Translations under genes and position numbers: made by a program | Assembly: GCA_951828515.1 (NCBI GenBank) | Contig: OX639992.1 | Location: forward strand, 4,256,217 to 4,320,216 | Length of the DNA stretch: 64,000 nt | Reading direction: 5' to 3' | DNA from: an uncultured Poribacteria bacterium | GTDB taxonomy: Bacteria; Poribacteria; WGA-4E; WGA-3G | In this document: positions 1 through 64,000 of the stretch, one piece after another | Numbering within the stretch: the stretch's first letter is position 1 | Layout of the letters: the number at the start of each line of letters is the position of its first letter | Notes under the pieces: generated by a model | What the model saw: only the letters and a program-made list of their open reading frames with translations | What the model was told of the DNA's origin: nothing | Databases searched by the model: none

Positions 1-501
1 ACAGGGCGTGTCCCGGATCCAGCAGACATGGCGACAACCGACGAAAAGACTGCTACCGAGCACGCTTTAGCATATATGGATCTCAAACCCGGCACGCCAA
101 TCACAGATATTCCCGTGGATAGAGTTTTCATCGGCAGCTGCACCAACTCCCGTATCAGCGATCTACGCGTTGCCGCGGAAATCGCCAAAGGCAGGAAAGT
201 TGCAGATACCGTCAACGCGATGGTCGTTCCGGGTTCGCAAGCGGTCAAACGTCAAGCAGAAGCAGAAGGGCTTGACGAGATTTTCCGTGCCGCCGGTTTT
301 GAGTGGCGTGAAGCCGGTTGTAGTATGTGTCTCGGTATGAATCCTGATACTCTAATGCCGGGGCAACGCTGTGCCAGCACATCAAATCGGAATTTTGAAG
401 GTAGACAGGGCAAAGGTGGACGTACGCACTTGGTGAGTCCACAGATGGCGGCGGCAACTGCCGTCACGGGTCACTTTGTGGATATCCGACAGTTTCAGTA
501 G
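1..501 (+). CDS. leuC: 3-isopropylmalate dehydratase large subunit, C-terminal part (cut by window edge)
   Basis: The open frame runs in from the first base, so only the last 166 codons are visible. LeuC, with LeuD, isomerises 2-isopropylmalate to 3-isopropylmalate in leucine synthesis, in the cytoplasm. The 4Fe-4S cluster ligands characteristic of the aconitase superfamily are visible: a Cys in FIGSCTNSR and the pair in CSMCLGMN. The C-terminus ([20 protein letters not shown]) is typical of the family. leuD follows, but 355 bp later and with a toxin-antitoxin remnant in between, whereas the two genes are usually adjacent. The ATG at 28 is internal and is not the start. Confidence 0.95.
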
Positions 502-545
502 ATTAAATGTGGTTGTCCTTGATAAACAAAGAGCGGAGGTAAACT

Positions 546-749
546 ATGAAACTAAAGGTCGTCATTCACGAAGCCGAAGAGGGTGGATATTGGGCAGAAG
601 TGCCAGCAATCTTGGGATGTGCTACACAAGGCGAGACGTTTGAAGAATTGCTTGAAAACATCTATGAAGCCATTGAGGGATGTTTATCTGTGGATGTTGC
701 AGCACTACAAATTACAGAGAAAGATAGGGTAATGGAGATAGCGGTTTGA
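546..749 (+). CDS. hicB: HicB-family antitoxin
   Basis: This is a 67-residue protein with the HicB fold pattern: [17 protein letters not shown], then GCATQGET and a helix [12 protein letters not shown]. HicB proteins neutralise the HicA mRNA interferase. A good ribosome-binding site (gcggagg) precedes the ATG. Its stop codon overlaps the TTG start of a hicA remnant (TTGA), the usual coupling of hicB-hicA pairs in this order. The helix-turn-helix seen in longer HicB proteins is absent, so it is the short form. With the toxin truncated it is probably an orphan antitoxin. It lies between leuC and leuD, so it is transcribed within the leucine operon. Confidence 0.85.
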
Positions 750-808
750 AGGCCTTAAGCGGTAGAGCCTTTTGCCGCTTATTGGAAAAGCGGGGCTGGC
801 AGCTTTTG
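746..808 (+). pseudogene. hicA toxin remnant (N-terminal 21 codons)
   Basis: The TTG at 746 opens a frame reading [20 protein letters not shown], which is how HicA toxins begin. The rest of the ~60-80 aa toxin, including the G-S-H-H catalytic segment that should follow shortly after, is missing. The frame continues without a stop through untypical sequence into leuD, so a 37-residue extension of LeuD is theoretically possible. The leuD start at 857 has its own ribosome-binding site and is preferred. A deletion that removed most of hicA and brought leuD close is the simplest reading. Confidence 0.75.
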
Positions 809-856
809 ACTGAAAATTTTCCGAAACTTAGTAGTTATTACAAGGAAATAAAAAAA

Positions 857-1438
857 ATGGAAGCATTCAAAGAACACGTTGGATTTGTCGTCCCACTTGA
901 CCGAATTAATGTTGACACCGACCAGATCATCCCGAAGCAATTCCTGAAACGGATTGAACGCACCGGCTTCGGTGAATTTCTCTTTAACGACTGGCGTTAC
1001 CTTGAGAATGGTGATCCGAACCCAGAGTTCGTATTGAACCTCCCACGCTATGCAGATGCGAGCATCCTCATCGCAGGCGTAAATTTCGGTTGCGGGAGTT
1101 CCCGCGAACACGCGCCGTGGGCACTCCAACAATACGGCTTCAAGGCGATTCTCGCGCCCTCGTTTGCCGACATTTTCCGCAACAATTGCTACAAAAACGG
1201 TATCCTCCCGATAGCCTTACCTGCGGACATTATTGCCTCGCTTAGTCAAGAGGCACATGACACTGAAGGCTACCAATTGATGGTAGACCTGGACCAGCAG
1301 TCGGTGATCTGTGCTGATGGCACTGCACACACTTTTGAGATCGGCGATTTTGAGAAGTACTGCCTCCTGAACGGACTCGATGAAATCGGCTGGACCTTAC
1401 AGTATGAAGCGGATATTGCCGCTTATGAAAACCGGTAG
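857..1438 (+). CDS. leuD: 3-isopropylmalate dehydratase small subunit
   Basis: The 193-residue product, from the ATG at 857, is the expected length for LeuD. The start is chosen because [21 protein letters not shown] matches the canonical N-terminus and a purine-rich site (aaggaaat) lies just upstream. The longer frame from 746 includes a hicA remnant. Family signatures include [12 protein letters not shown], the loop [17 protein letters not shown] and [11 protein letters not shown]. The partner is LeuC. Transcription is probably from upstream of leuC. Confidence 0.95.
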
Positions 1439-1456
1439 TTTTACAATGAAGATTAG

Positions 1457-1518
1457 TTTTGTAGGTTTTGTACCTATCTTCGGTAGGAGGTCGCGATCAG
1501 AAAATTGCTCCTACAAAA
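1457..1518. repeat. Inverted-repeat hairpin downstream of leuD
   Basis: TTTTGTAGG (1457-1465) pairs with CCTACAAAA (1510-1518), with a smaller internal stem around a TTCG loop. It may act as a transcription terminator for the leucine operon or be one of the dispersed palindromes common in this genome. There is no long T-tract. The rest of 1439-1667 shows no gene. Confidence 0.5.
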
Positions 1519-1667
1519 GAGGGATAGGATAGACGCAATTTGCTGGTGAGTGCCTCGCTCTACACATCGTTGTCAGGGCGTTGTTTGAGTGTTTCCTTTA
1601 GTTTGTGATCCCGATGTGAAAATGCCAGAAAACCGAAAATTGAAAGGTTCTGCCTCGTGAAAAAACA

Positions 1668-1696
1668 TTGATTTCTTGACGCACTGCTGCTATACT
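1668..1696 (+). promoter_or_regulatory. Sigma-70-type promoter for the Rpn gene
   Basis: TTGATT (1668-1673), a 17-bp spacer and TATACT (1691-1696), 45 bp before the start codon at 1741. Confidence 0.55.
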
Positions 1697-1740
1697 ATTC
1701 TTCAAGTCTCATTCCCGATGAAATGGATTAAAAAATGTAA

Positions 1741-2787
1741 ATGCCTATGTCAAAAAATTCAAAACTGCTTGGATCTGCTGATACCCTGATAGGACACTTC
1801 CCGGACCGAAGTATCAGACGGTTGCTCCAAGACCCAGAGTATGTGCGAGGTTTAGTAGAAATCATCGCCCCTGAACTCGTAGCGTTGCTTGATTTCAGCA
1901 GAAGTGTGCAGCAGAACCGGAGTTTTATCTCCGATGTATTACGAGAGCAGGAGTCGGATGTGCTGCTGCGTGTGCCGTTTCAAGAGACGATCAAAAGCGA
2001 GGAACTGCTTATCTATATTCTGATAGAGCATCAATCCTCAGTAGATCCAACGATGGGATTTCGGGTGTTGTCCTATATGATGGCGATATGGCAAAGGCAG
2101 TGGCGGGAACGGCAGTCTGATGCTACGTCGCAGCGGCGTTTGGATCCGATCTTACCGATAGTGTTTTACACAGGACAGGATCGGTGGACTTCCCCATTGT
2201 CGCTGACGACGGTACTGGATGTTCCTGAAGTCTTAGCGCGATTCGTTCCGAGGTTTGATACGCTATTTTTAGAGGTAAAAACGGCGGATCGCGAGTTGCT
2301 AACGAAGCATGGACATCCGTTAGGGTGGTTGTTAAGTGTGCTTCAAGAGGAAGATGCGGGGACCTCTGCGATAAGTGAAGCGTTAGTATCGGCGGTATCG
2401 GAGTTAGATCGTCTGGATGCCTCGCAAGCATCGCAGGTTCGTGAGGCACTATTCTATTTTTTACAGTTGATTCTGCATCGTTGCTCTGCTGAGGAGCATG
2501 AAGAGTTAATAGCGTTAGTCAAACGACATAGTCGAGATGAAAGTGAGGTAGAAATCATGGCACAGACAGCGGCAGAGTTTCTGATAGAACAAGGCATCGT
2601 AGAAGGCAAAGCTGAAGGCATCGTAGAAGGCAGACAAACAGCAATCCTACAGCTTCTGCGACTCCGATTTCAGAACGTCCCTGAAACACTCACCGATCGG
2701 ATCTCCACCATAGACAGTCTCTCGGAGCTTGATATGCTTTTAGAGCAGGCAATAACCGCCCAGAGTCTTGACGATATTCAGGTCTGA
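1741..2787 (+). CDS. Rpn-family recombination-promoting nuclease / putative transposase
   Basis: This 348-residue protein belongs to the Rpn/YhgA group (PD-(D/E)XK nuclease fold, transposase_31 plus DUF4351-like tail). The nuclease core lies around residues 60-120: SDVLLRVPF supplies the acidic residue and YILIEHQSSVDP is the family's hallmark, with Q in place of the catalytic lysine as usual in Rpn proteins. The C-terminus (QLLRLRFQNVPETLTDRI) is the conserved alpha-helical tail, preceded by an imperfect repeat, EGKAEGIVEGR. Rpn proteins are linked to RecA-independent DNA exchange and phage defence. It is monocistronic with its own promoter. The start could also be the ATG at 1747. Confidence 0.85.
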   Translation: MPMSKNSKLLGSADTLIGHFPDRSIRRLLQDPEYVRGLVEIIAPELVALLDFSRSVQQNRSFISDVLREQESDVLLRVPFQETIKSEELLIYILIEHQSSVDPTMGFRVLSYMMAIWQRQWRERQSDATSQRRLDPILPIVFYTGQDRWTSPLSLTTVLDVPEVLARFVPRFDTLFLEVKTADRELLTKHGHPLGWLLSVLQEEDAGTSAISEALVSAVSELDRLDASQASQVREALFYFLQLILHRCSAEEHEELIALVKRHSRDESEVEIMAQTAAEFLIEQGIVEGKAEGIVEGRQTAILQLLRLRFQNVPETLTDRISTIDSLSELDMLLEQAITAQSLDDIQV

Positions 2788-3083
2788 ATATTGTAACCGC
2801 TTTACGTAAATGACCCTGTTCTTTGCTAGCAGGGAGTTTTGCTTGGGTGTTTCTTCGGATTTCCCTTGCCCTTTGATAGTTAATAATTCCCGCTGGCGAG
2901 ATCTGATGGAGATTAAGAGATGCTGGATTTTGCATGAGCATGCCGATTTTTTTGTAAGCTGACTTCGGTTTTTTTCTTAAGTGTTCTATCCAGTCTAAAA
3001 ACGATAGATGGTTCCCTTGTGAAAGAAATTTCTAACCCCGATGCAAGTCAGCGAAATTAAAAGGAAATCATGGGATCGAGAGT
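2788..3083. other. Intergenic region without recognised gene
   Basis: No credible reading frame on either strand. It contains fragments of dispersed repeat words (for example cttgggtgtttctt, also seen near 36200) but no complete repeat copy. Confidence 0.5.
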
Positions 3084-3239
3084 TTTAGATTTTCGTTCAG
3101 CAGATTCTCAAACAGTATCAGTGTTTTTAGATGCTAAGGACAGAGACTCGAAGAAATCAGGCACTTGTGGGTTAACCATAACAGTGCCTGTTTTCATCTT
3201 AACGGAACATTATGTGTTAACCCGGATCGAAAATCTAAA
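3084..3239 (+). promoter_or_regulatory. Structured leader with possible pseudoknot upstream of IMP dehydrogenase
   Basis: A 12-bp perfect helix can form between TTTAGATTTTCG (3084-3095) and CGAAAATCTAAA (3228-3239). Inside it, CAGGCACT (3158-3165) pairs with AGTGCCTG (3183-3190), which is followed by TTTT. The loop of that hairpin carries GGGTTAAC (3169-3176), complementary over 8 nt to GTTAACCC (3216-3223), so a pseudoknot is possible. It ends 87 nt before the IMPDH start. It could be a riboswitch-like control element or the paired ends of a small mobile element. It matches no riboswitch class I recognise. Confidence 0.45.
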
Positions 3240-3326
3240 CGGTTAGTTTTTCATGTGTTTGATGAAATTCGGTGTGTCTATAGTTTTATAGGCTCGCTTT
3301 TTGTTTTTTGAAAGGAGGAATGAATC

Positions 3327-4826
3327 ATGGCTCATTTTTTTTCTGAAGCAAGCCGGACTTTCAGTGAATACTTGCTTTTACCTAACTTAACGACGAAGGA
3401 GTGCATCCCTGAAAACGTTGTCCTGAGAACGCCTCTCGTGAAGTTTAAGAAGGAACAGGAACCGACACTGGAAGTGAATATTCCGTTTGCCTCGGCAATC
3501 ATGCAAGCCGTTTCGGACCACAACTTGGCAATCGCACTGGCTCGGCAGGGTGGAATATCCTTTATTTATGGCTCCCAAGATATTGAAGAACAGGCAGTAA
3601 TGGTCCGGGCGGTTAAAAACCACAAAGCAGGTTTTGTTGTCAGCGACTCAAATCTGAAGTGTGATAGCACGATAGCAGATGTTGTGAAGTTAACCGAAGA
3701 AACAGGACACTCGACGATCCCTATAACCGAAGATGGTTCGTCTGCCGGAGAGTTATTTGGACTGATAACGGATAAGGATTATAGGTTAAGCCGAGTGGAT
3801 TTAAATACGAAAGTCAGCGAACTGATGACTCCGTTTTCCAAACTGATTGTGGGTCGAAAGGGAATTGCTATTGAGGATGCCAATGACCTCATTTGGGAAC
3901 ATAAGATAAATTGCCTACCGATTGTTGATGAAAATAGGAAACTGGTCCACTTGGTCTTCAGGAAAGATTACGACGACCATAAAAAAAATCCTCTTGAATC
4001 GGTAGATTCTCAGAAAAGACTTGTCGTCGGTGCCGGCATCAATACAAGAGATTATAAAGAAAGGGTACCAGCACTCGTAGCCGCAGGTGTCGATATTATT
4101 TGTGTTGATTCTTCTGAAGGGTATACAGAATGGCAATCAGATACCATTCGATTTATTAAAGATAAGTACAATGATACTGTGAAAGTGGGCGGTGGGAATG
4201 TAGTGCACGGAGATGGGTTTACGTATTTGGTAGAAGCCGGTGCTGATTTTATAAAAGTAGGTATCGGTGGAGGTGCTATTTGTATCACAAGGGAACAGAA
4301 AGGCATTGGGCGTGGGCAAGCGACTGCCGTCATCGAAGTCGCTCAGCAAAGGGACGTGTATTTCAAGGAAACCGGCGTTTACGTGCCAATTTGCTCGGAT
4401 GGTGGTATATTCCAAGATTATCATATCGGTTTGGCACTTGCCATGGGTGCTGATTTCGTGATGATGGGTAGATATTTTGCAAGATTTGATGAGAGTCCAA
4501 GTAAAATAAGAAAATTGGGGATGAATACAGTGAAAGAATATTGGGGAGAGGGAACAAAGCGAGCCGCCAATTGGCAACGTTACCACGAGGGAGGCGGTCC
4601 AGAATTGTTGTTCGAGGAGGGGGCTGATGCTTATGTACCTTATGCAGGAAAGATGAACGATAGTTTGAAAACGACCCTCGCAAAAATCCGATCGCTTATG
4701 TGCAATTGTGGAGCGGTATCCCTACCGGAATTTCGTCAAAAAGCCAGGTTCGTGTTAGTCTCTTCAGCAAGCATCCGTGAAGGCGGTGTTCACGATATCA
4801 TTCCAAGAACGACGCAGGATGGATAA
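3327..4826 (+). CDS. IMP dehydrogenase, Tritrichomonas foetus-like type
   Basis: This 499-residue enzyme oxidises IMP to XMP with NAD+, the committed step of GMP synthesis. The barrel is interrupted by a CBS pair (about residues 95-225; [32 protein letters not shown]). The catalytic loop [20 protein letters not shown] carries the active-site Cys, and NWQRY in the mobile flap supplies the Arg-Tyr pair. These words and the ending MCNCGA...[13 protein letters not shown] match the protozoan T. foetus enzyme much better than ordinary bacterial GuaB, which is encoded separately at 45605. The ribosome-binding site aaaggagg is strong. It lies 2 bp before a SELENON-like gene, so the two are co-transcribed. 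Confidence 0.93.
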
Positions 4827-4828
4827 AA

Positions 4829-6373
4829 ATGAAAACTTTCGACAACAAAATCAATCTCAATCTGGACAGTACCTCAGAAGTCTCCCTCAAAGGGTTCATC
4901 GCTCCCATTGAGCACATGAATCCCAACTTCCATGAAGAATGGGATGCCCTGGCAAATTTTCGTGTTTCTGAACCGGAAAAAGGGTATCCGGTGTCGGTTT
5001 TCCGAGCGTTTCTTCCGAATCAACCTGTCTCCGTTGGGGATTCTTGGCAGATTGACGACCAAGGCGCGCGTGCCTTGCTGAGCCAGTTGCAGCCCAATCC
5101 GAATCTGGATATGCACATTAACGCAGGAGATTCCAGCGGTTTATGGGCATGTCTACGCGCTTACAACGATGAATTCGCTGATATTGTGTTTCGGATCCAT
5201 GCGACATTGGCATTAGAGGACGGTTGGTTCACACCTTCTCAGTTTGCCGGACATCTATTTATCGATCGCATCAAAAAGAGTGTAGCCTCTTTCCAGATGC
5301 GCGTTCCTGAAGGGACACTGTTCGATGTTAATTGGAAAAAAAATAAAGACGATCCTAACTATTTTTATACCACAGGTGGTGGCGTTTGTCCGAAAATTGA
5401 GTTGCTTGCGGAAATGCCAGATGTCACTCAGGAAACCGAGTTCACAACATCAATCACGCGAGAAAAGGCTGAACGCATACTGATACAACGTTTCTATAAG
5501 TCGCAGCAAATCAGCTGGGTGCCATTTGAAGAGGCATCAGAGATATCACAAGCACAGCAGAAACCGATCCATGCCATTTCGGTCGATGGACCGCTCGCCG
5601 ACGAAGCATGCTGAGGAAGCGGCAAAAACTTGAGGGCAGTTGTCCTCTCCGACGATCGAATCATCGAATTCCTAAACGAAAATTTTATCAATATATGGAT
5701 ACGTAATGCCGAGCTTAGACGCATGCGTGATTCCCAAGGATTTGAGGGAATGCCTCCCTTGGCGCGCACAATCATTAGTAACAAATGGCGAAGAGGTCCA
5801 GTAGATGCATGGGTTATATCTCCTGAACTTGAAGCGATAGGACACGTAGCAGTCAATGAATACCTTGACAACAACCGCCGTGAGGATGGGACTTTGGAAA
5901 GTGAGAATTACCTCCTATCTCTCGCGGATGCCTTAGCAGGAAAACTCCCCGGATTCGGGAACACCGTTCTCACACCCGAGCAACCCTCGCAACGGATATT
6001 GGACGTTGTTCGCACCCCAGAATATGGACATCAAGACTACACGGTTGTCGTGATTGACACCACTGCGTTTGAAAGAAGCGGCACACTCGTTATTGATGTT
6101 GAAGTAGGTGATGAGAAGGCGTACGGGTCCTTTCATCTGCTGGATGCTGATCACAGACTTACCTTTGATCCTTATTACAAACGTCCCAAAGGAATCCTGC
6201 TTGAGGAATCGCACGACACAGGTTGGTTGGGTCCCAATGAAACGGGACAAATGATACACCATTTTGAGTGTGGACAGATCTTTAAATTGGTCGCTCTGGG
6301 CTGGGCATCTAACGAGAAAGGAAGCATAAACGCCTTTCACGCAAAAATTTCTGTGAAACCGATAGATTCATAG
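4829..6373 (+). CDS. SELENON (selenoprotein N)-like selenoprotein with in-frame UGA
   Basis: Two open frames, 4829-5614 and 5615-6373, are in the same phase and separated only by a TGA at 5612-5614. Read through as selenocysteine they give a 514-residue protein with Sec at 262 in the motif EACUGSGKNLR. This aligns with the SCUGSGRTLR redox centre of animal selenoprotein N. Homology covers both sides of the TGA: VFRIHATLALED, WFTPSQFAGHLF, VPFEEA and PIHAISVDGPL upstream, and LSDDRIIEFLNENFINIW downstream, which also match SELENON. The Sec-containing part is a thioredoxin fold (residues ~235-390). The C-terminal ~110 residues look like an extra beta domain. There is no signal peptide or transmembrane segment, so it is probably cytoplasmic. 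It is coupled to the upstream IMPDH and ends 6 bp inside a convergent gene. Confidence 0.9.
5612..5647 (+). promoter_or_regulatory. Sec UGA codon and candidate bacterial SECIS hairpin
   Basis: The recoded TGA at 5612-5614 is followed, 17 nt later, by a hairpin: GAGGG (5632-5636) pairs with TCCTC (5643-5647; one G-U) around loop CAGTTG. The loop apex is about 25 nt after the UGA, within the range reported for bacterial SECIS elements read by SelB, and has a G near its 5' side. The element is short, so the call rests mainly on the protein homology across the UGA. Confidence 0.6.
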
Positions 6374-7102
6374 CTGATGACTGGCATCCGATAATCGCAC
6401 AAATTGATATCCGTCCTGTTTAAGTGCCGTGATGATTCGGTCTGTCGCCTCAACCGTCCCTGAACGATTTGCATTTTTATTTTCCGCCTTCCCATCATGT
6501 AGAACGATAATCGAACCTGCCCCTGTAGAGGAAAGTGTTTTCTTCAATACCGTTTTGCTAATTTTGTCAGGATTCTGTGTTGTCCAATCCCAACTCCACA
6601 CATTGCAACTGATATGTGCGCGGTCACCTTTCGCGAGCACCCATGCTACCGGCAAAAACCGCGTCAACATTGGCGCACGAAACACAATCTCGTCTACCTT
6701 GAAAACTCCTGTAGGGTTCTCACTGCGAAGCAATCTCTGTAGGAGAGCGTCCGTGCGTTCGATTTCCCGTCGGACAGAGGGTGGCAGTAGGAAACCGAGT
6801 AGCGGATGGCTATAGGAGTGATTGCCGATCTGATGCCCCTCAGCAATAACCCGATTTACCGTTTCAGGATGCTTTTCGATCCGGTTTCCGATCATAAAGA
6901 AGGTGACCTTGACGTTGTGCTTAGCGAGGACATCAAGTAACCGCTCAGTGTAAGGTGGGTTCGGTCCATCGTCGTAGGTGAGCGCGACAATCCGCTGGTT
7001 TGTGTTCAGGTGGACGATATTCCTTCCGAACGGCGGTCTAAAGAACAGCCATAGCAGCGTCAATGCCGTCAATGTTCCAACAACTGAGATTATGGGGTTC
7101 AT
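6368..7102 (-). CDS. Polysaccharide deacetylase (NodB domain), membrane-anchored
   Basis: This 244-residue carbohydrate esterase 4 family protein has all key motifs: TYDDGP (metal and catalytic Asp), HSYSHP (metal His pair), FRAP (Arg) and IIVLHDG (catalytic His). An N-terminal hydrophobic helix (residues ~4-20) followed by RPPFGR suggests a signal anchor, so it acts outside the inner membrane on N-acetylated glycans, perhaps peptidoglycan or exopolysaccharide. It is convergent with the SELENON-like gene and overlaps it by 6 bp. Its substrate cannot be told from sequence. Confidence 0.9.
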   Translation of the reverse strand: MNPIISVVGTLTALTLLWLFFRPPFGRNIVHLNTNQRIVALTYDDGPNPPYTERLLDVLAKHNVKVTFFMIGNRIEKHPETVNRVIAEGHQIGNHSYSHPLLGFLLPPSVRREIERTDALLQRLLRSENPTGVFKVDEIVFRAPMLTRFLPVAWVLAKGDRAHISCNVWSWDWTTQNPDKISKTVLKKTLSSTGAGSIIVLHDGKAENKNANRSGTVEATDRIITALKQDGYQFVRLSDASHQL

Positions 7103-7185
7103 TGGAGGCGCGTCCTCATTCTACGTATGGCTGGCAAATACCACCACGGAATGTATGGATACTCATGGTGTTCCCAATGCTTTCC

Positions 7186-7205
7186 TAACGTGAGTTTGAT
7201 AAATA
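7186..7205 (+). repeat. 20-nt dispersed motif, copy 1
   Basis: TAACGTGAGTTTGATAAATA is identical to 22576-22595. A 12-nt inverted partial copy lies at 24547-24558. It resembles the end of a mobile or repeat element. No gene is linked to it here. Confidence 0.5.
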
Positions 7206-7279
7206 ATTGAAATTTGTGTATAAAGAGAACCCCGCTGAGGCCGTTCAGACAGGGTTAACACAATTTACGTGCCGATTTG

Positions 7280-7378
7280 TTACAGTTTCGGTTGCTTCAG
7301 CATAATCCGTCGGACCTGTGCATTCGGTCCGCCAACAACGATAAGTCCTACTAAATTTGGGTGCTGTTCACGCTTCAT
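7280..7378 (-). CDS. Short ORF or gene fragment (32 aa) downstream of the hydrolase
   Basis: A 32-codon frame begins at an ATG 21 bp after the stop of the upstream minus-strand hydrolase gene and reads PNLVGLIVVGGPNAQVRRIM near its middle. The composition is protein-like, but no family is recognised. It may be a fragment of a larger protein or fortuitous. Confidence 0.2.
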   Translation of the reverse strand: MKREQHPNLVGLIVVGGPNAQVRRIMLKQPKL

Positions 7379-7398
7379 CCATTAACCCCTTTAACTGA

Positions 7399-9315
7399 TT
7401 ATTCTCCTCGGATCGCTTGTCGCAAAGCTCTCAGCTGTTCGAGTGTGGCGGGCGATATCTTTCCATCCTGAGTGATTCCCATATTCATTGTAATTACGAG
7501 TTTCTGGACAATACACGTCTGCATGTAATCAATAAGCTGCTGATTCGTGAACAGGGGTGGATCAATGTCGGTGTCCGGATATCCGTGTTGCCATGGATCG
7601 TCAAGAAAAATCATACCGTGCGGTTGTAAACCACCTGCCGCACCACCTTCGGCAAAGAAACTTGCTGGCGGATTCACGAAAGCACCGCCAAACTCACCAC
7701 CATAGTATTCTTGGAACTCAGTCGTTTTCGGGAGAATCCAACTGTTCCAAGAGACAATGCGGTCGGGATTACCAACTTTGGTCGCCTTATACAGTTCCTC
7801 AAACGGTTGAAGCGGATACCGATCATCGAACCAGTATCCCGCAATCTTTTTGCCGTATCGGTGTCCGATCTCGGTAAGAATGTCGCATTCGATTTTGAAG
7901 AATCTCGACCTGTCCGGATTTAAAAACCCAGCGGCTTCCTCCCACTCGGGATCTCCAACGCCGTGATGGAAATAGATGATGAGTGGAATGCCGCGTTCGT
8001 GCAGCTTGTCAGCCATCTCTCCAATCAGATCGCGTCTGCAGATGCGTTCAGGCATAACCGCTTCGATCGATTTTAAAGGGGCAGGGAAATGCATAATTCC
8101 GTGTACAGCTGTGAAAATGACATAGCCAGCCCCGGTCTCAGCCACCATATCAGCGAAAGCATCGAGGTCAAACGCTTCCACTGCTTCTGGATAAGGTTTT
8201 TGCGGTCCACGCAAAGGTTGTGTCGTTACCGACCAGTGGAACATCACACCGTACTTCGCCGCAACGAACCAATCGGTACTCGCACGCGTCTTTTGCGCGC
8301 GCTCCTTTGAGGCAATCATTACCTTTGCCGCTGCAGGTGAAATCAGTTCAAGCGAATGGACTTTCACGTTTGCCTTGGATTGCGCCTCTCCGATAAGACG
8401 GAGCGTAATTGTGCTTTCACCTGCTGGGATATGCAATGTTCCCGGAAGCGGTCTCCTTTCAAAGTTCTGCGAATCTCCTGCCCACCCACTTGTTGGGTGG
8501 ACTGTGCCAGTGATTCTGTTTTGTCCTGCAACAATCTCGAACGCTGAGCCTATCGCATCGGTATCCGCCGTATAGGTCACTGCAAGTTCGCAATCAGAAG
8601 GCATTGGGAGTCTCATCTTCCATAAAATCGAACCTGATTCTTCGTTCCAGCCTTCAATCCAATCTTGTGCTTGTAGGTGCACAAGACCGTCATCAACCTT
8701 CGCATTCTCTCCCAAAAGATAGATAACTGTTGACGGATCCGCCTCAACCAATCGCGGCTTCTTAAGGGTAGCCGGATCTCCCTCAATATCAAGGACGACG
8801 ATGTCATCAACACCGCTTTGATATTCCCTTGGGACGACAACTATAAGTCCCCACGGATGCTGTCGCACGATTCCCCACGAAGTGCCATCTGCTTGGGGGT
8901 TTCCCAGAATCCACGCATTCTTCACCACCCGATCAATAATAGCTGGGAGGGTAATATTGTTTTTGCCATTCCAAGAAAGCACATGAACGTAGATTCTGCC
9001 ATCCTTATAGGTCGTTACATATTGGTCAGTAGGTTCAAATGGACCGCCGCGAGTACCGATGATCGATTCTCCGTTATCGTCAATCCATCTCTTAATCGCT
9101 TCATCTGCTTCGATAGATTCCGATTTTTCCTGACGACTCAACAGCGGATTAACATTAATCTCGGAACGGCTGCCCGCTGCACGTACCATGTTCACGATCA
9201 ATGCCTTGTCGTTTATCTCGGTGGGACCTTCGTTAGACATAATTTCCTCCTGTGCGGTGGCAACGGAGACTACGCAGCTGAGAGCGAGTAAAATCGCAAA
9301 AAAGGAACTTGACAT
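7399..9315 (-). CDS. Secreted alpha-L-fucosidase-like glycoside hydrolase (GH29-type)
   Basis: This 638-residue protein starts with a clear signal peptide (FFAILLALSCVVSVATAQE; cleavage after ATA). Residues ~60-330 hold beta-rich carbohydrate-binding-like regions. Residues ~340-635 form the catalytic barrel, with WFVAAKYGVMFHWS, AFADMVAETGAGYVIFTA and IAGYWFDD, the last placing the nucleophile Asp as in GH29 enzymes. It probably removes fucose or a related sugar from glycans in the periplasm or outside the cell. The ribosome-binding site is ggaggtaa. It is the second of two minus-strand genes (an outer-membrane protein lies 20 bp upstream), so they may form an operon. The exact sugar specificity is uncertain. 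Confidence 0.8.
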   Translation of the reverse strand: MSSSFFAILLALSCVVSVATAQEEIMSNEGPTEINDKALIVNMVRAAGSRSEINVNPLLSRQEKSESIEADEAIKRWIDDNGESIIGTRGGPFEPTDQYVTTYKDGRIYVHVLSWNGKNNITLPAIIDRVVKNAWILGNPQADGTSWGIVRQHPWGLIVVVPREYQSGVDDIVVLDIEGDPATLKKPRLVEADPSTVIYLLGENAKVDDGLVHLQAQDWIEGWNEESGSILWKMRLPMPSDCELAVTYTADTDAIGSAFEIVAGQNRITGTVHPTSGWAGDSQNFERRPLPGTLHIPAGESTITLRLIGEAQSKANVKVHSLELISPAAAKVMIASKERAQKTRASTDWFVAAKYGVMFHWSVTTQPLRGPQKPYPEAVEAFDLDAFADMVAETGAGYVIFTAVHGIMHFPAPLKSIEAVMPERICRRDLIGEMADKLHERGIPLIIYFHHGVGDPEWEEAAGFLNPDRSRFFKIECDILTEIGHRYGKKIAGYWFDDRYPLQPFEELYKATKVGNPDRIVSWNSWILPKTTEFQEYYGGEFGGAFVNPPASFFAEGGAAGGLQPHGMIFLDDPWQHGYPDTDIDPPLFTNQQLIDYMQTCIVQKLVITMNMGITQDGKISPATLEQLRALRQAIRGE

Positions 9316-9335
9316 GAAACTTACCTCCTAATTTT

Positions 9336-11288
9336 TTAAAATTTCCCAAAAACGCGCACAAAAATTTCCATGTAGTTCTGATCGTTAACATCCCCGATTG
9401 CGCGTTGATCTATGAAGCGTGCGCCGATATGCAGAAACATCCGCTTCTCGTAAGCGACAAAACTCTTTTCCATTTCAGCCAGCAACGCCTGTCGAACAAA
9501 ATCGTTGTCGTTCTTGCGCATATCATTGAAGAGGAGAATTTGCCCACCACCGGTGAGTTTGATGGTTTTCGTGAACTGGTAGACGACCTTGAGGATAAGT
9601 GCCGAAGCCATATCCCGCACATTCGCACGTTCAATTTCGCGTAATCGGAGTCGTCGGAAGACATCCCTACCGTCGATTTCCCCAGTTAAGGACAGATATT
9701 CAAGCCGATCCTCCGCCATTCGGAAGCCGTTGCGAACGGTGGTTTTGAACATCGGACTGATTTCCAGCGATTTGGAAGGACGCAAACGGTATAGGGATTT
9801 GAAGATACCGACCTCGTAATGTTGGTTGTCCTTCTCGAAATCGTAATCGTATTGAATCTTGGCGCGAGCCGTCGTGACCATCCGTTCAATTCCCAAGTAT
9901 TCATACGTGATTTTAGCAGTGTTAATCAAGTCATTCTGCATCAGTAATGGATCTCTGCGCCGTTTTTCGACTTCGGTACCACCATCAATATAGAAGAACT
10001 CAACATTACCATCCCTCTCCATTTTACGGACTTCTGGCTGCGCACGATACAACCCTTCCTCCGTTCCGCTCAGAAATCCAGCAAAATACCACGTCTCGTC
10101 AGGGATCCGGTCTTTTACCAGTTTCAGTTCATTTTCAAAAACAAGTGAAGAAGCCCGAGCAAGTTCTTTCCGATAAACCAGATTGCCAAACGCTTTCGTT
10201 GAGGAGGGTGTATTCCTGAGTCTGAGGTTCTCTTCGATCTGCAATCCAATGTCCAAATCAATGACACTCTCCTGACGACTTATCTTACGGTTCATGAAAA
10301 GCCGGATGCCTTGGAGTCCAACATCGAACTCGTAATTCGGATCCTTATCGTTCTCTTCCTCATCTCGAATGCCGTTGTTATTCAAATCGCTTTCGTCCAG
10401 AAAATCCTCATCGACATCGAAAAGCAGAATATCATCCTCATAGTCAAAGATGCCATTGTTATTTTTATCAAGGTCTCCAGGAATAATCAGAGAAGGAGGA
10501 TCGAGCGGGGTGTTATCAGAGTAGCGGTCCTGATCATCGTTATCACCGACGGAGCGAGAGGCATCGAACCTCGGACCGACACGATACACTTCCGCCTGAA
10601 AGATCGTATCACCAGCAGTTTGGAAGGCTTTGAGGACTGTTGTCGTCGCATCGAAACGGGAACCCAAGTTCTTTTGCAGCGCGCTCTTCGGCGTAACAGC
10701 CACCTCTGCTTTTATACCGTAGTTGGTGAAGTTGGTTTCCAGATCCACCGCCCATACAGGCACCTTGCGGAAGTACCAAGAGAGTCCTAACTGCGACTTA
10801 CCGAACTTTGTGACCTCGCGCAAGCCGATCCCGGAGCCTTCCATACTTCCCTCTTGCCCATTGAGTCGGTTAAGCAAACCCGGGACCATTAGGATTGTCC
10901 AGTCAGTACGGTTAGACCGGACCTCCCAACGGACACCACTCAGATCGATCTGATCGAAGGTGAATTTCGTGAAGGTCGTCGGTACCTCTCCGAGACTCAG
11001 GATATTTTTTACACTGCCTGCGGTCTCCTCAATCACCATGACGCTGTGAAAACCACGGCGAAAGAGGCGGTCGAAATCGAACTCGTCTTGCCTGACTCGC
11101 TCTTCTTCTGTCTCCGCGAGGAAATTTCGTCTGTTCGTGAAATCGTATTCGACACGTCCGGATAGGAACAATTTGCCAAACAGACTGTAAACATCCTCCG
11201 CTTCGGCATAGAACATCAGAGAACAGTTTAACAGTAAGAGGAAGAAGCCAGGGATCAGGCACTTTCGGATACCTGTTTTTATGTTCAT
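9336..11288 (-). CDS. Probable outer-membrane beta-barrel protein with Ca-binding-like loops
   Basis: This 650-residue protein of no recognised family has a signal peptide (CLIPGFFLLLLNCSLMFYAEA). The body has alternating aromatic/hydrophobic strands and it ends in a phenylalanine (VRVFGKF), as outer-membrane barrel proteins do. Around residues 260-320 two segments, DKNNNGIFDYED and DLNNNGIRDEEE, resemble the DxNxDG calcium-binding loops of dockerins and EF-hands. It is transcribed with the GH29-like hydrolase 20 bp downstream, so a role in glycan binding or transport is possible but is only inferred from position. Confidence 0.65.
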   Translation of the reverse strand: MNIKTGIRKCLIPGFFLLLLNCSLMFYAEAEDVYSLFGKLFLSGRVEYDFTNRRNFLAETEEERVRQDEFDFDRLFRRGFHSVMVIEETAGSVKNILSLGEVPTTFTKFTFDQIDLSGVRWEVRSNRTDWTILMVPGLLNRLNGQEGSMEGSGIGLREVTKFGKSQLGLSWYFRKVPVWAVDLETNFTNYGIKAEVAVTPKSALQKNLGSRFDATTTVLKAFQTAGDTIFQAEVYRVGPRFDASRSVGDNDDQDRYSDNTPLDPPSLIIPGDLDKNNNGIFDYEDDILLFDVDEDFLDESDLNNNGIRDEEENDKDPNYEFDVGLQGIRLFMNRKISRQESVIDLDIGLQIEENLRLRNTPSSTKAFGNLVYRKELARASSLVFENELKLVKDRIPDETWYFAGFLSGTEEGLYRAQPEVRKMERDGNVEFFYIDGGTEVEKRRRDPLLMQNDLINTAKITYEYLGIERMVTTARAKIQYDYDFEKDNQHYEVGIFKSLYRLRPSKSLEISPMFKTTVRNGFRMAEDRLEYLSLTGEIDGRDVFRRLRLREIERANVRDMASALILKVVYQFTKTIKLTGGGQILLFNDMRKNDNDFVRQALLAEMEKSFVAYEKRMFLHIGARFIDQRAIGDVNDQNYMEIFVRVFGKF

Positions 11289-11364
11289 ATCTTATTAGTT
11301 TTCGGTTTGCCTCGCAGTGAGAGTTACAAAAGGCGTTTCTTAACTGAAAGCCGACAGCTGACAG
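11289..11364. repeat. Palindromic intergenic repeat, degenerate copy
   Basis: It contains ttttcggttt, cctcgcagtgagagt and ctgaaagccgacagctgacagct, words typical of the dispersed repeat family also found before ssb/rpsR, mlaE, ispF, nuoI, xdhC and others. It separates the outer-membrane protein gene from the propeller gene. Confidence 0.5.
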
Positions 11365-14300
11365 CTATCTCAAAATATCCTCGGGTCCATAAGACTCTGT
11401 GAAGGTTGTCCAGATGCCCGTGTGCTTGTCGAAACGACTCAACCCACGATAGGTACCGAACCAGACATAGGGGCTATCCACAGCCATGGAGAGAATACCG
11501 TTATGTGCCAAACCTTCCTCTCGCGTGTAAGTCGTCCAACTATTCGTCAACTGATCAAACCGACTGACCCCGGCATTGTAGGTGCCGATCCATAGCTCTG
11601 TGCCATCAACACCGATAGTGGTAACTTTGTTGCTGGCGAGTCCATCTTCCGTCGTATACGCAGCCCAAACTTCTGTTTTTTCATTATAAAGCGTCACACC
11701 GCGGTCACTGCCAAACCAAACATTGTCGCCATCAATCTCGATACAACTCACTTCATCGCTGGCGAGTCCATCTTCTACTGTAATCGTCTTCCAGATATCC
11801 CGACTGATGTCGTATTGGCTGACCCCGCGACGTGTCCCGACCCAGACGTATTTCTTGCTCGCCGTAATACACCAAATTTGATCGGTAACCAACGATTCGG
11901 CAAACTCTTTGGACACGGCAGACGGTTGGATTTCAGTGCCCGATGTGTAGGTAATCCATGCGTTGAGATCATCCGCTGTGCGGGGGTACTTCCCAATCCC
12001 GGAATTCGTCCCAACCCAGATGCTATCGCCATCGCTGCTGACAGAAGTCACATTATTGGCAGGCAATCCATGCTCAGTTTTGTACTGATCCCACCGCAGT
12101 GCGATTTTATCAAAGCGGTTCGCACCATCCCGCGTACCGACCCAGACGTACTGCTCATCAACCACAATAGAACTCACAACGTCATCGGAGAGACAGTCCC
12201 TCTTTTTCCGTCGATGCTGGTGCCAATGGCCATCGTGGGTTTCTATATTTTCGGAGCCACCCTCCTGCTGATAATTCTTCCAGGTTCCTAAAGCCTTGTC
12301 GTAGCGGGACATACCTTCATCAGTACCGACCCAGACAAAACGCTCATCTGTAGCCACTGTCCGAATGGTACGTCCAACAAGGGTTGGGAGTGCCGTCAAA
12401 GGAGTCCAGGATTCCTTCCGCTTGTCATAACGGGAAAGCCCACGCAAGGTTCCTACCCATACATAATCCTCATCAACTGCAAGCCCATACTCACCCACAT
12501 GGTTATGGAGCAGCCCTTTGATATCTCTAAACGCTGCCCAGGTGCCAGAGGCGAAATGAAATCGTCGAAGCCCACTATTCGGTGCGGCTAACCAGAGATA
12601 ATCCTCGTCGGCAGCCAGTTCGAGCGTTCCGCGTCCCGATCTGATTGTCGTCCACTCCTTGTTCCGTCTGTCATATCGGGTAACACCTACATCTTCCCAG
12701 GGTCTGTAGAGTATCCAAACATCGTTCTCTGTTGCGATAATGCGTCTAATAGTTCTCGCAGCAAGCACGTCATTCGTTGAAAACGTCGTCCATTCTTTTG
12801 TTTTCTTATCGTATCGTGATAATGGACGGTTGCTGCCTCTGTCCCATTCCGAACGCGCAACCCAGACGAAATCGTCATCTACAGTAATCCATTCCCCGCC
12901 TCTACCTGCCAGTCCATCTCTGGGACCAAAATCCTTCCATTCACGGGTAATCTCATTGTAACGAGTCAGTCCACGCCCAGATGCAAACCAGACATTCGGC
13001 CCATCAACCCCAAGTGCCTTTATACGCTCAATCTCGCGGTTATCTTCTTCTTCAACCACTTCCCATGTCCCAGCCGCTTTACTATAATGGTTTAATTCCA
13101 AACCTATCATTGGAATGACCCAGACGCTCTGGTCACTCACAGCAATTTTATTCACATCGTTTGTAGAGAGTCCATCCTCTGTTGTAAAATGCTGCCACGT
13201 ATCCGTGGCTTTATCGTAACGGAGAACACCATAGTCCGTCGTGAACCAGACAGCATCAGTATCCACATGGGTCCAACGTATTAATGTCATGGACCTTTTC
13301 TGAGTGGACTGCAGAATATCTAAGCGCGTGAAACGCCGCCACGTCGCGGTTGAGCGATGGAACCGCACAAGCGCACCGTTCGGCGAATCCCCCCAACTAT
13401 TGAACCAGATGTAATCGCCATCAAACTTGATATTTGAAACCATCGTTTCAAGGAACGGCTCCCGTACCGGACGGGATTGATGTAGCACCTCTCTCCCACT
13501 TTGTGAGTCATATTCAACGAGCCCCGTATCTGTCGCCAACCAAAGTGTTCCATCTGTCTCACACAGGATGTCGCGAACGTTATACGGCACATTTGAGAGA
13601 GAATTCCATGATTTGGAAGCAATCGTGTAGCTTCCAAGCCCTTGCGGGGTGCCGATCCAGAGAATACCATCTCGAAAGGCGAGTGCGGTGACATTGGGCG
13701 ACGGCAATTGGTCATTAAAGGACAGTGAGACCCAACGCTGGCGGGCCTCGTCATATCTTGCAAGACCTTGACGTGTCCCTGCCCAAAGCGTTTGTTCTTC
13801 ATTTTCACCTGTGGAAAGCAGCGCATTAACGTACGGATTCGGCAGACCCTCGGCAACATGATGCATCTGCTTATCGGTGATCGAATACTGCCAAACACCC
13901 TCCGCACCACCAAACCAGACCCTTTCATCACGAGCAATTACGGAGGATATGAGCGGGTTTTTGGGCGTATCTGGCAGCACAAGTTGCATCCATTCTTGGG
14001 AAGTCGTATCATACATCGCAGGACCGGAACTCGTGCCGAGCCAGATGTAGTCGTTCGGCGATGCAGCATCCATATCAACAGACGTTACAAAAGCTTCGCT
14101 AGGAATGGCTCTTGGCTCTCGGCTCTCGGCTCTCGGTGAAGAGGTTTCTGATGCCCCCATACGTTCTTGCTGACGGCTGACTGCTGACTGCCGATTGCTA
14201 TTTTGTGGGGTATGAAATGTCCAATCACCACCCAAATACGTTCGTGTGCCAAGCCCTCGATCGCTTCCAATCCAAACGGATGTTGACTTTCGGCTTTCGG

Positions 14301-15921
14301 AAGAATGGCTTTCGGAAACCATCGACTGTCCGGAACCAGCAGTTTCTGATGAAGTAGAATTTTCTTGCTGACGGCTGACGGCTGACGGCTGATTGCTGTC
14401 TTGCTGACGGCTGACGGCTGACGGCTGATTGCTGTCTTGCTGACGGCTGACGGCTGACGGCTGATTGCTGTCTTGCTGACGGCTGATTGCTGACGGCTGA
14501 TTGCTGTCTTGCTGACGGCTGATTGCTGACGGCTGATTGCTGTCTTGCTGACTGCTGACTGCTGACTGCTGATCGCTAATAAGTATTGACGTGATGTAGC
14601 GGGTCGGCAGTCCATCTTCTCTGGAGATGATTTCCCAACTGTTCGTTTGAGGAGAGTAAATCGAAATCCCCGCAACCGTTGCCGTCCAAATGTTCCCGTC
14701 AGGATCACGTGTTAGATGGCGGACATCGTTATCGGCGAGGAAATCGGATTGCTTGTAAATCGTCCACTCGCCGCTCACTTTATCAAATCGACTCACACCA
14801 TCTTCTTTGCTACCAAACCAAACATCGTTGCCTTGGGTCGTAATCCAACTCACATGATCACTGGACAGTCCGTCTGCCTTGGTGTAATGCACCCACGTAT
14901 TGACAGGCTTAATGAATCGATGTACACCCGCATTAGCAGTCCCAAACCAAACCTGGAATCCATCTGCGCGAATGGAAGTGATCATATTGCTTTTCAGCAG
15001 ATCCGTTTTCGTATATGTTTTGATGAACGTCTGGTCAATTTGGTTGTACTGACTGACACCCTCATCTTCGGTACCAAACCAAACGCTATCATCGTCCACT
15101 GCGATCGTAGCGATCTCGCTGTCTATTAAGCCATCTGACTTCGTATAGTTATTCCAAGAATCGGTGTCTCGATGGTAGCGACTCACGCCACCTCTGCTGA
15201 ACCTCGGATCCTCGTCCCATCCATGCGGATCCGGGTTTATCTCTCTATCCGTGCCGACCCAGACATACTCTGGTTCGACCGCTATGGCTGTAATTACTTT
15301 GCTGACTAAGCCATCTTTCCGGGTACGCACTGCCCAACTGTCAATCGTTTTATCATAACGGTTCAACCCTTCGGATGTCCCAAACCAGACGTAGTTCCCA
15401 TCCACCGCAATCGAGGAGACTTGGTCACTCGCTAAACCATCAATGGTTCGGAAGGTCGCAAAGGTGTTTGTTTGCATGTCGTAGCGACTCACGCCTTCAT
15501 CCGTGGCGAACCAGACCCATTGCCCATCAACCGCGACAGCATTCACCATATCGTTCGACAACCCATCTTCCATCGTATAGTGAAGCCACTGATCCTGCTG
15601 GCGGTTCCAGCGTGTAACGCCCCTCGCTGTCGCAATCCATACATTTTCTGAGTCCGCAGCAATACAGTTAACTTCATTACTAACGAGTGTCCGTTCCACG
15701 GGCCACGTCTTTTTGGCGCGTGAATCTGCATCAGAATCTTCAAACGGAAGGTTGGATTGCTGATCGGTCATTAAGGGACCACACCCTATAATCACAAAGT
15801 GGGAAATCAATAACAAAGCACACGCAATAAAAGCTGTGTGCGAACATTTAATGCTGAGTCCGACAATCCGAAGGTTATTTTTCTCTGATAGATTCATCAT
15901 TTCTATCGCCGTCCTTTTCAT
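11365..15921 (-). CDS. Giant beta-propeller lipoprotein (Reg_prop-type repeats)
   Basis: This 1518-residue protein begins with a hydrophobic signal ending in the lipobox IIGC (Cys at about residue 47), so it is probably an outer-membrane or periplasmic lipoprotein. Nearly all the rest is ~40-residue repeats of the pattern VWFGT-GVSRYD-W-YTxxDGL-xxxVxxIAVD, the two-component-regulator-propeller (Reg_prop) repeat, enough for several seven-bladed propellers. No histidine-kinase or output domain follows, so it is a free propeller, perhaps for ligand or glycan binding. Residues ~450-620 are interrupted by a low-complexity stretch made of QQDSNQPSA(I/V)SR units, which derive from an intergenic DNA repeat. 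An alternative start is the Met at residue 8. Confidence 0.8.
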   Translation of the reverse strand: MKRTAIEMMNLSEKNNLRIVGLSIKCSHTAFIACALLLISHFVIIGCGPLMTDQQSNLPFEDSDADSRAKKTWPVERTLVSNEVNCIAADSENVWIATARGVTRWNRQQDQWLHYTMEDGLSNDMVNAVAVDGQWVWFATDEGVSRYDMQTNTFATFRTIDGLASDQVSSIAVDGNYVWFGTSEGLNRYDKTIDSWAVRTRKDGLVSKVITAIAVEPEYVWVGTDREINPDPHGWDEDPRFSRGGVSRYHRDTDSWNNYTKSDGLIDSEIATIAVDDDSVWFGTEDEGVSQYNQIDQTFIKTYTKTDLLKSNMITSIRADGFQVWFGTANAGVHRFIKPVNTWVHYTKADGLSSDHVSWITTQGNDVWFGSKEDGVSRFDKVSGEWTIYKQSDFLADNDVRHLTRDPDGNIWTATVAGISIYSPQTNSWEIISREDGLPTRYITSILISDQQSAVSSQQDSNQPSAISRQQDSNQPSAISRQQDSNQPSAVSRQQDSNQPSAVSRQQDSNQPSAVSRQQENSTSSETAGSGQSMVSESHSSESRKSTSVWIGSDRGLGTRTYLGGDWTFHTPQNSNRQSAVSRQQERMGASETSSPRAESREPRAIPSEAFVTSVDMDAASPNDYIWLGTSSGPAMYDTTSQEWMQLVLPDTPKNPLISSVIARDERVWFGGAEGVWQYSITDKQMHHVAEGLPNPYVNALLSTGENEEQTLWAGTRQGLARYDEARQRWVSLSFNDQLPSPNVTALAFRDGILWIGTPQGLGSYTIASKSWNSLSNVPYNVRDILCETDGTLWLATDTGLVEYDSQSGREVLHQSRPVREPFLETMVSNIKFDGDYIWFNSWGDSPNGALVRFHRSTATWRRFTRLDILQSTQKRSMTLIRWTHVDTDAVWFTTDYGVLRYDKATDTWQHFTTEDGLSTNDVNKIAVSDQSVWVIPMIGLELNHYSKAAGTWEVVEEEDNREIERIKALGVDGPNVWFASGRGLTRYNEITREWKDFGPRDGLAGRGGEWITVDDDFVWVARSEWDRGSNRPLSRYDKKTKEWTTFSTNDVLAARTIRRIIATENDVWILYRPWEDVGVTRYDRRNKEWTTIRSGRGTLELAADEDYLWLAAPNSGLRRFHFASGTWAAFRDIKGLLHNHVGEYGLAVDEDYVWVGTLRGLSRYDKRKESWTPLTALPTLVGRTIRTVATDERFVWVGTDEGMSRYDKALGTWKNYQQEGGSENIETHDGHWHQHRRKKRDCLSDDVVSSIVVDEQYVWVGTRDGANRFDKIALRWDQYKTEHGLPANNVTSVSSDGDSIWVGTNSGIGKYPRTADDLNAWITYTSGTEIQPSAVSKEFAESLVTDQIWCITASKKYVWVGTRRGVSQYDISRDIWKTITVEDGLASDEVSCIEIDGDNVWFGSDRGVTLYNEKTEVWAAYTTEDGLASNKVTTIGVDGTELWIGTYNAGVSRFDQLTNSWTTYTREEGLAHNGILSMAVDSPYVWFGTYRGLSRFDKHTGIWTTFTESYGPEDILR
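14365..14578. repeat. Intragenic 36-bp tandem repeat derived from intergenic repeat
   Basis: About five 36-bp units built from gctgacggctgattgctgtctt and close variants encode the 12-residue period QQDSNQPSA(I/V)SR in the propeller gene. The words ctgactgctgactgct are the same as those in the intergenic repeat at 25980-26010. Another copy of the same family (ggctctcggctctcgg...gctgactgctgactgc) lies at 14105-14195 in the same gene and encodes PRAESREPRA. Confidence 0.85.
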
Positions 15922-15982
15922 CCAAGTGTGCGTCTGGCGACGCGAGGACTATATTCACCGTTTGACAATCAAATACCACTCT

Positions 15983-16010
15983 TAGATATATTTAGACGTA
16001 AGCGTCTCAA
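15983..16010 (-). promoter_or_regulatory. Possible promoter for the propeller gene
   Basis: Read on the minus strand: TTGAGA (16010-16005), a 16-bp spacer and TATCTA (15988-15983), about 60 bp before the start codon. A small palindrome AGACG-taag-CGTCT lies in the spacer and could be an operator. The rest of 15922-16138 shows no gene. Confidence 0.35.
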
Positions 16011-16138
16011 ACGCGTTTACGTAGTTGCATATTTTTCACAGATAGTTACCGTATATACTACTATAAGACGCTTATTATTGATACATCCCTTAAATAAAGT
16101 TACACTAAACGTGAGTTCGGCTTATCTTTCCTTCCGTC

Positions 16139-16172
16139 AAAACCCCATGCTTTAGCTTGGGGATGTAGACGG
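16139..16172 (+). mobile_element. Isolated IS200/IS605-type right-end hairpin
   Basis: CCCCATGCTTTAGCTTGGGG, followed by ATGTAGACGG, has the form of the terminal hairpin that ends tnpB-bearing elements (compare 17592-17612 and 41400-41419). No tnpB precedes it. It may be a solo relic of another element next to the complete one. Confidence 0.5.
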
Positions 16173-16199
16173 CGTATGGGTTTGTTATATCAAAAACAT

Positions 16200-16228
16200 T
16201 TGATATTGACCCAAAAATGTGGTATAAT
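16200..16228 (+). promoter_or_regulatory. Strong promoter for tnpB
   Basis: TTGATA (16200-16205), a 17-bp spacer and TATAAT (16223-16228), preceded by TGG (extended -10). The same aatgtggtataatta context recurs before rpsF (24653-24658). Confidence 0.75.
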
Positions 16229-16232
16229 TAAA

Positions 16233-16314
16233 GTATCAAGTTGGCAAGCAGTTTCAGCATTACCGCTTGGTAATGTGCTTGCCTCCCACTGAAACGGGGA
16301 TAAATGCTTGATAC
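16233..16314 (+). ncRNA. Pseudoknotted leader RNA / left-end structure of the tnpB element
   Basis: Four perfect helices can form between the promoter and the tnpB start. P1 is GTATCAAG (16233-16240) with CTTGATAC (16307-16314). P2 is GGCAAGCA (16243-16250) with TGCTTGCC (16276-16283). P3 is CATTACC/GGTAATG around a GCTT loop (16258-16275). GTTTCAG (16251-16257), inside P2, pairs with CTGAAAC (16289-16295), outside it, making a pseudoknot. A related sequence lies at 22693-22733. It could be a transposase-recognition end, a translation regulator or both. Confidence 0.6.
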
Positions 16315-16324
16315 TTGATAAATC

Positions 16325-17482
16325 ATGAAAGCCTATAAATATCCGCTATACGATCAATCTAACACGATCCGCATTGGCAACTTGCTTGACGATATGTGGC
16401 AGGTGCATGACTACTTTCATAGGTGGCAAGACCAAAGATACAAAGACGGTTTACCTTATGCGAACTATCATGCTATGTCTGCTCACGTGAAAGAACTGAA
16501 GAAAACCACGCACCCCCATTGGAAGTCTTTACCCAGTCAAGCGATCCAAGAAGAACTTATACGGATTGACGAAGCCTATGTCCGTTTTTTCAAAAAGTTA
16601 GGCGGTAAGCCTAAACGAAAGCCAAGACATAAGTTTAAATCCATTACCTTTACACAAGCGGGTTATGCGTTAGAAGCTAATCGTATTACGATAACTTTTC
16701 GTGAGTGGAATGATAAGAAACAGATTTGGTCTTTCAAACGCATTCCTTTCACATTTCATAAACACCGTGAGTTTCACGGAACTATCGCACGTATCACCCT
16801 CAAACGTGATAACTGCGGTGGTTATTGGATTTGTATAGTGACAGACCATACACATACCAAAGAACTGTCAGCAACAGGTCAGAGAGTTGGGGCAGACAAT
16901 GTAATACAAGGAATGGATTTGGTCTATTCCCAGACCAAATCCGGTATGAAAGACGCTTACTTGACCCTTAGCACAGGTGAGAAGATACAGCACCCACACC
17001 CCTTGCGACACTCCTTGAAGGAACTTCGTAAACTCAACAAAGCCCTGAGTCGTAAAGTCAAAGGTTCTAACGGTTGGTATCGTGCTGTTCGTCAACTCGC
17101 ACGTTTCTATCGCAAAGTATCTAATCAACGCAAAGACTTTCATTGGCAACTGGCGAGTAAACTCTGTAAACGATTTGATACCATTGTTCTTGAAACCTTG
17201 AACCTTGGCGGTATGAAACGCTTGTGGGGACGTAAAGTCTCCGATCTTGCGTTCTACCAGTTTGTTGAGATATTGAAGTATAAGTGTCAAAAACATAAGC
17301 GTCAGTTTCTTCAAGTCGGTCAATGGACGGCGACAACAAAACCGTGTAGTGATTGTGGGTTTCATAACGAAACCCTAACTCTAAACGATAGGCAGTGGAG
17401 ATGCCCCGATTGTGGCTCTCACCATGACCGAGACATCAACGCTGCGATAAATATATTGCGGGCAGGGATAGCCACTCTCTAA
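16325..17482 (+). CDS. tnpB: TnpB RNA-guided endonuclease (IS200/IS605 family OrfB)
   Basis: This 385-residue protein is the usual TnpB length. RuvC-type catalytic residues are recognisable: Asp in QGMDLVYS (a variant of the usual GIDLG), Glu in IVLETLNLGGM and Asp in HDRDINAAINIL. The four-Cys zinc finger CSDCG...CPDCG lies between the last two. TnpB cuts DNA guided by an omega-RNA made from the element's 3' end and promotes element retention. No tnpA transposase is nearby, so the element depends on one in trans or is immobile. The RuvC-I variant keeps the Asp, so activity is plausible. Confidence 0.92.
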   Translation: MKAYKYPLYDQSNTIRIGNLLDDMWQVHDYFHRWQDQRYKDGLPYANYHAMSAHVKELKKTTHPHWKSLPSQAIQEELIRIDEAYVRFFKKLGGKPKRKPRHKFKSITFTQAGYALEANRITITFREWNDKKQIWSFKRIPFTFHKHREFHGTIARITLKRDNCGGYWICIVTDHTHTKELSATGQRVGADNVIQGMDLVYSQTKSGMKDAYLTLSTGEKIQHPHPLRHSLKELRKLNKALSRKVKGSNGWYRAVRQLARFYRKVSNQRKDFHWQLASKLCKRFDTIVLETLNLGGMKRLWGRKVSDLAFYQFVEILKYKCQKHKRQFLQVGQWTATTKPCSDCGFHNETLTLNDRQWRCPDCGSHHDRDINAAINILRAGIATL

Positions 17483-17625
17483 ATGTGATATGCCTGATAC
17501 TCGCTTCAGAGTTTCAGGGAATTGCCCGATGGTGGAGACAGCATAAGACGGTTGTTCTTCGGAAAAACCGCTATTGTCTACGAAGCCGAAGCCCCTACCT
17601 TTAGGTAGTGGGTGCTATCACCGAC
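17483..17625 (+). ncRNA. Putative omega-RNA (reRNA) scaffold and right end of the tnpB element
   Basis: The region after the tnpB stop has nested helices (ccgatggtggagacag..., cggttgttcttcggaaaaaccg, ...ctgtct-like partners). It ends in the typical hairpin CCCCTACC-TTTA-GGTAGTGGG (17592-17612). By analogy with characterised TnpB systems, the RNA starts inside the tnpB 3' end and the 16-20 nt after the right end (from about 17613-17620) serve as guide. Confidence 0.65.
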
Positions 17626-17656
17626 GCATCAAAGCCGCTAAGGTACCCAAAAATAT

Positions 17657-17685
17657 TTGACAAAAATCCATTGATGTCCTACAGT
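17657..17685 (+). promoter_or_regulatory. Promoter for amidohydrolase gene
   Basis: TTGACA (17657-17662), a 17-bp spacer and TACAGT (17680-17685). It is 60 bp upstream of the start at 17745, which has ggaggt as its ribosome-binding site. Confidence 0.6.
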
Positions 17686-17744
17686 GTAAGCAAGAAATAG
17701 AACGATCACCCCGCCGAACCGACTATAGAGATGGAGGTATTCCT

Positions 17745-18770
17745 ATGCCTTATGGAGACAACGACTGGCTCGCTTTAACCGAAGAACCGACCTTGGAACC
17801 GGAACTGCCAATTTGTGACCCGCACCACCATTTTTGGGATTTCCGAACTGAGCGTATCCCTTACCAACGGTATCTACTCCACGAATTGATCGCCGACATC
17901 GACAGTGGACACAATGTACGCTCTACCGTGTTTGTTGAGGCACGAGCGATGTACCGAGCCGATGGACCGGAAGATATGCGTCCTGTCGGTGAAGTCGAAT
18001 TTGTGCAGGGACTCGCAGCCGCGAGCGCGAGCGGTTTATATGGCGAGAGTCGTGCCGCCGCTGCGATCATCGGGCATGCGAACCTGAATTTGGGTGAACG
18101 CGTTGAGCCGGTCTTGGAAGCCTTACAAGCCGCGAGTCCGAATCGGTTTCGGGGTATCCGCCATTCTGTCACTTGGGATCCGAATCCGGAAATAGATGGT
18201 ACTTCTACATACAGGACAGAGGGACAGTTGGCACGTGACGACTTCCGAGCGGGGGCGCGGGTGCTGGCAGGCATGGGTATGTCTTTCGAGGGATGGATGT
18301 ATTTCCCACAACTTCCTGAACTCGCTGATTTCGCGAGAGCAGTACCGGATTTGACAATTATCTCGAATCATATCGGCGGTCTGCTACGGGTCGGTCCCTA
18401 TGGTGGCAAAGATGACGAAGTGTTGGCGAACTGGAGAAACGGTATCGCTGCAGTAGCCGCGTGTCCCAACGTTCACATGAAACTCGGGGGCATCGGGATG
18501 CCGCGCACCGGTTTCGATTGGCATGATAGGGAACAGCCGATCGGTTCTGAAGAATTAGCCGAGTCTATGGCACCCTTCATGGATTACTGTATAGAGCAAT
18601 TCGGTCCGGAGCGGTGTATGTTTGAAAGCAACTTCCCGGTCGACAAGGTCTCGTTCTCCTACAACGTGATGTATAATGCGTTCAAACGGTTGTCATCTGG
18701 ATACTCGGATGATGAACGTGCGTCGCTATTCCACGACACCGCCGCTCGTGTATATCGGATAGGTGTATGA
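17745..18770 (+). CDS. Amidohydrolase family 2 protein (metal-dependent TIM-barrel hydrolase)
   Basis: This 341-residue protein of the amidohydrolase_2 family includes lactonases and decarboxylases such as 2-pyrone-4,6-dicarboxylate and fuconate lactonases. The N-terminal metal motif is ICDPHHHFWD; later conserved parts are RGIRHSVTWD, IISNHIGG and the C-terminal MFESNFPVD, in which the Asp that usually ends strand 8 is recognisable. A sugar-acid lactonase role would fit the glycan-degrading theme of the window, but the substrate is unknown. It stands alone with its own promoter. Confidence 0.85.
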   Translation: MPYGDNDWLALTEEPTLEPELPICDPHHHFWDFRTERIPYQRYLLHELIADIDSGHNVRSTVFVEARAMYRADGPEDMRPVGEVEFVQGLAAASASGLYGESRAAAAIIGHANLNLGERVEPVLEALQAASPNRFRGIRHSVTWDPNPEIDGTSTYRTEGQLARDDFRAGARVLAGMGMSFEGWMYFPQLPELADFARAVPDLTIISNHIGGLLRVGPYGGKDDEVLANWRNGIAAVAACPNVHMKLGGIGMPRTGFDWHDREQPIGSEELAESMAPFMDYCIEQFGPERCMFESNFPVDKVSFSYNVMYNAFKRLSSGYSDDERASLFHDTAARVYRIGV

Positions 18771-18786
18771 GGAAGCGCGGAAGGGT

Positions 18787-19044
18787 CTAATAGACATTAC
18801 TGTGGTGCCCAACTTCATGCCCAAAAACCTCTTGGGTACTTGCGTTGAAAGAATACAAGACTCGGTAATCTTTGGCAACTGTTAGACTGAATTTGCCTCT
18901 GTGTATACCTTTCAGTGCCTTTTTCGGGGGTCCATCCCAATTTGCACATAATTTTTCCAACTTTTCGAGGACTTTTGCCCGGATTGTGGGATGTAAACGC
19001 CGCATATCCGATCTTGCCCGGGATCTTAGCACTAACGTGCACAT
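18787..19044 (-). CDS. RelE/ParE-family toxin
   Basis: This 85-residue basic protein has the RelE-superfamily layout: an early helix pair (RARSDMRRLHPTIRAKVLEKLEKL), then KALKGIHRGKFSLTV, AKDYRVLYSF and the last strand FGHEVGHHSNVY. Such toxins cleave ribosome-bound mRNA or inhibit gyrase. It follows the antitoxin gene and overlaps it by 13 bp, the standard coupling. It ends 17 bp from the convergent amidohydrolase gene. Confidence 0.85.
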   Translation of the reverse strand: MCTLVLRSRARSDMRRLHPTIRAKVLEKLEKLCANWDGPPKKALKGIHRGKFSLTVAKDYRVLYSFNASTQEVFGHEVGHHSNVY

Positions 19045-19727
19045 TTCAATTTCACCCCGAACTCTTTGGCAACCTCCTCAAGTGAAATCGTTTCCGCTGT
19101 TCCTGCTTCAATCTCCGCGATGCTTTGATCAATCCTCTCAATGACTTCTGGGCGGAATTCTAACCCTTCGTCCGGATCGTAGTGGTAATCCTCAAAGGCG
19201 ACTTCCAAAAGTTCATAGGCGACATAAAGTTCTCGAAATGCCATATCCAATGCCTGATCCGTCGGATTCTGCTCAAGCAAAACCACGAGCCGCTCCCGGA
19301 CTGGGAATATCTCTTCGGCGACGAGGGAACGGAGCAGCGTTCGATATTCGTCCGGGGACAACTCTATGATTTTCTTCTCTGGCATCGGATCGCTGTTTAG
19401 ATAAAGCCCCATTCGTCTGAAGTTACGCTCTTTGAGTGTTGTTTTCCGGTTGGCGAGGATATATTCACGTTGTCGTTTGAGTTTTTTGGCGAGCGGTGTA
19501 TCCGGTCTGAGCCCTTTAAGTGGATCTTCCTCGTAGTCCTCTAACCAATAGGCGAAATCTATATAGTCGCCGTGAAAATGAAAAAACTCTGCCCCCAGTG
19601 CTTCTTGCGGACTATCCTTCGCAAGTAACGCCGTAAGTCGTTCCCGCGATTTGAAGAGTTCCTCGTTGACGAGTGTGTGGAGCAACTCCCGGAATTCAGT
19701 AGGGTTCATCTTTGTAATATTTGGCAT
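19032..19727 (-). CDS. Antitoxin partner of RelE-like toxin, with internal duplication
   Basis: This 231-residue protein is much larger than usual antitoxins. Residues ~8-75 (FRELLHTLVNEELFKSRERL) and ~125-190 (YRTLLRSLVAEEIFPVRERL) are two copies of the same helical module. The last ~20 residues (ETISLEEVAKEFGVKL) have the AbrB/Phd-like ending found on antitoxins that pair with RelE toxins. It is first in the operon and controls translation of the overlapping toxin. The function of the duplicated module is unknown. Confidence 0.7.
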   Translation of the reverse strand: MPNITKMNPTEFRELLHTLVNEELFKSRERLTALLAKDSPQEALGAEFFHFHGDYIDFAYWLEDYEEDPLKGLRPDTPLAKKLKRQREYILANRKTTLKERNFRRMGLYLNSDPMPEKKIIELSPDEYRTLLRSLVAEEIFPVRERLVVLLEQNPTDQALDMAFRELYVAYELLEVAFEDYHYDPDEGLEFRPEVIERIDQSIAEIEAGTAETISLEEVAKEFGVKLKCAR

Positions 19728-19761
19728 GATGTTCTCCGTATGCTTGGCATTCTTAGCGTTA

Positions 19762-19791
19762 AGTATAACATAAAGCTTAATTGATGTCCAA
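19762..19791 (-). promoter_or_regulatory. Promoter for the toxin-antitoxin operon
   Basis: On the minus strand: TTGGAC (19791-19786), an 18-bp spacer and TATACT (19767-19762), 35 bp before the antitoxin start. Confidence 0.55.
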
Positions 19792-19822
19792 TGTAGGAGC
19801 GTTGAATTGCTGTGAAATTAAG

Positions 19823-19851
19823 TTGACACCCTCTACAAAACATGGTATCCT
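19823..19851 (+). promoter_or_regulatory. Promoter for the PRTase/DprA-like operon
   Basis: TTGACA (19823-19828), a 17-bp spacer and TATCCT (19846-19851) with TGG before the -10. It is 26 bp before the start at 19877, with aaggaaga as ribosome-binding site. Confidence 0.65.
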
Positions 19852-19876
19852 TATGCACTAAAGGAAGAGCAGCGAA

Positions 19877-20509
19877 ATGCCGGAAAAAGAATCGCGTCGT
19901 GTCAAAACACTTATCAATCCGCGGGAAATTCGTGGCACTTGGCGTGCCGGTTGGGCTTTGGATGTTCACACACTATCAAGTCGTCCGTTGCCAAGTGGAG
20001 GATATGATACGAAACGAACTGAATTTGGCGAATTGGTTTTTCAGTTGAAATATCGACATGATAGAACCAAGATTCAACCAATAGCAGAGATTGCCGTTAA
20101 ATTCGTTAAAGAACAATTTGCAGTTGATGGATATCCGATCTTGCCATATCTGAAGGCGGTTCTTCCGATTCCACCGTCAGATAGAAATAGGGATTTTCAA
20201 CCTGTTACTGAAGTCGCTAAGGAAATAGGACGGCTCTTAAGTGTACCAGCACCCAGAGATTATCTGTCAAAGGTAAAACAGACAATTCCTCTCAAGGACC
20301 TCCCAGACGTTGCAAGCAAACGCGAACAACTTCGTGGAGCGTTTGTCGTCCGGTCACAAGATTTGAAGAACCAGTGTGTTTTGTTAATTGACGATCTCTA
20401 TGACTCAGGGACAACCGTGAGAGAGGCAACCAAAGTTCTCTACAAACAGGGCGGCGTTCGACATGTTCTTGTTTTAACACTTACTCAAAAACGGACGGGT
20501 GGCAATTGA
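19877..20509 (+). CDS. ComF-like phosphoribosyltransferase-fold protein
   Basis: This 210-residue protein has a perfect PRPP-binding signature, VLLIDDLYDSGTTVREA (residues ~175-191), and upstream PRTase-fold elements (LPYLKAVLPIPPSDRNR). It resembles ComF but lacks the N-terminal zinc-ribbon cysteines of ComF. The N-terminus (LDVHTLSSRPLPSGGYD) is not recognised. The next gene, 49 bp on, encodes a DprA-like protein, so two competence-type folds share one operon. PRTase plus SLOG-domain pairs have been proposed as nucleotide-based conflict systems; whether this one makes or senses a nucleotide is unknown. Confidence 0.8.
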   Translation: MPEKESRRVKTLINPREIRGTWRAGWALDVHTLSSRPLPSGGYDTKRTEFGELVFQLKYRHDRTKIQPIAEIAVKFVKEQFAVDGYPILPYLKAVLPIPPSDRNRDFQPVTEVAKEIGRLLSVPAPRDYLSKVKQTIPLKDLPDVASKREQLRGAFVVRSQDLKNQCVLLIDDLYDSGTTVREATKVLYKQGGVRHVLVLTLTQKRTGGN

Positions 20510-20558
20510 AGGTATGAATTCCAAATTTACCAAAACCGACCCAAACAAGGAGAGAAAA

Positions 20559-21539
20559 ATGAGCATTGACAGAGATTATTTCTGGTTTCGACTCTTTAAG
20601 ACGCGAGGTATAGGCATCAAACTTCTGGGTGCTATTGCCGAAATATTAGAGGTAGAAAACCTAACTCCAGAAATGTTGCCGCTCAACCAAAATGATCTCT
20701 CGGAGCAGTTCCCAAAGTTAGCGAAAATCCTTACGGGAAAAATTCGCGTAGAAGATAGAGAAAAGGTATACGCAGCGTACAAGCAACTTAAAGATCAAGG
20801 GATCAATATTATCTACCCCGGTCACCCAGATTTTCCGCCGTATATCCTTGAAATTGCACCGGTTCTATTTGTTAAGGGACAGCAAAAACGACTCATGTCA
20901 GATAATGTCTCAATCGTGGGTGCACGGAACGTATCGGATAAAGGAATTCGTATTGCAAGAAAACTGGCTGGTGATCTTGCGAGTGAAGGCATAAATGTTG
21001 TCTCTGGATATGCTAAAGGTGTTGACTCGGAGGCACACTTAGGTGCCTTAGAGTCAGAGGGAACAACGACACTCGTACTGCCTAATGGCATCAATCAACT
21101 ACGTCAGAAAAACGCATTTAAAAAATTCAATTGGGATCAGGATGTGCTTGCGGTTTCACAGTTTGACCCAGATACTAAGTGGGTTGCGCGCAACGCGATG
21201 GCACGAAACAAACTTGTGTGTGCCCTCTCTAAGGCGGTTGTCGTTATTGAATCGGGACCTGAACGGGATGCTCAAGGCAAAATGAGTGGGACCTTTAATA
21301 CCGCAAAAACGACACTTGATCTGAATCTACCACTTTTTGTTGTTAACCCAAACTGCTTTGATGACCCTCCAAAAGGTAATGATGCACTAATTGCGTTGGG
21401 CGGCTATAGTCTCGATCCGGTTAAGGGCGCAGAGATAATTGCAAAACATATCTTTGTCAAAACTGAGCAACCTACGTCTGTTGAAAATCAGAATCTCGCT
21501 GGGCAACTGCCAATTCCTTTTGAGAGTTCCGATATGTAG
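20559..21539 (+). CDS. DprA/Smf-like SLOG-domain protein (second DprA paralogue)
   Basis: This 326-residue protein starts at the ATG at 20559, behind the ribosome-binding site aaggag; the frame is open back to 20499. An N-terminal helix-hairpin-helix-like region (FRLFKTRGIGIKLLGAIAE) is followed by the Rossmann-like SLOG core VSIVGARNVSDKGIRIA, NVVSGYAKGVDSEAH and TTLVLPNGI. It differs from true DprA (39290-40504): the FPRRNRIISGL segment is replaced by VARNAMARNKLVCALS, and there is no C-terminal winged helix. It is therefore probably not the competence loader of RecA but a specialised relative acting with the PRTase upstream. Confidence 0.82.
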   Translation: MSIDRDYFWFRLFKTRGIGIKLLGAIAEILEVENLTPEMLPLNQNDLSEQFPKLAKILTGKIRVEDREKVYAAYKQLKDQGINIIYPGHPDFPPYILEIAPVLFVKGQQKRLMSDNVSIVGARNVSDKGIRIARKLAGDLASEGINVVSGYAKGVDSEAHLGALESEGTTTLVLPNGINQLRQKNAFKKFNWDQDVLAVSQFDPDTKWVARNAMARNKLVCALSKAVVVIESGPERDAQGKMSGTFNTAKTTLDLNLPLFVVNPNCFDDPPKGNDALIALGGYSLDPVKGAEIIAKHIFVKTEQPTSVENQNLAGQLPIPFESSDM

Positions 21540-21559
21540 CGATATTTGATGAAGTTTGA

Positions 21560-22295
21560 ATAAATATTTCGGTAATTCCATAACGATGCCCGGTGCGGTT
21601 AGGAAACCGCACCATAGGTGTCAATTTAGCGGTTTCGGGTCCCGTAGGTTGGGTAGAGCGGAACGCAAAAAGAAGACGTAGGGGTGCCAAATACGCCTGA
21701 AATACGACATGCCGGCATACCCACTCAATACCCCAGCGAAACCCAACGTCATACCCGCAGAGGTCCCGGCACTTGACGCCGAAAGCGTTGGGTTTCTCTC
21801 GGTTTCTGATCAATGGGGCGTGTATGGACCGACCTTCGCTTTCTATGATATTTACGGGTTTGGTGGCATCCGTTCTACCCAACCTACGAGACTCAAGAGG
21901 CGAGGTTAGAAACCTCGTCAGCGGCGGGGTGGGTTTTGGATCCATAGGGGTCAATTTTAGAAAAAAATGACTTGTTTATGGAGACATGTAGGTGTTCATC
22001 GTCTGAATCAGGATTTACAGGATTCAAGGATTTACAAGGTGATGGAGCCTTCTTGATTCGTTTTCTATTCTCACTGCGAAGCAATAGCACCCCTACGGGG
22101 TGCGGTTGCTGGCATACGCCGCTTTCTATTCTCACTGCGAAGCAATAGCACCCCTACGGGGTTTGGTGGCATCCGTTCTACCCAGCCTACGAGACGACGA
22201 CCAAGGGCTGTAAAATATCCCTAAATTGACACCTATGGTGCGGTTAGGAAACCGCACCTACCGGACCTGGGGAAATAAATATTACCGAATTAAAT
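21560..22295. repeat. Composite inverted-repeat element without coding capacity
   Basis: The ends mirror each other: ggtgcggttaggaaaccgcacc plus ataggtgtcaatttag (21592-21629) reappear inverted at 22221-22258, with the 4-nt hairpin loop unchanged in sense. Outside these, TTCGGTAAT (from 21569) and ATTACCGAA (near 22280) extend the symmetry. Inside are an inverted pair around cgtaggttgggtaga (21648; inverse near 21870) and direct repeats tctattctcactgcgaagcaatagcacccctacgggg (22061 and 22121). No reading frame looks real. It is a nested-palindrome mobile or intergenic element. Confidence 0.6.
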
Positions 22296-22343
22296 TCTTA
22301 ATCTTCATGATACCTAACCAACAATGATGTAACGTATCAAACT

Positions 22344-22559
22344 TTACTTACCTTGAATCAGTTTAAACTTGTGTGATGCCTCTTCTATGCCGACGAATCG
22401 GCTGTAAATCGCAACGCGGCTGAGCTTACCTTCCCAATTCCTATCACCACTCGCTTCATCACCAAAAAGCAAGGAATAGAGTTCCCAATTGCTGAAATCC
22501 CCTTGGATTCCGTGGCTAACATGAGCAAGTTCACCATTGATTAGCAGTAGACGTTCCGG
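22344..22559 (-). pseudogene. Fragment of a LamG/concanavalin-like domain gene
   Basis: Minus-strand frame of 71 codons ending at TAA (22344): LLINGELAHVSHG, NWELYSLLFGDEA, WEGKLSRVAIYSR. This is the C-terminal half of a laminin-G-3 type domain (turn, then 'G.l..v.iYsr.L'). An in-frame TGA (22562-22560) stops it upstream, and the 20-nt motif of a repeat begins 14 bp further. It is a truncated relic rather than a gene. Confidence 0.55.
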
Positions 22560-22575
22560 TCAAAATAACTGACGA

Positions 22576-22595
22576 TAACGTGAGTTTGATAAATA
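22576..22595 (+). repeat. 20-nt dispersed motif, copy 2
   Basis: TAACGTGAGTTTGATAAATA is identical to 7186-7205. The inverted partial copy TCAAACTCACGT is at 24547-24558, so the pair brackets the two methyltransferase genes. Confidence 0.5.
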
Positions 22596-22648
22596 CTCAG
22601 GACGGACGCGTTTTCGCTTAAAGTCCCCATCGTTTCTTTGAAAAATAC

Positions 22649-22733
22649 TTGACATTTGGTCCAACAATGTGGTTGAATATATGTATCACATTGGCAGACA
22701 GTTGAAGCGGCACCGCAAGGTGACGTGCCTGCC
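22649..22733 (+). promoter_or_regulatory. Promoter and hairpin leader related to the tnpB leader
   Basis: TTGACA (22649-22654), 18 bp, then TTGAAT. It is followed by a hairpin region aligning base for base with the tnpB leader: GGCAGACA/TGCCTGCC (22693-22700/22726-22733; one mismatch) enclosing CACC-gcaa-GGTG. Compared with 16243-16283, several helix positions change on both sides, but the pseudoknot partner and P1 are missing. It lies 46 bp before the first methyltransferase. Confidence 0.55.
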
Positions 22734-22778
22734 TACCTAATACCATAATAATAAGCAATTATATGACGCGGGATCCTT

Positions 22779-23651
22779 ATGTCTCGCAAATTTCTCGAAA
22801 GTGAGGTAATTGAAATGAGCCATCAGTCCAGAGATGCAGAATATACAATGGGGCGCAGCAAAGGGGAAACAGAACGCTTAATTGAACAGTCACAACTCTA
22901 TGAAGATGTGACACGGCGTTTTTTTCTCAGAAGCGGTATTGCAAAAGGGATGAAAGTCCTTGATGTTGGGAGTGGTGCTGGCGATGTGTCTCTCGCGCTC
23001 GCCGAATTTGTTGGTCCCGACGGCACAGTTGTTGGGGTCGATCTCAACCCCGATATTCTTAAAACAGCGCAAGCTCGAGCGGATGCAGCGGGTTTTTCAA
23101 ACATTGAATTCATTGCAGGTGATACCCGAACCCTTGAACTTCCAAACGACTTTGATGCTGTTGTCGGACGACTTGTCCTGATGTATATGGCAGACCCAGC
23201 GGAAGCACTTCAACATTTGGCGACACACCTGCGACCCGGTGGAATCGTCGCCTTTCAGGAAGTCGATTTTACGCCTTATACTGCAGCAGTGCATCCCGAT
23301 ACACCCTTAGCGAACACATTGATTGAATGGGGACGTACTGTGTTTGAACGTTCAGGCGCACATCTTGAGATGGGCATGGATCTTTACAAAGCGTTTGTTG
23401 ATGCCGGGTTGCCCGAACCGACTTTACACTTTGAGGCACCGATGGGCGGTCCTGAGGACTGGCCCGGATTTGAGTATCTCGCTAACAGTTTTCGGAGTCT
23501 CGTTCCTTTGCTGGAGGCTTATGGCATTACCACAGCTGAAGAGTTAGATGTCGATACGTTGGCAGGGCGGATACAGGCGGAAGTCGCAGCAGCAAAACGA
23601 CCGATTATGTTGCCGCCGCATATCACGGCGTATGCATTCCTAACCGCATAG
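22779..23651 (+). CDS. Class I SAM-dependent methyltransferase (copy 1)
   Basis: This 290-residue Rossmann-fold methyltransferase has motif I VLDVGSGAGDVSLALA, the acidic strand-2 end VVGVDLN, motif II-like DFDAVVGRLVLMYM and motif III LRPGGIVAFQE. It resembles the UbiE/Methyltransf_11 group that modifies small molecules. The ATG at 22815 (MSHQSRDAE), behind a gaggta site, is an equally good start. The next gene is a close paralogue, starting immediately after this stop codon; the two arose by tandem duplication. Confidence 0.88.
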   Translation: MSRKFLESEVIEMSHQSRDAEYTMGRSKGETERLIEQSQLYEDVTRRFFLRSGIAKGMKVLDVGSGAGDVSLALAEFVGPDGTVVGVDLNPDILKTAQARADAAGFSNIEFIAGDTRTLELPNDFDAVVGRLVLMYMADPAEALQHLATHLRPGGIVAFQEVDFTPYTAAVHPDTPLANTLIEWGRTVFERSGAHLEMGMDLYKAFVDAGLPEPTLHFEAPMGGPEDWPGFEYLANSFRSLVPLLEAYGITTAEELDVDTLAGRIQAEVAAAKRPIMLPPHITAYAFLTA

Positions 23652-24524
23652 ATGGTTCCACGCATGGCGAAAAATAACTCAGATAGCTTACACGCGCCAC
23701 ATCACGATGCTACCTATACGTTAGGGCGTACCTCACACGAAACAACGCGTCTCATTGAGCAATCAAGAATCTATGGAGAATCGACGCAACGTCTCTGTAG
23801 GCGAGCCGGTATAACGGAGGGGATGCGAGTCCTTGAAATCGGTAGCGGTGCTGGTGATGTGGCGCTCACCCTCGCTGAACTCGTTGGCGCGACAGGACAG
23901 GTTATTGGTGTAGATGTCAATGCATCAATTCTTGACACTGCGCGCCAACGAGCGATCAATACTGGCGTGCGGAACATAGAATTTATTGCAGGCGATGCGC
24001 GAATGCTTGCCTTCGCGGACAAATTTGATGCTATTGTTGGACGATTTGTGTTGATGTATATGGCGAATCCAGAAAAGGCATTCGCGGAGCTTATAACACA
24101 TTTAAAGCCGGGCGGTATTGCCGCGTTTCAGGAACCCGAATACACACTCTACCCCGCGTTTTTACACCCTAATATGCCTCTCATGAACCAACTGATTGGA
24201 TGGATTTTAGAGGTGTTTGAACATTCAGGAGCACATCTTGACATGGGCATTGGGCTTTACCGCGCTTTTGTTGACGCAGGTTTGCCACCACCAGCGATGC
24301 ATCTCGAATCTCCTATCGGTGCCGCCAAAACTTGGACAGGTTACCGATACATGGCGACTATCTTTCAGAGTCTCCTGCCGCTCTTAGAAAAATATGGACT
24401 CGCAACGGCGGAACAGGTGGATGTGGATACGTTAGCCGCACGGCTTCGGGAAGAGGTACTCACATCGAAACGTCCGTTTTTCCTACCGTTGCATGTAACC
24501 GCACATTCCATGCTTCCAACCTAA
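23652..24524 (+). CDS. Class I SAM-dependent methyltransferase (copy 2)
   Basis: This 290-residue paralogue of the preceding gene is collinear throughout: VLEIGSGAGDVALTLA, VIGVDVN, DAIVGRFVLMYM, LKPGGIAAFQEPEYTLYP. Its ATG directly follows the TAG of copy 1, so translation is coupled. The ATG at 23664 (MAKNN) may be the true start. Both keep complete SAM-binding motifs. Divergence is concentrated in the C-terminal substrate-facing part (DAGLPPPAMHLESPIGAA versus DAGLPEPTLHFEAPMGGP), suggesting related but different substrates. Confidence 0.88.
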   Translation: MVPRMAKNNSDSLHAPHHDATYTLGRTSHETTRLIEQSRIYGESTQRLCRRAGITEGMRVLEIGSGAGDVALTLAELVGATGQVIGVDVNASILDTARQRAINTGVRNIEFIAGDARMLAFADKFDAIVGRFVLMYMANPEKAFAELITHLKPGGIAAFQEPEYTLYPAFLHPNMPLMNQLIGWILEVFEHSGAHLDMGIGLYRAFVDAGLPPPAMHLESPIGAAKTWTGYRYMATIFQSLLPLLEKYGLATAEQVDVDTLAARLREEVLTSKRPFFLPLHVTAHSMLPT

Positions 24525-24546
24525 ATTTCTTGAACCCTCTTTTATG

Positions 24547-24558
24547 TCAAACTCACGT
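24547..24558 (-). repeat. Inverted partial copy of the 20-nt motif
   Basis: TCAAACTCACGT is the reverse complement of the central part of the motif at 22576-22595. It lies 23 bp after the second methyltransferase. Confidence 0.4.
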
Positions 24559-24629
24559 AACAATACACAATGAATTTCAAGCAATACGCTCTGTAAGAGT
24601 TCAATGTCTCTGAAAAATACCATTTTTGG

Positions 24630-24658
24630 TTGATATAAAGATTGAAATGTGGTATAAT
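24630..24658 (+). promoter_or_regulatory. Promoter of the rpsF-ssb-rpsR-rplI cluster
   Basis: TTGATA (24630-24635), a 17-bp spacer and TATAAT (24653-24658) with an extended -10 (TGG). This is a near-consensus promoter with a ~160-nt leader before rpsF. Confidence 0.75.
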
Positions 24659-24822
24659 TATATTAACTAAAATTAACGAATAGAATTCCATCTAACCTGT
24701 AATTGCCCTTTTGGTTTAAAGGCGATTCATAGGTATTAGGTGGGGTTTACTTAATTAATCTCTGCTCTCTGCTTTTGTTGCAACAGCAGTGGAGCCATCA
24801 GTCCGAAGAGAGGCATGAAAAT

Positions 24823-25314
24823 TTGAATCCATATGAACTCCTGCTTATCATCACGCCCGACCACGATGAAAACGAAGCAGAGGCTCTTGCGAACCAAGTA
24901 AAGGGCATTATCGAAGGTGGTGGGACTCTCCTGAAGGTTGATCCCTGGGGAAAAAAACGACTCGCCTATCCTATCCGGAAACGGAGTGAAGGCTATTATG
25001 TGCTCTACATTTTTGAGAGCGCACCGAGTTTTGTCGCGCAATTAAATCAATCCCTGCATGTCATTGAAGCGATTTTACGGTATATGGTCGTCCAATACGA
25101 GGATGATATTGATAAGTTGAAAGCCGAACTAACCGCTGAAGCAGCCGAGTCCGATGAATCAACGTCAGATGGCGAATCGGCACCGGATGAAAAAGTGACA
25201 TCGGATAAGGAATCAGCATCAGGCGAGAAATCAACGTCGGATGATAACGCAGAGGCTGAAGATACAACAGACGATGATGATGCAGAGGCTGAAGATACAA
25301 CAGAGTCCGCCTAA
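24823..25314 (+). CDS. rpsF: 30S ribosomal protein S6 with acidic tail
   Basis: The start is placed at the TTG at 24823 because NPYELLLIITPD matches the S6 N-terminus and gaagagagg lies just upstream. The open frame extends back to 24775 without homology. An ATG at 24814 in another frame stops after three codons. The S6 body (GKKRLAYPIRKRSEGYYVLYIF, VQYEDD) occupies residues ~1-100. The last ~60 residues are an unusually long acidic, Ser/Thr-rich tail with a repeated AEAEDTT. S6 binds S18 in the small-subunit platform. The gene order S6-SSB-S18-L9-DnaB is the widespread bacterial one. Confidence 0.93.
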   Translation: MNPYELLLIITPDHDENEAEALANQVKGIIEGGGTLLKVDPWGKKRLAYPIRKRSEGYYVLYIFESAPSFVAQLNQSLHVIEAILRYMVVQYEDDIDKLKAELTAEAAESDESTSDGESAPDEKVTSDKESASGEKSTSDDNAEAEDTTDDDDAEAEDTTESA

Positions 25315-25399
25315 AATAAGCGTCATCTAAATTCTAAACAAACTTTTGGCTTGTAGGCTACCGTAAAAGGTCTGAGCCTACAGATAATAAGGAGAAATC

Positions 25400-25870
25400 A
25401 TGGCAAGTTACAACAAGGTCATCCTGATGGGAAATCTGACACGGGATCCTGAAGTGAAATTCCTGCCAAGTGGAACAGCCATCGCGAATTTTGGACTGGC
25501 TATGAGTGAACGGTATACGGACCGGCAGACCGGTGAACAGAAAGAGAATGTCTGTTTTGTTGATGTAGAAGCATGGGATAGGCAGGCAGAATTAGTGGGT
25601 GAGTATTTCACCAAAGGCAGTCCCATTTTCCTTGAGGGGTCCCTCAGATATGATTCCTGGGAAGCTGATGACGGCACGAAACGGAACCGTCTTAAAGTCC
25701 GTCTGCAGCGGTTTCAGTTTGTCGGACGACGTGATGACAATGAGGCGGGCGGTGGATACACCGATGCCCGACCCGCAGCTGGATCAGGACAGGCAGCAGC
25801 TTATCAGGACGCACCCGCTCCCGATACGAGCCAAGCACCTTCCGGAACAGAGGACGACATTCCATTCTAA
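25400..25870 (+). CDS. ssb: Single-stranded DNA-binding protein
   Basis: This 156-residue SSB has an N-terminal OB fold (NKVILMGNLTRDPEVKFLPSG, NVCFVDVEAWDRQAELV, IFLEGSLRYDSWE), a flexible Gly/Ala/Pro-rich linker and the acidic tip DDIPF that recruits repair and replication proteins. ataaggagaa precedes the ATG. It sits between rpsF and rpsR as in most bacteria. Replication functions are reinforced by dnaB three genes on. Confidence 0.97.
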   Translation: MASYNKVILMGNLTRDPEVKFLPSGTAIANFGLAMSERYTDRQTGEQKENVCFVDVEAWDRQAELVGEYFTKGSPIFLEGSLRYDSWEADDGTKRNRLKVRLQRFQFVGRRDDNEAGGGYTDARPAAGSGQAAAYQDAPAPDTSQAPSGTEDDIPF

Positions 25871-26030
25871 GTATGGCTATCAGCCGTCGGCTATCAGCAA
25901 TCAGTCTATGAGCCATCGGTTTCCATCGAAAACCATCGGTTCGCTATCAGCAAAGACCGCGTTGACGACGCTATCTTTGCTGATTACTGACTGCTGACTG
26001 CTGACTGCTATTTAAAAAAAGGAACAGAAT
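25871..26030. repeat. Palindromic intergenic repeat between ssb and rpsR
   Basis: It contains ctatcagccgtcggctatcagc near its left end and gctgattactgactgctgactgctgactgct at its right, with an internal palindrome around ccatcggtttccatcgaaaaccatcgg. The right half uses the same words as the tandem repeat inside the propeller gene (14365-14578). Confidence 0.7.
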
Positions 26031-26034
26031 TGAT

Positions 26035-26235
26035 ATGGCATTCCGTCGCAGGCAGCGCTATCATAAGATTGAATCTTTCGATTACAAAGATGTGGATACG
26101 CTGCGAAAATTTATTAATGAACGTGGTAAAATTGTGAGTCGCCGAGTCACTGGACTATCGGCGAAGCAACAACGAATGGTAACGCGCGCAGTCAAGCGCG
26201 CCCGTAATATGGCACTCTTGCCGTTTACGCGATAG
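26035..26235 (+). CDS. rpsR: 30S ribosomal protein S18
   Basis: This 66-residue basic protein shows the S18 signatures [41 protein letters not shown] and the ending LLPFT. No zinc-binding cysteines are present (C- form). The ribosome-binding site is a short aaagga. It binds next to S6 on the platform of the small subunit. Confidence 0.97.
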
Positions 26236-26318
26236 AAGTGGGCAGACCCTTACAATGGGTTCCCCTATGAAGTATGGTTTTTTGGGGAGGGAAATCCAAA
26301 CCCAAAATTTTCTACCTT

Positions 26319-26395
26319 AGCCCGTAATGAAATTATGCCTGCTTTGGACATACGGGGCATAATTTGTCTTTGCTTTACATTTGGAGGGCGGATCT
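26319..26395 (+). repeat. Dispersed repeat B, copy 1 (upstream of rplI)
   Basis: tagcccgtaatgaaatta, then ggcataatttgtctttgcttt and acatttggagggcgg, are shared with 42488-42558 upstream of tsaC. Each copy is followed ~40 bp later by a CCGCAAGG-AAATTAAAA tail. Confidence 0.8.
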
Positions 26396-26434
26396 CAGGA
26401 ACACACGTAAAATATCCAAATTTGCGTCGTTTCT

Positions 26435-26453
26435 CCGCAAGGTATAATTAAAA
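26435..26453 (+). promoter_or_regulatory. Repeat-A tail acting as ribosome-binding site of rplI
   Basis: CCGCAAGGTATAATTAAAA ends one base before the rplI ATG. The same word immediately precedes mlaF and radA. AAGG is the only Shine-Dalgarno-like match, 12-14 nt upstream of the start. Confidence 0.6.
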
Positions 26454-26454
26454 A

Positions 26455-26901
26455 ATGGAAGTCATTCTAAAGAAAAGTGTTGAAGGTCTCGGTCTACCGG
26501 GCGATGTACTGAAAGTCGCAAATGGATACGCTCGTAACTATCTGCTTCCTATGCAGTTAGCCGTACATGCAACCGAGCGAAACCGCCGACACTTAGAACA
26601 CGAGAAACGGGTAATTGATCATCAAGAGGCGAGGGATAAAGAACAGGCACAGGAACTCGCGACACAGATGACAGGTGTTACATGCACACTGAGCAGGCGT
26701 GCTGGTGAAAATGATCGTCTCTTCGGATCAGTTACCTCTATGGACATCGCAGAAAATGTGCGAACGCAGGGGTTTGATTTGGAACGACGGTTCTTTGAAC
26801 TCGCAGAGCCGATTCGCGAACTCGGCGTGTTTACGGTGCCGGTCAAGCTGCATACAGATGTTGTCGTCGAACTCCGCGTTGTTATTGAACGTGAAGAGTA
26901 A
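26455..26901 (+). CDS. rplI: 50S ribosomal protein L9
   Basis: This 148-residue protein has the L9 N-terminal domain (MEVILKKSVEGLGLPGDVLKV, NGYARNYLLPMQLA), a long connecting helix (residues ~50-80) and the C-terminal domain (GENDRLFGSVTSMDIAENV, ELGVFTVPVKLH). It binds 23S rRNA near the base of the L1 stalk. It is usually directly behind rpsR. Here 219 bp of repeat sequence separates them and provides its start context. Confidence 0.97.
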   Translation: MEVILKKSVEGLGLPGDVLKVANGYARNYLLPMQLAVHATERNRRHLEHEKRVIDHQEARDKEQAQELATQMTGVTCTLSRRAGENDRLFGSVTSMDIAENVRTQGFDLERRFFELAEPIRELGVFTVPVKLHTDVVVELRVVIEREE

Positions 26902-27042
26902 TTAGGCAGGTAAGGCTATTCTGTTTTCCTTTTTTCAGGGTGTTTTCGGGGAACCGAACCCAGTAGGCGCGGTTTCCAACCGTTCCAGACATGGAAAAAG
27001 TGTATTCAAATATCGGGCAATCCGATAAATTTTTAAAACGAA

Positions 27043-28386
27043 ATGCCCCTAATTATGCAGGCACAACTGGTTGATTCCCTCTCTGATAAGGAAGCCGAGC
27101 AAGCAGTCCTGGGCGCGATGATGACCGAAAAATCGGTTATTCCTCAAGTAATGAGCAAGCTCGGGCAGACCTCTGATGTGTTTCTCACTGTAGACCATCA
27201 GCTTATCTATTCAGCTATCCTTGCTGTATATGATCGCGTTACCAATGCGGATCCGCTTCTTGTTGCGGATGAGTTGAAGCGAGTGGACCAATTGAACCGG
27301 GCTGGTGGGACAGAGTACTTATACGAACTACAGGCTCCCATTGTGGAGACAGAAAGTACGGAGTTTTACGCAGATATCCTCTATGAAAAGGCGACGCGCC
27401 GTCGGTTAATTCGAGCGACCGCTCAGATTCGCGAGATGGCGTACGACGAAGGGGTCGGAATTGCTGATGTTCTGAATCAATCACAGGAAACCGTTTTTGA
27501 GCTTGGTCAGTCAGATACCCAACGCGGGTTTGTCGCTATCCGTTCATTGCTCACAGAGAGTCTTGGCGCGGTTGAGCGTTTGTATCATAAAAAGAGTCGA
27601 TTTTTAGGCGTGCCGACCGGCTTTATGGATTTTGACCATATGACATCAGGGTTACAGCCCGGTAATCTGATTATCATTGCTGCGCGACCGAGTATGGGAA
27701 AAACAACCTTGGTGCTGAACATAGCACAGAACATTGCCCTTGAAGAAAAACGTCCAGTCGCTATCTTTAGTCTTGAGATGCCCTCACAGGATATCGCGAT
27801 GCGAATGTTAGCTACTGAATCCCGGATTGATTTTGGAAGGCTCCGAACCGGTAGTTTCAGCGAAGATTATTGGAGACCCTTGACTGAAGGGGCAAGTCGA
27901 TTGGCTGAAGCACCCATCCTCATTAACGATAATCGTGGGCTTACGGTTCAAAGTCTACGAGCCGAGGGACGACGCTTAAAAGGTGAACACAGTGATCTGG
28001 CAGTCATTATCGTTGACTATCTGCAACTATTGAGAGGGACGGGTAGATATCACGCGCGTGAACAGGAGATTTCTGAAATTTCCCGCGCTTTGAAAATCCT
28101 CGCATGGGAACTGAATGTGCCAATTATCGCTTGTTCGCAATTGAGTCGTGAGATTGAACGCCGCCCTGATAAACGTCCGCAACTTTCAGATTTGCGGGAA
28201 TCCGGGGCAATCGAACAGGATGCTGATCTCGTTGCCTTTTTACACCGGGATGATTATTATGAAGATGAAGATGTCGGAAACAGGGTTGAAGCCTACATCA
28301 TGGTTAAGAAACAGCGTAACGGACCAACCGGGACGGTTATTCTTTATTTTACTAAAAGCGAGATGCGCTTTGAAAACCCCAGTTAG
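27043..28386 (+). CDS. dnaB: Replicative DNA helicase DnaB
   Basis: This 447-residue DnaB has an N-terminal domain (SDKEAEQAVLGAMM...) and a RecA-like motor with Walker A ARPSMGKTT (residue ~222), FSLEMPSQDIAMRML, Walker B IIVDYLQLL, CSQLSREIERRPDKRPQLSDL and the arginine-finger region ESGAIEQDADLVAFLHRDDYY. It unwinds DNA at replication forks as a hexamer and loads primase. No intein is present. The ATG at 27055 (MQAQLVDS) is an alternative start. Confidence 0.97.
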   Translation: MPLIMQAQLVDSLSDKEAEQAVLGAMMTEKSVIPQVMSKLGQTSDVFLTVDHQLIYSAILAVYDRVTNADPLLVADELKRVDQLNRAGGTEYLYELQAPIVETESTEFYADILYEKATRRRLIRATAQIREMAYDEGVGIADVLNQSQETVFELGQSDTQRGFVAIRSLLTESLGAVERLYHKKSRFLGVPTGFMDFDHMTSGLQPGNLIIIAARPSMGKTTLVLNIAQNIALEEKRPVAIFSLEMPSQDIAMRMLATESRIDFGRLRTGSFSEDYWRPLTEGASRLAEAPILINDNRGLTVQSLRAEGRRLKGEHSDLAVIIVDYLQLLRGTGRYHAREQEISEISRALKILAWELNVPIIACSQLSREIERRPDKRPQLSDLRESGAIEQDADLVAFLHRDDYYEDEDVGNRVEAYIMVKKQRNGPTGTVILYFTKSEMRFENPS

Positions 28387-28526
28387 ATGGTTTTCAGCAC
28401 GCTACGCTTTCAGTGCGATTTTTCTTGCGAAAAAACCTTTCAGTTTTCAATGAAGAGGTGTTTTGCCGAAATCAGTGCTCTCTTCTAACCGATAACTGAC
28501 AACTGATAACTATTACAATAGAAAAT
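28387..28526. repeat. Palindromic intergenic repeat upstream of mlaE
   Basis: atggttttcagcacgctacg..., an internal inverted pair around gaagaggtgttttgccg...ctctcttc, and the ending ccgataactgacaactgataacta just before the ATG. It is the same family as the copies before ispF, nuoI, the LDH-like gene and xdhC. Confidence 0.7.
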
Positions 28527-29351
28527 ATGGAGCAACAGTCCACTATACACGAAGCCCCGCCGGGTTTCCCGGATTTGGTTAAGATTCGGTTGCACAAAGT
28601 TCTTTCTGAGGTGGGACACGCCTTTACGCTCTTTTTTCAAACAATCATTCAAATTTTCCGTCCTCCCTTTCAGTTTGATCTGTTAGTTAAGCAGTTGTTG
28701 TTGATCGGTTTCAATTCTTTGGCTGTTGTTATTGTCTCCGGGTTTTTCACGGGAATGGTATTGGGTGTTCAGGGGTACATTCAGCTCAAACCTTATGCCG
28801 TGGAAGGGTCGGTGGCGAGATTCGTCTGCGTTTCAGTCGTAAAAGAACTCGGTCCGATGATTACTGCGTTTGTGCTTGCCGGACGTATCGGAGCATCGAT
28901 TACTGCTGAGCTTTCAACGATGAAGGTTACCGAGCAAATTGATGCCCTTGAGGTAATGGGCACTAATCCAGTCAAGTATCTGGTTGTGCCGCGTTTTCTC
29001 GCGTGTTCTATAATGTTACCGACACTTACTATCTATTCGACGTTTGCGGGCATCGCAGGCGGTTTTGTCGCCGTTGTTGCGCTGTTCGATGTGAATGGAT
29101 CCTTTTTTCTTTTGGAAGTGCAGAAGAATCTTTTTGTCGGAAGCGTTCTCATTAGTTTGATTAAAGCGACCTCTTTCGGGATGGCAATTGCTGCGGTCGG
29201 CTGCTACAAGGGGTTTAGTATCTCGACAGCAGGTGGCGCAGAGGGAGTCGGAATCGCTACAACTGGCTCTGCTGTAATCTCTCTTATTGCTATTCTCGTT
29301 TTAGATTTTGTCTTGAATCATATACTCTTTAACATTTTGGGGATGGTATAA
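28527..29351 (+). CDS. mlaE: MlaE-type permease of lipid ABC transporter
   Basis: This 274-residue inner-membrane protein of the MlaE/DUF140 family has about five to six transmembrane helices (SLAVVIVSGFFTGMVLGVQ, PRFLACSIMLPTLTIY, the last helix near the C-terminus) and the family signature VVKELGPMITAFVLAGRIGASITAELSTM (split 28841-28925). It works with the ATPase and MCE protein encoded next to move phospholipids between the membranes of a diderm envelope. There are 296 bp of repeat between it and the ATPase gene. Confidence 0.95.
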   Translation: MEQQSTIHEAPPGFPDLVKIRLHKVLSEVGHAFTLFFQTIIQIFRPPFQFDLLVKQLLLIGFNSLAVVIVSGFFTGMVLGVQGYIQLKPYAVEGSVARFVCVSVVKELGPMITAFVLAGRIGASITAELSTMKVTEQIDALEVMGTNPVKYLVVPRFLACSIMLPTLTIYSTFAGIAGGFVAVVALFDVNGSFFLLEVQKNLFVGSVLISLIKATSFGMAIAAVGCYKGFSISTAGGAEGVGIATTGSAVISLIAILVLDFVLNHILFNILGMV

Positions 29352-29407
29352 TTAGCCGTCAGGCATCAGCCTGCCTCGCAGTGAGAGTAAAGAGGTTTTC
29401 GCCTCAT

Positions 29408-29647
29408 AAAGGTTCCTCAAGAGTATAAGTAAAAACGGTAGCCTGCAACAACGGCGCAGGCGGATATGCGCAACACCCGTTGAAGTTCAAATGTACGCTG
29501 TGCCTCCGCAAGGTAAAATTAAAAGAATAAAGGTTTCCTCAAGAGTATAAGTAAAAACGGTAGCCTGCAACAACGGCGCAGGCGGATATGCGCACCGCCC
29601 GTTGAAGTCCAAACGCACGCTGTGCCTCCGTAAGGTAAAATTAAAAG
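29408..29647 (+). repeat. Repeat A: two tandem ~120-bp copies before the ABC ATPase gene
   Basis: Copies 29408-29526 and 29529-29647 are about 93% alike by eye. Each has aaaggtt(t)cctcaagagtataagt, a GCCTGC/GCAGGC hairpin (cctgcaacaacggcgcagg), gttgaag and the tail CCGCAAGGTAAAATTAAAA. The second tail abuts the ATG at 29648 and provides its only ribosome-binding site. 29352-29407 is a short piece of another repeat (cctcgcagtgagagt). Confidence 0.85.
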
Positions 29648-30427
29648 ATGATTTCAATTAGGAACGTCACAAAAAATTTTGGAGGCAAAAACGTTTTAAA
29701 CGGACTCAGCCTCGAAATTCCACGTGGCGAAACGCTCGTGATTATGGGACGTAGCGGGTGCGGTAAGAGTGTGCTCCTAAAGATTATCACAGGATTGATG
29801 TCCGCCGATTCCGGTGAAATTTGGTTTGATGGAATGGAAATATCAAACCTAAACAGAAAAAAAATGAACGTCCTCCGCCGAAAGGTTGGAATGCTGTTTC
29901 AGTCTGCTGCCCTTTTTGATTCGATGACTGTCGCAGAGAACGTTGCTTTTATGCTCGATCAGCATACAGATCTTGACAGGCGAGAGATGCATAAGATTGT
30001 TGACGAAAAACTTAGCCTTGTTGATTTAGCCGATGTTCAGGACTTGCGTCCCGCTGAATTAAGCGGTGGTATGCGAAAACGGGTTGGACTCGCACGCGCC
30101 CTCGCATTTGATCCGGAGGTTATTTTTTATGATGAACCCACAACCGGACTTGATCCGGTTACCTGTACCGAAATCAATCAACTGATTGGCGATCTCCATG
30201 AGAGACTGCAAGTCACCTCTGTTGTGGTTACACATGATATGCACAGTGCCTTCAGTGTCGCGACTCGGATGGCGATGATTCATGAAGGTCGGCAGATCGC
30301 TTATGGCAGTCCAAATGAAATTATCAACATCGACGATCCCATTTTGCAGCAGTTCATCCTATTTGGGGCACCAGATCAAATTCTCAACATGGAAAATCCC
30401 ATTTTGAAAGAATATTTGGGGAGATAG
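29648..30427 (+). CDS. mlaF: MlaF-type ATP-binding protein of lipid ABC transporter
   Basis: This 259-residue ABC ATPase has Walker A MGRSGCGKS, the Q-loop FQSAALFDSMTV, the signature LSGGMRKRVGLARAL, Walker B VIFYDEPTTGLDP and the H-loop VVTHDM, as in MlaF. The C-terminal ~30 residues repeat a short unit (DDPILQQFILFGAPDQILN / MENPILKEYLG). It is followed at 1 bp by the MCE gene. Confidence 0.95.
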   Translation: MISIRNVTKNFGGKNVLNGLSLEIPRGETLVIMGRSGCGKSVLLKIITGLMSADSGEIWFDGMEISNLNRKKMNVLRRKVGMLFQSAALFDSMTVAENVAFMLDQHTDLDRREMHKIVDEKLSLVDLADVQDLRPAELSGGMRKRVGLARALAFDPEVIFYDEPTTGLDPVTCTEINQLIGDLHERLQVTSVVVTHDMHSAFSVATRMAMIHEGRQIAYGSPNEIINIDDPILQQFILFGAPDQILNMENPILKEYLGR

Positions 30428-30428
30428 C

Positions 30429-31985
30429 ATGAACTTTTGGACATCTTCTGTAAAAGTCGGTGTAATGGTACTTATCGCAATCGTTTTTCTCACAATTCTT
30501 CTTACGAATGCTGAGAATTGGCCCTGGGCAACTGCTGGTGATGAACTGACGTTTCAATTTCGTTCTGTCAACGGGCTTTATGTCGGGGCAGGGGTTTACC
30601 TATCTGGTGTCCCAATTGGCAAAGTAACGGCTATTGAGCTCCATCCTGATACCGATAATGTACACATTAAGGCGAAAGTCAAAAACGCATTTGAATGGTT
30701 GCGAGAGGACTGTAGTGCCAGAATTTCTATGAACGGGTTTGTCGGGGAAATTTATATCGCGCTTGACAATGGACCCCTTGAAAACCCGACCTTAAAACCA
30801 GCGAACCTACCGATTGTTGGAAAAGATCCTGTGAATGCCTTGGAACTCCTTGAGCAGACAAGTGCCGGTATGACACAGGCTATTGAGCTCACAACCGCTG
30901 CGAATGAGGTGCTTCAAGCGAACCAAGAAGCGATTCAGCTCGCCATTAAGGAGATTCGAGAGGTCGTCGCCCTCACTGGAAAAACTATTGAGAAGTTGAG
31001 CATTGACTCTGGAGAGACGGTAAAAACTTTAACACAACTCGCCTTGGAAAACGATAGGCGGTTTCAGGGAACCCTCGTAAAGGTAAATAACCTTATAACA
31101 CAATTGGAAGGCGATTCCCTGATGGTGAGCAGTCAAATCAGTGACATTACACGTGAACTCTTGCGGCTCCTGAATCAGAATTCGCCGAAGTTCAACACTA
31201 TTTTTACCGATATTCGCGCAACAACATCAGAATTTCGACAGATAACACAGAATTTTCGCTCAGATTTCGACACATTAGCCGCACAGGTTTCTGCCCTCGT
31301 CGCGCAAAGTAGTCGTGCTATTGAAACCGGAGAAGCCAATATCGCACCAATATTAGAAAATCTAAAGGCGACGACTGCTTCGATCGCTGCTCTGGAGGCG
31401 AACGTCAATCGTTTTCTTACCACGCTTAACGAAGGCGAGGGAACTGTTGCGCAATTGCTGAACGCACCCGAACCACTTAAAGATGTCCAGCGAACCTTGC
31501 AAAATGTCGACAAAACGATGAATGCGGTAACGGAACTCTCTCAAAGAACTGAGAGGCAATTGGAACAGTTTAATTTACCGAAGTTTGGCTGGGATTATGA
31601 ACTCCGCTATCTAAGTCTCGAAGAGCGGCTACACAACGAATTGGCGTTTTTACTCTCTCAGGAACCTAATGCACACTATAGGTTCGGAATAGGGGTTCGC
31701 GACGAGAAGGTTCGATTTGAGTTTCAATATGCCTATGATGTGACAGATTTTCTTCGGGCACGTGCTGGGTTCATGCGCTCCAGAGTCGGCGCGGGGTTGG
31801 ATTTGTGGTTGTGGTCTCGACGTTTCGGTATCAGCGTTGAAGGTGTAGGGTTGACAAGCACGGAACCGGAGTTGAACGCGGAAGCGGCGTTCCGATTCTT
31901 CCGATATGGGCAATTCCTGATCGGGGCAGAGAATTTGACCGGTGAGCGGCGTTGGACAACAGGATTTCGCTTTTTTGATTTTTAA
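30429..31985 (+). CDS. mlaD: MlaD-type MCE-domain protein with long coiled coil and C-terminal beta region
   Basis: This 518-residue protein has an N-terminal transmembrane helix (residues ~8-25) and one MCE domain (~38-118: FQFRSVNGLYVGAGVYLSGV, RISMNGFVGEIYIALDNG). A ~260-residue helical region rich in heptads follows, then a C-terminal ~110 residues of alternating strands (YRFGIGVRDEKVRFEFQYAY) ending in aromatic FRFFDF. Typical MlaD is ~180 aa. The helical region could form the hydrophobic tube seen in PqiB/YebT-like proteins. The end resembles an outer-membrane strand set, which would let it span the periplasm; that is inference. It is translated with the ATPase. Confidence 0.88.
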   Translation: MNFWTSSVKVGVMVLIAIVFLTILLTNAENWPWATAGDELTFQFRSVNGLYVGAGVYLSGVPIGKVTAIELHPDTDNVHIKAKVKNAFEWLREDCSARISMNGFVGEIYIALDNGPLENPTLKPANLPIVGKDPVNALELLEQTSAGMTQAIELTTAANEVLQANQEAIQLAIKEIREVVALTGKTIEKLSIDSGETVKTLTQLALENDRRFQGTLVKVNNLITQLEGDSLMVSSQISDITRELLRLLNQNSPKFNTIFTDIRATTSEFRQITQNFRSDFDTLAAQVSALVAQSSRAIETGEANIAPILENLKATTASIAALEANVNRFLTTLNEGEGTVAQLLNAPEPLKDVQRTLQNVDKTMNAVTELSQRTERQLEQFNLPKFGWDYELRYLSLEERLHNELAFLLSQEPNAHYRFGIGVRDEKVRFEFQYAYDVTDFLRARAGFMRSRVGAGLDLWLWSRRFGISVEGVGLTSTEPELNAEAAFRFFRYGQFLIGAENLTGERRWTTGFRFFDF

Positions 31986-32077
31986 TTTTGGGGCACCTGG
32001 GTTGTGCGCCCTTCCAGTACGCACGGGTTCTTGGCGAGGTTAAGCGTTTGCGCATCCATCTGTTGAGACGTTGTGCG

Positions 32078-32277
32078 AAAAACGGTAGCCTGCAACACCG
32101 GCGCAGGCGGATATAAGGAACGCACTTTACAGTCAAAACGCACGTTGTTCCTCCGCAAGGTAAAATTAAAAACCTGCAACACCGGCGCAGGCGGATATAA
32201 GGAACGCACTTTACAGTCAAAATGCACGTTGTTCCTCCGCAAGGTAAAATTAAAAGACCGCAAGGTAAAATTAAAGA
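32078..32277 (+). repeat. Repeat A: two shorter copies plus a tail fragment before radA
   Basis: Copies 32078-32171 and 32173-32256 share cctgcaacaccggcgcagg, gcggatataaggaacgcac and the tail CCGCAAGGTAAAATTAAAA. A third, tail-only fragment (32258-32277) directly precedes the radA ATG. GGAAC...GTTCC in each copy can extend the fold. 31986-32077 has no gene. Confidence 0.85.
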
Positions 32278-33639
32278 ATGGCACGAGAGAAACGCAAATT
32301 TGTCTGTCAAGAGTGTGGATATATAACGCCAAAGACGCTCGGACGGTGTCCGAGTTGTAGGAGTTGGCAGAGTTTTGCCGAAGAAATAGAGACACTCACG
32401 ACACAATCAAAACACCGTGATATCGGACAAATGTCTCGCGAGCCTGAACCCATTTCGCAAGTTACAGCGAGCGATGTAGAACGACATCTCACGGGGATGT
32501 CAGAGTTTGACAGAGTACTGGGGGGTGGAATTGTACCAGGTTCTGTAGTCCTTATCGGTGGCGATCCAGGAATCGGCAAATCTACGTTGTTATTACAAGC
32601 CAGTGACGCGTTAAGCCGGAACTATGGAGATGTGCTTTATGTTTCCGGTGAGGAATCTGTGAGCCAGACGAAACTCCGTGCAACTCGACTCGGCGTTGAA
32701 TCTGATACGCTCTATGTGTTGTGTGAAAACAATTTGGAGCAGATTGAAAAGTATATTGAGGCGCGAGAACCGAAGGTCGTCATCGTTGATTCTATACAAA
32801 CGGTTTATTTGTCGAGTATCCCGTCTGCACCTGGGAGCGTCACGCAGATTCGTGAGTGTGCCGGGCATCTCCTAATTTGTGCGAAGAATCGGAATATCCC
32901 GGTGTTTCTCGTTGGGCATGTGACAAAGGAGGGCGCCCTCGCGGGACCTCGCGTTTTAGAGCACATGGTGGATACCGTCCTCTATTTTGAGGGTGAACAA
33001 CACCACATTTATCGTATCCTTCGAGCGATCAAAAATCGGTTCGGCTCTACGAATGAAATCGGAATCTTTGAGATGCAGAGCACAGGTCTTGCGGATGTGA
33101 TGAACCCGTCAGAACTCTTTTTAAGCAACAGAGAGGAAGAAGTTTCAGGATCCGTCGTCGTTTCAAGTATAGAGGGGACCCGACCCCTGCTCATGGAAGT
33201 GCAGGCACTTGTCGTGCCTACGCATTACGGAAATCCCCGCAATACGGCTGCTGGGGTGGACCGACACCGAATCGCTTTACTCATTGCGGTCCTAAATAAA
33301 AGAGTAGGGATTAACGTTGGGGATTCTGATGTTTTTGTTAACATTACGGGTGGGTTACGCATTGATGAACCCGGTATAGATCTCGGCGTGATGATGGCGA
33401 TATCCTCAAGTCATCGCGATTTACCAGTGGATCGGAAGACTGTAGTGATCGGTGAGGTTGGGCTTGGGGGTGAAATTCGTCCTGTAACGCATGTGGAGAG
33501 GCGGATCCGGGAAGCCGCGAAGTTAGGATTCAAACGCGTAATTTTTCCCGAATATAACCGGAAAAGCTTGGAAATTGACGAGAATATTGAACTTGTGGGG
33601 GTTAGCGACGTATATGACAGTATCGGGGCTTTGCTGTAA
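32278..33639 (+). CDS. radA: DNA repair protein RadA (Sms)
   Basis: This 453-residue RadA has the N-terminal zinc finger CQECGYITPKTLGRCPSC, Walker A GGDPGIGKST, Walker B-type VVIVDSIQTVY, the RadA-specific KNRFGS motif (residue ~252) and the C-terminal Lon-like domain (VFVNITGGLRIDEPGIDLGVM). RadA is a hexameric branch-migration helicase for recombination. The ATG is 1 bp behind repeat-A sequence, which provides the Shine-Dalgarno-like AAGG. Confidence 0.96.
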   Translation: MAREKRKFVCQECGYITPKTLGRCPSCRSWQSFAEEIETLTTQSKHRDIGQMSREPEPISQVTASDVERHLTGMSEFDRVLGGGIVPGSVVLIGGDPGIGKSTLLLQASDALSRNYGDVLYVSGEESVSQTKLRATRLGVESDTLYVLCENNLEQIEKYIEAREPKVVIVDSIQTVYLSSIPSAPGSVTQIRECAGHLLICAKNRNIPVFLVGHVTKEGALAGPRVLEHMVDTVLYFEGEQHHIYRILRAIKNRFGSTNEIGIFEMQSTGLADVMNPSELFLSNREEEVSGSVVVSSIEGTRPLLMEVQALVVPTHYGNPRNTAAGVDRHRIALLIAVLNKRVGINVGDSDVFVNITGGLRIDEPGIDLGVMMAISSSHRDLPVDRKTVVIGEVGLGGEIRPVTHVERRIREAAKLGFKRVIFPEYNRKSLEIDENIELVGVSDVYDSIGALL

Positions 33640-33833
33640 TACGATTCGTAATTTGTTGGTGGTCATAAAGCCTAAATCGAAGCATTGTTAGTGAATCTGC
33701 TTACAGAGGACGTTGCGAATCTGAGCGAAGATACTTAAAACCAGAGGTATCTTGTAAGCGCGAATGAAGTCCGCGCCTGCAAAGGGCAGCACTATTTTTC
33801 GAGTTACATGTTGAGTACAATGGAGTAGAAAAA

Positions 33834-34862
33834 ATGAAAGTTTGGGGTATCCGGGTCTTTTTTATTATTGCAAGTACGGCAAGCTGCTATATCATTTACA
33901 GGGACCCGGTAGCAGCGATTGTCGGATTTGTTGTTGCTCTTTTCCTTGTTGGGGCAGAAATTTGTCTGCGTACACCGGGCGTGCGTAGTATCATTGCGAG
34001 CCTCATAGGACTTGCTGTCGGTCTATTAGTTGCGCTTGTCATACTACCTCTGCTTTCACAACTCGATGGTAATCTAAAGATAGTGATTGTTCTCGGTTTG
34101 GGTTACATGGGCATGATGGTGGGGTACTATCTTTCTACGACATTGAATTTAAGTCAACTGTCGGGATCAGATGGGTCAGCTCGCTCTGGTGAGTCAGGTT
34201 CGGTTCAAGCGACAAGTAACTTCAAAATTTTAGACACAAGTGTTATTATTGATGGCAGAATTCTGGAGATATGTCAAACGAGGTTTATTGAAGGTACACT
34301 TGTCATTCCACGGTTTGTTCTCAATGAGTTGCAGCATATTGCGGATTCAACGGAACCCCTACGCAGAAATAAAGGACGACGCGGTTTCGATATTCTCCGG
34401 GCACTTCAGAACAACCCAGCGATTGATGTCGAAATCTCAGAGGAAGAAGTGCCGCATTTGCCGGAAGTTGATGCGAAGTTGGTCCATCTCGCACAAAAGC
34501 AAGAGGCAACGATCATCACAAATGATTTAAACCTCAATAAAGTCGCTGAATTGCAGAGTGTGAAGGTCCTCAATATCAATGAGTTGTCAAATGCTGTCCG
34601 GCCTGTCGTCATTGCCGGTGAGGTCATCCAAGTGCTTCTCCTCAAAGAGGGTAAGGAACCGAATCAGGGCGTTGGCTATCTTGATGATGGAACAATGGTA
34701 ATCGTCGAAGATGGGAAGCCGTACATCGGAAGTGCGCTTAACGTTGAAGTTACGCAGATGTTACGGACGAGTGCAGGTCAAATGATCTTCACTCGAATAA
34801 AAGAAAATGAAATGGACGCTGATGAACAGCAAGGTATGCGCTCTTATCCCCGCAGCTGGTAA
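33834..34862 (+). CDS. Membrane-anchored PIN-TRAM domain protein (YacL-like)
   Basis: This 342-residue protein has about four N-terminal transmembrane helices (residues ~8-105) and a PIN nuclease domain (~130-255) whose acidic residues are in ILDTSVIIDGRI, LNELQHIAD, DAKLVHLA and ITNDLNLNKVA. A TRAM domain follows (~270-335; EGKEPNQGVGYLDDGTMVIVE). It is the YacL family, which often lies next to ispD as here. Its RNA substrate is unknown. The last 56 bp overlap ispD. Confidence 0.9.
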   Translation: MKVWGIRVFFIIASTASCYIIYRDPVAAIVGFVVALFLVGAEICLRTPGVRSIIASLIGLAVGLLVALVILPLLSQLDGNLKIVIVLGLGYMGMMVGYYLSTTLNLSQLSGSDGSARSGESGSVQATSNFKILDTSVIIDGRILEICQTRFIEGTLVIPRFVLNELQHIADSTEPLRRNKGRRGFDILRALQNNPAIDVEISEEEVPHLPEVDAKLVHLAQKQEATIITNDLNLNKVAELQSVKVLNINELSNAVRPVVIAGEVIQVLLLKEGKEPNQGVGYLDDGTMVIVEDGKPYIGSALNVEVTQMLRTSAGQMIFTRIKENEMDADEQQGMRSYPRSW

Positions 34863-35523
34863 GGGAAGCCGGATGGCGCATTCGGTGAAAAAGCCTTACT
34901 TAAAATTGGCTCAAAAGCCGATTTTGGCACATACGATTCAAAGGTTTGAACAGAATAGTGCTGTGGACGCGGTTTTCGTCATTGTTGACCAATCCGATTT
35001 TAGGGAGTGTCGTAATGCTGTGTTGCGTCCCTATCCGTTTACAAAGGTGCAAGAACTTGTTGAGGGTGGAGAAACCCGTCAGATGTCCGTCTATAACGGT
35101 GTACGTGCCCTGTCAGAAAATGTTGATTTTGTGATTGTCCATGATGGAGTGCGTCCTTTTGTGACGGATGAGGTAATTTTCGCGTGCCTCACCGCCGCGG
35201 ACGAATGTGGCGCGGCTGTCGCAGCTGTACCAGTCAAGGATACGATCAAAGTCGCCAACCAAGACAATTTCATTGTTGAAACACCGACACGCGATCAACT
35301 TTGGGCGGTGCAAACACCTCAGGTCTTTCGGAAATCTCTTTTACAAGAGGCACATCAAGCAGCGCAAGCACGCCAACTTACTGCCACTGATGATGCCTCT
35401 CTTGTTGAACAGCTCGGTTTTCCTGTTAAGTTAGTCAAGGGGAGTTACGCGAATCTAAAGATAACGACACCCGTTGATTTGCGAGTCGCTGAAGTGTTGG
35501 TCTCAGATGATACCCTTTGGTAA
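34807..35523 (+). CDS. ispD: 2-C-methyl-D-erythritol 4-phosphate cytidylyltransferase
   Basis: This 238-residue IspD transfers CMP to methylerythritol phosphate in the non-mevalonate isoprenoid pathway. Motifs are ALIPAAGKGSRM (CTP loop), VEGGETRQMSVYNGV, IVHDGVRPFV and DDASLVEQLG. The first ATG (34807) lies inside the PIN-TRAM gene; ATG 34822 (MNSKVCALIPAAG) gives a more typical N-terminus and may be the true start. ispF follows after a repeat. Confidence 0.95.
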   Translation: MKWTLMNSKVCALIPAAGKGSRMAHSVKKPYLKLAQKPILAHTIQRFEQNSAVDAVFVIVDQSDFRECRNAVLRPYPFTKVQELVEGGETRQMSVYNGVRALSENVDFVIVHDGVRPFVTDEVIFACLTAADECGAAVAAVPVKDTIKVANQDNFIVETPTRDQLWAVQTPQVFRKSLLQEAHQAAQARQLTATDDASLVEQLGFPVKLVKGSYANLKITTPVDLRVAEVLVSDDTLW

Positions 35524-35627
35524 ATGGTTTTCGGTTCGGATTTTCTGCGAAAATCCTTTCAGTTATCAGTTAAAGAGAAGAGGTCTATAGACCCAAACTC
35601 TTAACCGACAACTATGTATGAGAAAGA
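35524..35627. repeat. Palindromic intergenic repeat before ispF
   Basis: atggttttcggttcggattt...aaatcctttcagttatcagttaa, then cttaaccgacaacta. The inverted GGATTTT/AAAATCC pair and the terminal accgacaact are the shared words of this family. Confidence 0.7.
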
Positions 35628-36101
35628 ATGCGAGTAGGTATTGGTTACGACGTTCATCGATTGGTCTCTGATAGAAAATTGATTCTCGGTGGCGTTGAAA
35701 TCTCATATCATTTGGGATTGTTAGGGCATTCGGACGCGGATGTTCTGACCCACGCAATCGTGGACGCGCTTTTAGGAGCAGCCGCCCTCGGTGATATTGG
35801 CACACATTTTCCCGATACAGATGATCGGTATGAGCGAATGGACAGTCTTATTTTTCTCGCAGATGCCGCCGCGAAAGTGAGGCAGTGTGGCTATCGGATT
35901 GAAAATATAGACAGTACAGTGATCGCACAGCGTCCGAAATTGGCACCCTATATTTCGGAAATGCGTGCAAGACTTGCCAAAACACTTGATATTACCGAGA
36001 CACAGGTGAGCGTTAAGGCTACCACAGCGGAAGAATTGGGCGTTGTTGGCGAAGGGAAAGCGATTGTCGCTCACGCTATCGCCTGCCTCTCTCGGCTATA
36101 G
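35628..36101 (+). CDS. ispF: 2-C-methyl-D-erythritol 2,4-cyclodiphosphate synthase
   Basis: This 157-residue IspF is the usual length. It has RVGIGYDVHRLV and GLLGHSDADVLTHAIVDALLGA (zinc ligands Asp/His), GDIGTHFPD, and the C-terminal VKATTAEELGVVGEGKAIVAHA. It forms a trimer and cyclises the product made by IspE. It is two steps after IspD in the pathway and next to it on the chromosome. Confidence 0.97.
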   Translation: MRVGIGYDVHRLVSDRKLILGGVEISYHLGLLGHSDADVLTHAIVDALLGAAALGDIGTHFPDTDDRYERMDSLIFLADAAAKVRQCGYRIENIDSTVIAQRPKLAPYISEMRARLAKTLDITETQVSVKATTAEELGVVGEGKAIVAHAIACLSRL

Positions 36102-36238
36102 GTTTTTTGTTTTCCTTTGTGGGTTGAGAAACCGAGTCGATAACGAGCACAGTGTGAAATTAACCGAAAACTTGCCCGAAACGGAGTGGAGGGGTTTTGC
36201 TTGGGTGTTTCTTAGTCCAGGAGCCTATAGTTTAAAAT

Positions 36239-37654
36239 ATGAAAATCTATAACTCACTGAGCCGGCAATTGGAAGATTTTGTACCACTAAATTCCGAACA
36301 GGTATCTATTTACAGTTGCGGTCCGACTGTTTACGACTACATTCACATGGGCAACGCACGTACGGCTTTAGTGACAGATATTATTCGGCGCTATTTGGTG
36401 TATAGAGGGTACAAAGTCAAACTGGTTCAAAATTTGACGGATATTGATGACAAGATTATCAATCGTGCAGCAGAGTTAGGCGTTAGCGCAAAGCAGCTCG
36501 CACATGAGAACGGTGAGGCATTCTTTGAGGATTCCCAACGCCTCGGTATCCACCCCGCAGATGTCCACCCGAAAGCAACCGAACACATTCCAGAGATGAT
36601 AAGTTTAATTCAAACCCTGATTGATAAAGGGGCAGCTTATGTCATTGATGGCAGTGTTTACTACCGCGTGCATCAGTTTGCTGAATACGGGAAACTTTCC
36701 CATCGGAAGCCAGAGGATCTGCTCGCAGGGGCACGGGTTGAAATTGATGAACGGAAAGAGGATCCGCGGGATTTTGATATGTGGAAAGCCGCAAAGCCGG
36801 GTGAACCTTCTTGGGACAGTCCCTGGGGTAAAGGTAGACCCGGATGGCATATAGAATGTTCCGCCATGGCGATGAAACATCTCGGTGAGACGATTGATAT
36901 CCACGCAGGAGGTGAAGATTTACAGTTCCCACATCACGAAAATGAGATAGCACAGAGCGAATTGGCGACAGGATGTACCTTTGCACGCTACTGGATGCAC
37001 GTTGCTTTTTTGAAAATTGATGGCAGGCGAATGGGTAAATCGGAACAGAATTTTATCCTGCTACGCGATGCACTTGACCATTATCCGACCGAAGTCATTC
37101 GTCATTTCCTGATTTCGGCGCACTACCGGCATCCACTTGACTACAACCCGGAGAGTTTAGCGAAATCGGAAGGCGCTCTCAGACGTTTGAACAACTGTTT
37201 GGACGCATTGAAAAAGTACGATGGGCAGTCTAATGCAAGCGAGACCGAAACCGAGCCGCTTCAGGATGCGATCCAAACGATGCAGTCGCGGTTTGCCGAT
37301 GCTATGGATACAGACTTCAACACCGCACAGGCACTCGGTGTTATTTTCACACTTGTTGGCGAAGTCAACAGGTTGCTCGCTACTTCTAATGGGGCAACTG
37401 CCCCCGTTTTCGCACAAGCCTATCAGGCGTTGACTGAAACCTGTGAAGTGCTTGGGATTTACAATTCGGATGTTCAAGATGGCGGCAACGTGGAGCAACG
37501 CGACCAACTCATTGCCCTATTGTTAGAAGTCCGACAGGAGGCTCGAAGTCGTAAGGATTGGGATACATCCGATAAAATTCGGGATAGGCTTAAAGAAATT
37601 AACATTGAAATCCAGGATACCCGCGAGGGGGCTACTTGGAAAATTGTATCATAA
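36239..37654 (+). CDS. cysS: Cysteinyl-tRNA synthetase
   Basis: This 471-residue class I synthetase has the Cys zinc ligand and HIGH-type signature in YSCGPTVYDYIHMGNARTAL, GWHIECSAM and GGEDLQFPHHENEIAQSE for substrate and zinc binding, a KMSKS variant RMGKSEQN, and the helical anticodon-binding C-terminus ending RLKEINIEIQDTREG. Its place after ispF is seen in other bacteria. No ribosome-binding site is obvious in front. Confidence 0.97.
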   Translation: MKIYNSLSRQLEDFVPLNSEQVSIYSCGPTVYDYIHMGNARTALVTDIIRRYLVYRGYKVKLVQNLTDIDDKIINRAAELGVSAKQLAHENGEAFFEDSQRLGIHPADVHPKATEHIPEMISLIQTLIDKGAAYVIDGSVYYRVHQFAEYGKLSHRKPEDLLAGARVEIDERKEDPRDFDMWKAAKPGEPSWDSPWGKGRPGWHIECSAMAMKHLGETIDIHAGGEDLQFPHHENEIAQSELATGCTFARYWMHVAFLKIDGRRMGKSEQNFILLRDALDHYPTEVIRHFLISAHYRHPLDYNPESLAKSEGALRRLNNCLDALKKYDGQSNASETETEPLQDAIQTMQSRFADAMDTDFNTAQALGVIFTLVGEVNRLLATSNGATAPVFAQAYQALTETCEVLGIYNSDVQDGGNVEQRDQLIALLLEVRQEARSRKDWDTSDKIRDRLKEINIEIQDTREGATWKIVS

Positions 37655-37663
37655 CCACGGGGA

Positions 37664-37694
37664 TTGACGGTCCATAACCTCGTTCAGATATAAT
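37664..37694 (+). promoter_or_regulatory. Possible promoter for the lipoprotein pair
   Basis: TTGACG (37664-37669), a 19-bp spacer and TATAAT (37689-37694), 83 bp before the next start. The spacer is longer than ideal. Confidence 0.4.
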
Positions 37695-37776
37695 ATGTTC
37701 TAATTCGGTATATAAGCGAGCAGAATACCCCAGCGCGAGGGCTTGTGCCTGAGCGCGGTATCAAAGGAGTAAAAAG

Positions 37777-38415
37777 ATGATTTATCGATTCACTGCGTTC
37801 TTTTCACTGTTCTGCTTTGCCATTATTTTCTCAGGGTGCGCCGCGCTCTTCTCCGAACAGGAGTGGAGCGAAAATTATGCCCTCATGGAAGGGGTACAGG
37901 CGACAAGTCCACAGATGATTGATGGCAAGTTGAACACTATCGGTGAAACTACTTTCCCTGCTGGTTCACAGGGATTCATTGGCGCGAACCCCGCTTCACA
38001 GGTGGTGATTACATTGCCAGAAAAAAGGACTATCCGTCGGATCGTTGTGCATTCGGATAATTTGTCGGAGTTTGATATTTACGCCGATAAAGGTAGCATC
38101 GCCGTTGATGCGGACTGGCAATTAATTAAGGATGTCAGGAGTGTCAAAGAGAATCCGATTAAGATTTCACTGCTGATTCCGTTTCCGACAGACCGTATTC
38201 GGTTGCGCGTTTTAGGCACGAGAGATGACGCGCTGTTGAGTCGGCAGGAACGCGCTCGTTCTGGCGGCAGAGGGTGGAATATTGGGAGTCGGCGCGCCGT
38301 TGGAAAAATTCGAGAAATTGAACTTTACGGTTATAAAACCGCTGAACAGGTGGAAGAGGAACAGGCTACCGATAAGCGTGACAAAGAACTTGATGAATTA
38401 CTCGATTTGGAGTAA
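37777..38415 (+). CDS. Lipoprotein of unknown function (paralogue 1)
   Basis: This 212-residue protein has a signal peptide ending in lipobox FSGC (Cys at residue ~21), so it is a lipid-anchored envelope protein. The middle is a beta-sandwich-like region similar to discoidin/F5-8C folds (SQVVITLPEKRTIRRIVVHSDN, IREIELYGY). It ends with a charged helix (EEEQATDKRDKELDELLDLE). The next gene encodes a second protein with the same plan. Possibly glycan- or surface-binding; not assigned. Confidence 0.7.
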   Translation: MIYRFTAFFSLFCFAIIFSGCAALFSEQEWSENYALMEGVQATSPQMIDGKLNTIGETTFPAGSQGFIGANPASQVVITLPEKRTIRRIVVHSDNLSEFDIYADKGSIAVDADWQLIKDVRSVKENPIKISLLIPFPTDRIRLRVLGTRDDALLSRQERARSGGRGWNIGSRRAVGKIREIELYGYKTAEQVEEEQATDKRDKELDELLDLE

Positions 38416-38516
38416 CATAGCATAAAACTTCAAGGTGGTTGTTTCTACAATGCCGCCTCAACTTTATACCATAGTGGACGGCATGTACACCGTTCCACAC
38501 AACCAGGAGGCAAGAC

Positions 38517-39104
38517 ATGCGTTTTGGATTAATGATACTGACCCTCTGTGTGGTGATTGGGATGTCGGGCTGTATTCTCGCGTCAAATCCAGCCATTAAC
38601 TTGAGCAAAAACATCGCACTTGATGCGACAAGTGAGGATACAAAGTACCATGACGACAATATCTACTCAATAGGAACGACAGGTCCCATTCTCGAAGACG
38701 GGAAGGATGAGTCATCCCAAATGGAGTCCGATAAATACACGGAGGCTGTTCTCAGATGGCGACAGCCGCAGACGATTCAACAGGTGGTAGTTAAAGCCGA
38801 ACCCGGTCAGCTGGAGTTCTTCGCCGCCCAGTACATGAATGAAGACGAAGAATGGATTACCATGAAAGAGGTTCGGGACAATATGCGTCCTGTCTACAGG
38901 TTCACCTTGAATAATCCGATTGTGACGACTCGATTTCGTCTCAAAGTGCCGCGCCGTTGGGATTCGCGTCGCGTCGGTGGGGCGAAACGCTCAACCCGTG
39001 GCGAAACCGGGGCACCCACTGCGCAAGAATATAAAGAGATTCAGGAAATTGAAATCTATTACGCGCTTCCACCGGATCCTATGGAAGCAGGCACAGCAGA
39101 ATAG
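38517..39104 (+). CDS. Lipoprotein of unknown function (paralogue 2)
   Basis: This 195-residue protein has a signal and lipobox MSGC (Cys at ~19). As in the preceding gene it shows a conserved strand pattern (LRWRQPQTIQQVVVKAEPGQ, TTRFRLKVPRRWDSRRVGGA, YKEIQEIEIYY), i.e. the same discoidin-like layout. It has its own strong ribosome-binding site (ccaggaggcaag). The two probably arose by duplication. Confidence 0.7.
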   Translation: MRFGLMILTLCVVIGMSGCILASNPAINLSKNIALDATSEDTKYHDDNIYSIGTTGPILEDGKDESSQMESDKYTEAVLRWRQPQTIQQVVVKAEPGQLEFFAAQYMNEDEEWITMKEVRDNMRPVYRFTLNNPIVTTRFRLKVPRRWDSRRVGGAKRSTRGETGAPTAQEYKEIQEIEIYYALPPDPMEAGTAE

Positions 39105-39289
39105 TTGGAACCCTTTTCAGTGGTTATTAGTTGTAAGGGTTGGGTAACCCAGCCCTTACAAAGGTTCTTTTGTAACAATCTTCCCATCTTGGAGTGCTCC
39201 AGCACGCGGTTAATTGTTACAGAGAAACCTCTTAACTGACGATTCTCACTGCGAAGCAAACTGACAACTGACAACCCTTAAAAAAAGAG
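39105..39289. repeat. Repeat-filled intergenic region before dprA
   Basis: gtaagggttgggtaacccagcccttac is a perfect-looking hairpin (39133-39159). tgtaacaatc...gcggttaattgttaca forms a second inverted pair. The right end has ctcttaactgacgattctcactgcgaagcaaactgacaactgacaaccc, the word set used before other genes. Confidence 0.65.
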
Positions 39290-40504
39290 ATGCTGTCTAA
39301 CGAGACAATCAGTCTAATTCATTTAAATCTAATTCAGGGTGTAGGACTCAAAACCGTTCAAGTTTTGCATGACGTTTTTGGTGGCACGGAGCGAGCACTT
39401 CAAGCAACACCGGACGAACTCAGAAAAATAGACCGACTTTCACCGACGGTATGCGACCTCTTAATTCAAAAGCCCGTTTTGTATCCAATAGAACGTGAAC
39501 TTGAATTGATACACAAATATGGCTGTCAAGTTGTAACACTCTATGACGCCGCATATCCACCCCGCTTGAAGGAGATTGACACACCACCGTTTGTGCTATA
39601 CGTAAAAGGAAAACTCACGCCCGAAGACGCACTTAGCATTTCTCTCGTTGGTTCTCGAAATGCCAAGGATTACGGGCGAAAAGTGAGTTACCGCTTGAGT
39701 TACCAACTCGCACAGCGCGGCGTAACGGTCATTAGCGGATTAGCGCGGGGCATTGATACCTCCGCACACCGTGGTGCACTTGAAGCAGGTGGCAGAACAA
39801 TTGCCGTAATGGGAAACGGGTTGAGTGTCGTTTATCCGGCGACCAATAGCAACCTCGCTGAGAAAATTGAAGCATCTGGTGCGTTGGTTTCCGAATTTCC
39901 AATGGCAGCCAAACCGAAGCCGCGAAACTTCCCACGTCGTAACCGTATCATTAGTGGATTGACGCTTGGAACTGTTGTCGTTGAGGCATCAAACCGTAGT
40001 GGCGCGTTGATTACCGCCCGTCTCGCGGCTGAACAAAACAGAGAAGTGTTCGCCGTACCAGGTGAGATTTTCTCTGAACTCTCAGCGGGTACCCATAGGC
40101 TAATTAATGACGGCGCGAAACTCATCAACACTGTGGACGATCTGCTCGACGAACTGCCGCCGCACGTATTAGATCATATCCAGTCCCAAGCATCACCTTC
40201 GCCTATGCCAGATGTGGAGGCGGTGCCGACACAAGCATCACCTGTTGAGAAAAACGATACGAAACCTGTGCTCCCACAACCGACTTCTGAAGCACGACAA
40301 CCCGTCTCTACGCCATCTCCACCCGATTTAACGCCAGATGAGAAGACGATTTTCGATGCTATCGAAGTGCCGTCATCACATATTGATACCATTATTCGGA
40401 CGACACAACTGCCGATTGGTCAGGTGTCAAGTGTGCTTTTAATGTTGGAACTCAAAGGTGTTATTCAACAGTTGCCGGGGAAACAGTTTACTAAGGTGAG
40501 TTAG
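39290..40504 (+). CDS. dprA: DNA-processing protein DprA (Smf)
   Basis: This 404-residue canonical DprA has an N-terminal SAM/HhH-like region, a SLOG Rossmann core with SLVGSRNAKDYGRKVSYRL, VISGLARGIDTSAHRGALEAGG, FPRRNRIISGL and GALITARLAAEQNREVFAVPG, a Pro-rich linker (~300-345) and a C-terminal winged helix (VSSVLLMLELKGVIQQLPG). It loads RecA on incoming single-stranded DNA during transformation. A divergent relative without the winged helix is at 20559. Confidence 0.95.
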   Translation: MLSNETISLIHLNLIQGVGLKTVQVLHDVFGGTERALQATPDELRKIDRLSPTVCDLLIQKPVLYPIERELELIHKYGCQVVTLYDAAYPPRLKEIDTPPFVLYVKGKLTPEDALSISLVGSRNAKDYGRKVSYRLSYQLAQRGVTVISGLARGIDTSAHRGALEAGGRTIAVMGNGLSVVYPATNSNLAEKIEASGALVSEFPMAAKPKPRNFPRRNRIISGLTLGTVVVEASNRSGALITARLAAEQNREVFAVPGEIFSELSAGTHRLINDGAKLINTVDDLLDELPPHVLDHIQSQASPSPMPDVEAVPTQASPVEKNDTKPVLPQPTSEARQPVSTPSPPDLTPDEKTIFDAIEVPSSHIDTIIRTTQLPIGQVSSVLLMLELKGVIQQLPGKQFTKVS

Positions 40505-40541
40505 GAAATTATCTTACAGAAAAAAGTAGATGAGACAGTAA

Positions 40542-41336
40542 ATGGAAACGAACTTGACTTTTCAATATGACAGACAGGCAGTAAGAATAGACCGAAAACG
40601 TATCAAGTTACCCAAAATCGGTTGGGTCAAAATGTTCCAAGAGTTGCGTTTTGAGGGTAAGATACTTCGTGTGACCCTATCCAAGACGGAAACCCATAGG
40701 TGGTTTGGATCTATCACCGTTGACACAGGAACACCCAATGTTCCACGTGATACGCGTGGACTCCCTGTAGTCGGCATAGACGTAGGTATCAACTCACTGG
40801 CAACACTGGATACTGGTAAGCACTACGATAATCCAAGACCTTTGAAACACTATGAAAGGAAACTTGCCCGTGAGCAACGCAAGTTAAGTCGTAAGAAGTT
40901 TCTTTCTAACAATTGGTATAAGCAAAAAGAGAAAGTCGCAAAGATACACGATAAGATTGCTTGTATCCGAAATGACGCACACCACCAAGCGACTACAGAA
41001 ATAGTCAATATGGAAACCAGTGCGATTGGCATAGAAACCCTGAAAGTTACGAACATGCTCAAGAATAGGAAACTTGCCAAAGCACTATCAGATTCAGCAC
41101 TTGGCGGTTTTCTCTCCAAACTCAAATCCAAAGCAGAAGCGCTTGGAATACCTATTATAGAAGTCCCACAATTCTTTGCGTCCAGCAAAACATGTAGCAG
41201 TTGTGGGTATGTCAAAGACGAACTATCACTATCGGAGCGAACCTATCACTGTGATTGGTGCGACACAAAAATAGACAGAGATCAAAACGCTGCGATAAAT
41301 CTAAAGAACCTCGCCGTGGGCTACACGGAGAGTTAA
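40542..41336 (+). pseudogene. tnpB: TnpB, 5'-truncated (second IS200/IS605-type element)
   Basis: The frame (264 aa) starts in the middle of the wedge domain (RIKLPKIGWVKMFQELRFEGK). A normal TnpB has ~120 further residues before this, and a TAA lies directly before the first ATG. The RuvC and zinc-finger parts are complete: GIDVGINSLATL, IGIETLKVTNM, CSSCGYVKDEL...CDWCDTKIDRDQNAAINL. With the N-terminal recognition domain gone it is unlikely to be active. Its right end runs straight into tsaD. It is only distantly related to the tnpB at 16325. Confidence 0.85.
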
Positions 41337-41426
41337 AACGCTTGTGGAGTTTGTGTAAGCCCTCCGCAAGCAGGAGGCTGCGAATGACGAAGCAAGAATC
41401 CCACGACTTTAGACGTGGGAGTATCA
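41337..41426 (+). mobile_element. Right end and omega-RNA-type hairpins of the truncated tnpB element, overlapping tsaD start
   Basis: Helix-forming sequence (agccctccgcaagcaggaggct, stem CCTCC/GGAGG) is followed by the typical terminal hairpin CCCACG-actttaga-CGTGGG (41400-41419) and agtatcaa. The element end coincides with the codons just before IKILGVD of TsaD, so insertion took place at the tsaD start codon. The AGGAGG of the first hairpin is also the ribosome-binding site for the new tsaD start at 41384. Confidence 0.7.
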
Positions 41427-42472
41427 AAATACTTGGCGTTGATACTTCATGTGATGAAACCGCTGCTGCAGTTGTTGCTGATGGCAAGGAAGTACTTTCT
41501 AATGTTGTCGCTTCACAGATTGAAGTGCATCAAGAATACGGTGGCATTGTGCCGGAACTCGCATCGCGCAAACATATTGAAGCGATAAACTACATCGTGA
41601 GTCGCTCGTTGGCAGAAGCGGATGTCACATTTAAGGACTTGGAAGCGATAGCGGTAACGAATCGTCCCGGCTTAATCGGGGCATTGCTTGTCGGGGTTGC
41701 TGCGGCGAAAAGTCTTGCCTATTGTCATAATCTGCCGTTGCTCGGTATCAATCACATTGAAGGGCACATTTACGCGAACTTTATGGTGCATGATACTCTA
41801 CCATTTCCGCATATCTGCCTCACGGTTTCTGGCGGACATACATTGCTTGTCGAAGTTCACGAGGGATGGAAATACAAGGTATTGGGCGGTACACAAGACG
41901 ATGCCGCCGGTGAAGTCTACGATAAGGTCGCGAAATACCTCGGACTCGGTTTCCCCGGCGGGAAAGTGATTGATGACCTCGCGCAGAAAGGTGACCCTTC
42001 GGCGGTGAAATTTCCGAGACCGATGCGAAATACTGATGACTACCAATTCAGTTTTAGCGGTATCAAAACGTCAGTACGCTATTTTGTGGAGAAAGCGCGA
42101 CGGGCAGGTGTACTTGTGGAGAACGGACAAGCGGATGTGAAGTCTACAAACTCTGATATGATAACCGTTGAAGATATTGCTGCCAGTTTTCAAGCGGCTG
42201 TTGTGGATGTCCTCGTCTACAAATCGCTTCGTGCCGCGAAAGCCACTGGTGCTACTGCGATAACGTTGACCGGTGGGGTCGCTGCGAACAGTCATCTGCG
42301 TGCTTCACTAAAGCTCGCCGCTGGGGAGATTGGCGCGGCAGTCTACTATCCACCGATGAACCTGTGTACAGATAACGGCGCTATGATTGCGGGAATCGCT
42401 TACCAGAAATATCAGCAAGGGCTCCGAGACGAACTCTCCCTAAATGCGACTCCGAACGGGTCCCTTGTTTGA
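41384..42472 (+). CDS. tsaD: tRNA N6-adenosine threonylcarbamoyltransferase TsaD, start provided by inserted element
   Basis: This 362-residue protein. From residue 15 on it is ordinary TsaD: KILGVDTSCDETAAAVV, the metal-binding HIEGHIYAN, TVSGGHTLLVEV, GAAGEVYDKVAK-like DDAAGEVYDK and TGGVAANSHLR. It makes t6A37 in tRNAs with TsaB/E and TsaC. Other TsaD proteins start with Met at the Ile just before KILGVD; here that codon is ATC, and the only well-placed start is the ATG at 41384 in the tnpB element (AGGAGG, 6-nt spacing), giving the extra residues MTKQESHDFRRGS. The open frame back to 41255 (TTG) reads tnpB in another phase and is not a better start. Confidence 0.9.
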   Translation: MTKQESHDFRRGSIKILGVDTSCDETAAAVVADGKEVLSNVVASQIEVHQEYGGIVPELASRKHIEAINYIVSRSLAEADVTFKDLEAIAVTNRPGLIGALLVGVAAAKSLAYCHNLPLLGINHIEGHIYANFMVHDTLPFPHICLTVSGGHTLLVEVHEGWKYKVLGGTQDDAAGEVYDKVAKYLGLGFPGGKVIDDLAQKGDPSAVKFPRPMRNTDDYQFSFSGIKTSVRYFVEKARRAGVLVENGQADVKSTNSDMITVEDIAASFQAAVVDVLVYKSLRAAKATGATAITLTGGVAANSHLRASLKLAAGEIGAAVYYPPMNLCTDNGAMIAGIAYQKYQQGLRDELSLNATPNGSLV

Positions 42473-42487
42473 TCTACCACAAAACCG

Positions 42488-42558
42488 TAGCCCGTAATGA
42501 AATTAGGTTTCCTTAAATGGCATAATTTGTCTTTGCTTTACATTTGGAGGGCGGTTCT
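42488..42558 (+). repeat. Dispersed repeat B, copy 2 (upstream of tsaC)
   Basis: It shares tagcccgtaatgaaatta, ggcataatttgtctttgcttt and acatttggagggcgg with 26319-26395. Its ggagggcgg acts as ribosome-binding site for the GTG at 42561. Confidence 0.8.
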
Positions 42559-42560
42559 AC

Positions 42561-43205
42561 GTGAAAAGACATCAACCTACAAATCACCTGACCGACCCGC
42601 AAGGAAAAATTAAAAAAGCTGCAGAATGCCTAAAGTCAGCGGGTATTATTGCTATCCCCACCGATACGGTCTACGGATTGGGAGCCGACCCGTTTAATCC
42701 GAGTGCCGTGCAAAAACTCTATACAGTGAAGGGACGACCCGACGGGAATCCGATTCCACTCGTTCTCAGTTCGGTTGCGGATATCCATCGCTTCTCTCAA
42801 AACCTGCCCGATTTCTTCTTCCACCTCACAGATCGGTTTTGGCCCGGCGGTTTGACGATCGTTATTGAAAGCAAAGGGCTACTGCCAGTGTTAACCGCTG
42901 GAGGGAACACTGTTGGGGTACGGATTCCAGACAATCCATTACTTTTGAAAATCCTCCAAGCGTTTGGCGGCCCGATGGCAATCACGAGCGCGAATCTCTC
43001 TGGAGAACCGCCAGCCACTTCTATCGAAGAAATTGGTGCAGAACTCGCCTCACGAATTGATATGGTCGTCGATGGAGGGAAGACCCCGGGGCCTATCCCT
43101 TCTACAGTTTACGACATTTCCGTCTCACCACCGCTTGTTCGGCGACACGGTGTGATTTCAGAACAAACACTCGCCAAGGAGTTCGCGTGCTACAACAAGC
43201 GTTAA
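42561..43205 (+). CDS. tsaC: L-threonylcarbamoyladenylate synthase (Sua5/YrdC/TsaC)
   Basis: This 214-residue enzyme makes threonylcarbamoyl-AMP for t6A, the substrate of TsaD, whose gene is 88 bp upstream. Motifs are IIAIPTDTVYGLGADPFN, KGRPDGNPIPLVL, FWPGGLTIVI, VGVRIPDNPLL and AITSANLSGEP. The GTG at 42561 is used because ggagggcgg is 6 nt before it. The first ~18 residues (RHQPTNHLTDPQGK) lie in repeat-derived DNA and are not conserved. The C-terminus overlaps the next gene by 19 bp. Confidence 0.93.
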   Translation: MKRHQPTNHLTDPQGKIKKAAECLKSAGIIAIPTDTVYGLGADPFNPSAVQKLYTVKGRPDGNPIPLVLSSVADIHRFSQNLPDFFFHLTDRFWPGGLTIVIESKGLLPVLTAGGNTVGVRIPDNPLLLKILQAFGGPMAITSANLSGEPPATSIEEIGAELASRIDMVVDGGKTPGPIPSTVYDISVSPPLVRRHGVISEQTLAKEFACYNKR

Positions 43206-43771
43206 AGCAACTGCTTCAATTCTTAGCCACCCCCACTGGACATTGGGTGATCTTCGGTTTCGTCAGTTTTGTAGCATTCGCAATCGTCTATAACAGGAAA
43301 AAACAGATTCCGGGGTTGACAGTGGAGATTATCCCAGAAGATACATGGTTTATCAACCGCGATGACAACCATCGCCTCGCTATCGTTGTTTCGTTGCACC
43401 TGATTAACAAATCAAGCGCGCCTATCCGGATTCGGAAATGTAAACTGAGTGGATATTCACCGAAACCGCCGCCTGAAAAATTGCTTTTACAGGGGCATGA
43501 TGCGAGTGTTGAACTGGAGTACCCGAAGCATGACCTCTTTGTTGATGTAGATGGACATCCTTCAGAACATACTTCAGAGTACGTGCTGAACCCTTACACC
43601 GAGCAACGTATATGGACTTTTTATCATTCCGGCATTGTTACAATGACAAATATGCTTCGCGCACCCATTGTACTCAGGGATATGAATCGGAAGCGTAAGT
43701 CTATTCACGTGGCTGTGCCTCGCAATATGGAACAGATTCAACTCTATCGCGAGGCAGCAATGCGATGGTAA
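43187..43771 (+). CDS. Membrane-anchored protein of unknown function
   Basis: This 194-residue protein starts with GTG behind caaggag, inside the tsaC end. One transmembrane helix (residues ~19-36, HWVIFGFVSFVAFAIVY) is followed by a soluble beta-rich region (LAIVVSLHLINKSSAPIRIRKC...SGY). No family is recognised. The plan resembles that of the protein at 54235 (single helix, then an immunoglobulin-like region), but sequence similarity is slight. It is convergent with the next gene, stop codons adjacent. Confidence 0.6.
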   Translation: MLQQALKQLLQFLATPTGHWVIFGFVSFVAFAIVYNRKKQIPGLTVEIIPEDTWFINRDDNHRLAIVVSLHLINKSSAPIRIRKCKLSGYSPKPPPEKLLLQGHDASVELEYPKHDLFVDVDGHPSEHTSEYVLNPYTEQRIWTFYHSGIVTMTNMLRAPIVLRDMNRKRKSIHVAVPRNMEQIQLYREAAMRW

Positions 43772-44815
43772 TTAATCGAATTCGGACAATTTAACGGTTC
43801 TGCCACCCGCTTCTGCCGACTTATCAGAGGCAAAGACGACGCGATGGGTTTCAAATGCCGTGTCAAAATCAGTCAAAGGCATCGGTTCATTTCGGCTGAT
43901 ACTATCTATGAACGCTTGGAATTGCGGTTCATACGGATGATCGCTGACATCACCTGAATCAATGAGTGACGTCTCAAGCGTACTCCATTTGCTCTTATCC
44001 ATACCGTGAAGTTTCGCGGAATAGATGCGGTTGTCAAGCAGACTTCCCTCGCTTCCGACGAGGTGGATATGGAAGTAGTAAGGCTGTAAGCAATCGACAC
44101 AGGAGGTGACTTTTCCGATCTTTCTGCCGTCCTCAAACTTGACGAGACTGACACTCGTTGTTTTGTATTCGTAGGGTTGAAAATCAGCCCCTGAGGATTG
44201 CGTATGGTAACTCGTTACTTCTTCAACGTTTCCATCCATAAAAAAGAGGAGGGCATCGAGTGCATGGCAGCCAGCGGTGAGTAGCGTGCTACCACCAAAG
44301 TCTTTTTTGATATTCCATTCATATTGCCCGTACCAAGGTCCGATCCCGTGGTAATAATCGACTTCGGCGTAGTGGAGTTCACCGAGCAGCCCATTGTCGA
44401 TTACGGAACGGATCATCGTGAAATGCGCGCTATATCGGCACTCGAAGCAGACACAGACGTTGACGCCTGTACTTTTGACAGCGTCACGGATCGCTTTCGC
44501 ATCTTCGTATGTAAGGCAGATCGGTTTTTCTATGATGAGATGTTTTCCCGCTTCGGCAGCAGCGATGGCTTGTTCGGCATGAAACGGGTGTGGCGTGCAA
44601 ATATCGATGATATGGACATCCGGATCCGCAAGCATCTTATCAAAATCGGTGTAAGCTTTGAGAGGTGTCCCATAAGTTTCTGCCAATACAGATTCATCGT
44701 GTTCTCGACGTGAACAGATGGCGGTGACATCCGAACCTGTAACGGCTTTGAAGGCTTCGATGTGAGCACCGGCTACCCAACCGAGCCCGACAATTCCAAC
44801 GTTTAAATTATCCAT
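43772..44815 (-). CDS. Gfo/Idh/MocA-family oxidoreductase
   Basis: This 347-residue protein has the N-terminal NAD(P)-binding fold [17 protein letters not shown], then [24 protein letters not shown] and the catalytic-lysine motif [12 protein letters not shown], and a C-terminal alpha/beta substrate domain ([18 protein letters not shown] with the conserved His). Such enzymes oxidise sugars, inositols or related compounds, which fits the carbohydrate-degrading repertoire. It is monocistronic. The substrate is unknown. Confidence 0.92.
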
Positions 44816-44906
44816 TTTGCGACTCCTTTGCGTCCCGTAGGCGTTGGCGAGTGTAGTTTATCAAGCACATATTGATACAATTCAAACGCGCACGGGTAAT
44901 TGAAAA

Positions 44907-45049
44907 TATAGTAAAATCGAAAAATATGTTTACAGTTCGTCAGGGAACAAACACCCCACTCCCGCTGGCGAGGGTGTTTTTGATAGGGTGTTTCCTCTAG
45001 TATCCTCGCCCATCTTTGAGTGTAGTAAGTAATTACGGGTTTTACTATA
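44907..45049. mobile_element. MITE-like element, copy 1 (143 bp)
   Basis: Perfect 10-bp terminal inverted repeats TATAGTAAAA (44907-44916) and TTTTACTATA (45040-45049). The interior has an inverted pair around ggcgagg. The inverted copy at 58956-59092 is collinear over its whole length, including ccctatcaaaaacaccctcgccagc. There is no coding capacity. TA-rich flanks suggest TA target duplication. Confidence 0.8.
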
Positions 45050-45230
45050 TTATATCACGGATATCGATTTTTGGGGTGAAAAATTCCAGACACGTTCAGG
45101 TCTTCTGTAGCGACGATCTCCATATCGCGGTCTATGCAATACAATCGACAGAAAACTGAAAGCTATCGTAAAACTTACAAATAACTCTCACTGTGGGGCA
45201 ATTTCAATAGAAGCAAGAGCTTCCGCTGCC

Positions 45231-45267
45231 GCTGGCGAGGTGTATTTGATAGGGGGTTTCCCTCGCC
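45231..45267. repeat. Core of the MITE interior, partial copy
   Basis: gctggcgaggtgtatttgat and agggggtttccctcgcc match the central hairpin of the MITE but lack the terminal repeats. The rest of 45050-45447 shows no gene. Confidence 0.55.
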
Positions 45268-45447
45268 TCTTTAGAGCGTCTAATTAATTCTAAAATCTAC
45301 CATAAATGGATTTGGAAAAAATAGGTTGATATAATTTTCGTTTTCTTATATAATTGATGGCGATGGAATATTGGCTTCATTCGTCTGTTTGGTAGGTGTC
45401 GGTTTGAGAGGGAATTGGAAACCCCTTTGCAGCGGGCGACAAATATT

Positions 45448-45476
45448 TTGACGTGAGAGAGAAAATATACTATAAT
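45448..45476 (+). promoter_or_regulatory. Strong promoter of guaB
   Basis: TTGACG (45448-45453), a 17-bp spacer and TATAAT (45471-45476), followed by a ~120-nt leader. The ribosome-binding site aaggagacg precedes the ATG at 45605. Confidence 0.75.
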
Positions 45477-45604
45477 ATGTGGGAATTGGGAATAGTGCTT
45501 TTTTCAGGTAAATGAGCGATGTGGGAACCCCGTAATCGGTGCTGCTCGGCATCGTTTCTGAACCTATCTTATCTATCTCAACTGCAACGAAGGAGACGAT
45601 TCCG

Positions 45605-47104
45605 ATGGAGACAAAAATTTCCGATGTCTTCCCCCCGAAATTTGCAAAAGAAGGGCTAACTTTCGACGATGTTTTGCTAATTCCGGCTGAATCGGACGTG
45701 CTACCAGATCACGTAGATACGAGTACACAACTGACACGGAATCTCCAGTTGAACATTCCTATCTGTAGCGCGCCTATGGACACTGTCACGGAATCTACGC
45801 TTGCTATTGCGATCGCACGTGAGGGAGGCATCGGGATAATTCACTATAACTGCCCTATTGATGAGCAGGTATCTGAAGTCGACCAAGTGAAACGATCGGA
45901 AAGCGGTATGATTACCGCACCGATTACGCTGACGCAGGATAAGACAATTCGCGATGCTTTAGATATAACAGCACGTTACCGCATCGGGGGTGTCCCTATC
46001 GTGACGGACGATGGTTACCTCGTCGGCCTCATTACTAACCGAGATCTCAAGTACGAAGACAATCTGGAACTCCCTGTAACCGCCCGAATGACACCGGGTG
46101 AGAAACTCATTACCGCATCCCCAGGCATTACGCTGGATAAAGCCAAAGCAGTGCTCCATAAATCTCGAAAAGAAAAATTACCGATTGTAGATGACGATTT
46201 TCGACTTTGCGGACTGATTACTATTAAAGATATTGACAAAGTCCAGATGTTTCCGCAAGCGTGTAAGGACGGTGCCGGACGTTTACGCGTTGGTGCCGCT
46301 GTACTGCCTTCAACACCCTTGGAGAACGTTGACCGATTAGTGGGGGCTGGTGTGGATGTGCTCGTATTGGACACAGCACATGGACATTCCAAAAACGTTA
46401 TCCGATCAGCAGAGTACGTTAAGACCCATTTTCCAGACGTTGAACTTGTCGCTGGGAATGTTGTTACACCGGAAGGGACGCGGAGTCTCATTGATGCAGG
46501 GGCAGACGCAATAAAGGTTGGTGTTGGTCCCGGTTCTATCTGCACAACCCGTATCGTGGCAGGCGTTAGTATTCCGCAAATTACAGCGATTTACGATTGT
46601 GCCAAGGAAGCCGATAAATCAGGTGTACCGATTATTGCCGATGGTGGTATTCGCTATTCTGGGGACATTGCGAAAGCCATTGGTGCGGGCGCGAGTTCTG
46701 TAATGATCGGTAGTTTGCTTGCTGGGACGGACGAGAGTCCCGGGGATACTGTCATCTATCAAGGGAGAACATATAAGATGCACCGCGGAATGGGGTCATT
46801 AGGCGCGTTACGGAAACGAAGTGCCCAACGTTCAGAGGAGAGTAGCGAAGATCTTTCCAAACTTGTCCCCCGTGGGATTGAGGGACGTGTTCCACATAAA
46901 GGGAAACTCAGCAGTTTTGTGTATCAGTTGGTCGGTGGCATCCGCTCAGCAATGGGGTATTGCGGTGCTTCGGACATTGAGACATTACGTAGGAATAGCC
47001 AATTTGTACGGATGTCAAGTAGTGGCTACCGGGAAAGCCATCCCCACGATATCGATATAACCGAGGAAGCACCAAACTATACGGTAGCGAACCTTTCTCC
47101 GTAA
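45605..47104 (+). CDS. guaB: IMP dehydrogenase, canonical bacterial GuaB
   Basis: This 499-residue enzyme from the ATG at 45605 has [20 protein letters not shown] as a normal N-terminus; the frame opens at 45539. A barrel with two CBS domains (~95-215), the catalytic loop [20 protein letters not shown] (active Cys) and the flap YRGMGS-like [13 protein letters not shown] place it with GuaB. It makes XMP for GMP synthesis. It is the second IMPDH of the window; the Tritrichomonas-type one is at 3327. Confidence 0.96.
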
Positions 47105-47245
47105 CTATAAAAGTGGTTTTCGGTTCGGATTTTTTTCAAAAATCCTTTCGGGCATCGGTTTTCGGTTAAGAGGGTATCGTTTAGCAAAACCTCTTGTCCG
47201 ATAACCGATAACTGACAACCAATATAGGAGGCAATAATTAGAAAA
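47105..47245. repeat. Palindromic intergenic repeat before nuoI-like gene
   Basis: gtggttttcggttcggattt...aaaatcctttcgggcatcgg, ggttttcggttaagaggg and the closing cctcttgtccgataaccgataactgacaacc. Left and right arms pair (GGTTAAGAGG with CCTCTTGTCC), making this one of the clearest copies of the family. Confidence 0.75.
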
Positions 47246-47794
47246 ATGAAAGTTAACGAAGAAATGTCTTTTTGGGATAGACTCTATATCCCTGCGATGA
47301 TTAAGGGGATGTTTACGACTCTGAAACATATCCCGAAAAAGAAATTGACATATCAGTATCCTGAAGATCCTCGGAGTGTGGATGAACGGAACGATAGGTA
47401 TCGCGGCATTCACAAACTGACAGTGACAGAAAAAGACGAAATTAAATGCGTAGCATGTTTCTTATGCGCAACTGCCTGTCCTGCTGATTGTATCACAATT
47501 CAAGCGGCACCTGCCCCGGAAGGTTGGCAAACCAAGGAAGGTTACCAGCGCGAAAAATACCCTGATGTCTTTGAAATCAATATGCTCCGCTGCATATTTT
47601 GTGGGTACTGCGTCGAGGCTTGCCCTGAAGATGCTATCCGGATGACAGGGTTAACGCTCCCTCAATACTTTCGTGAACGTCAAGAAGAGGGAGAAAGTCT
47701 TGGAAGTTCCCGCAGTGACTTTATCTTTGATCGAGACAAACTCGTCGCAAACAACGACATCCCGCAAGAAGGGTTGAGTGTTGAAGCGAAGTAG
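47246..47794 (+). CDS. nuoI: NuoI-like 2x[4Fe-4S] ferredoxin subunit (isolated)
   Basis: This 182-residue protein has two clusters CVACFLCATACP and CIFCGYCVEACP plus the NuoI flanks GMFTTLKHIPKKKLTYQYP, RYRGIHKLT and PDVFEINMLRC. In complex I this subunit carries clusters N6a and N6b. No other nuo gene is next to it, so the rest of complex I must be elsewhere or the protein serves another electron-transfer complex. The C-terminus is extended (~35 residues). Confidence 0.9.
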   Translation: MKVNEEMSFWDRLYIPAMIKGMFTTLKHIPKKKLTYQYPEDPRSVDERNDRYRGIHKLTVTEKDEIKCVACFLCATACPADCITIQAAPAPEGWQTKEGYQREKYPDVFEINMLRCIFCGYCVEACPEDAIRMTGLTLPQYFRERQEEGESLGSSRSDFIFDRDKLVANNDIPQEGLSVEAK

Positions 47795-47811
47795 TTTTTT
47801 AACGATAAGGT

Positions 47812-48363
47812 ATGATTAAAAACGCTCCCTTCCCGAAGAAGAAGTACAGTATTATATACGCGGATCCGCCGTGGGATTACAAGGGACAGCTCCAGCACAC
47901 CGGAAGCGGTGGTAAGGATAGTGGCGGCGCAATTCGACATTATTCGACTGTCCCGGTGTCAGAAATGAAGACATGGGACGTTACCTCAATTAGCGAAGAG
48001 AATTGTCTGCTGTTTATGTGGACTTCTTCTCCACATCTTGATCAGGCGATTCAGCTCGGTAAGGCGTGGGGGTTTCGGTGGGCGACAGTGGCTTTTGTTT
48101 GGGATAAACAACGCCCGAACCCGGGTTTCTACACAATGAGTCAGTGTGAATTATGCCTCGTTTTCAGACGTGGTAAAATTCCGCAGCCGCGAGGCGCAAG
48201 AAATATGAGGCAACTCATTCAGGTGAAACGGACACGCCACTCTGAAAAACCGGATGCCGTACGTGAACGGATTGAAAAGATGTTTCCACAGCAGTCTAAG
48301 ATCGAATTGTTCGCTCGAAAGCGGCACCAAGGCTGGGACGCATGGGGACTCGAAATTCATTAA
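47812..48363 (+). CDS. MT-A70-family adenine N6-methyltransferase
   Basis: This 183-residue protein has the catalytic YADPPWDY (DPPW, adenine N6 methylation), CLLFMWTSSPHLDQAI and the C-terminal SAM-binding KIELFARKRHQGWDAWG, as in bacterial and phage MT-A70 DNA methylases. No restriction enzyme gene is adjacent, so it is an orphan methylase, perhaps of phage origin. It follows nuoI by 17 bp and may be co-transcribed with it. Confidence 0.9.
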   Translation: MIKNAPFPKKKYSIIYADPPWDYKGQLQHTGSGGKDSGGAIRHYSTVPVSEMKTWDVTSISEENCLLFMWTSSPHLDQAIQLGKAWGFRWATVAFVWDKQRPNPGFYTMSQCELCLVFRRGKIPQPRGARNMRQLIQVKRTRHSEKPDAVRERIEKMFPQQSKIELFARKRHQGWDAWGLEIH

Positions 48364-48487
48364 TAATTATTAACAGACCGGACGCGACGGTTTTGGTTAA
48401 CCACGATTGAACCGTTGTGTTACGCCGGTCATTCACATCTCTATTTTGCCTAAATCTATTTGAAAGGCATACTATCGAATCGACCTA

Positions 48488-51295
48488 ATGCAAGGATTAT
48501 CGCTTAATTTTCGTTCGGAAACGCTTTTCGCGTTAACGGATAAAATCAAATCCAGTATTGAGGGGCGGATGAGTTGGGGGGATACCTTCGGCTTGGGGCT
48601 TGGTGTGAAATCGGATAAACATCTGATCGTTTGGACACCAAAAGAAAGCTCAGAAGGCGACATTCTACCCGGTTTTGACTCAGAAGATGGCGAGCTGACA
48701 GTGAAAATGCGACCGCGTCCAGGAGCATGGATTTCCTGGATTGACGAGGCAAAGGTCACAGCTGAGACACAGGACGACTATGACCGAGTGCACAGAAGCA
48801 TCCAAGAATTGGAGCGGAATGCACGCCAAATCACTGACTTCGCCGATGGCATTGTATCAGATATCGCTATCCAAAACTTGGGAAAATCCCTAACGCTTGC
48901 CGAACTCGCTCAGGATGTTTTGAAAGCACGCTTGACAATACCCAGTACCATCAAAACTGGTGGATATGTGCTCGCAAATATTGAGGATACTGAGGCTGAG
49001 GTCATGCCCTCGGCTACTGTTATCATTCCGGAGCAAACCCACATTCATCGCGTTCATCTCAATGAAGATGCTCTGTTTGACCAAATACTCGCGCAGGACT
49101 ACAATCTGCTCCTTGTGGTCATCAGAACCCATATTAAGCAGTACCCTGACCTGATCGATTTAGGGTACGGTTTAACACTTCACACTCGACTGTCTAATGT
49201 CTTTGATGATCAAGAAGCAGAAACATCGGAGACAATTAACGAAGAACTTGATTCCATTCAAGTGCTTGCCACAGCCGCGGTTTACGATCCTCTTGACCCG
49301 GAGACACTGCGGTTCGTGCCTATCGCTTTCAACGCACCCGCTGAGGAAATTGAGACCGCAATTACCGAGAGTTCAAAGAAAATCGAAACGTACACGGTGA
49401 AAGCCAACCAGAACGCTTATCAACTTATGGCGCAATTCCAACAAGGTGTGGAAACCCGTTTAAGGGCACTTGTTCTTGGACCCGGGCAACGCGTCCATAA
49501 TAAGGTATGGGACGATCTGGTGATCCGTGAATTGCGGAATACTATGCTTGCTTTCGCCGAATTCTATGCAGAATATCTTGCCGAGCATTTTGAGGCATCA
49601 CTCGCAACTGCGAAAACCGAAGTTCTCAAAGAGAATATTGACCCCATGATAGAATTTTGGCAATTACAGGATAATCAACAGTTAACCCTGAATCACCTCA
49701 TTCAATCCTCATACAAATTGGCGAATCAGGTACTGGATCGAGCCGCCGGGTTGTTTCATGATCTGGTGTTTGAACAGGACTTTATTGAAACCAAGCTTGT
49801 CAAGCAGATGGAGTTCTCAACTTTTGAGAATAACGAACTCTTAAACGAAATTTACTTACCCCAATGGACGCGTGGAACGGTGCGAGAGAAGATGGCAGGT
49901 ATTACCCTGCGCTCGACTTTACATGCGACTCAAGTTGAACGTTTGACGACCATCTGGTTGGAATTACTCGAACTCGCGAATTTCGTGAGTCAACGCAAGC
50001 AGGATTTTGAAACCGTTATTCAACCCTTAGTCAATCTCCTATTAGCCGTGAAAACAGGGAAACCAACACAGCGCCGAGGGCAGCAGGCACAGCCACGAGG
50101 TGGGAGTACCACCAATTTTGCTGGCTTTGAGATTCCGGATAACACTGTCGAGCAGGTACTCGATCATGTAAAACTGCATCTACCAACTATAAAGCAGTGG
50201 TTGCAAAATATGCCTTCAGCGGTTGACGAGCAACAGCATTACGCGACTTTGTGGGCGTTGGTACTTGATGGTAGACTACGTGAACGGCTCCTCGCAGATA
50301 TTCAACCTACCTGTGATATTAATCTGAGTGTCCCCGACCAGACCAAAAGGTTAATCAACCTCATGTTGGGAAGCACACTTATTATTCAAGCTGAGAAGGA
50401 CCGCAAGTCATTAGAACGCAACCTGAATCGGGCGGTTATCTCAAAAACCGGACACGAATTGTCAAGCATCACTACAGCAACAATGCTTGCTATTCATGGC
50501 GATACGCTGCTCGCAATGCTTTACGAGGAATTGCTCGGTTATCATGATACTTTGGCGAAACGGGCAGGGCGGCTCGCGAATGCTCCTCAAAAAGGAAGGA
50601 AACGGAAGCGTGGGCAAGCAGGAAATAGCGGTTCTGCAAACGCTGAGGCGATTGAGGCGGAACAGCAGAAAGTTAAGGAACTCATGGCTTTCCTCAGACC
50701 CTACCGTCCAGAAGAAGTTATCACTACTTTAGCGACTGCCGGTATTGATCCGATCGCTATTAACCTTGAAGAGATTCGGAAACAGCAGGTGCTCAGTTTC
50801 GATGTAAGTGATTTACCAGCGATAGACGAAACATGGCTTGGAGACAGTAAAAGCGTTGAAGATTATCCAAATTTGCGGGTGTTCCTCCTGCAAAATCAGC
50901 TTCCGATATCGACGACTGGTAGGTTGCTTATGAAATTGCGACAGCAATTCCCGGATGAACTTTTCAATCATGTGTTAGGACTCATCCAAGAAGTTAAAGC
51001 ACTCCAAGGTGATGATTTTAAGGGCGAGCTACTCAATCAGTTTGTCTCTTATATCTCCGAAAAGGTGTGGCGATGGGAGTTGACGCAGATTACGGAAGCC
51101 GAACTTCCGCTCTTGTTGAAGGAGAAGGTGCTTGCATCGGCGATTTGCTATGAAAAAGAGGTTGATACCTTGCTCGAATATGTTGAGCGTTACGATGAAC
51201 TGGTATCTACAAAACTGGCGGCAGGTTCAGAAACCGACAACCACCGTCAATATATTGAGGAACAATTTCAGGCAATCGTTGAAACCCTTTTATAG
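48488..51295 (+). CDS. Large protein of unknown family (935 aa)
   Basis: No family was recognised. The protein is acidic and mostly alpha-helical, without signal peptide or transmembrane segments. Visible features are an N-terminal beta-rich part (~1-80, FGLGLGVKSDKHLIVWTP), a helical stretch (~95-130), a Gln/Gly/Arg-rich loop (~530-548, QRRGQQAQPRG), a basic loop around residue 700 (QKGRKRKRGQAG) and a C-terminal helical region (~800-935). It is long and single-copy in this window and has no homologue I can name. Its position after an MT-A70 methylase (124 bp) hints at, but does not prove, a shared function. Confidence 0.6.
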   Translation: MQGLSLNFRSETLFALTDKIKSSIEGRMSWGDTFGLGLGVKSDKHLIVWTPKESSEGDILPGFDSEDGELTVKMRPRPGAWISWIDEAKVTAETQDDYDRVHRSIQELERNARQITDFADGIVSDIAIQNLGKSLTLAELAQDVLKARLTIPSTIKTGGYVLANIEDTEAEVMPSATVIIPEQTHIHRVHLNEDALFDQILAQDYNLLLVVIRTHIKQYPDLIDLGYGLTLHTRLSNVFDDQEAETSETINEELDSIQVLATAAVYDPLDPETLRFVPIAFNAPAEEIETAITESSKKIETYTVKANQNAYQLMAQFQQGVETRLRALVLGPGQRVHNKVWDDLVIRELRNTMLAFAEFYAEYLAEHFEASLATAKTEVLKENIDPMIEFWQLQDNQQLTLNHLIQSSYKLANQVLDRAAGLFHDLVFEQDFIETKLVKQMEFSTFENNELLNEIYLPQWTRGTVREKMAGITLRSTLHATQVERLTTIWLELLELANFVSQRKQDFETVIQPLVNLLLAVKTGKPTQRRGQQAQPRGGSTTNFAGFEIPDNTVEQVLDHVKLHLPTIKQWLQNMPSAVDEQQHYATLWALVLDGRLRERLLADIQPTCDINLSVPDQTKRLINLMLGSTLIIQAEKDRKSLERNLNRAVISKTGHELSSITTATMLAIHGDTLLAMLYEELLGYHDTLAKRAGRLANAPQKGRKRKRGQAGNSGSANAEAIEAEQQKVKELMAFLRPYRPEEVITTLATAGIDPIAINLEEIRKQQVLSFDVSDLPAIDETWLGDSKSVEDYPNLRVFLLQNQLPISTTGRLLMKLRQQFPDELFNHVLGLIQEVKALQGDDFKGELLNQFVSYISEKVWRWELTQITEAELPLLLKEKVLASAICYEKEVDTLLEYVERYDELVSTKLAAGSETDNHRQYIEEQFQAIVETLL

Positions 51296-51430
51296 TAAAG
51301 TAGTTATCAGGTGTCAGCACGGTTTTGCTACGAAAAACCTTTCAGGTGTCGGACAAGAGTGGTTTCTGGAAACTGATAACTATTAAAACTGAAGACTGAA
51401 AACTGGAAACTGATAACTATCAAAATAAAA
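51296..51430. repeat. Palindromic intergenic repeat before the LDH-like gene
   Basis: tagttatcaggtgtcagcac...ccttttcaggtgtcgg on the left and gaaactgataactattaaaactgaagactgaaaactggaaactgataacta on the right. The right arm is a run of aactgataactatt-type words ending 12 bp before the ATG. Confidence 0.7.
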
Positions 51431-52342
51431 ATGAAAGTAGCTTTATTGGGCAACAGTCAGTTAGCCGTCTCGACTGCCTGGGGCTTGTGTCAATCGGAGG
51501 CGGCGCGTGAAGTTGCCTTTGTGGCGGATGCAACATCGAATAAGGATAGGTTTGTCCATCCAAAAGAGGGCGCACCTGGGAACCTCCAAGATCTCGTCGA
51601 AGCGAACGCTTTAAGCGCAAGTGACACCGCGATTTCTGCTTTCGATTCGTTAGAGGGGCTCGCGAATGCAGACGTGGTCGTTCTGTTGCCACCGGTGGGT
51701 CAATCTATTTTTCGGTCTCCACAAGCCTCGAAGACAACAGGTATCGCGCTCACTCGGAGGTATGTAACCGGAATCGAGCAGTATGCTTCGGATGCCAAGA
51801 TACTGGTAGCAATATCCCCGACGAATTACATCTCTGCATGGATACATCAGATGCTTGACGGAGGACAGATTATTGGGCTTGGAAACGGAGCGGCTACGGC
51901 ACACTTAGCCTCCGAAATTGCGAAGCGTGTCGATGTGTCTGTGAAAGACGTGATGGCTCTGGCGATCGGGAGTGACCAAGAAACGTACCCGCTTCCACAG
52001 TACTGCCGAGTGAACGGTATTCCACTCAATCAACTGATATCCGAAACTGACGTCGAGGGTCTCTGTGAAGCCGTTACGCAGCGTTCCCCGTATGCCATAA
52101 GCGGCGAATGGACATTGGTCAGTCATATTTTACAGGTCGTTTCAGCGATCGCGCTTGATAAGAAACGAGTGATGAGTGTCGGTACACGTGTCTCGGCTGG
52201 AACAACATCGGTATATCTGAATGTTCCCGCACAGATCGGATACGATGGGGTCGCTTCTATTGTCCCACTTGAATTGACTGAGCAACAAAGCGATCAGTTT
52301 AGAAAATTGGTCGGGCAAAGTGCCGCAGACCAAATTCTATAG
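51431..52342 (+). CDS. Divergent lactate/malate dehydrogenase-like protein
   Basis: This 303-residue protein has an N-terminal Rossmann pattern KVALLGNSQLAVSTAWGL and a C-terminal region with the layout of malate/lactate dehydrogenases (GLGNGAATAHLASEIAKRVDVSVKDVMALAIGSD and PLELTEQQSDQFRKLVGQS; spans >20 bases each split by loops). The usual catalytic His-Asp/Arg residues are not evident, so enzyme activity is doubtful. The next gene encodes an XdhC-like protein. Confidence 0.55.
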   Translation: MKVALLGNSQLAVSTAWGLCQSEAAREVAFVADATSNKDRFVHPKEGAPGNLQDLVEANALSASDTAISAFDSLEGLANADVVVLLPPVGQSIFRSPQASKTTGIALTRRYVTGIEQYASDAKILVAISPTNYISAWIHQMLDGGQIIGLGNGAATAHLASEIAKRVDVSVKDVMALAIGSDQETYPLPQYCRVNGIPLNQLISETDVEGLCEAVTQRSPYAISGEWTLVSHILQVVSAIALDKKRVMSVGTRVSAGTTSVYLNVPAQIGYDGVASIVPLELTEQQSDQFRKLVGQSAADQIL

Positions 52343-52466
52343 AAGTTTCATCGAACGGCTATCGGTCTCTATCGGCAGTCGTCGGAAGGAAACACCCAAG
52401 TAAAAACACGCTACTTTATCAGAATACCTCTTTACTAACGACTGAAAACCGACAACCATTAAAAAA
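52343..52466. repeat. Palindromic intergenic repeat before xdhC
   Basis: acggctatcggtctctatcggcagtcgtcgg, the word ggaaacacccaagtaaaaacacg (inverse of cttgggtgtttc near 36200) and ctttactaacgactgaaaaccgacaacc before the ATG. Confidence 0.65.
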
Positions 52467-53573
52467 ATGAGAGAAATATACCAAAAAATTCCAGAACTAA
52501 TTGAGTCCGCTCAAGTCGGGGCATACTGCACTGTTGTCGAGACGAAAGGCTCAACCCCACAAAAGCCCGGTTCAAAACTCTTGATTCTCCCAGATTTGCG
52601 GAATATTGGAACTCTCGGTGGTGGTTGTGTTGAAGCCGAAGCGCGGCGACAGGCGATCGGGTTGATGCAAGACGGTGTGCCGAGGCTGCTTGAGTTTCAA
52701 TTGGATAGCGATTACGGATGGGACGATGGACTCATCTGCGGCGGGAATATGAAAATCTTTATCGATTTGCCAAGAACCCCCGCCGAAGCCGAGATGTTTG
52801 AGAGACTTCAAACGTTGAACGCCGAGAAAATTCCGCTCGTCTGTGCAACGGTTGTGGCGAGTGAAAAGCAGGGCATTGATGTTGGCATGAAGATGATCTT
52901 TGCGAACACCGGTGAACATATCGGCACGTTAGGGGATCCGGCTTTGGAAGCGGCTGTGGAAGAGGAGACTGCAAAGGTACTTGCGCGGAACAGTGCTGGC
53001 TTGTTTCGGGAGAACGAAACGGCTTCTGTCTTCTTGGAACCGCTACAACCGAGACCGACGTTGCTTATCGCAGGGGCAGGACATGTCGGTCAAGCACTCT
53101 GTCATCTTGGGAACTGGTTAGATTTCGACGTTGTGATTGTTGACGACCGCGCCGACTTTGCTTCCGCTGAGCGGTTGCCGGAGGCACACAAGATTATCAT
53201 CGGCGATATCGAAACGGAACTCCGAAACTATCCGATTACCCCACTAACGTATGTTGTGATTGTCACCCGTGGACATCAACACGATGAATCGGCACTCCAT
53301 AGTGTTGTTGAATCGAATGCCGGTTACATCGGCTTAATCGGCAGCCGCCGCAAGATTAAACTGATATTTGATGATTTGCTGGAGGCGGGGATTTCCAAGG
53401 ATAAACTTCAGCGAGTTTACGCACCCATCGGACTCGATATTAACTCGAAAACAGTCCCAGAGATCGCAGTCAGCATCGCATCGCAACTCGTCCAGATACG
53501 CAACGCTGCTGACACTCTTGACACCTTTAACGCACAGCCTGCACGAATGCCTACCGTTAAAATAGCGGGGTGA
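52467..53573 (+). CDS. XdhC/CoxI-family protein
   Basis: This 368-residue protein has an N-terminal XdhC/CoxI domain (VETKGSTPQKPGSKLLIL, GTLGGGCVEAEARR with the conserved Cys) and a C-terminal Rossmann fold (LLIAGAGHVGQALCHLGNWL, VIVTRGHQHDESALHSVV, YIGLIGSRRKI). XdhC proteins bind molybdenum cofactor, attach sulfur and insert it into xanthine-dehydrogenase-type enzymes. No molybdenum hydroxylase gene is next to it in this window. Confidence 0.9.
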   Translation: MREIYQKIPELIESAQVGAYCTVVETKGSTPQKPGSKLLILPDLRNIGTLGGGCVEAEARRQAIGLMQDGVPRLLEFQLDSDYGWDDGLICGGNMKIFIDLPRTPAEAEMFERLQTLNAEKIPLVCATVVASEKQGIDVGMKMIFANTGEHIGTLGDPALEAAVEEETAKVLARNSAGLFRENETASVFLEPLQPRPTLLIAGAGHVGQALCHLGNWLDFDVVIVDDRADFASAERLPEAHKIIIGDIETELRNYPITPLTYVVIVTRGHQHDESALHSVVESNAGYIGLIGSRRKIKLIFDDLLEAGISKDKLQRVYAPIGLDINSKTVPEIAVSIASQLVQIRNAADTLDTFNAQPARMPTVKIAG

Positions 53574-53579
53574 TAATAG

Positions 53580-53930
53580 ATGAACGATATCCAGATAACA
53601 GAGGACAAAACCTATACGCTTTCAGAAGTTATAGACTTTGTAAAACAGACGTTAGACCGTGTTAGTGAAAAGTCTACCCACGACCCACTGCGATATTCGT
53701 CCACCGATGTTTATTGGTTACTACACGACATGCTTCGGTATGTGAACAGGAATATCCCAGGTGAATTTATCCTGTTGCAGACCCAGAAAGGGATTTACCG
53801 AGTGACGTATGCGGCTGAAGATTCTGTGAAACAGAAGTCGAGTCGAAAACTCAATGCGGAGGTAAACCGCACCGCCCGTTATCTTGAAGAATTGACCGGC
53901 AGGAAGCCATCATGGGGCGAAAAAGAGTAG
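53580..53930 (+). CDS. Small hypothetical protein (116 aa)
   Basis: No family was recognised. The protein is charged and probably soluble, with helical segments at ~12-30 (LSEVIDFVKQTLDRV) and ~90-108, and a beta part (FILLQTQKGIYRVTYAAED). It starts 6 bp after the xdhC stop codon, so the two are co-transcribed. That position argues that it is a real gene. Confidence 0.5.
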   Translation: MNDIQITEDKTYTLSEVIDFVKQTLDRVSEKSTHDPLRYSSTDVYWLLHDMLRYVNRNIPGEFILLQTQKGIYRVTYAAEDSVKQKSSRKLNAEVNRTARYLEELTGRKPSWGEKE

Positions 53931-53950
53931 CCATTCGTTTCCCCGCACGC

Positions 53951-54080
53951 CTTAAAAGTAGCAGGCACACTCCGTGTGCCGTATAACCAACTTACTTAGA
54001 AGTAGCAGGCACCCTCCGTGGGTTCTCCGTAACCAACTCACCAGAACCCGGTAGATGCGGTTTCCCAACCGCACCGGATT
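53951..54080. repeat. Direct repeats and hairpins after the xdhC operon
   Basis: agtagcaggcacactccgtg (about 53950) and agtagcaggcaccctccgtg (about 54001) are direct repeats. ggcacac-tcc-gtgtgcc is a perfect hairpin in the first copy and may terminate transcription. ggtagatgcggtttcccaaccgcacc follows. There is no gene in 53931-54185. Confidence 0.6.
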
Positions 54081-54185
54081 TTCCTCATCATCTTTTCATA
54101 AGTTATTGTTCTATTGCTTTCCCTTCTTAGCCCCATAGGGGTGACATCTGAGAAGCATAAATTCCCAAATATAACTTGATTTCCC

Positions 54186-54214
54186 TTGACGTTCGCTATC
54201 AAATATTCTATTAT
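54186..54214 (+). promoter_or_regulatory. Promoter of the 54.2-55.7 kb operon
   Basis: TTGACG (54186-54191), a 17-bp spacer and TATTAT (54209-54214). Confidence 0.6.
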
Positions 54215-54234
54215 TTTAACAAGCGTTTACTATA

Positions 54235-55038
54235 ATGAGTCTATTCATGGTCCCAGCGGGACAAAAGGGGCAGTTCATGGAAGTCATAAATTGGCTAAAT
54301 ACAAATGATGGTGCTATAATTGGAGTTGCCACGCTTTTTCTCATGGGCATTACTGCTTATTATGCTTATCTGACGCGGCAACTGCTGAAAGCTAACGATA
54401 CACCTGAAATTGCAATTTCCTTACGTCCTCACGAAATATCTATTAATCTTGTAATGCTATGTATAGAGAATGTAGGGACCGGAGCAGCCCATAATGTGAA
54501 GTTCACAACAGATCCCGCTTCTGTTCCAAGTCTTGACATACCATTTGAGAAGATTGGTTTTCTTAAGAGTGGAATTCGCTATTTTGAATCTGGACGGAAG
54601 ATTGAACAGTTTCTGGTAAATGTGATAGGTAAGTTTGATGAACTAAAGCAAACGCAGATTAAGATCACTGTTACATATAAGGATTCAACTGAACACAAAC
54701 GTGAACAGATTTTTCACTTGGATTTTAGCGAAGGTGTAGGCTTCTCACAAATTGGCAGCCCTCCACTTTACGAGATAGCCAAGGCTACAAAAGAAATCCA
54801 AAAAGATTTAAACCGTATTATCACTGGCGTTCATAAACCTATAATTCTTACAGAACCGCTGTCTAAGCATCACCTCGGACAGCGTGCCGATTTTCTGGAA
54901 AGACGAATAGAACAACTCCCAAAAGAAGTTCAACAAGAAGTTTTACAGGAAGTGAACGTTTTTATCAGCAAACGGGAGCAAGAGGTTGTGAAAAAAGAGC
55001 AAGATGAGAAAACGGACCTGGACGCAGATTTATCATGA
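54235..55038 (+). CDS. Single-span membrane protein of unknown function
   Basis: This frame has 267 codons; the ATG at 54277 (MEVINWLNTNDG) may be the true start because the first 14 residues are atypical. One transmembrane helix (~28-46, IGVATLFLMGITAYYAYL) is followed by an immunoglobulin-like beta region (ISINLVMLCIENVGTGAAHNV) and a C-terminal helix with heptads ending in a highly charged tail (KREQEVVKKEQDEK). This plan is common among small bacterial proteins of unknown role. It is followed at 16 bp by a toxin-antitoxin pair. Confidence 0.55.
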   Translation: MSLFMVPAGQKGQFMEVINWLNTNDGAIIGVATLFLMGITAYYAYLTRQLLKANDTPEIAISLRPHEISINLVMLCIENVGTGAAHNVKFTTDPASVPSLDIPFEKIGFLKSGIRYFESGRKIEQFLVNVIGKFDELKQTQIKITVTYKDSTEHKREQIFHLDFSEGVGFSQIGSPPLYEIAKATKEIQKDLNRIITGVHKPIILTEPLSKHHLGQRADFLERRIEQLPKEVQQEVLQEVNVFISKREQEVVKKEQDEKTDLDADLS

Positions 55039-55054
55039 GAAGGAGATAAAATAA

Positions 55055-55285
55055 GTGATAATTCCAGTTCATATCTATCCAAATGAGCGTTTGATTCTGG
55101 AAATCCCTGACGATATCGACGGAGACTTAGCAGATAACAATCAGCGATTATCACATGAGGAATTTGAAGCCGCATTACAGAGATTAGCCGACCTATCTAT
55201 GAAATTTGACAGGCCGGATGCCCAGCCATTATCTGATTACGCGATGAGTCGCGAAAGCATATATGAAAATCATCCAAAATTATGA
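55055..55285 (+). CDS. Probable antitoxin partner of the VapC-type toxin
   Basis: This 76-residue acidic protein has a GTG start behind gagaaggagat. It begins with short strands (IIPVHIYPNERLILEIPDD) and ends with a helix-rich tail. The gene overlaps the following PIN toxin by 4 bp (ATGA), the normal antitoxin-toxin arrangement. It has no recognised DNA-binding motif; the antitoxin role is inferred from position. Confidence 0.6.
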   Translation: MIIPVHIYPNERLILEIPDDIDGDLADNNQRLSHEEFEAALQRLADLSMKFDRPDAQPLSDYAMSRESIYENHPKL

Positions 55286-55725
55286 TTTATCTGACGGATA
55301 CCAACGTCTTGTTGCGATTTTCACATCATGCGGATCCAAGTTATCAAATCGCTCAGAATGTGGTGCGTAAATTAGAGGCAGAAGGTCATCAACTGCAGAC
55401 TACATTGCAAAATCTGGCAGAATTTTGGAACGTTTCAACTCGGCCTGCAAATCTAAATGGTTTTGGACGCACTCTACTTGAAACAAACCTACTCTTGCAA
55501 GAATTGGAACTACTTTTTCCTATGCTGCCGGATTCGCCGACTGTGTACCGCGTATGGAGACGGCTTGTTGTGAATTATGATGTGTCAGGTGTTCAAGTTC
55601 ACGATGCACGCTTGGTTGCGACAATGATTGTTCATGCCGTGACACATATCTTGACTTTCAATACAGCAGACTTTAATCGTTACACACCCGAAGGAATTAT
55701 TGCTGTTGATCCAGCAACTGTTTAG
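55282..55725 (+). CDS. VapC-type PIN-domain toxin
   Basis: This 147-residue PIN domain has the full set of acidic residues: YLTDTNVLLRF (Asp), NLAEFWNVSTRP (Glu), VHDARLVATMI (Asp) and ILTFNTADFNRY (Asp). VapC toxins cleave tRNA or rRNA loops. Its ATG overlaps the antitoxin stop codon. Good length and motif conservation support activity. Confidence 0.9.
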   Translation: MIYLTDTNVLLRFSHHADPSYQIAQNVVRKLEAEGHQLQTTLQNLAEFWNVSTRPANLNGFGRTLLETNLLLQELELLFPMLPDSPTVYRVWRRLVVNYDVSGVQVHDARLVATMIVHAVTHILTFNTADFNRYTPEGIIAVDPATV

Positions 55726-55801
55726 ATATATTCCTCAGCGAGGAGTGGTGTTTCAAGATTATAGCCAAACTGAATAAAAAATAAATTAAGGAGAATATTT
55801 C

Positions 55802-56698
55802 ATGAACCCAGAACCTAAAGTAACAGTTGAAGATATTGAAGTGTCTGTGGACGCGTTAGATGTCCAGAAGGCGGCAGACATCTTTGAGGAACACGGATGT
55901 CTTGTCGTGCGTGGTCTGATGGCACCCTATATTAAGGCATTCCATCAGGACATTGAGGCTGCCGCGGCGGAATCTATATCCTTGCTTGACAAGGCAGAAC
56001 GGATTGTCGAAGGATGGCGTACACCGAACGGCACGCTATTCCTGCCAGCACCAGAAGGCTACAAACGCGACAAACAGATCATGGTATTGTCGGTGGGGTA
56101 TCAGACGAGTGCGGCGTTTTTCCAATCCGCTCTCGATGAAACGACAGTCAATATCGTGGAAGCGATCTTGGGACCGAACGTGGAGATATTTGGTAACGGG
56201 CAGTGCCTCTATAAGGAACCGGTTGGCGGACATCCGAAGCATCTGCATCAGGATTCTGCCTACTTTGAACACCGTTATCAGGGACCCGTCGGCATTCTGA
56301 GCTACGTTGTGGACACGGACTTGGTAAATGGGGCGTTACACGTCGTGCCGGGTTCACACAAACTTGGACAACTCAAGCATATTGATACGTTCTCGCATCT
56401 CGGTCTCGCAGCGGATGAATGGCCCTGGGAAAGCGCACTCCCCGTTTCTGGCAAAGCCGGTGATTCGATCTTCTTCAACGTCAAGACCGTACACGGTTCC
56501 AAGCAGAATATGTCGGATAAACCGCGTCCGATTTTCATCAATCGCTACCGTCGGACAGATGACTATGTCATCATCGGTGGGACAACCACGGCAAATCGGG
56601 CAGAGTCGGAGAAACGTGCCGCCGCCGCTGAGGAAGCGAAGAAATCTAATAGTGATCGAGGTTTGATGTTACGCGGGTTCCGTCCCTTTGATTCGTAG
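55802..56698 (+). CDS. Phytanoyl-CoA dioxygenase family protein (PhyH) 1
   Basis: This 298-residue Fe(II)/2-oxoglutarate oxygenase has the HxD...H triad as HLHQDSAYF and VHGSKQN, and the 2-oxoglutarate-binding RPIFINRYRR. GALHVVPGSHKLGQL is typical of the family. The ribosome-binding site is aaggagaa. Members hydroxylate lipids or small natural products; the substrate is unknown. Three PhyH genes lie within 3.1 kb, a pattern reported for sponge-associated Poribacteria. Confidence 0.9.
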   Translation: MNPEPKVTVEDIEVSVDALDVQKAADIFEEHGCLVVRGLMAPYIKAFHQDIEAAAAESISLLDKAERIVEGWRTPNGTLFLPAPEGYKRDKQIMVLSVGYQTSAAFFQSALDETTVNIVEAILGPNVEIFGNGQCLYKEPVGGHPKHLHQDSAYFEHRYQGPVGILSYVVDTDLVNGALHVVPGSHKLGQLKHIDTFSHLGLAADEWPWESALPVSGKAGDSIFFNVKTVHGSKQNMSDKPRPIFINRYRRTDDYVIIGGTTTANRAESEKRAAAAEEAKKSNSDRGLMLRGFRPFDS

Positions 56699-56734
56699 AA
56701 AAAAAGAGGCACATTGTGCGGATCATACGCCACC

Positions 56735-57178
56735 CTACAACTGATACAGCATCAGATAGATAAGCACGCCTGTTACCGAGACGTATAGCCAGATCGGGAA
56801 AGTGATCTTTGCGATACGACGGTGTTTCTCGAACCGCTCACGCCACGCCAAATAGAGAGTTCGCAACGCCAACGGCACTATCACGAACGCCAAAATAATG
56901 TGCGAGATCAAGATGGTGAAGTAGACTGGACGAATCCAGCCCTGCTTCGTGAACGGCTTCGACCCGGCATGGTAGTGATAGATAACATAGCAGACCAGAA
57001 ACAGCACGGACACACCAAACGCTGTGAGCATACATTTTTTATGTGCCGTGATTTTCCGTTGTCGGATTTTCACATATCCAATTGTCAACAGGATACCGCT
57101 TATTGTATTCAGCGTCGCATTGACCGTCGGCAGATCTGAGATCTCAAGCACATTTTCCCCTTTCGCTATCGGGGCCAC
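56735..57178 (-). CDS. DUF420 family membrane protein (CtaM/YozB-like)
   Basis: This 147-residue protein has about four transmembrane helices and the conserved histidines of DUF420 (TAHKKCM, IYHYHAGSKPF, LISHIILA, KHRRIAKITFPIW). Members assist assembly of haem-copper oxidases. Its start overlaps the end of the upstream PhyH gene (57166) by 13 bp, so they form an operon with an odd mixture of roles. No cytochrome oxidase gene is in the window. Confidence 0.85.
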   Translation of the reverse strand: MAPIAKGENVLEISDLPTVNATLNTISGILLTIGYVKIRQRKITAHKKCMLTAFGVSVLFLVCYVIYHYHAGSKPFTKQGWIRPVYFTILISHIILAFVIVPLALRTLYLAWRERFEKHRRIAKITFPIWLYVSVTGVLIYLMLYQL

Positions 57179-58044
57179 CGATAGGCTTGTGCACCCTTAG
57201 AATTCTCTAACGCAAATTCCCACCGTTGACACCACGTTTCATATTGAGTGTTACCGGCTTCTGGGCGCAAACGACTCCGCATCAGAAATCCAGGATAGTA
57301 GGGTCTCCCTGTCGGCTGATAGACATCGTGATAGCGCAGATCGAAACTCCATCGGATGCTCTCCGAGGCATTCGGTTTCGCGCTGTGGAGCGTGTAGTTG
57401 TGGAACAGAATAACGCCGCCTGCTCGGATCGGTAACGGTTTCGGTGTGAGGTTATCGGGTTGATTTTCCGACAGCACCTCCAATCCATTCTCGCTCCAAT
57501 CGTGTTTGAGAAGTCCCCTCTTATGACTGCCCGGCATTACCTGTAAACATCCGTTTTCCAATGTCGCATCCACGATCGGAATCCAAACAGTTAACATGAA
57601 GTAGGGATCGGTGTCGGGCCAGCACACGCCTGCGTCCTGATGCCAAGGTGTCGGTCCCCGCTGTGAACGCCGTTTCGGCAGGACTGCTCGGATATGTTGG
57701 ATCGGATTGCAGATGATTTCGGAGCCAACAAAAGACTCGGCGATGTCGAGAACTTTCGGGTTCTTGAGAAAATTAAACGTCGCTTCGCCGCGTGCCTGCA
57801 TAATGTCCAGATTCGCAGTTATCTCAGGTGCCTCGTTCGCGAGGTGGAGCAACCGTTCCGTAAAGGACTTATCGGCGTGCGTATCTGCGACTTTCCCTTC
57901 GGCATGCAATTTCTCGGCGCGTTCCGCGATAATTCCCTTATATTCGTCAATGACAGGACCCAGATCGTTTTCATCAAGTGCATCTTCGAGCAGTAAATAT
58001 CCGTTGTCGTGAAAGAAGGAAACTTGAGATTCGGTTAAACGCAT
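57166..58044 (-). CDS. Phytanoyl-CoA dioxygenase family protein (PhyH) 2
   Basis: This 292-residue PhyH-type dioxygenase has PWHQDAGVCWPD (His and Asp), LHSAKPN (second His) and RWSFDLRYHD for 2-oxoglutarate. CLQVMPGSHKRGLLKHDW is the family loop. ggaggacg precedes the ATG. It is only moderately similar to the other two PhyH proteins, so the three are not recent duplicates. It is first of a gene pair with DUF420. Confidence 0.9.
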   Translation of the reverse strand: MRLTESQVSFFHDNGYLLLEDALDENDLGPVIDEYKGIIAERAEKLHAEGKVADTHADKSFTERLLHLANEAPEITANLDIMQARGEATFNFLKNPKVLDIAESFVGSEIICNPIQHIRAVLPKRRSQRGPTPWHQDAGVCWPDTDPYFMLTVWIPIVDATLENGCLQVMPGSHKRGLLKHDWSENGLEVLSENQPDNLTPKPLPIRAGGVILFHNYTLHSAKPNASESIRWSFDLRYHDVYQPTGRPYYPGFLMRSRLRPEAGNTQYETWCQRWEFALENSKGAQAYRWPR

Positions 58045-58118
58045 AATTGCGTCCTCCTTGCGTTGTATTGTAGGGGCAGTCCTTGTGGCTGCCCTTGTGC
58101 CTTACAAACTATATCGCT

Positions 58119-58922
58119 TTATCCCCATCGCTGTTCTGGTGGATCGAAGACAAACCCGTGGAAAAATTTCCGCTGTTCGGGTGAGAGTTCCTTGTTGTAA
58201 AAGTCTTTGGGATACCCCCAATGTTCCTGCGAAGCTATCATCCACGGATGCTCGTAAGCGTAATAGAGCATTTCGCGGCACCCCTCCGATTTTGTGAAGA
58301 TGCCAGCGGAATGCCAGACGGCATTATGGAAAAGAATCGCACTTCCCGGCGGGGCACATACTTCAAGGGCACCGGGATATTCGTAAGGGTGCCGCAGATC
58401 TTCATGGTTCGGGTCATACATCGCTGTGTGGCTACCCGGTATGAGCCACAGATTCCCCTGTCCACCTTCTGTCATATCCGTCAGATAATAACCGATTTTG
58501 AGTTGCAAAAACGGAATCGGACGTAGGTTGCGAAAGCCTTCGTCGTGTCCATCGATATGCCAACCCATCCGACGTTCCATGAGATCCGAAGCGTGCTCGA
58601 CAATGGCATCTGAAGCGTGGTGATGGGGCATCTGATTGAGCAGTCCTGTGACATACGGTAGGATCGGTTGCCAATCCAGAAGTTCTAAAAACGCTGGATG
58701 GTCGCCGAGGATATAGAAGATGCGGGTGCTTTTCTCGCCGTGGATGTGTGTCATTCCGGTTTCGGTTATTCCTTCCTCTTCACGTTCCCGCCGCTTTTCA
58801 ATGACTTCAGTGAGAGCACTTCTGAGTGTTCCAACGTGCGAAGAATCAAGAAAATTTTCCAAGACAAGATAACCATTGTTTTCAAAGAAAAACTTTTCGG
58901 CATTCGTCAGTTCGTGTGGCAT
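58119..58922 (-). CDS. Phytanoyl-CoA dioxygenase family protein (PhyH) 3
   Basis: This 267-residue PhyH-type dioxygenase has MGWHIDGHDEG (His and Asp), WHSAGIFT (second His) and CREMLYYAYEHPW. The N-terminus NAEKFFFENNGYLVLENFLD is the common opening helix and strand. It lies 75 bp upstream of PhyH 2 and probably shares transcription. A MITE copy occupies its upstream region. Confidence 0.9.
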   Translation of the reverse strand: MPHELTNAEKFFFENNGYLVLENFLDSSHVGTLRSALTEVIEKRREREEEGITETGMTHIHGEKSTRIFYILGDHPAFLELLDWQPILPYVTGLLNQMPHHHASDAIVEHASDLMERRMGWHIDGHDEGFRNLRPIPFLQLKIGYYLTDMTEGGQGNLWLIPGSHTAMYDPNHEDLRHPYEYPGALEVCAPPGSAILFHNAVWHSAGIFTKSEGCREMLYYAYEHPWMIASQEHWGYPKDFYNKELSPEQRKFFHGFVFDPPEQRWG

Positions 58923-58955
58923 GTCGTAAACCCTCTTTTCTTTCGCATTTTACTA

Positions 58956-59092
58956 TATAGTAAAACCCATAATTAAGTTTACACTCTGTAATGCGGCGAG
59001 GTTAGGGGGAAACGCCCTATCAAAAACACCTCGCCAGCAATGTGGGGTTTTGTGTTTTCGAGAGTGTGCAAGTATTTTCGGGCTTTACTATA
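58956..59092. mobile_element. MITE-like element, copy 2 (137 bp)
   Basis: Terminal inverted repeats TATAGTAAAA (58956-58965) and CTTTACTATA (59083-59092). The whole sequence is collinear with the reverse complement of 44907-45049. The right terminal repeat provides the TAG stop codon (59090-59088) of the amidohydrolase gene to the right. ttttactata-tagtaaaa at the left end may mark a second nested end. Confidence 0.8.
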
Positions 59093-60068
59093 AATTGAAT
59101 AATTTTATGGCGTTTTCACTGAAAATTCGCGCTTTATCTGCTTCACGGATGGGCATCTCCTCGATTAAACGGACGAATCGTGGCATATCCACCCACGGGT
59201 GGTCTGTCCCGAATAACAAGCGGTCCGCGCCAGAATACTCGTAGGCGTACCGCAATGCCTGCACCGATGGTGAGACAGTGTCCAGATAAATACGTCGCAG
59301 ATACATGCTCGGCGGTTGTGTGATATTCTCTCTGGCTCTCCCTAAAACTTCTGTCTGATGGTCAATCCTGCCGCTCATATAGGGTAGAATGCCACCGACG
59401 TGCGGCATCACGATTTGGAGATGTGGGTGTCGTTCGAGAATCCCGCTCAGAATTAGTCGTAAAAGTGCGAAACTGTTATCCACCTGTAACCCCATCATAC
59501 CGATCATCCAGTGGTCTTTAATTGCCTCACCCCAGGTCGGGACGGTAGGGTGCATCACAATCGGCATACTGAGTGTTTCGGCGTGTGTATAGACGGGTTC
59601 AAAGTGTGGCGCGTCGACCGGTTTCCCGCCGATATGGGAATAGAGCATGATCCCACGAAAACCGAGTCCTTTCACCCGATCCATTTCTGTGATGGCTTCA
59701 TCTGGATTTTGCCATGGAAGGCATGCCAATCCTGCGAACCGATGTGGATGTGCATCCACGAGTTCGGCGATGGCATCGTTGATGGCTTGTGCACCCTTAT
59801 TCCCTAATTCAGGCGCGAGCATGCAGGGTGGCGGTATATTGGTACTGAGCAGTGCCATATCGACACCTGCTTCGTCCATATCCTTGAGTTTTCTCTTTGG
59901 ATCGTAGGCTTCGTCTTGTAGACGGAATGTCTGGACATCGCCGTACGTAACGACAGATTCCGTCCCGCGCCGGATAACTTGGGGCGGATGTGGGTTCTGC
60001 GCGAGGATTTCGGTATAGGCGTTTGGAAATATGTGGCTCTGACAATCGATTCGCATTTTTTGAGTCAA
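59088..60068 (-). CDS. Amidohydrolase family 2 protein (ACMSD-like)
   Basis: This 326-residue TIM-barrel protein of the aminocarboxymuconate-semialdehyde-decarboxylase-like group has RIDCQSHIFP (metal residues), MALLSTNIPPP, PIVMHPTVPTWG (His), IVMPHVGGILPYM (His) and LLFGTDHPW (Asp). It probably decarboxylates or hydrolyses an aromatic or sugar-acid compound. It reads into the MITE end: the last codons (LFNL) and stop are at the element border, so the original C-terminus may have been slightly changed. It is separate in sequence from the one at 17745. Confidence 0.88.
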   Translation of the reverse strand: MTQKMRIDCQSHIFPNAYTEILAQNPHPPQVIRRGTESVVTYGDVQTFRLQDEAYDPKRKLKDMDEAGVDMALLSTNIPPPCMLAPELGNKGAQAINDAIAELVDAHPHRFAGLACLPWQNPDEAITEMDRVKGLGFRGIMLYSHIGGKPVDAPHFEPVYTHAETLSMPIVMHPTVPTWGEAIKDHWMIGMMGLQVDNSFALLRLILSGILERHPHLQIVMPHVGGILPYMSGRIDHQTEVLGRARENITQPPSMYLRRIYLDTVSPSVQALRYAYEYSGADRLLFGTDHPWVDMPRFVRLIEEMPIREADKARIFSENAIKLFNL

Positions 60069-60284
60069 AGATGTTTTATTTTTATGTGTCTTTCAGTATG
60101 CCATGTCTAACCCTTTTTTATCAAGGAATCTTTTTTAAATTATTGCGATTCGCGACACCTTGTGCTATCATCTAATACCATTTCTACACGCTAACCGCAG
60201 GCGACTTCACCGCAACGCGCAAACTGCTAATCCGGAAATAATACCTAATTCGCTAAATGTATCGCGTGTTCCCTCGAAAACCTT

Positions 60285-60313
60285 TTGCGTATCAAGACGG
60301 TTCGTGTTATTAT
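60285..60313 (+). promoter_or_regulatory. Promoter for PIN-domain pair, possibly leaderless
   Basis: TTGCGT (60285-60290), a 17-bp spacer and TATTAT (60308-60313). The ATG follows after 7 bp, so transcription could start at or next to the start codon; no Shine-Dalgarno sequence is seen. Confidence 0.5.
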
Positions 60314-60320
60314 ATAAAAT

Positions 60321-60818
60321 ATGACAACGCATTCTGGAAAAAATAGGCATCGTGTTTACATTGACGCAATGATACCGAGTTATCTCGTCGCGCCTTTAAG
60401 CCGTGCCCCCAAAATAGCAGAATGGCAAAGAATCACGCGTGAATTTTGGCAGGACTCCCGTTTTGAATTTATCTTGTCAGATTATGTTATTGATGAAATA
60501 TCAATCGGTGATAGAAATCAAGCCTCGAATAGATTACGCGCAGTTGCGAAAGTTCCTGTCATAGTTGTTCGGCATTTTGATTTAGCGTTCGCGGACCGGT
60601 TGATACATCAGAAGGCACTTCCGCTGGAAGCTCTTACTGATGCTGTTCACATAGCGGTTACGGCAAGACGTTCTATACCCTATTTAGCAACGTGGAATTT
60701 CGCGCACCTTGCAAATGCAAATACGCGCTCAAAAATTGAACGGATTTGTCAAGATGAGGGTTATTCGCCTCCCCGTATTGATACCCCAGAGGCGATATTG
60801 GAGGCAATCAATGTGTGA
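60321..60818 (+). CDS. PIN-domain toxin (VapC-like)
   Basis: This 165-residue protein is of the PIN subgroup with YIDAMIPSYLV (Asp), LSDYVIDEIS (Glu), EALTDAVHIAVT (Asp) and the characteristic TWNFAHLANAN in place of the last Asp region. Such proteins occur as toxin-first pairs with a small partner, as here. It is likely an endoribonuclease. It has its own promoter. Confidence 0.8.
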   Translation: MTTHSGKNRHRVYIDAMIPSYLVAPLSRAPKIAEWQRITREFWQDSRFEFILSDYVIDEISIGDRNQASNRLRAVAKVPVIVVRHFDLAFADRLIHQKALPLEALTDAVHIAVTARRSIPYLATWNFAHLANANTRSKIERICQDEGYSPPRIDTPEAILEAINV

Positions 60819-60993
60819 AGATCCTGGGAAAGACATCCTTGAAGCAAAAGCACGGATCGCCGCTCTTTTCGGTGACTTGGAAACCTATATGGAATTCGCG
60901 ATGAAGCGACAAGAGAAGCGTATAAAACAGGGCATAAAATATATAGATTTACCAATCGTCCGCGTAAAGAAACCAGAAAAGCCTGAGGCTTAA
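60811..60993 (+). CDS. Probable antitoxin of the PIN-domain pair
   Basis: This 60-residue protein starts at the ATG at 60811, overlapping the PIN stop by 8 bp; the frame is open to 60709. It is rich in charged residues with one amphipathic helix (LEAKARIAALFGDLETYMEF) and a basic tail (VRVKKPEKPEA). No family was recognised. The role is inferred from the gene pair. Confidence 0.55.
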   Translation: MCEDPGKDILEAKARIAALFGDLETYMEFAMKRQEKRIKQGIKYIDLPIVRVKKPEKPEA

Positions 60994-61080
60994 GTCCTTG
61001 GGCTACATAACCAAAGAGAGAAGATGCGCATGAACAACTGGAAAATCTTTATTATTCTCCTTAAGGTATTATGTCCTGCA

Positions 61081-64000
61081 CTATTGACTCCATTTGACGA
61101 CACAGTTAGATGGCACCTCTCGGACAAACATGGACGATGCCCGATCCCGATCCCCGAAACGATACACGACGGAACTCAGGTAAAGCTGCGCTTGCGCGCG
61201 CGTCATACCGACATAGAAAAGACGGCGCTCCTCTTCAAGATCTGCTTCTGTGATGTTCTGCCGCCACATCGGGAAACTCCCCTCCTCCATACCGATAATG
61301 ATAACGACCGGAAATTCTGTCCCTTTCGCCGCATGCAAGGTCATTAACGTCAACTGCTCAGTTTTGTCGTCGAGTTCGTCAATATTAGTGAGGAGTTTCT
61401 GATAATCCAGGAAGTTGATAAGTCCATGCTCATCGCTAATCAACTCGAAGTGGAGGACCGCGTTCATGAACTGAATTCGGCGTTGTCGCCAGTCAGCATC
61501 TTCTGGGAACTCACGGATGGCGGCATCTTGTAACGTTTCTATATGTTCTCTCGCGTGTGCCGCTTCTGTAGGATCAAGGGGTAGATTCTCCAACGATACG
61601 ATGTTGTGTGTCTGGACGAAGCGTTTCGCGACAGTTAAGAACATATTGGTCTCCGTTAAAGCCGCCTCTGGAGGAGCGACCCCTTCGGTTTTCGCAAGGA
61701 TACCAAGCCCAACAAACGGTAGCAATTCAGGGAGCGATTTCGCCTCACGTTTGTGAGCATCGATTCTGATGAGTTCTTTAAATATCTCTCGATTGACTCT
61801 GGTGTCCTCTAAGGCACTATGTAAACGTCCGTGTTCAATCTCAAATTTTTCGGCAAGCGCACCCATGCTACAGCGTTGTCGTGGGAAAAGCCTACGCGCT
61901 GTGGCGAGTGTATCGTAATGTGGTGCCGATAAATCCGTTTTCAAATACCTTCTCAGGTCTCGTGCAAGAATGGGATTGTCATATTCCGCTACATTGTGTC
62001 CAATCAGAATTCTATCCTGGATAAACCCGAGGAATTCAGGCAACACCATTTCAATGCCCGGTGAACTCTTGACGGTCTCTGTATCAACGCCATGGATGCG
62101 CGTCGCTGACTGCGGAATGTGTCCGCCTGGTGGTCTGACCAAGCGATAATACCGCTCGACTTCATTTCCTGTTCCACCGAGACGGTGCGCCGCTATTTCA
62201 ACGATTTCCGCTGTTTTTGGGTTGAGTCCAGTCGTCTCCAAATCGTAAACGACCATGTCTGCCATGTTTGGGGTCTCAAAACGATTCACAAGCCGTTGGC
62301 AGAGTTTGAGTGCTGTAATGCTATGGATCCCTTCTGCTTCCAAGCGAAGCACGTCCGTGTTTGCTATATCCGCTGTGCCGATGAGGATTGTTCGCGCGTC
62401 CCGGGCACTTTCTCCGATTTCCTCAAAATCGCCGATAAGCAGATGGACCCCGTTTTCGTTCGGTTTAGGACTGTTTCCATCAGGCGGCAACAACTGGAGT
62501 TCTGCAGTGTGATTCAGGTCAGTTTCAAGCGTCTGGTAGATAATATGCGCCGCACAGTACTCGTCAATCCCGTGGCTGGCGGTAATCTGAACCGGCTCAC
62601 CGAGAGTCAGCGCGCTGTAGAGGACATCTTGCACAGTTACCAGATTCGGCATCTCCGGTTGTTTTTCGATGATCTCCAGTTCTTCAGCGCGGTAGGGAGT
62701 CCGAGAACGTTCTAAAGTATCAAAGAGTTTCGGGATAATTTTATCAACCCGCTCGTCTTCAATTTCAGTCGATAATCTCTCAAGCTGTGTCCAAAATTGA
62801 CGGACATTTCGGCGCGTTAGGGGACCGACGTCCTGTGGATATGCTTCGATATTTTTCAGAAGTTCGACAAAAGCAATATCTTCACGTTGTGCGAGCCATT
62901 TCAGGCGCACCCATGTTAAGTCGTCGATGCAAGTTTCAGGGAAATTGATTGCCGCTTCCAAATCTTGCGGGAGTTGCCACTGGATGAAACGGAGATACGC
63001 CAGGATACTTTTGCTATTTTCTTCCGCAAAGGAGGGAGTCGGTTGGATTCGCTGGAATTGGATATGTTGCCGTAGCAACTGTTCTTCCAGAACATCCGCG
63101 AGTCTGTGTGTGCGGTAAAAAATGGCAATATCGCGATAAGAATAGTTGCGTTGCGTTACCAAGTTCTGGATGACGTTAATGATGCCGTGCGCTTCCGCTA
63201 TAGGTGTGTCAAAGGTATAGTGAAAGATGTCACGTCCCGCGTCCTTATGGGTTCTGAGGGTGTGCTGTCTCTGCCGTTCCGTGTTTCTGGAGATGACTTC
63301 CTCTGCGGCGCGCAAAATCTTCTCGCTACACCGATAGTGGTCGTCTAAAGCGAGTTCTTTCGGATCGTAATCAGTTCTGAAGTCGTCAATATACGCTGGG
63401 TTCGAGCCTCGCCAACTATAGATCGCCTGATCTTCGTCAGCGACTATCATGAGATTGTGTTCGGGCGGCGCACAGAGCAGTTGGAGTAAGTGATACTGTA
63501 CGCTGTTTACATCGTGGAATTCGTCAACGAGGATATGGGCAATTGCTTTGTGATAGTCTTGCTGGACATCTTCCACCTGTTCAAACAACTCGACAGCCTT
63601 CACAAGGAGATCGTCGAAATCGAGCGCATCGTATGCCGCAAGTTTGTCTTGGTAGCTTCGCAGGACGTTTCGGATATTTTCGGCGGTCTCCGGATCATGA
63701 ATGTCCGAGGCATCTACGGCATCAACCGGATTCTGCGATTTACATTTGGCATCGCTCAGGATATTACGAAGTTGCCAGGGTGGATAATCATCGGTGTTGA
63801 GGTTCAAAGCACGGACGCTTTCTGTGAGAATCTCATCTTGGAGTTCCTGATCGAAGATAGTGAAGTTTTCGCTTAATCCGATCCGCAGGGCGTGCTTTCG
63901 GAGCACTTTAACGCAAAATGCGTGGAAGGTACTGACTTTAATATTGGAACCGTGCGGTTCGCCGATCTCGGTGTTGACGCGTTCCTGCATCTCTTGCGCG
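61081..64000 (-). CDS. UvrD/Rep-family helicase with inserted DnaQ-like exonuclease domain (N-terminus outside window)
   Basis: At least 972 residues; the frame is open at the right edge (AQE before MQERVN), so the Walker A motif lies beyond it. UvrD motifs seen are STFHAFCVKVLR (Ia), ILVDEFHDVNSVQYHLL (II, with E-F-H for the usual E-x-Q), IVADEDQAIYSWRG (III), LDDHYRCSEKILRAA (IV), LMTLHAAKGTEFPVVIIIGM (V) and EERRLFYVGMTRAQ (VI). Between IV and V, from about residue 575, a full DEDDh exonuclease is inserted: VVYDLETTGLNP, IGHNVAEYDN and HSALEDTRVN. Such a fusion could unwind and degrade DNA. It ends at 61081, 87 bp from the convergent antitoxin gene. Confidence 0.88.
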   Translation of the reverse strand, partial: AQEMQERVNTEIGEPHGSNIKVSTFHAFCVKVLRKHALRIGLSENFTIFDQELQDEILTESVRALNLNTDDYPPWQLRNILSDAKCKSQNPVDAVDASDIHDPETAENIRNVLRSYQDKLAAYDALDFDDLLVKAVELFEQVEDVQQDYHKAIAHILVDEFHDVNSVQYHLLQLLCAPPEHNLMIVADEDQAIYSWRGSNPAYIDDFRTDYDPKELALDDHYRCSEKILRAAEEVISRNTERQRQHTLRTHKDAGRDIFHYTFDTPIAEAHGIINVIQNLVTQRNYSYRDIAIFYRTHRLADVLEEQLLRQHIQFQRIQPTPSFAEENSKSILAYLRFIQWQLPQDLEAAINFPETCIDDLTWVRLKWLAQREDIAFVELLKNIEAYPQDVGPLTRRNVRQFWTQLERLSTEIEDERVDKIIPKLFDTLERSRTPYRAEELEIIEKQPEMPNLVTVQDVLYSALTLGEPVQITASHGIDEYCAAHIIYQTLETDLNHTAELQLLPPDGNSPKPNENGVHLLIGDFEEIGESARDARTILIGTADIANTDVLRLEAEGIHSITALKLCQRLVNRFETPNMADMVVYDLETTGLNPKTAEIVEIAAHRLGGTGNEVERYYRLVRPPGGHIPQSATRIHGVDTETVKSSPGIEMVLPEFLGFIQDRILIGHNVAEYDNPILARDLRRYLKTDLSAPHYDTLATARRLFPRQRCSMGALAEKFEIEHGRLHSALEDTRVNREIFKELIRIDAHKREAKSLPELLPFVGLGILAKTEGVAPPEAALTETNMFLTVAKRFVQTHNIVSLENLPLDPTEAAHAREHIETLQDAAIREFPEDADWRQRRIQFMNAVLHFELISDEHGLINFLDYQKLLTNIDELDDKTEQLTLMTLHAAKGTEFPVVIIIGMEEGSFPMWRQNITEADLEEERRLFYVGMTRAQAQLYLSSVVYRFGDRDRASSMFVREVPSNCVVKWSQ

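Follow-up and report, generated by a model that had tools for sequence, protein, structure and literature searches.

A probable bacterial selenoprotein N gene with an in-frame UGA codon, next to a second IMP dehydrogenase in a Candidatus Poribacteria genome

Positions 4829-6373 of the window very probably encode a bacterial selenoprotein N (SelN), a homologue of animal SELENON in which the UGA codon at 5612 would be decoded as selenocysteine (Sec) and whose product is likely a selenol/thiol oxidoreductase. The window is the whole stretch of DNA analyzed here, 64,000 nucleotides in length (G000:C1:4256217-4320216), and lies within the 5.85 Mb genome, a single contig, of a sponge-type bacterium (Candidatus Poribacteria). 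The locus comprises the following features.

3327-4826, plus strand: second IMP dehydrogenase (IMPDH; PRK07107 / Tritrichomonas type), whose stop lies 2 bp ahead of the SelN start
4829-6373, plus strand: predicted SelN (SELENON-like) selenoprotein gene of 514 residues, with Sec as residue 262 and the TAG stop included
4829-5428, plus strand: N-terminal region (residues 1-200), built largely of beta strands in the predicted model
5495-5944, plus strand: predicted thioredoxin-fold domain (residues 223-372), in which helix 266-274 closely follows Cys261-Sec262
5612-5614, plus strand: UGA codon probably read as Sec, adjoining Cys261 (ACUGSG); UGA in 102/102 homologues, with the sel machinery in the genome
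5632-5647, plus strand: bSECIS hairpin inside the coding frame, with stem 5632-5637/5642-5647 and tetraloop AGUU at 5638-5641
5972-6370, plus strand: C-terminal beta-sandwich domain (residues 382-514), which neither the human SELENON sequence used here nor the short SelN of family f2 possesses

The initial annotation had described two same-phase ORFs parted by a single TGA within a redox motif, and this description holds. ORFs 4829-5614 and 5630-6373 share one frame and are split by the TGA at 5612-5614, which is the lone in-frame TGA of the joint product (P0001, 514 residues) and falls at codon 262 in the context ...GPLADEACUGSGKNLRAVVL.... Both motifs quoted at the time, WFTPSQFAGHLF and IIEFLNENFINIW, are found in this read-through product. 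The ATG at 4829 is preceded by an AGGA 9 bases upstream, and the gap of 2 bp to the IMPDH, which ends at 4826, is as had been reported. A tRNA scan of the window found none, Rfam gave nothing over the window and, close to the UGA, a 5.8S hit that is ascribed to chance, and a scan for consensus promoters and terminators returned a number of sites not above that in shuffles. A search of phages, plasmids, and viral contigs found no relative and no sign there of a mobile carrier. Elsewhere in the window, a 1518-aa ORF on the minus strand (11365-15921) contains many propeller-like repeats (VWFGT...) and, internally, QPSAISRQQDSN-like units in tandem.

Homology to SELENON had been claimed for both sides of the UGA, and it runs continuously through this codon. 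The human SELENON core matched a profile of 68 bacterial proteins with an E value of 5e-52 (163 bits), and P0001 as a single sequence matched the core at 7e-35; neither a reversed copy nor any of 200 shuffled copies, included as controls, was reported in the search. The human letters used in these comparisons are taken to be those of SELENON. The sequence ends at residue 590 with Sec at 462, and it has Arg at positions 291 and 466 as published (PMC8967691). When aligned to it, P0001 is identical at 94 of 303 residues, and the human Arg291, Gly315, Cys461, Sec462, and Arg469 are shared by 104/104 bacterial cores. The change Arg291Gln has been published in patients (PMC8967691), and c.943G>A, which is cited as disease-associated (PMC12839072), falls in SELENON codon 315. 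The position of human Arg466, which is also changed in patients, is occupied by Lys in bacteria.

The part shared with animal SELENON is the luminal portion that follows the EF-hand, and the homology extends across the Cys-Sec motif (Cys-Sec-Gly in both) and the thioredoxin-like domain; in the N-terminal region of SelN, the homology to the SELENON part following the EF-hand begins at about residue 46. While animal SELENON features an EF-hand (PMC7474598), none was found in P0001, which matches no Pfam family up to E 0.1 and whose homologous stretch begins after the human EF-hand part. For this reason, calcium sensing is not claimed for bacterial SelN. The window SelN further differs from animal SELENON in its bacterial-type hairpin within the reading frame, its additional C-terminal beta-sandwich, and its many copies per genome. 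It may also differ in membrane anchoring, as no hydrophobic stretch that could form a type II anchor was evident at the N-terminus by eye. From its sequence, then, the window SelN resembles SELENON in the redox core and not in calcium sensing. Bacterial SELENON homologues had been mentioned as reported from Poribacteria when the stretch was first read, and the host does belong to this group.

The decoding of the UGA as Sec is supported by the gene content of the genome. A search for the sel genes, which had been proposed as a check, found all of them in the same genome: selA (594 bits), selB (347 bits), a tRNA-Sec (selC; 78 bits) approximately 180 bp downstream of selB, and selD (359 bits), which itself carries one in-frame UGA. 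Across the phylum, selA scored above the cut-off in 72 of 85 genomes and SelN occurs in at least 65 of the 85. Comparison of the UGA position in related genomes found the codon kept within CU[GA][STN]G in every one of 102 non-identical homologous genes spanning the site, a set that was drawn from the fetched loci and in which SelN copies within arrays are not independent. No form with Cys at the Sec position was present among the matches listed. One SelN copy (L112, G037:C82:175889-177466) has TCA (Ser) in place of Sec and Glu in place of the next Gly, with the hairpin sequence kept, and is perhaps a recently changed copy. In a codon-wise comparison with six orthologues, dN/dS was 0.12-0.23 before the UGA and 0.14-0.32 after it; these values indicate that purifying selection acts after the UGA as it does before it. 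Together with the UGA in all 102 homologues, they place read-through far beyond chance.

Translation with table 11 yields two ORFs at this locus, and the fold at the UGA taken alone is not significant, as would be expected if the UGA simply ended translation and 5630-6373 were either a gene of its own or a nonfunctional remnant. We consider this very unlikely, because SELENON homology crosses the UGA, dN/dS is alike on both flanks, the UGA recurs in approximately 100 genes and the sel genes are present, and no homologue was seen in which the halves of SelN form two separate genes at this site. The chance that UGA has been reassigned to Trp or Gly in this host, such that residue 262 is not Sec, is smaller still and close to nil: some bacteria do reassign UGA to another amino acid, but here it stops 4 of the 24 long ORFs in the window and terminates many SelN genes, which argues that it is not a reassigned codon, and nearly all SelN copies among the matches listed carry a single in-frame UGA, at the redox site, in a genome with the full Sec pathway.

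Sec decoding of UGA 5612 also finds support in the RNA that follows it. Bacterial SECIS elements are characterized by a small apical loop with a G at position 1 or 2, at roughly 16-37 nt from the UGA. At this locus, an in-frame hairpin lies downstream of the UGA, with a loop G; its loop starts 24 nt after the UGA and its 6-bp stem starts 20 nt after the first UGA base. A bSECIS-type hairpin had been proposed in the initial annotation, and the proposal stands by comparison across homologues, although the element is smaller in extent (5632-5637 paired with 5642-5647, loop 5638-5641). Folding of 5612-5650 alone, which had been proposed as a check, did not reveal it (z of -0.24, not better than shuffles), and single-sequence folds of longer stretches were likewise no better than shuffles. 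A longer stem beginning at the UGA was also considered, and is broken in many homologues.

The consensus fold across 86 different sequences, which come from related and thus not independent genes, features a 6-bp stem and a loop of A-G-[GU]-U, with the loop G in 86/86 and stem pairs in which both partners are replaced (G-C by A-U, U-A, or C-G). In a count subject to the same relatedness, 104 of 111 sequences retain a stem, whereas 4.75 would be expected to do so when these peptides are recoded synonymously. Some of the sequences that break the tetraloop rebuild the 6-bp stem with a hexaloop, or form a 7-bp stem. Furthermore, the third bases of codons 270 and 271 lie in the hairpin loop, and no other fourfold sites in the gene are as conserved: these codons are the sole fully fixed columns of 157 with enough fourfold codons (median column 0.53), in a contrast where the rest of the gene shares the same relatedness. 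At loci L083 and L115-L144, selD is itself a selenoprotein gene, and the region after its UGA differs and does not have the AG[GU]U loop in common with SelN. An AGGU loop follows the UGA of selD in the window genome; it was dropped as a control for the hairpin because it was not conserved in 30 other selD genes.

Given this comparative evidence, the ribosome would read UGA 5612 as Sec by means of the hairpin at 5632-5647 together with SelA, SelB, SelD, and tRNA-Sec. What the product may do is suggested by its predicted structure. Pfam and NCBIfam hold no family for P0001, and a PDB search by sequence returned nothing for P0001 and one chance match (E 0.33) for the family profile. The AlphaFold model of P0001 has a pLDDT of 82.5 and a pTM of 0.73. 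A Foldseek search with the full-length model (514 residues) found nothing convincing over the entire chain, and only the domain-wise comparison was informative. In that comparison (VIA-align), residues 223-372 matched thioredoxin-fold proteins with Z of 10.3-12.1, led by DsbH (2ju5, Z 12.1), AGR3 (3ph9, 11.7), and ERp19 (1sen, 11.6), and including AGR2; the C-terminal beta-sandwich (approximately 382-514) had many middling structural matches. Cys261-Sec262 is placed in the model between strand 247-252 and helix 266-274, which is the active-site place of the predicted thioredoxin fold. The window SelN is like DsbH, AGR2, AGR3, and ERp19 in the fold of this domain and in having a redox motif at the corresponding place, and unlike them in having no Pfam match and an adjacent Cys-Sec instead of CxxC.

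The predicted thioredoxin fold suggests that Cys261-Sec262 most likely acts as a selenol/thiol oxidoreductase reducing oxidised cysteines. Electrons may be exchanged with thioredoxin-like or peroxiredoxin-like partners, to which the AhpC/TSA-fused members of the family described below point. The product is most likely cytosolic, since no hydrophobic signal-like stretch was seen at the N-terminus when the sequence was read by eye.

The gene upstream of SelN had been described as a protozoan-type IMPDH, and the assignment is borne out. The enzyme, which is 499 residues long, scores 868.6 bits on NCBIfam PRK07107 (cut-off 585), and its best solved full-length match is 1ak5, presumably the Tritrichomonas foetus IMPDH, at 698 bits compared to approximately 268 bits for ordinary bacterial IMPDHs. 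Alike in these scores to the Tritrichomonas type, it differs in being present in addition to a canonical guaB and in having SelN directly downstream. The canonical guaB lies at 45653-46990 of the window on the plus strand (598 bits to TIGR01302), and the SelN-linked enzyme is thus the second IMPDH of the genome. In a survey of 25 genomes at a threshold of E <= 1e-100, PRK07107-type IMPDH was found in 13, all belonging to the genus of the window, and in 0/9 tested genomes of other genera, though SelN is present in these. In each of the 13 genomes, the IMPDH and SelN are same-strand neighbors, separated by 1-3 bp in 12 genomes and by 228 bp in one (G050). Sequence ahead of the IMPDH could be aligned only poorly, except for a GGAGGA ribosome-binding site. 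These arrangements support a coupling of SelN to IMPDH within one genus. At a further locus (L146, G082:C1:3782600-3788500), the reading frame of the first SelN after the IMPDH changes at around residue 251, shortly ahead of the UGA site, through a frameshift or an assembly error.

Because SelN lies directly behind the IMPDH, the two are probably co-transcribed and co-translated, and at a guess SelN may keep the catalytic cysteine of the neighboring IMPDH reduced. Protection or redox control of this cysteine could even be the main job of SelN, as the same-strand pairing in 13/13 IMPDH-holding genomes (12 at 1-3 bp) and the presence of canonical guaB, which makes the linked IMPDH an extra enzyme, would suggest. 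This is possible but doubtful, since most SelN copies are not beside a PRK07107-type IMPDH, none of the nine tested genomes of other genera holds one, and the IMPDH may simply head an operon.

The likely selenol/thiol oxidoreductase of the window is one of several SelN types. By count of search matches, the window genome contains eight UGA-bearing SelN genes, and up to 22 SelN matches, many in tandem, occur in other genomes among the matches listed. The window SelN belongs to a large clade, type A, while human SELENON, a single row in the tree, falls together with the small clade of type B (split 100/99); as the human branch is long, the exact place of human SELENON is unsure. Type B members include L077 in the window genome (901-2625 on the minus strand, G000:C1:1513055) and L098 (775-2628 on the minus strand), both of which are fused at the C-terminus to an AhpC/TSA domain (72-75 bits). 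These fused proteins are of the same family as the window SelN and have the UGA in the same place, with one copy in the window genome; they differ from it in their clade and in the AhpC/TSA domain. Family f2 consists of short SelN without the C-terminal beta-sandwich domain, and tandem short SelN of approximately 370 aa without this domain are seen at seven loci in G013 and G014 (L090, L091, L096, L097, L102, L103, and L108).

At two places in the window genome, SelN genes adjoin ECF sigma factors (L080, G000:C1:3613271 region; L078, G000:C1:2540177 region). The sigma-factor ORFs are 442-455 aa long, with sigma-70 regions 2 and 4 and a hydrophobic stretch, and end in the SelN C-terminal beta-sandwich domain. 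Such sharing by adjoining genes could mean that the beta-sandwich enables this type of SelN to act as a sensor or carrier, reporting to ECF sigma factors that are anchored in the membrane and bear the same domain. We regard this role as improbable: domain sharing does not show interaction, no ECF sigma gene of this kind was seen beside the window SelN, and the short SelN of family f2 is without the domain.

SEPN1 work by Marino et al. in 2015 reportedly mentioned a Poribacteria homologue fused to AhpC, and the bacterial SelN family is therefore probably already known in outline; among the papers searched, none joins Poribacteria with selenoprotein N. What looks new is the expansion of type A, the mapping of the bSECIS, the coupling to IMPDH, and the domain shared with sigma factors. 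A 2025 paper reporting Sec-containing SelO in bacteria as new does not name SelN (PMC12013277), nor does a 2026 review of prokaryotic selenoproteins (PMC13188914). In sponge metagenomes, SelA is found together with SelB in the majority of symbiont bins from several phyla, and most close references of these bins lack them (PMC5649159), a co-occurrence with which the sel machinery of the window genome fits.

Taken further than we would readily wager on, Poribacteria might run an expanded SelN redox system, with many arrayed paralogues under the control of membrane-anchored ECF sigma factors that bear the C-terminal domain of SelN. One type of SelN would be tied by translational coupling to the second IMPDH, as its dedicated partner, and would maintain the catalytic cysteine of that enzyme in the reduced state. 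If true, the ancient function of SelN would be the repair of oxidised enzyme thiols and not calcium sensing. Loss of SELENON causes human myopathies, and to our knowledge its reaction and partners are unsettled. Bacterial SelN could serve as a simple model for this poorly understood human protein: a soluble-looking SelN that retains the Cys-Sec pair and human positions affected in patients, and has no EF-hand, would set the redox core apart from calcium sensing. It would also ease structure determination and enzymology in a family where neither P0001 nor the family profile has a solved relative by sequence. The AhpC/TSA fusion, the coupled IMPDH, and the domain-sharing ECF sigma factors each offer a testable partner for SelN.
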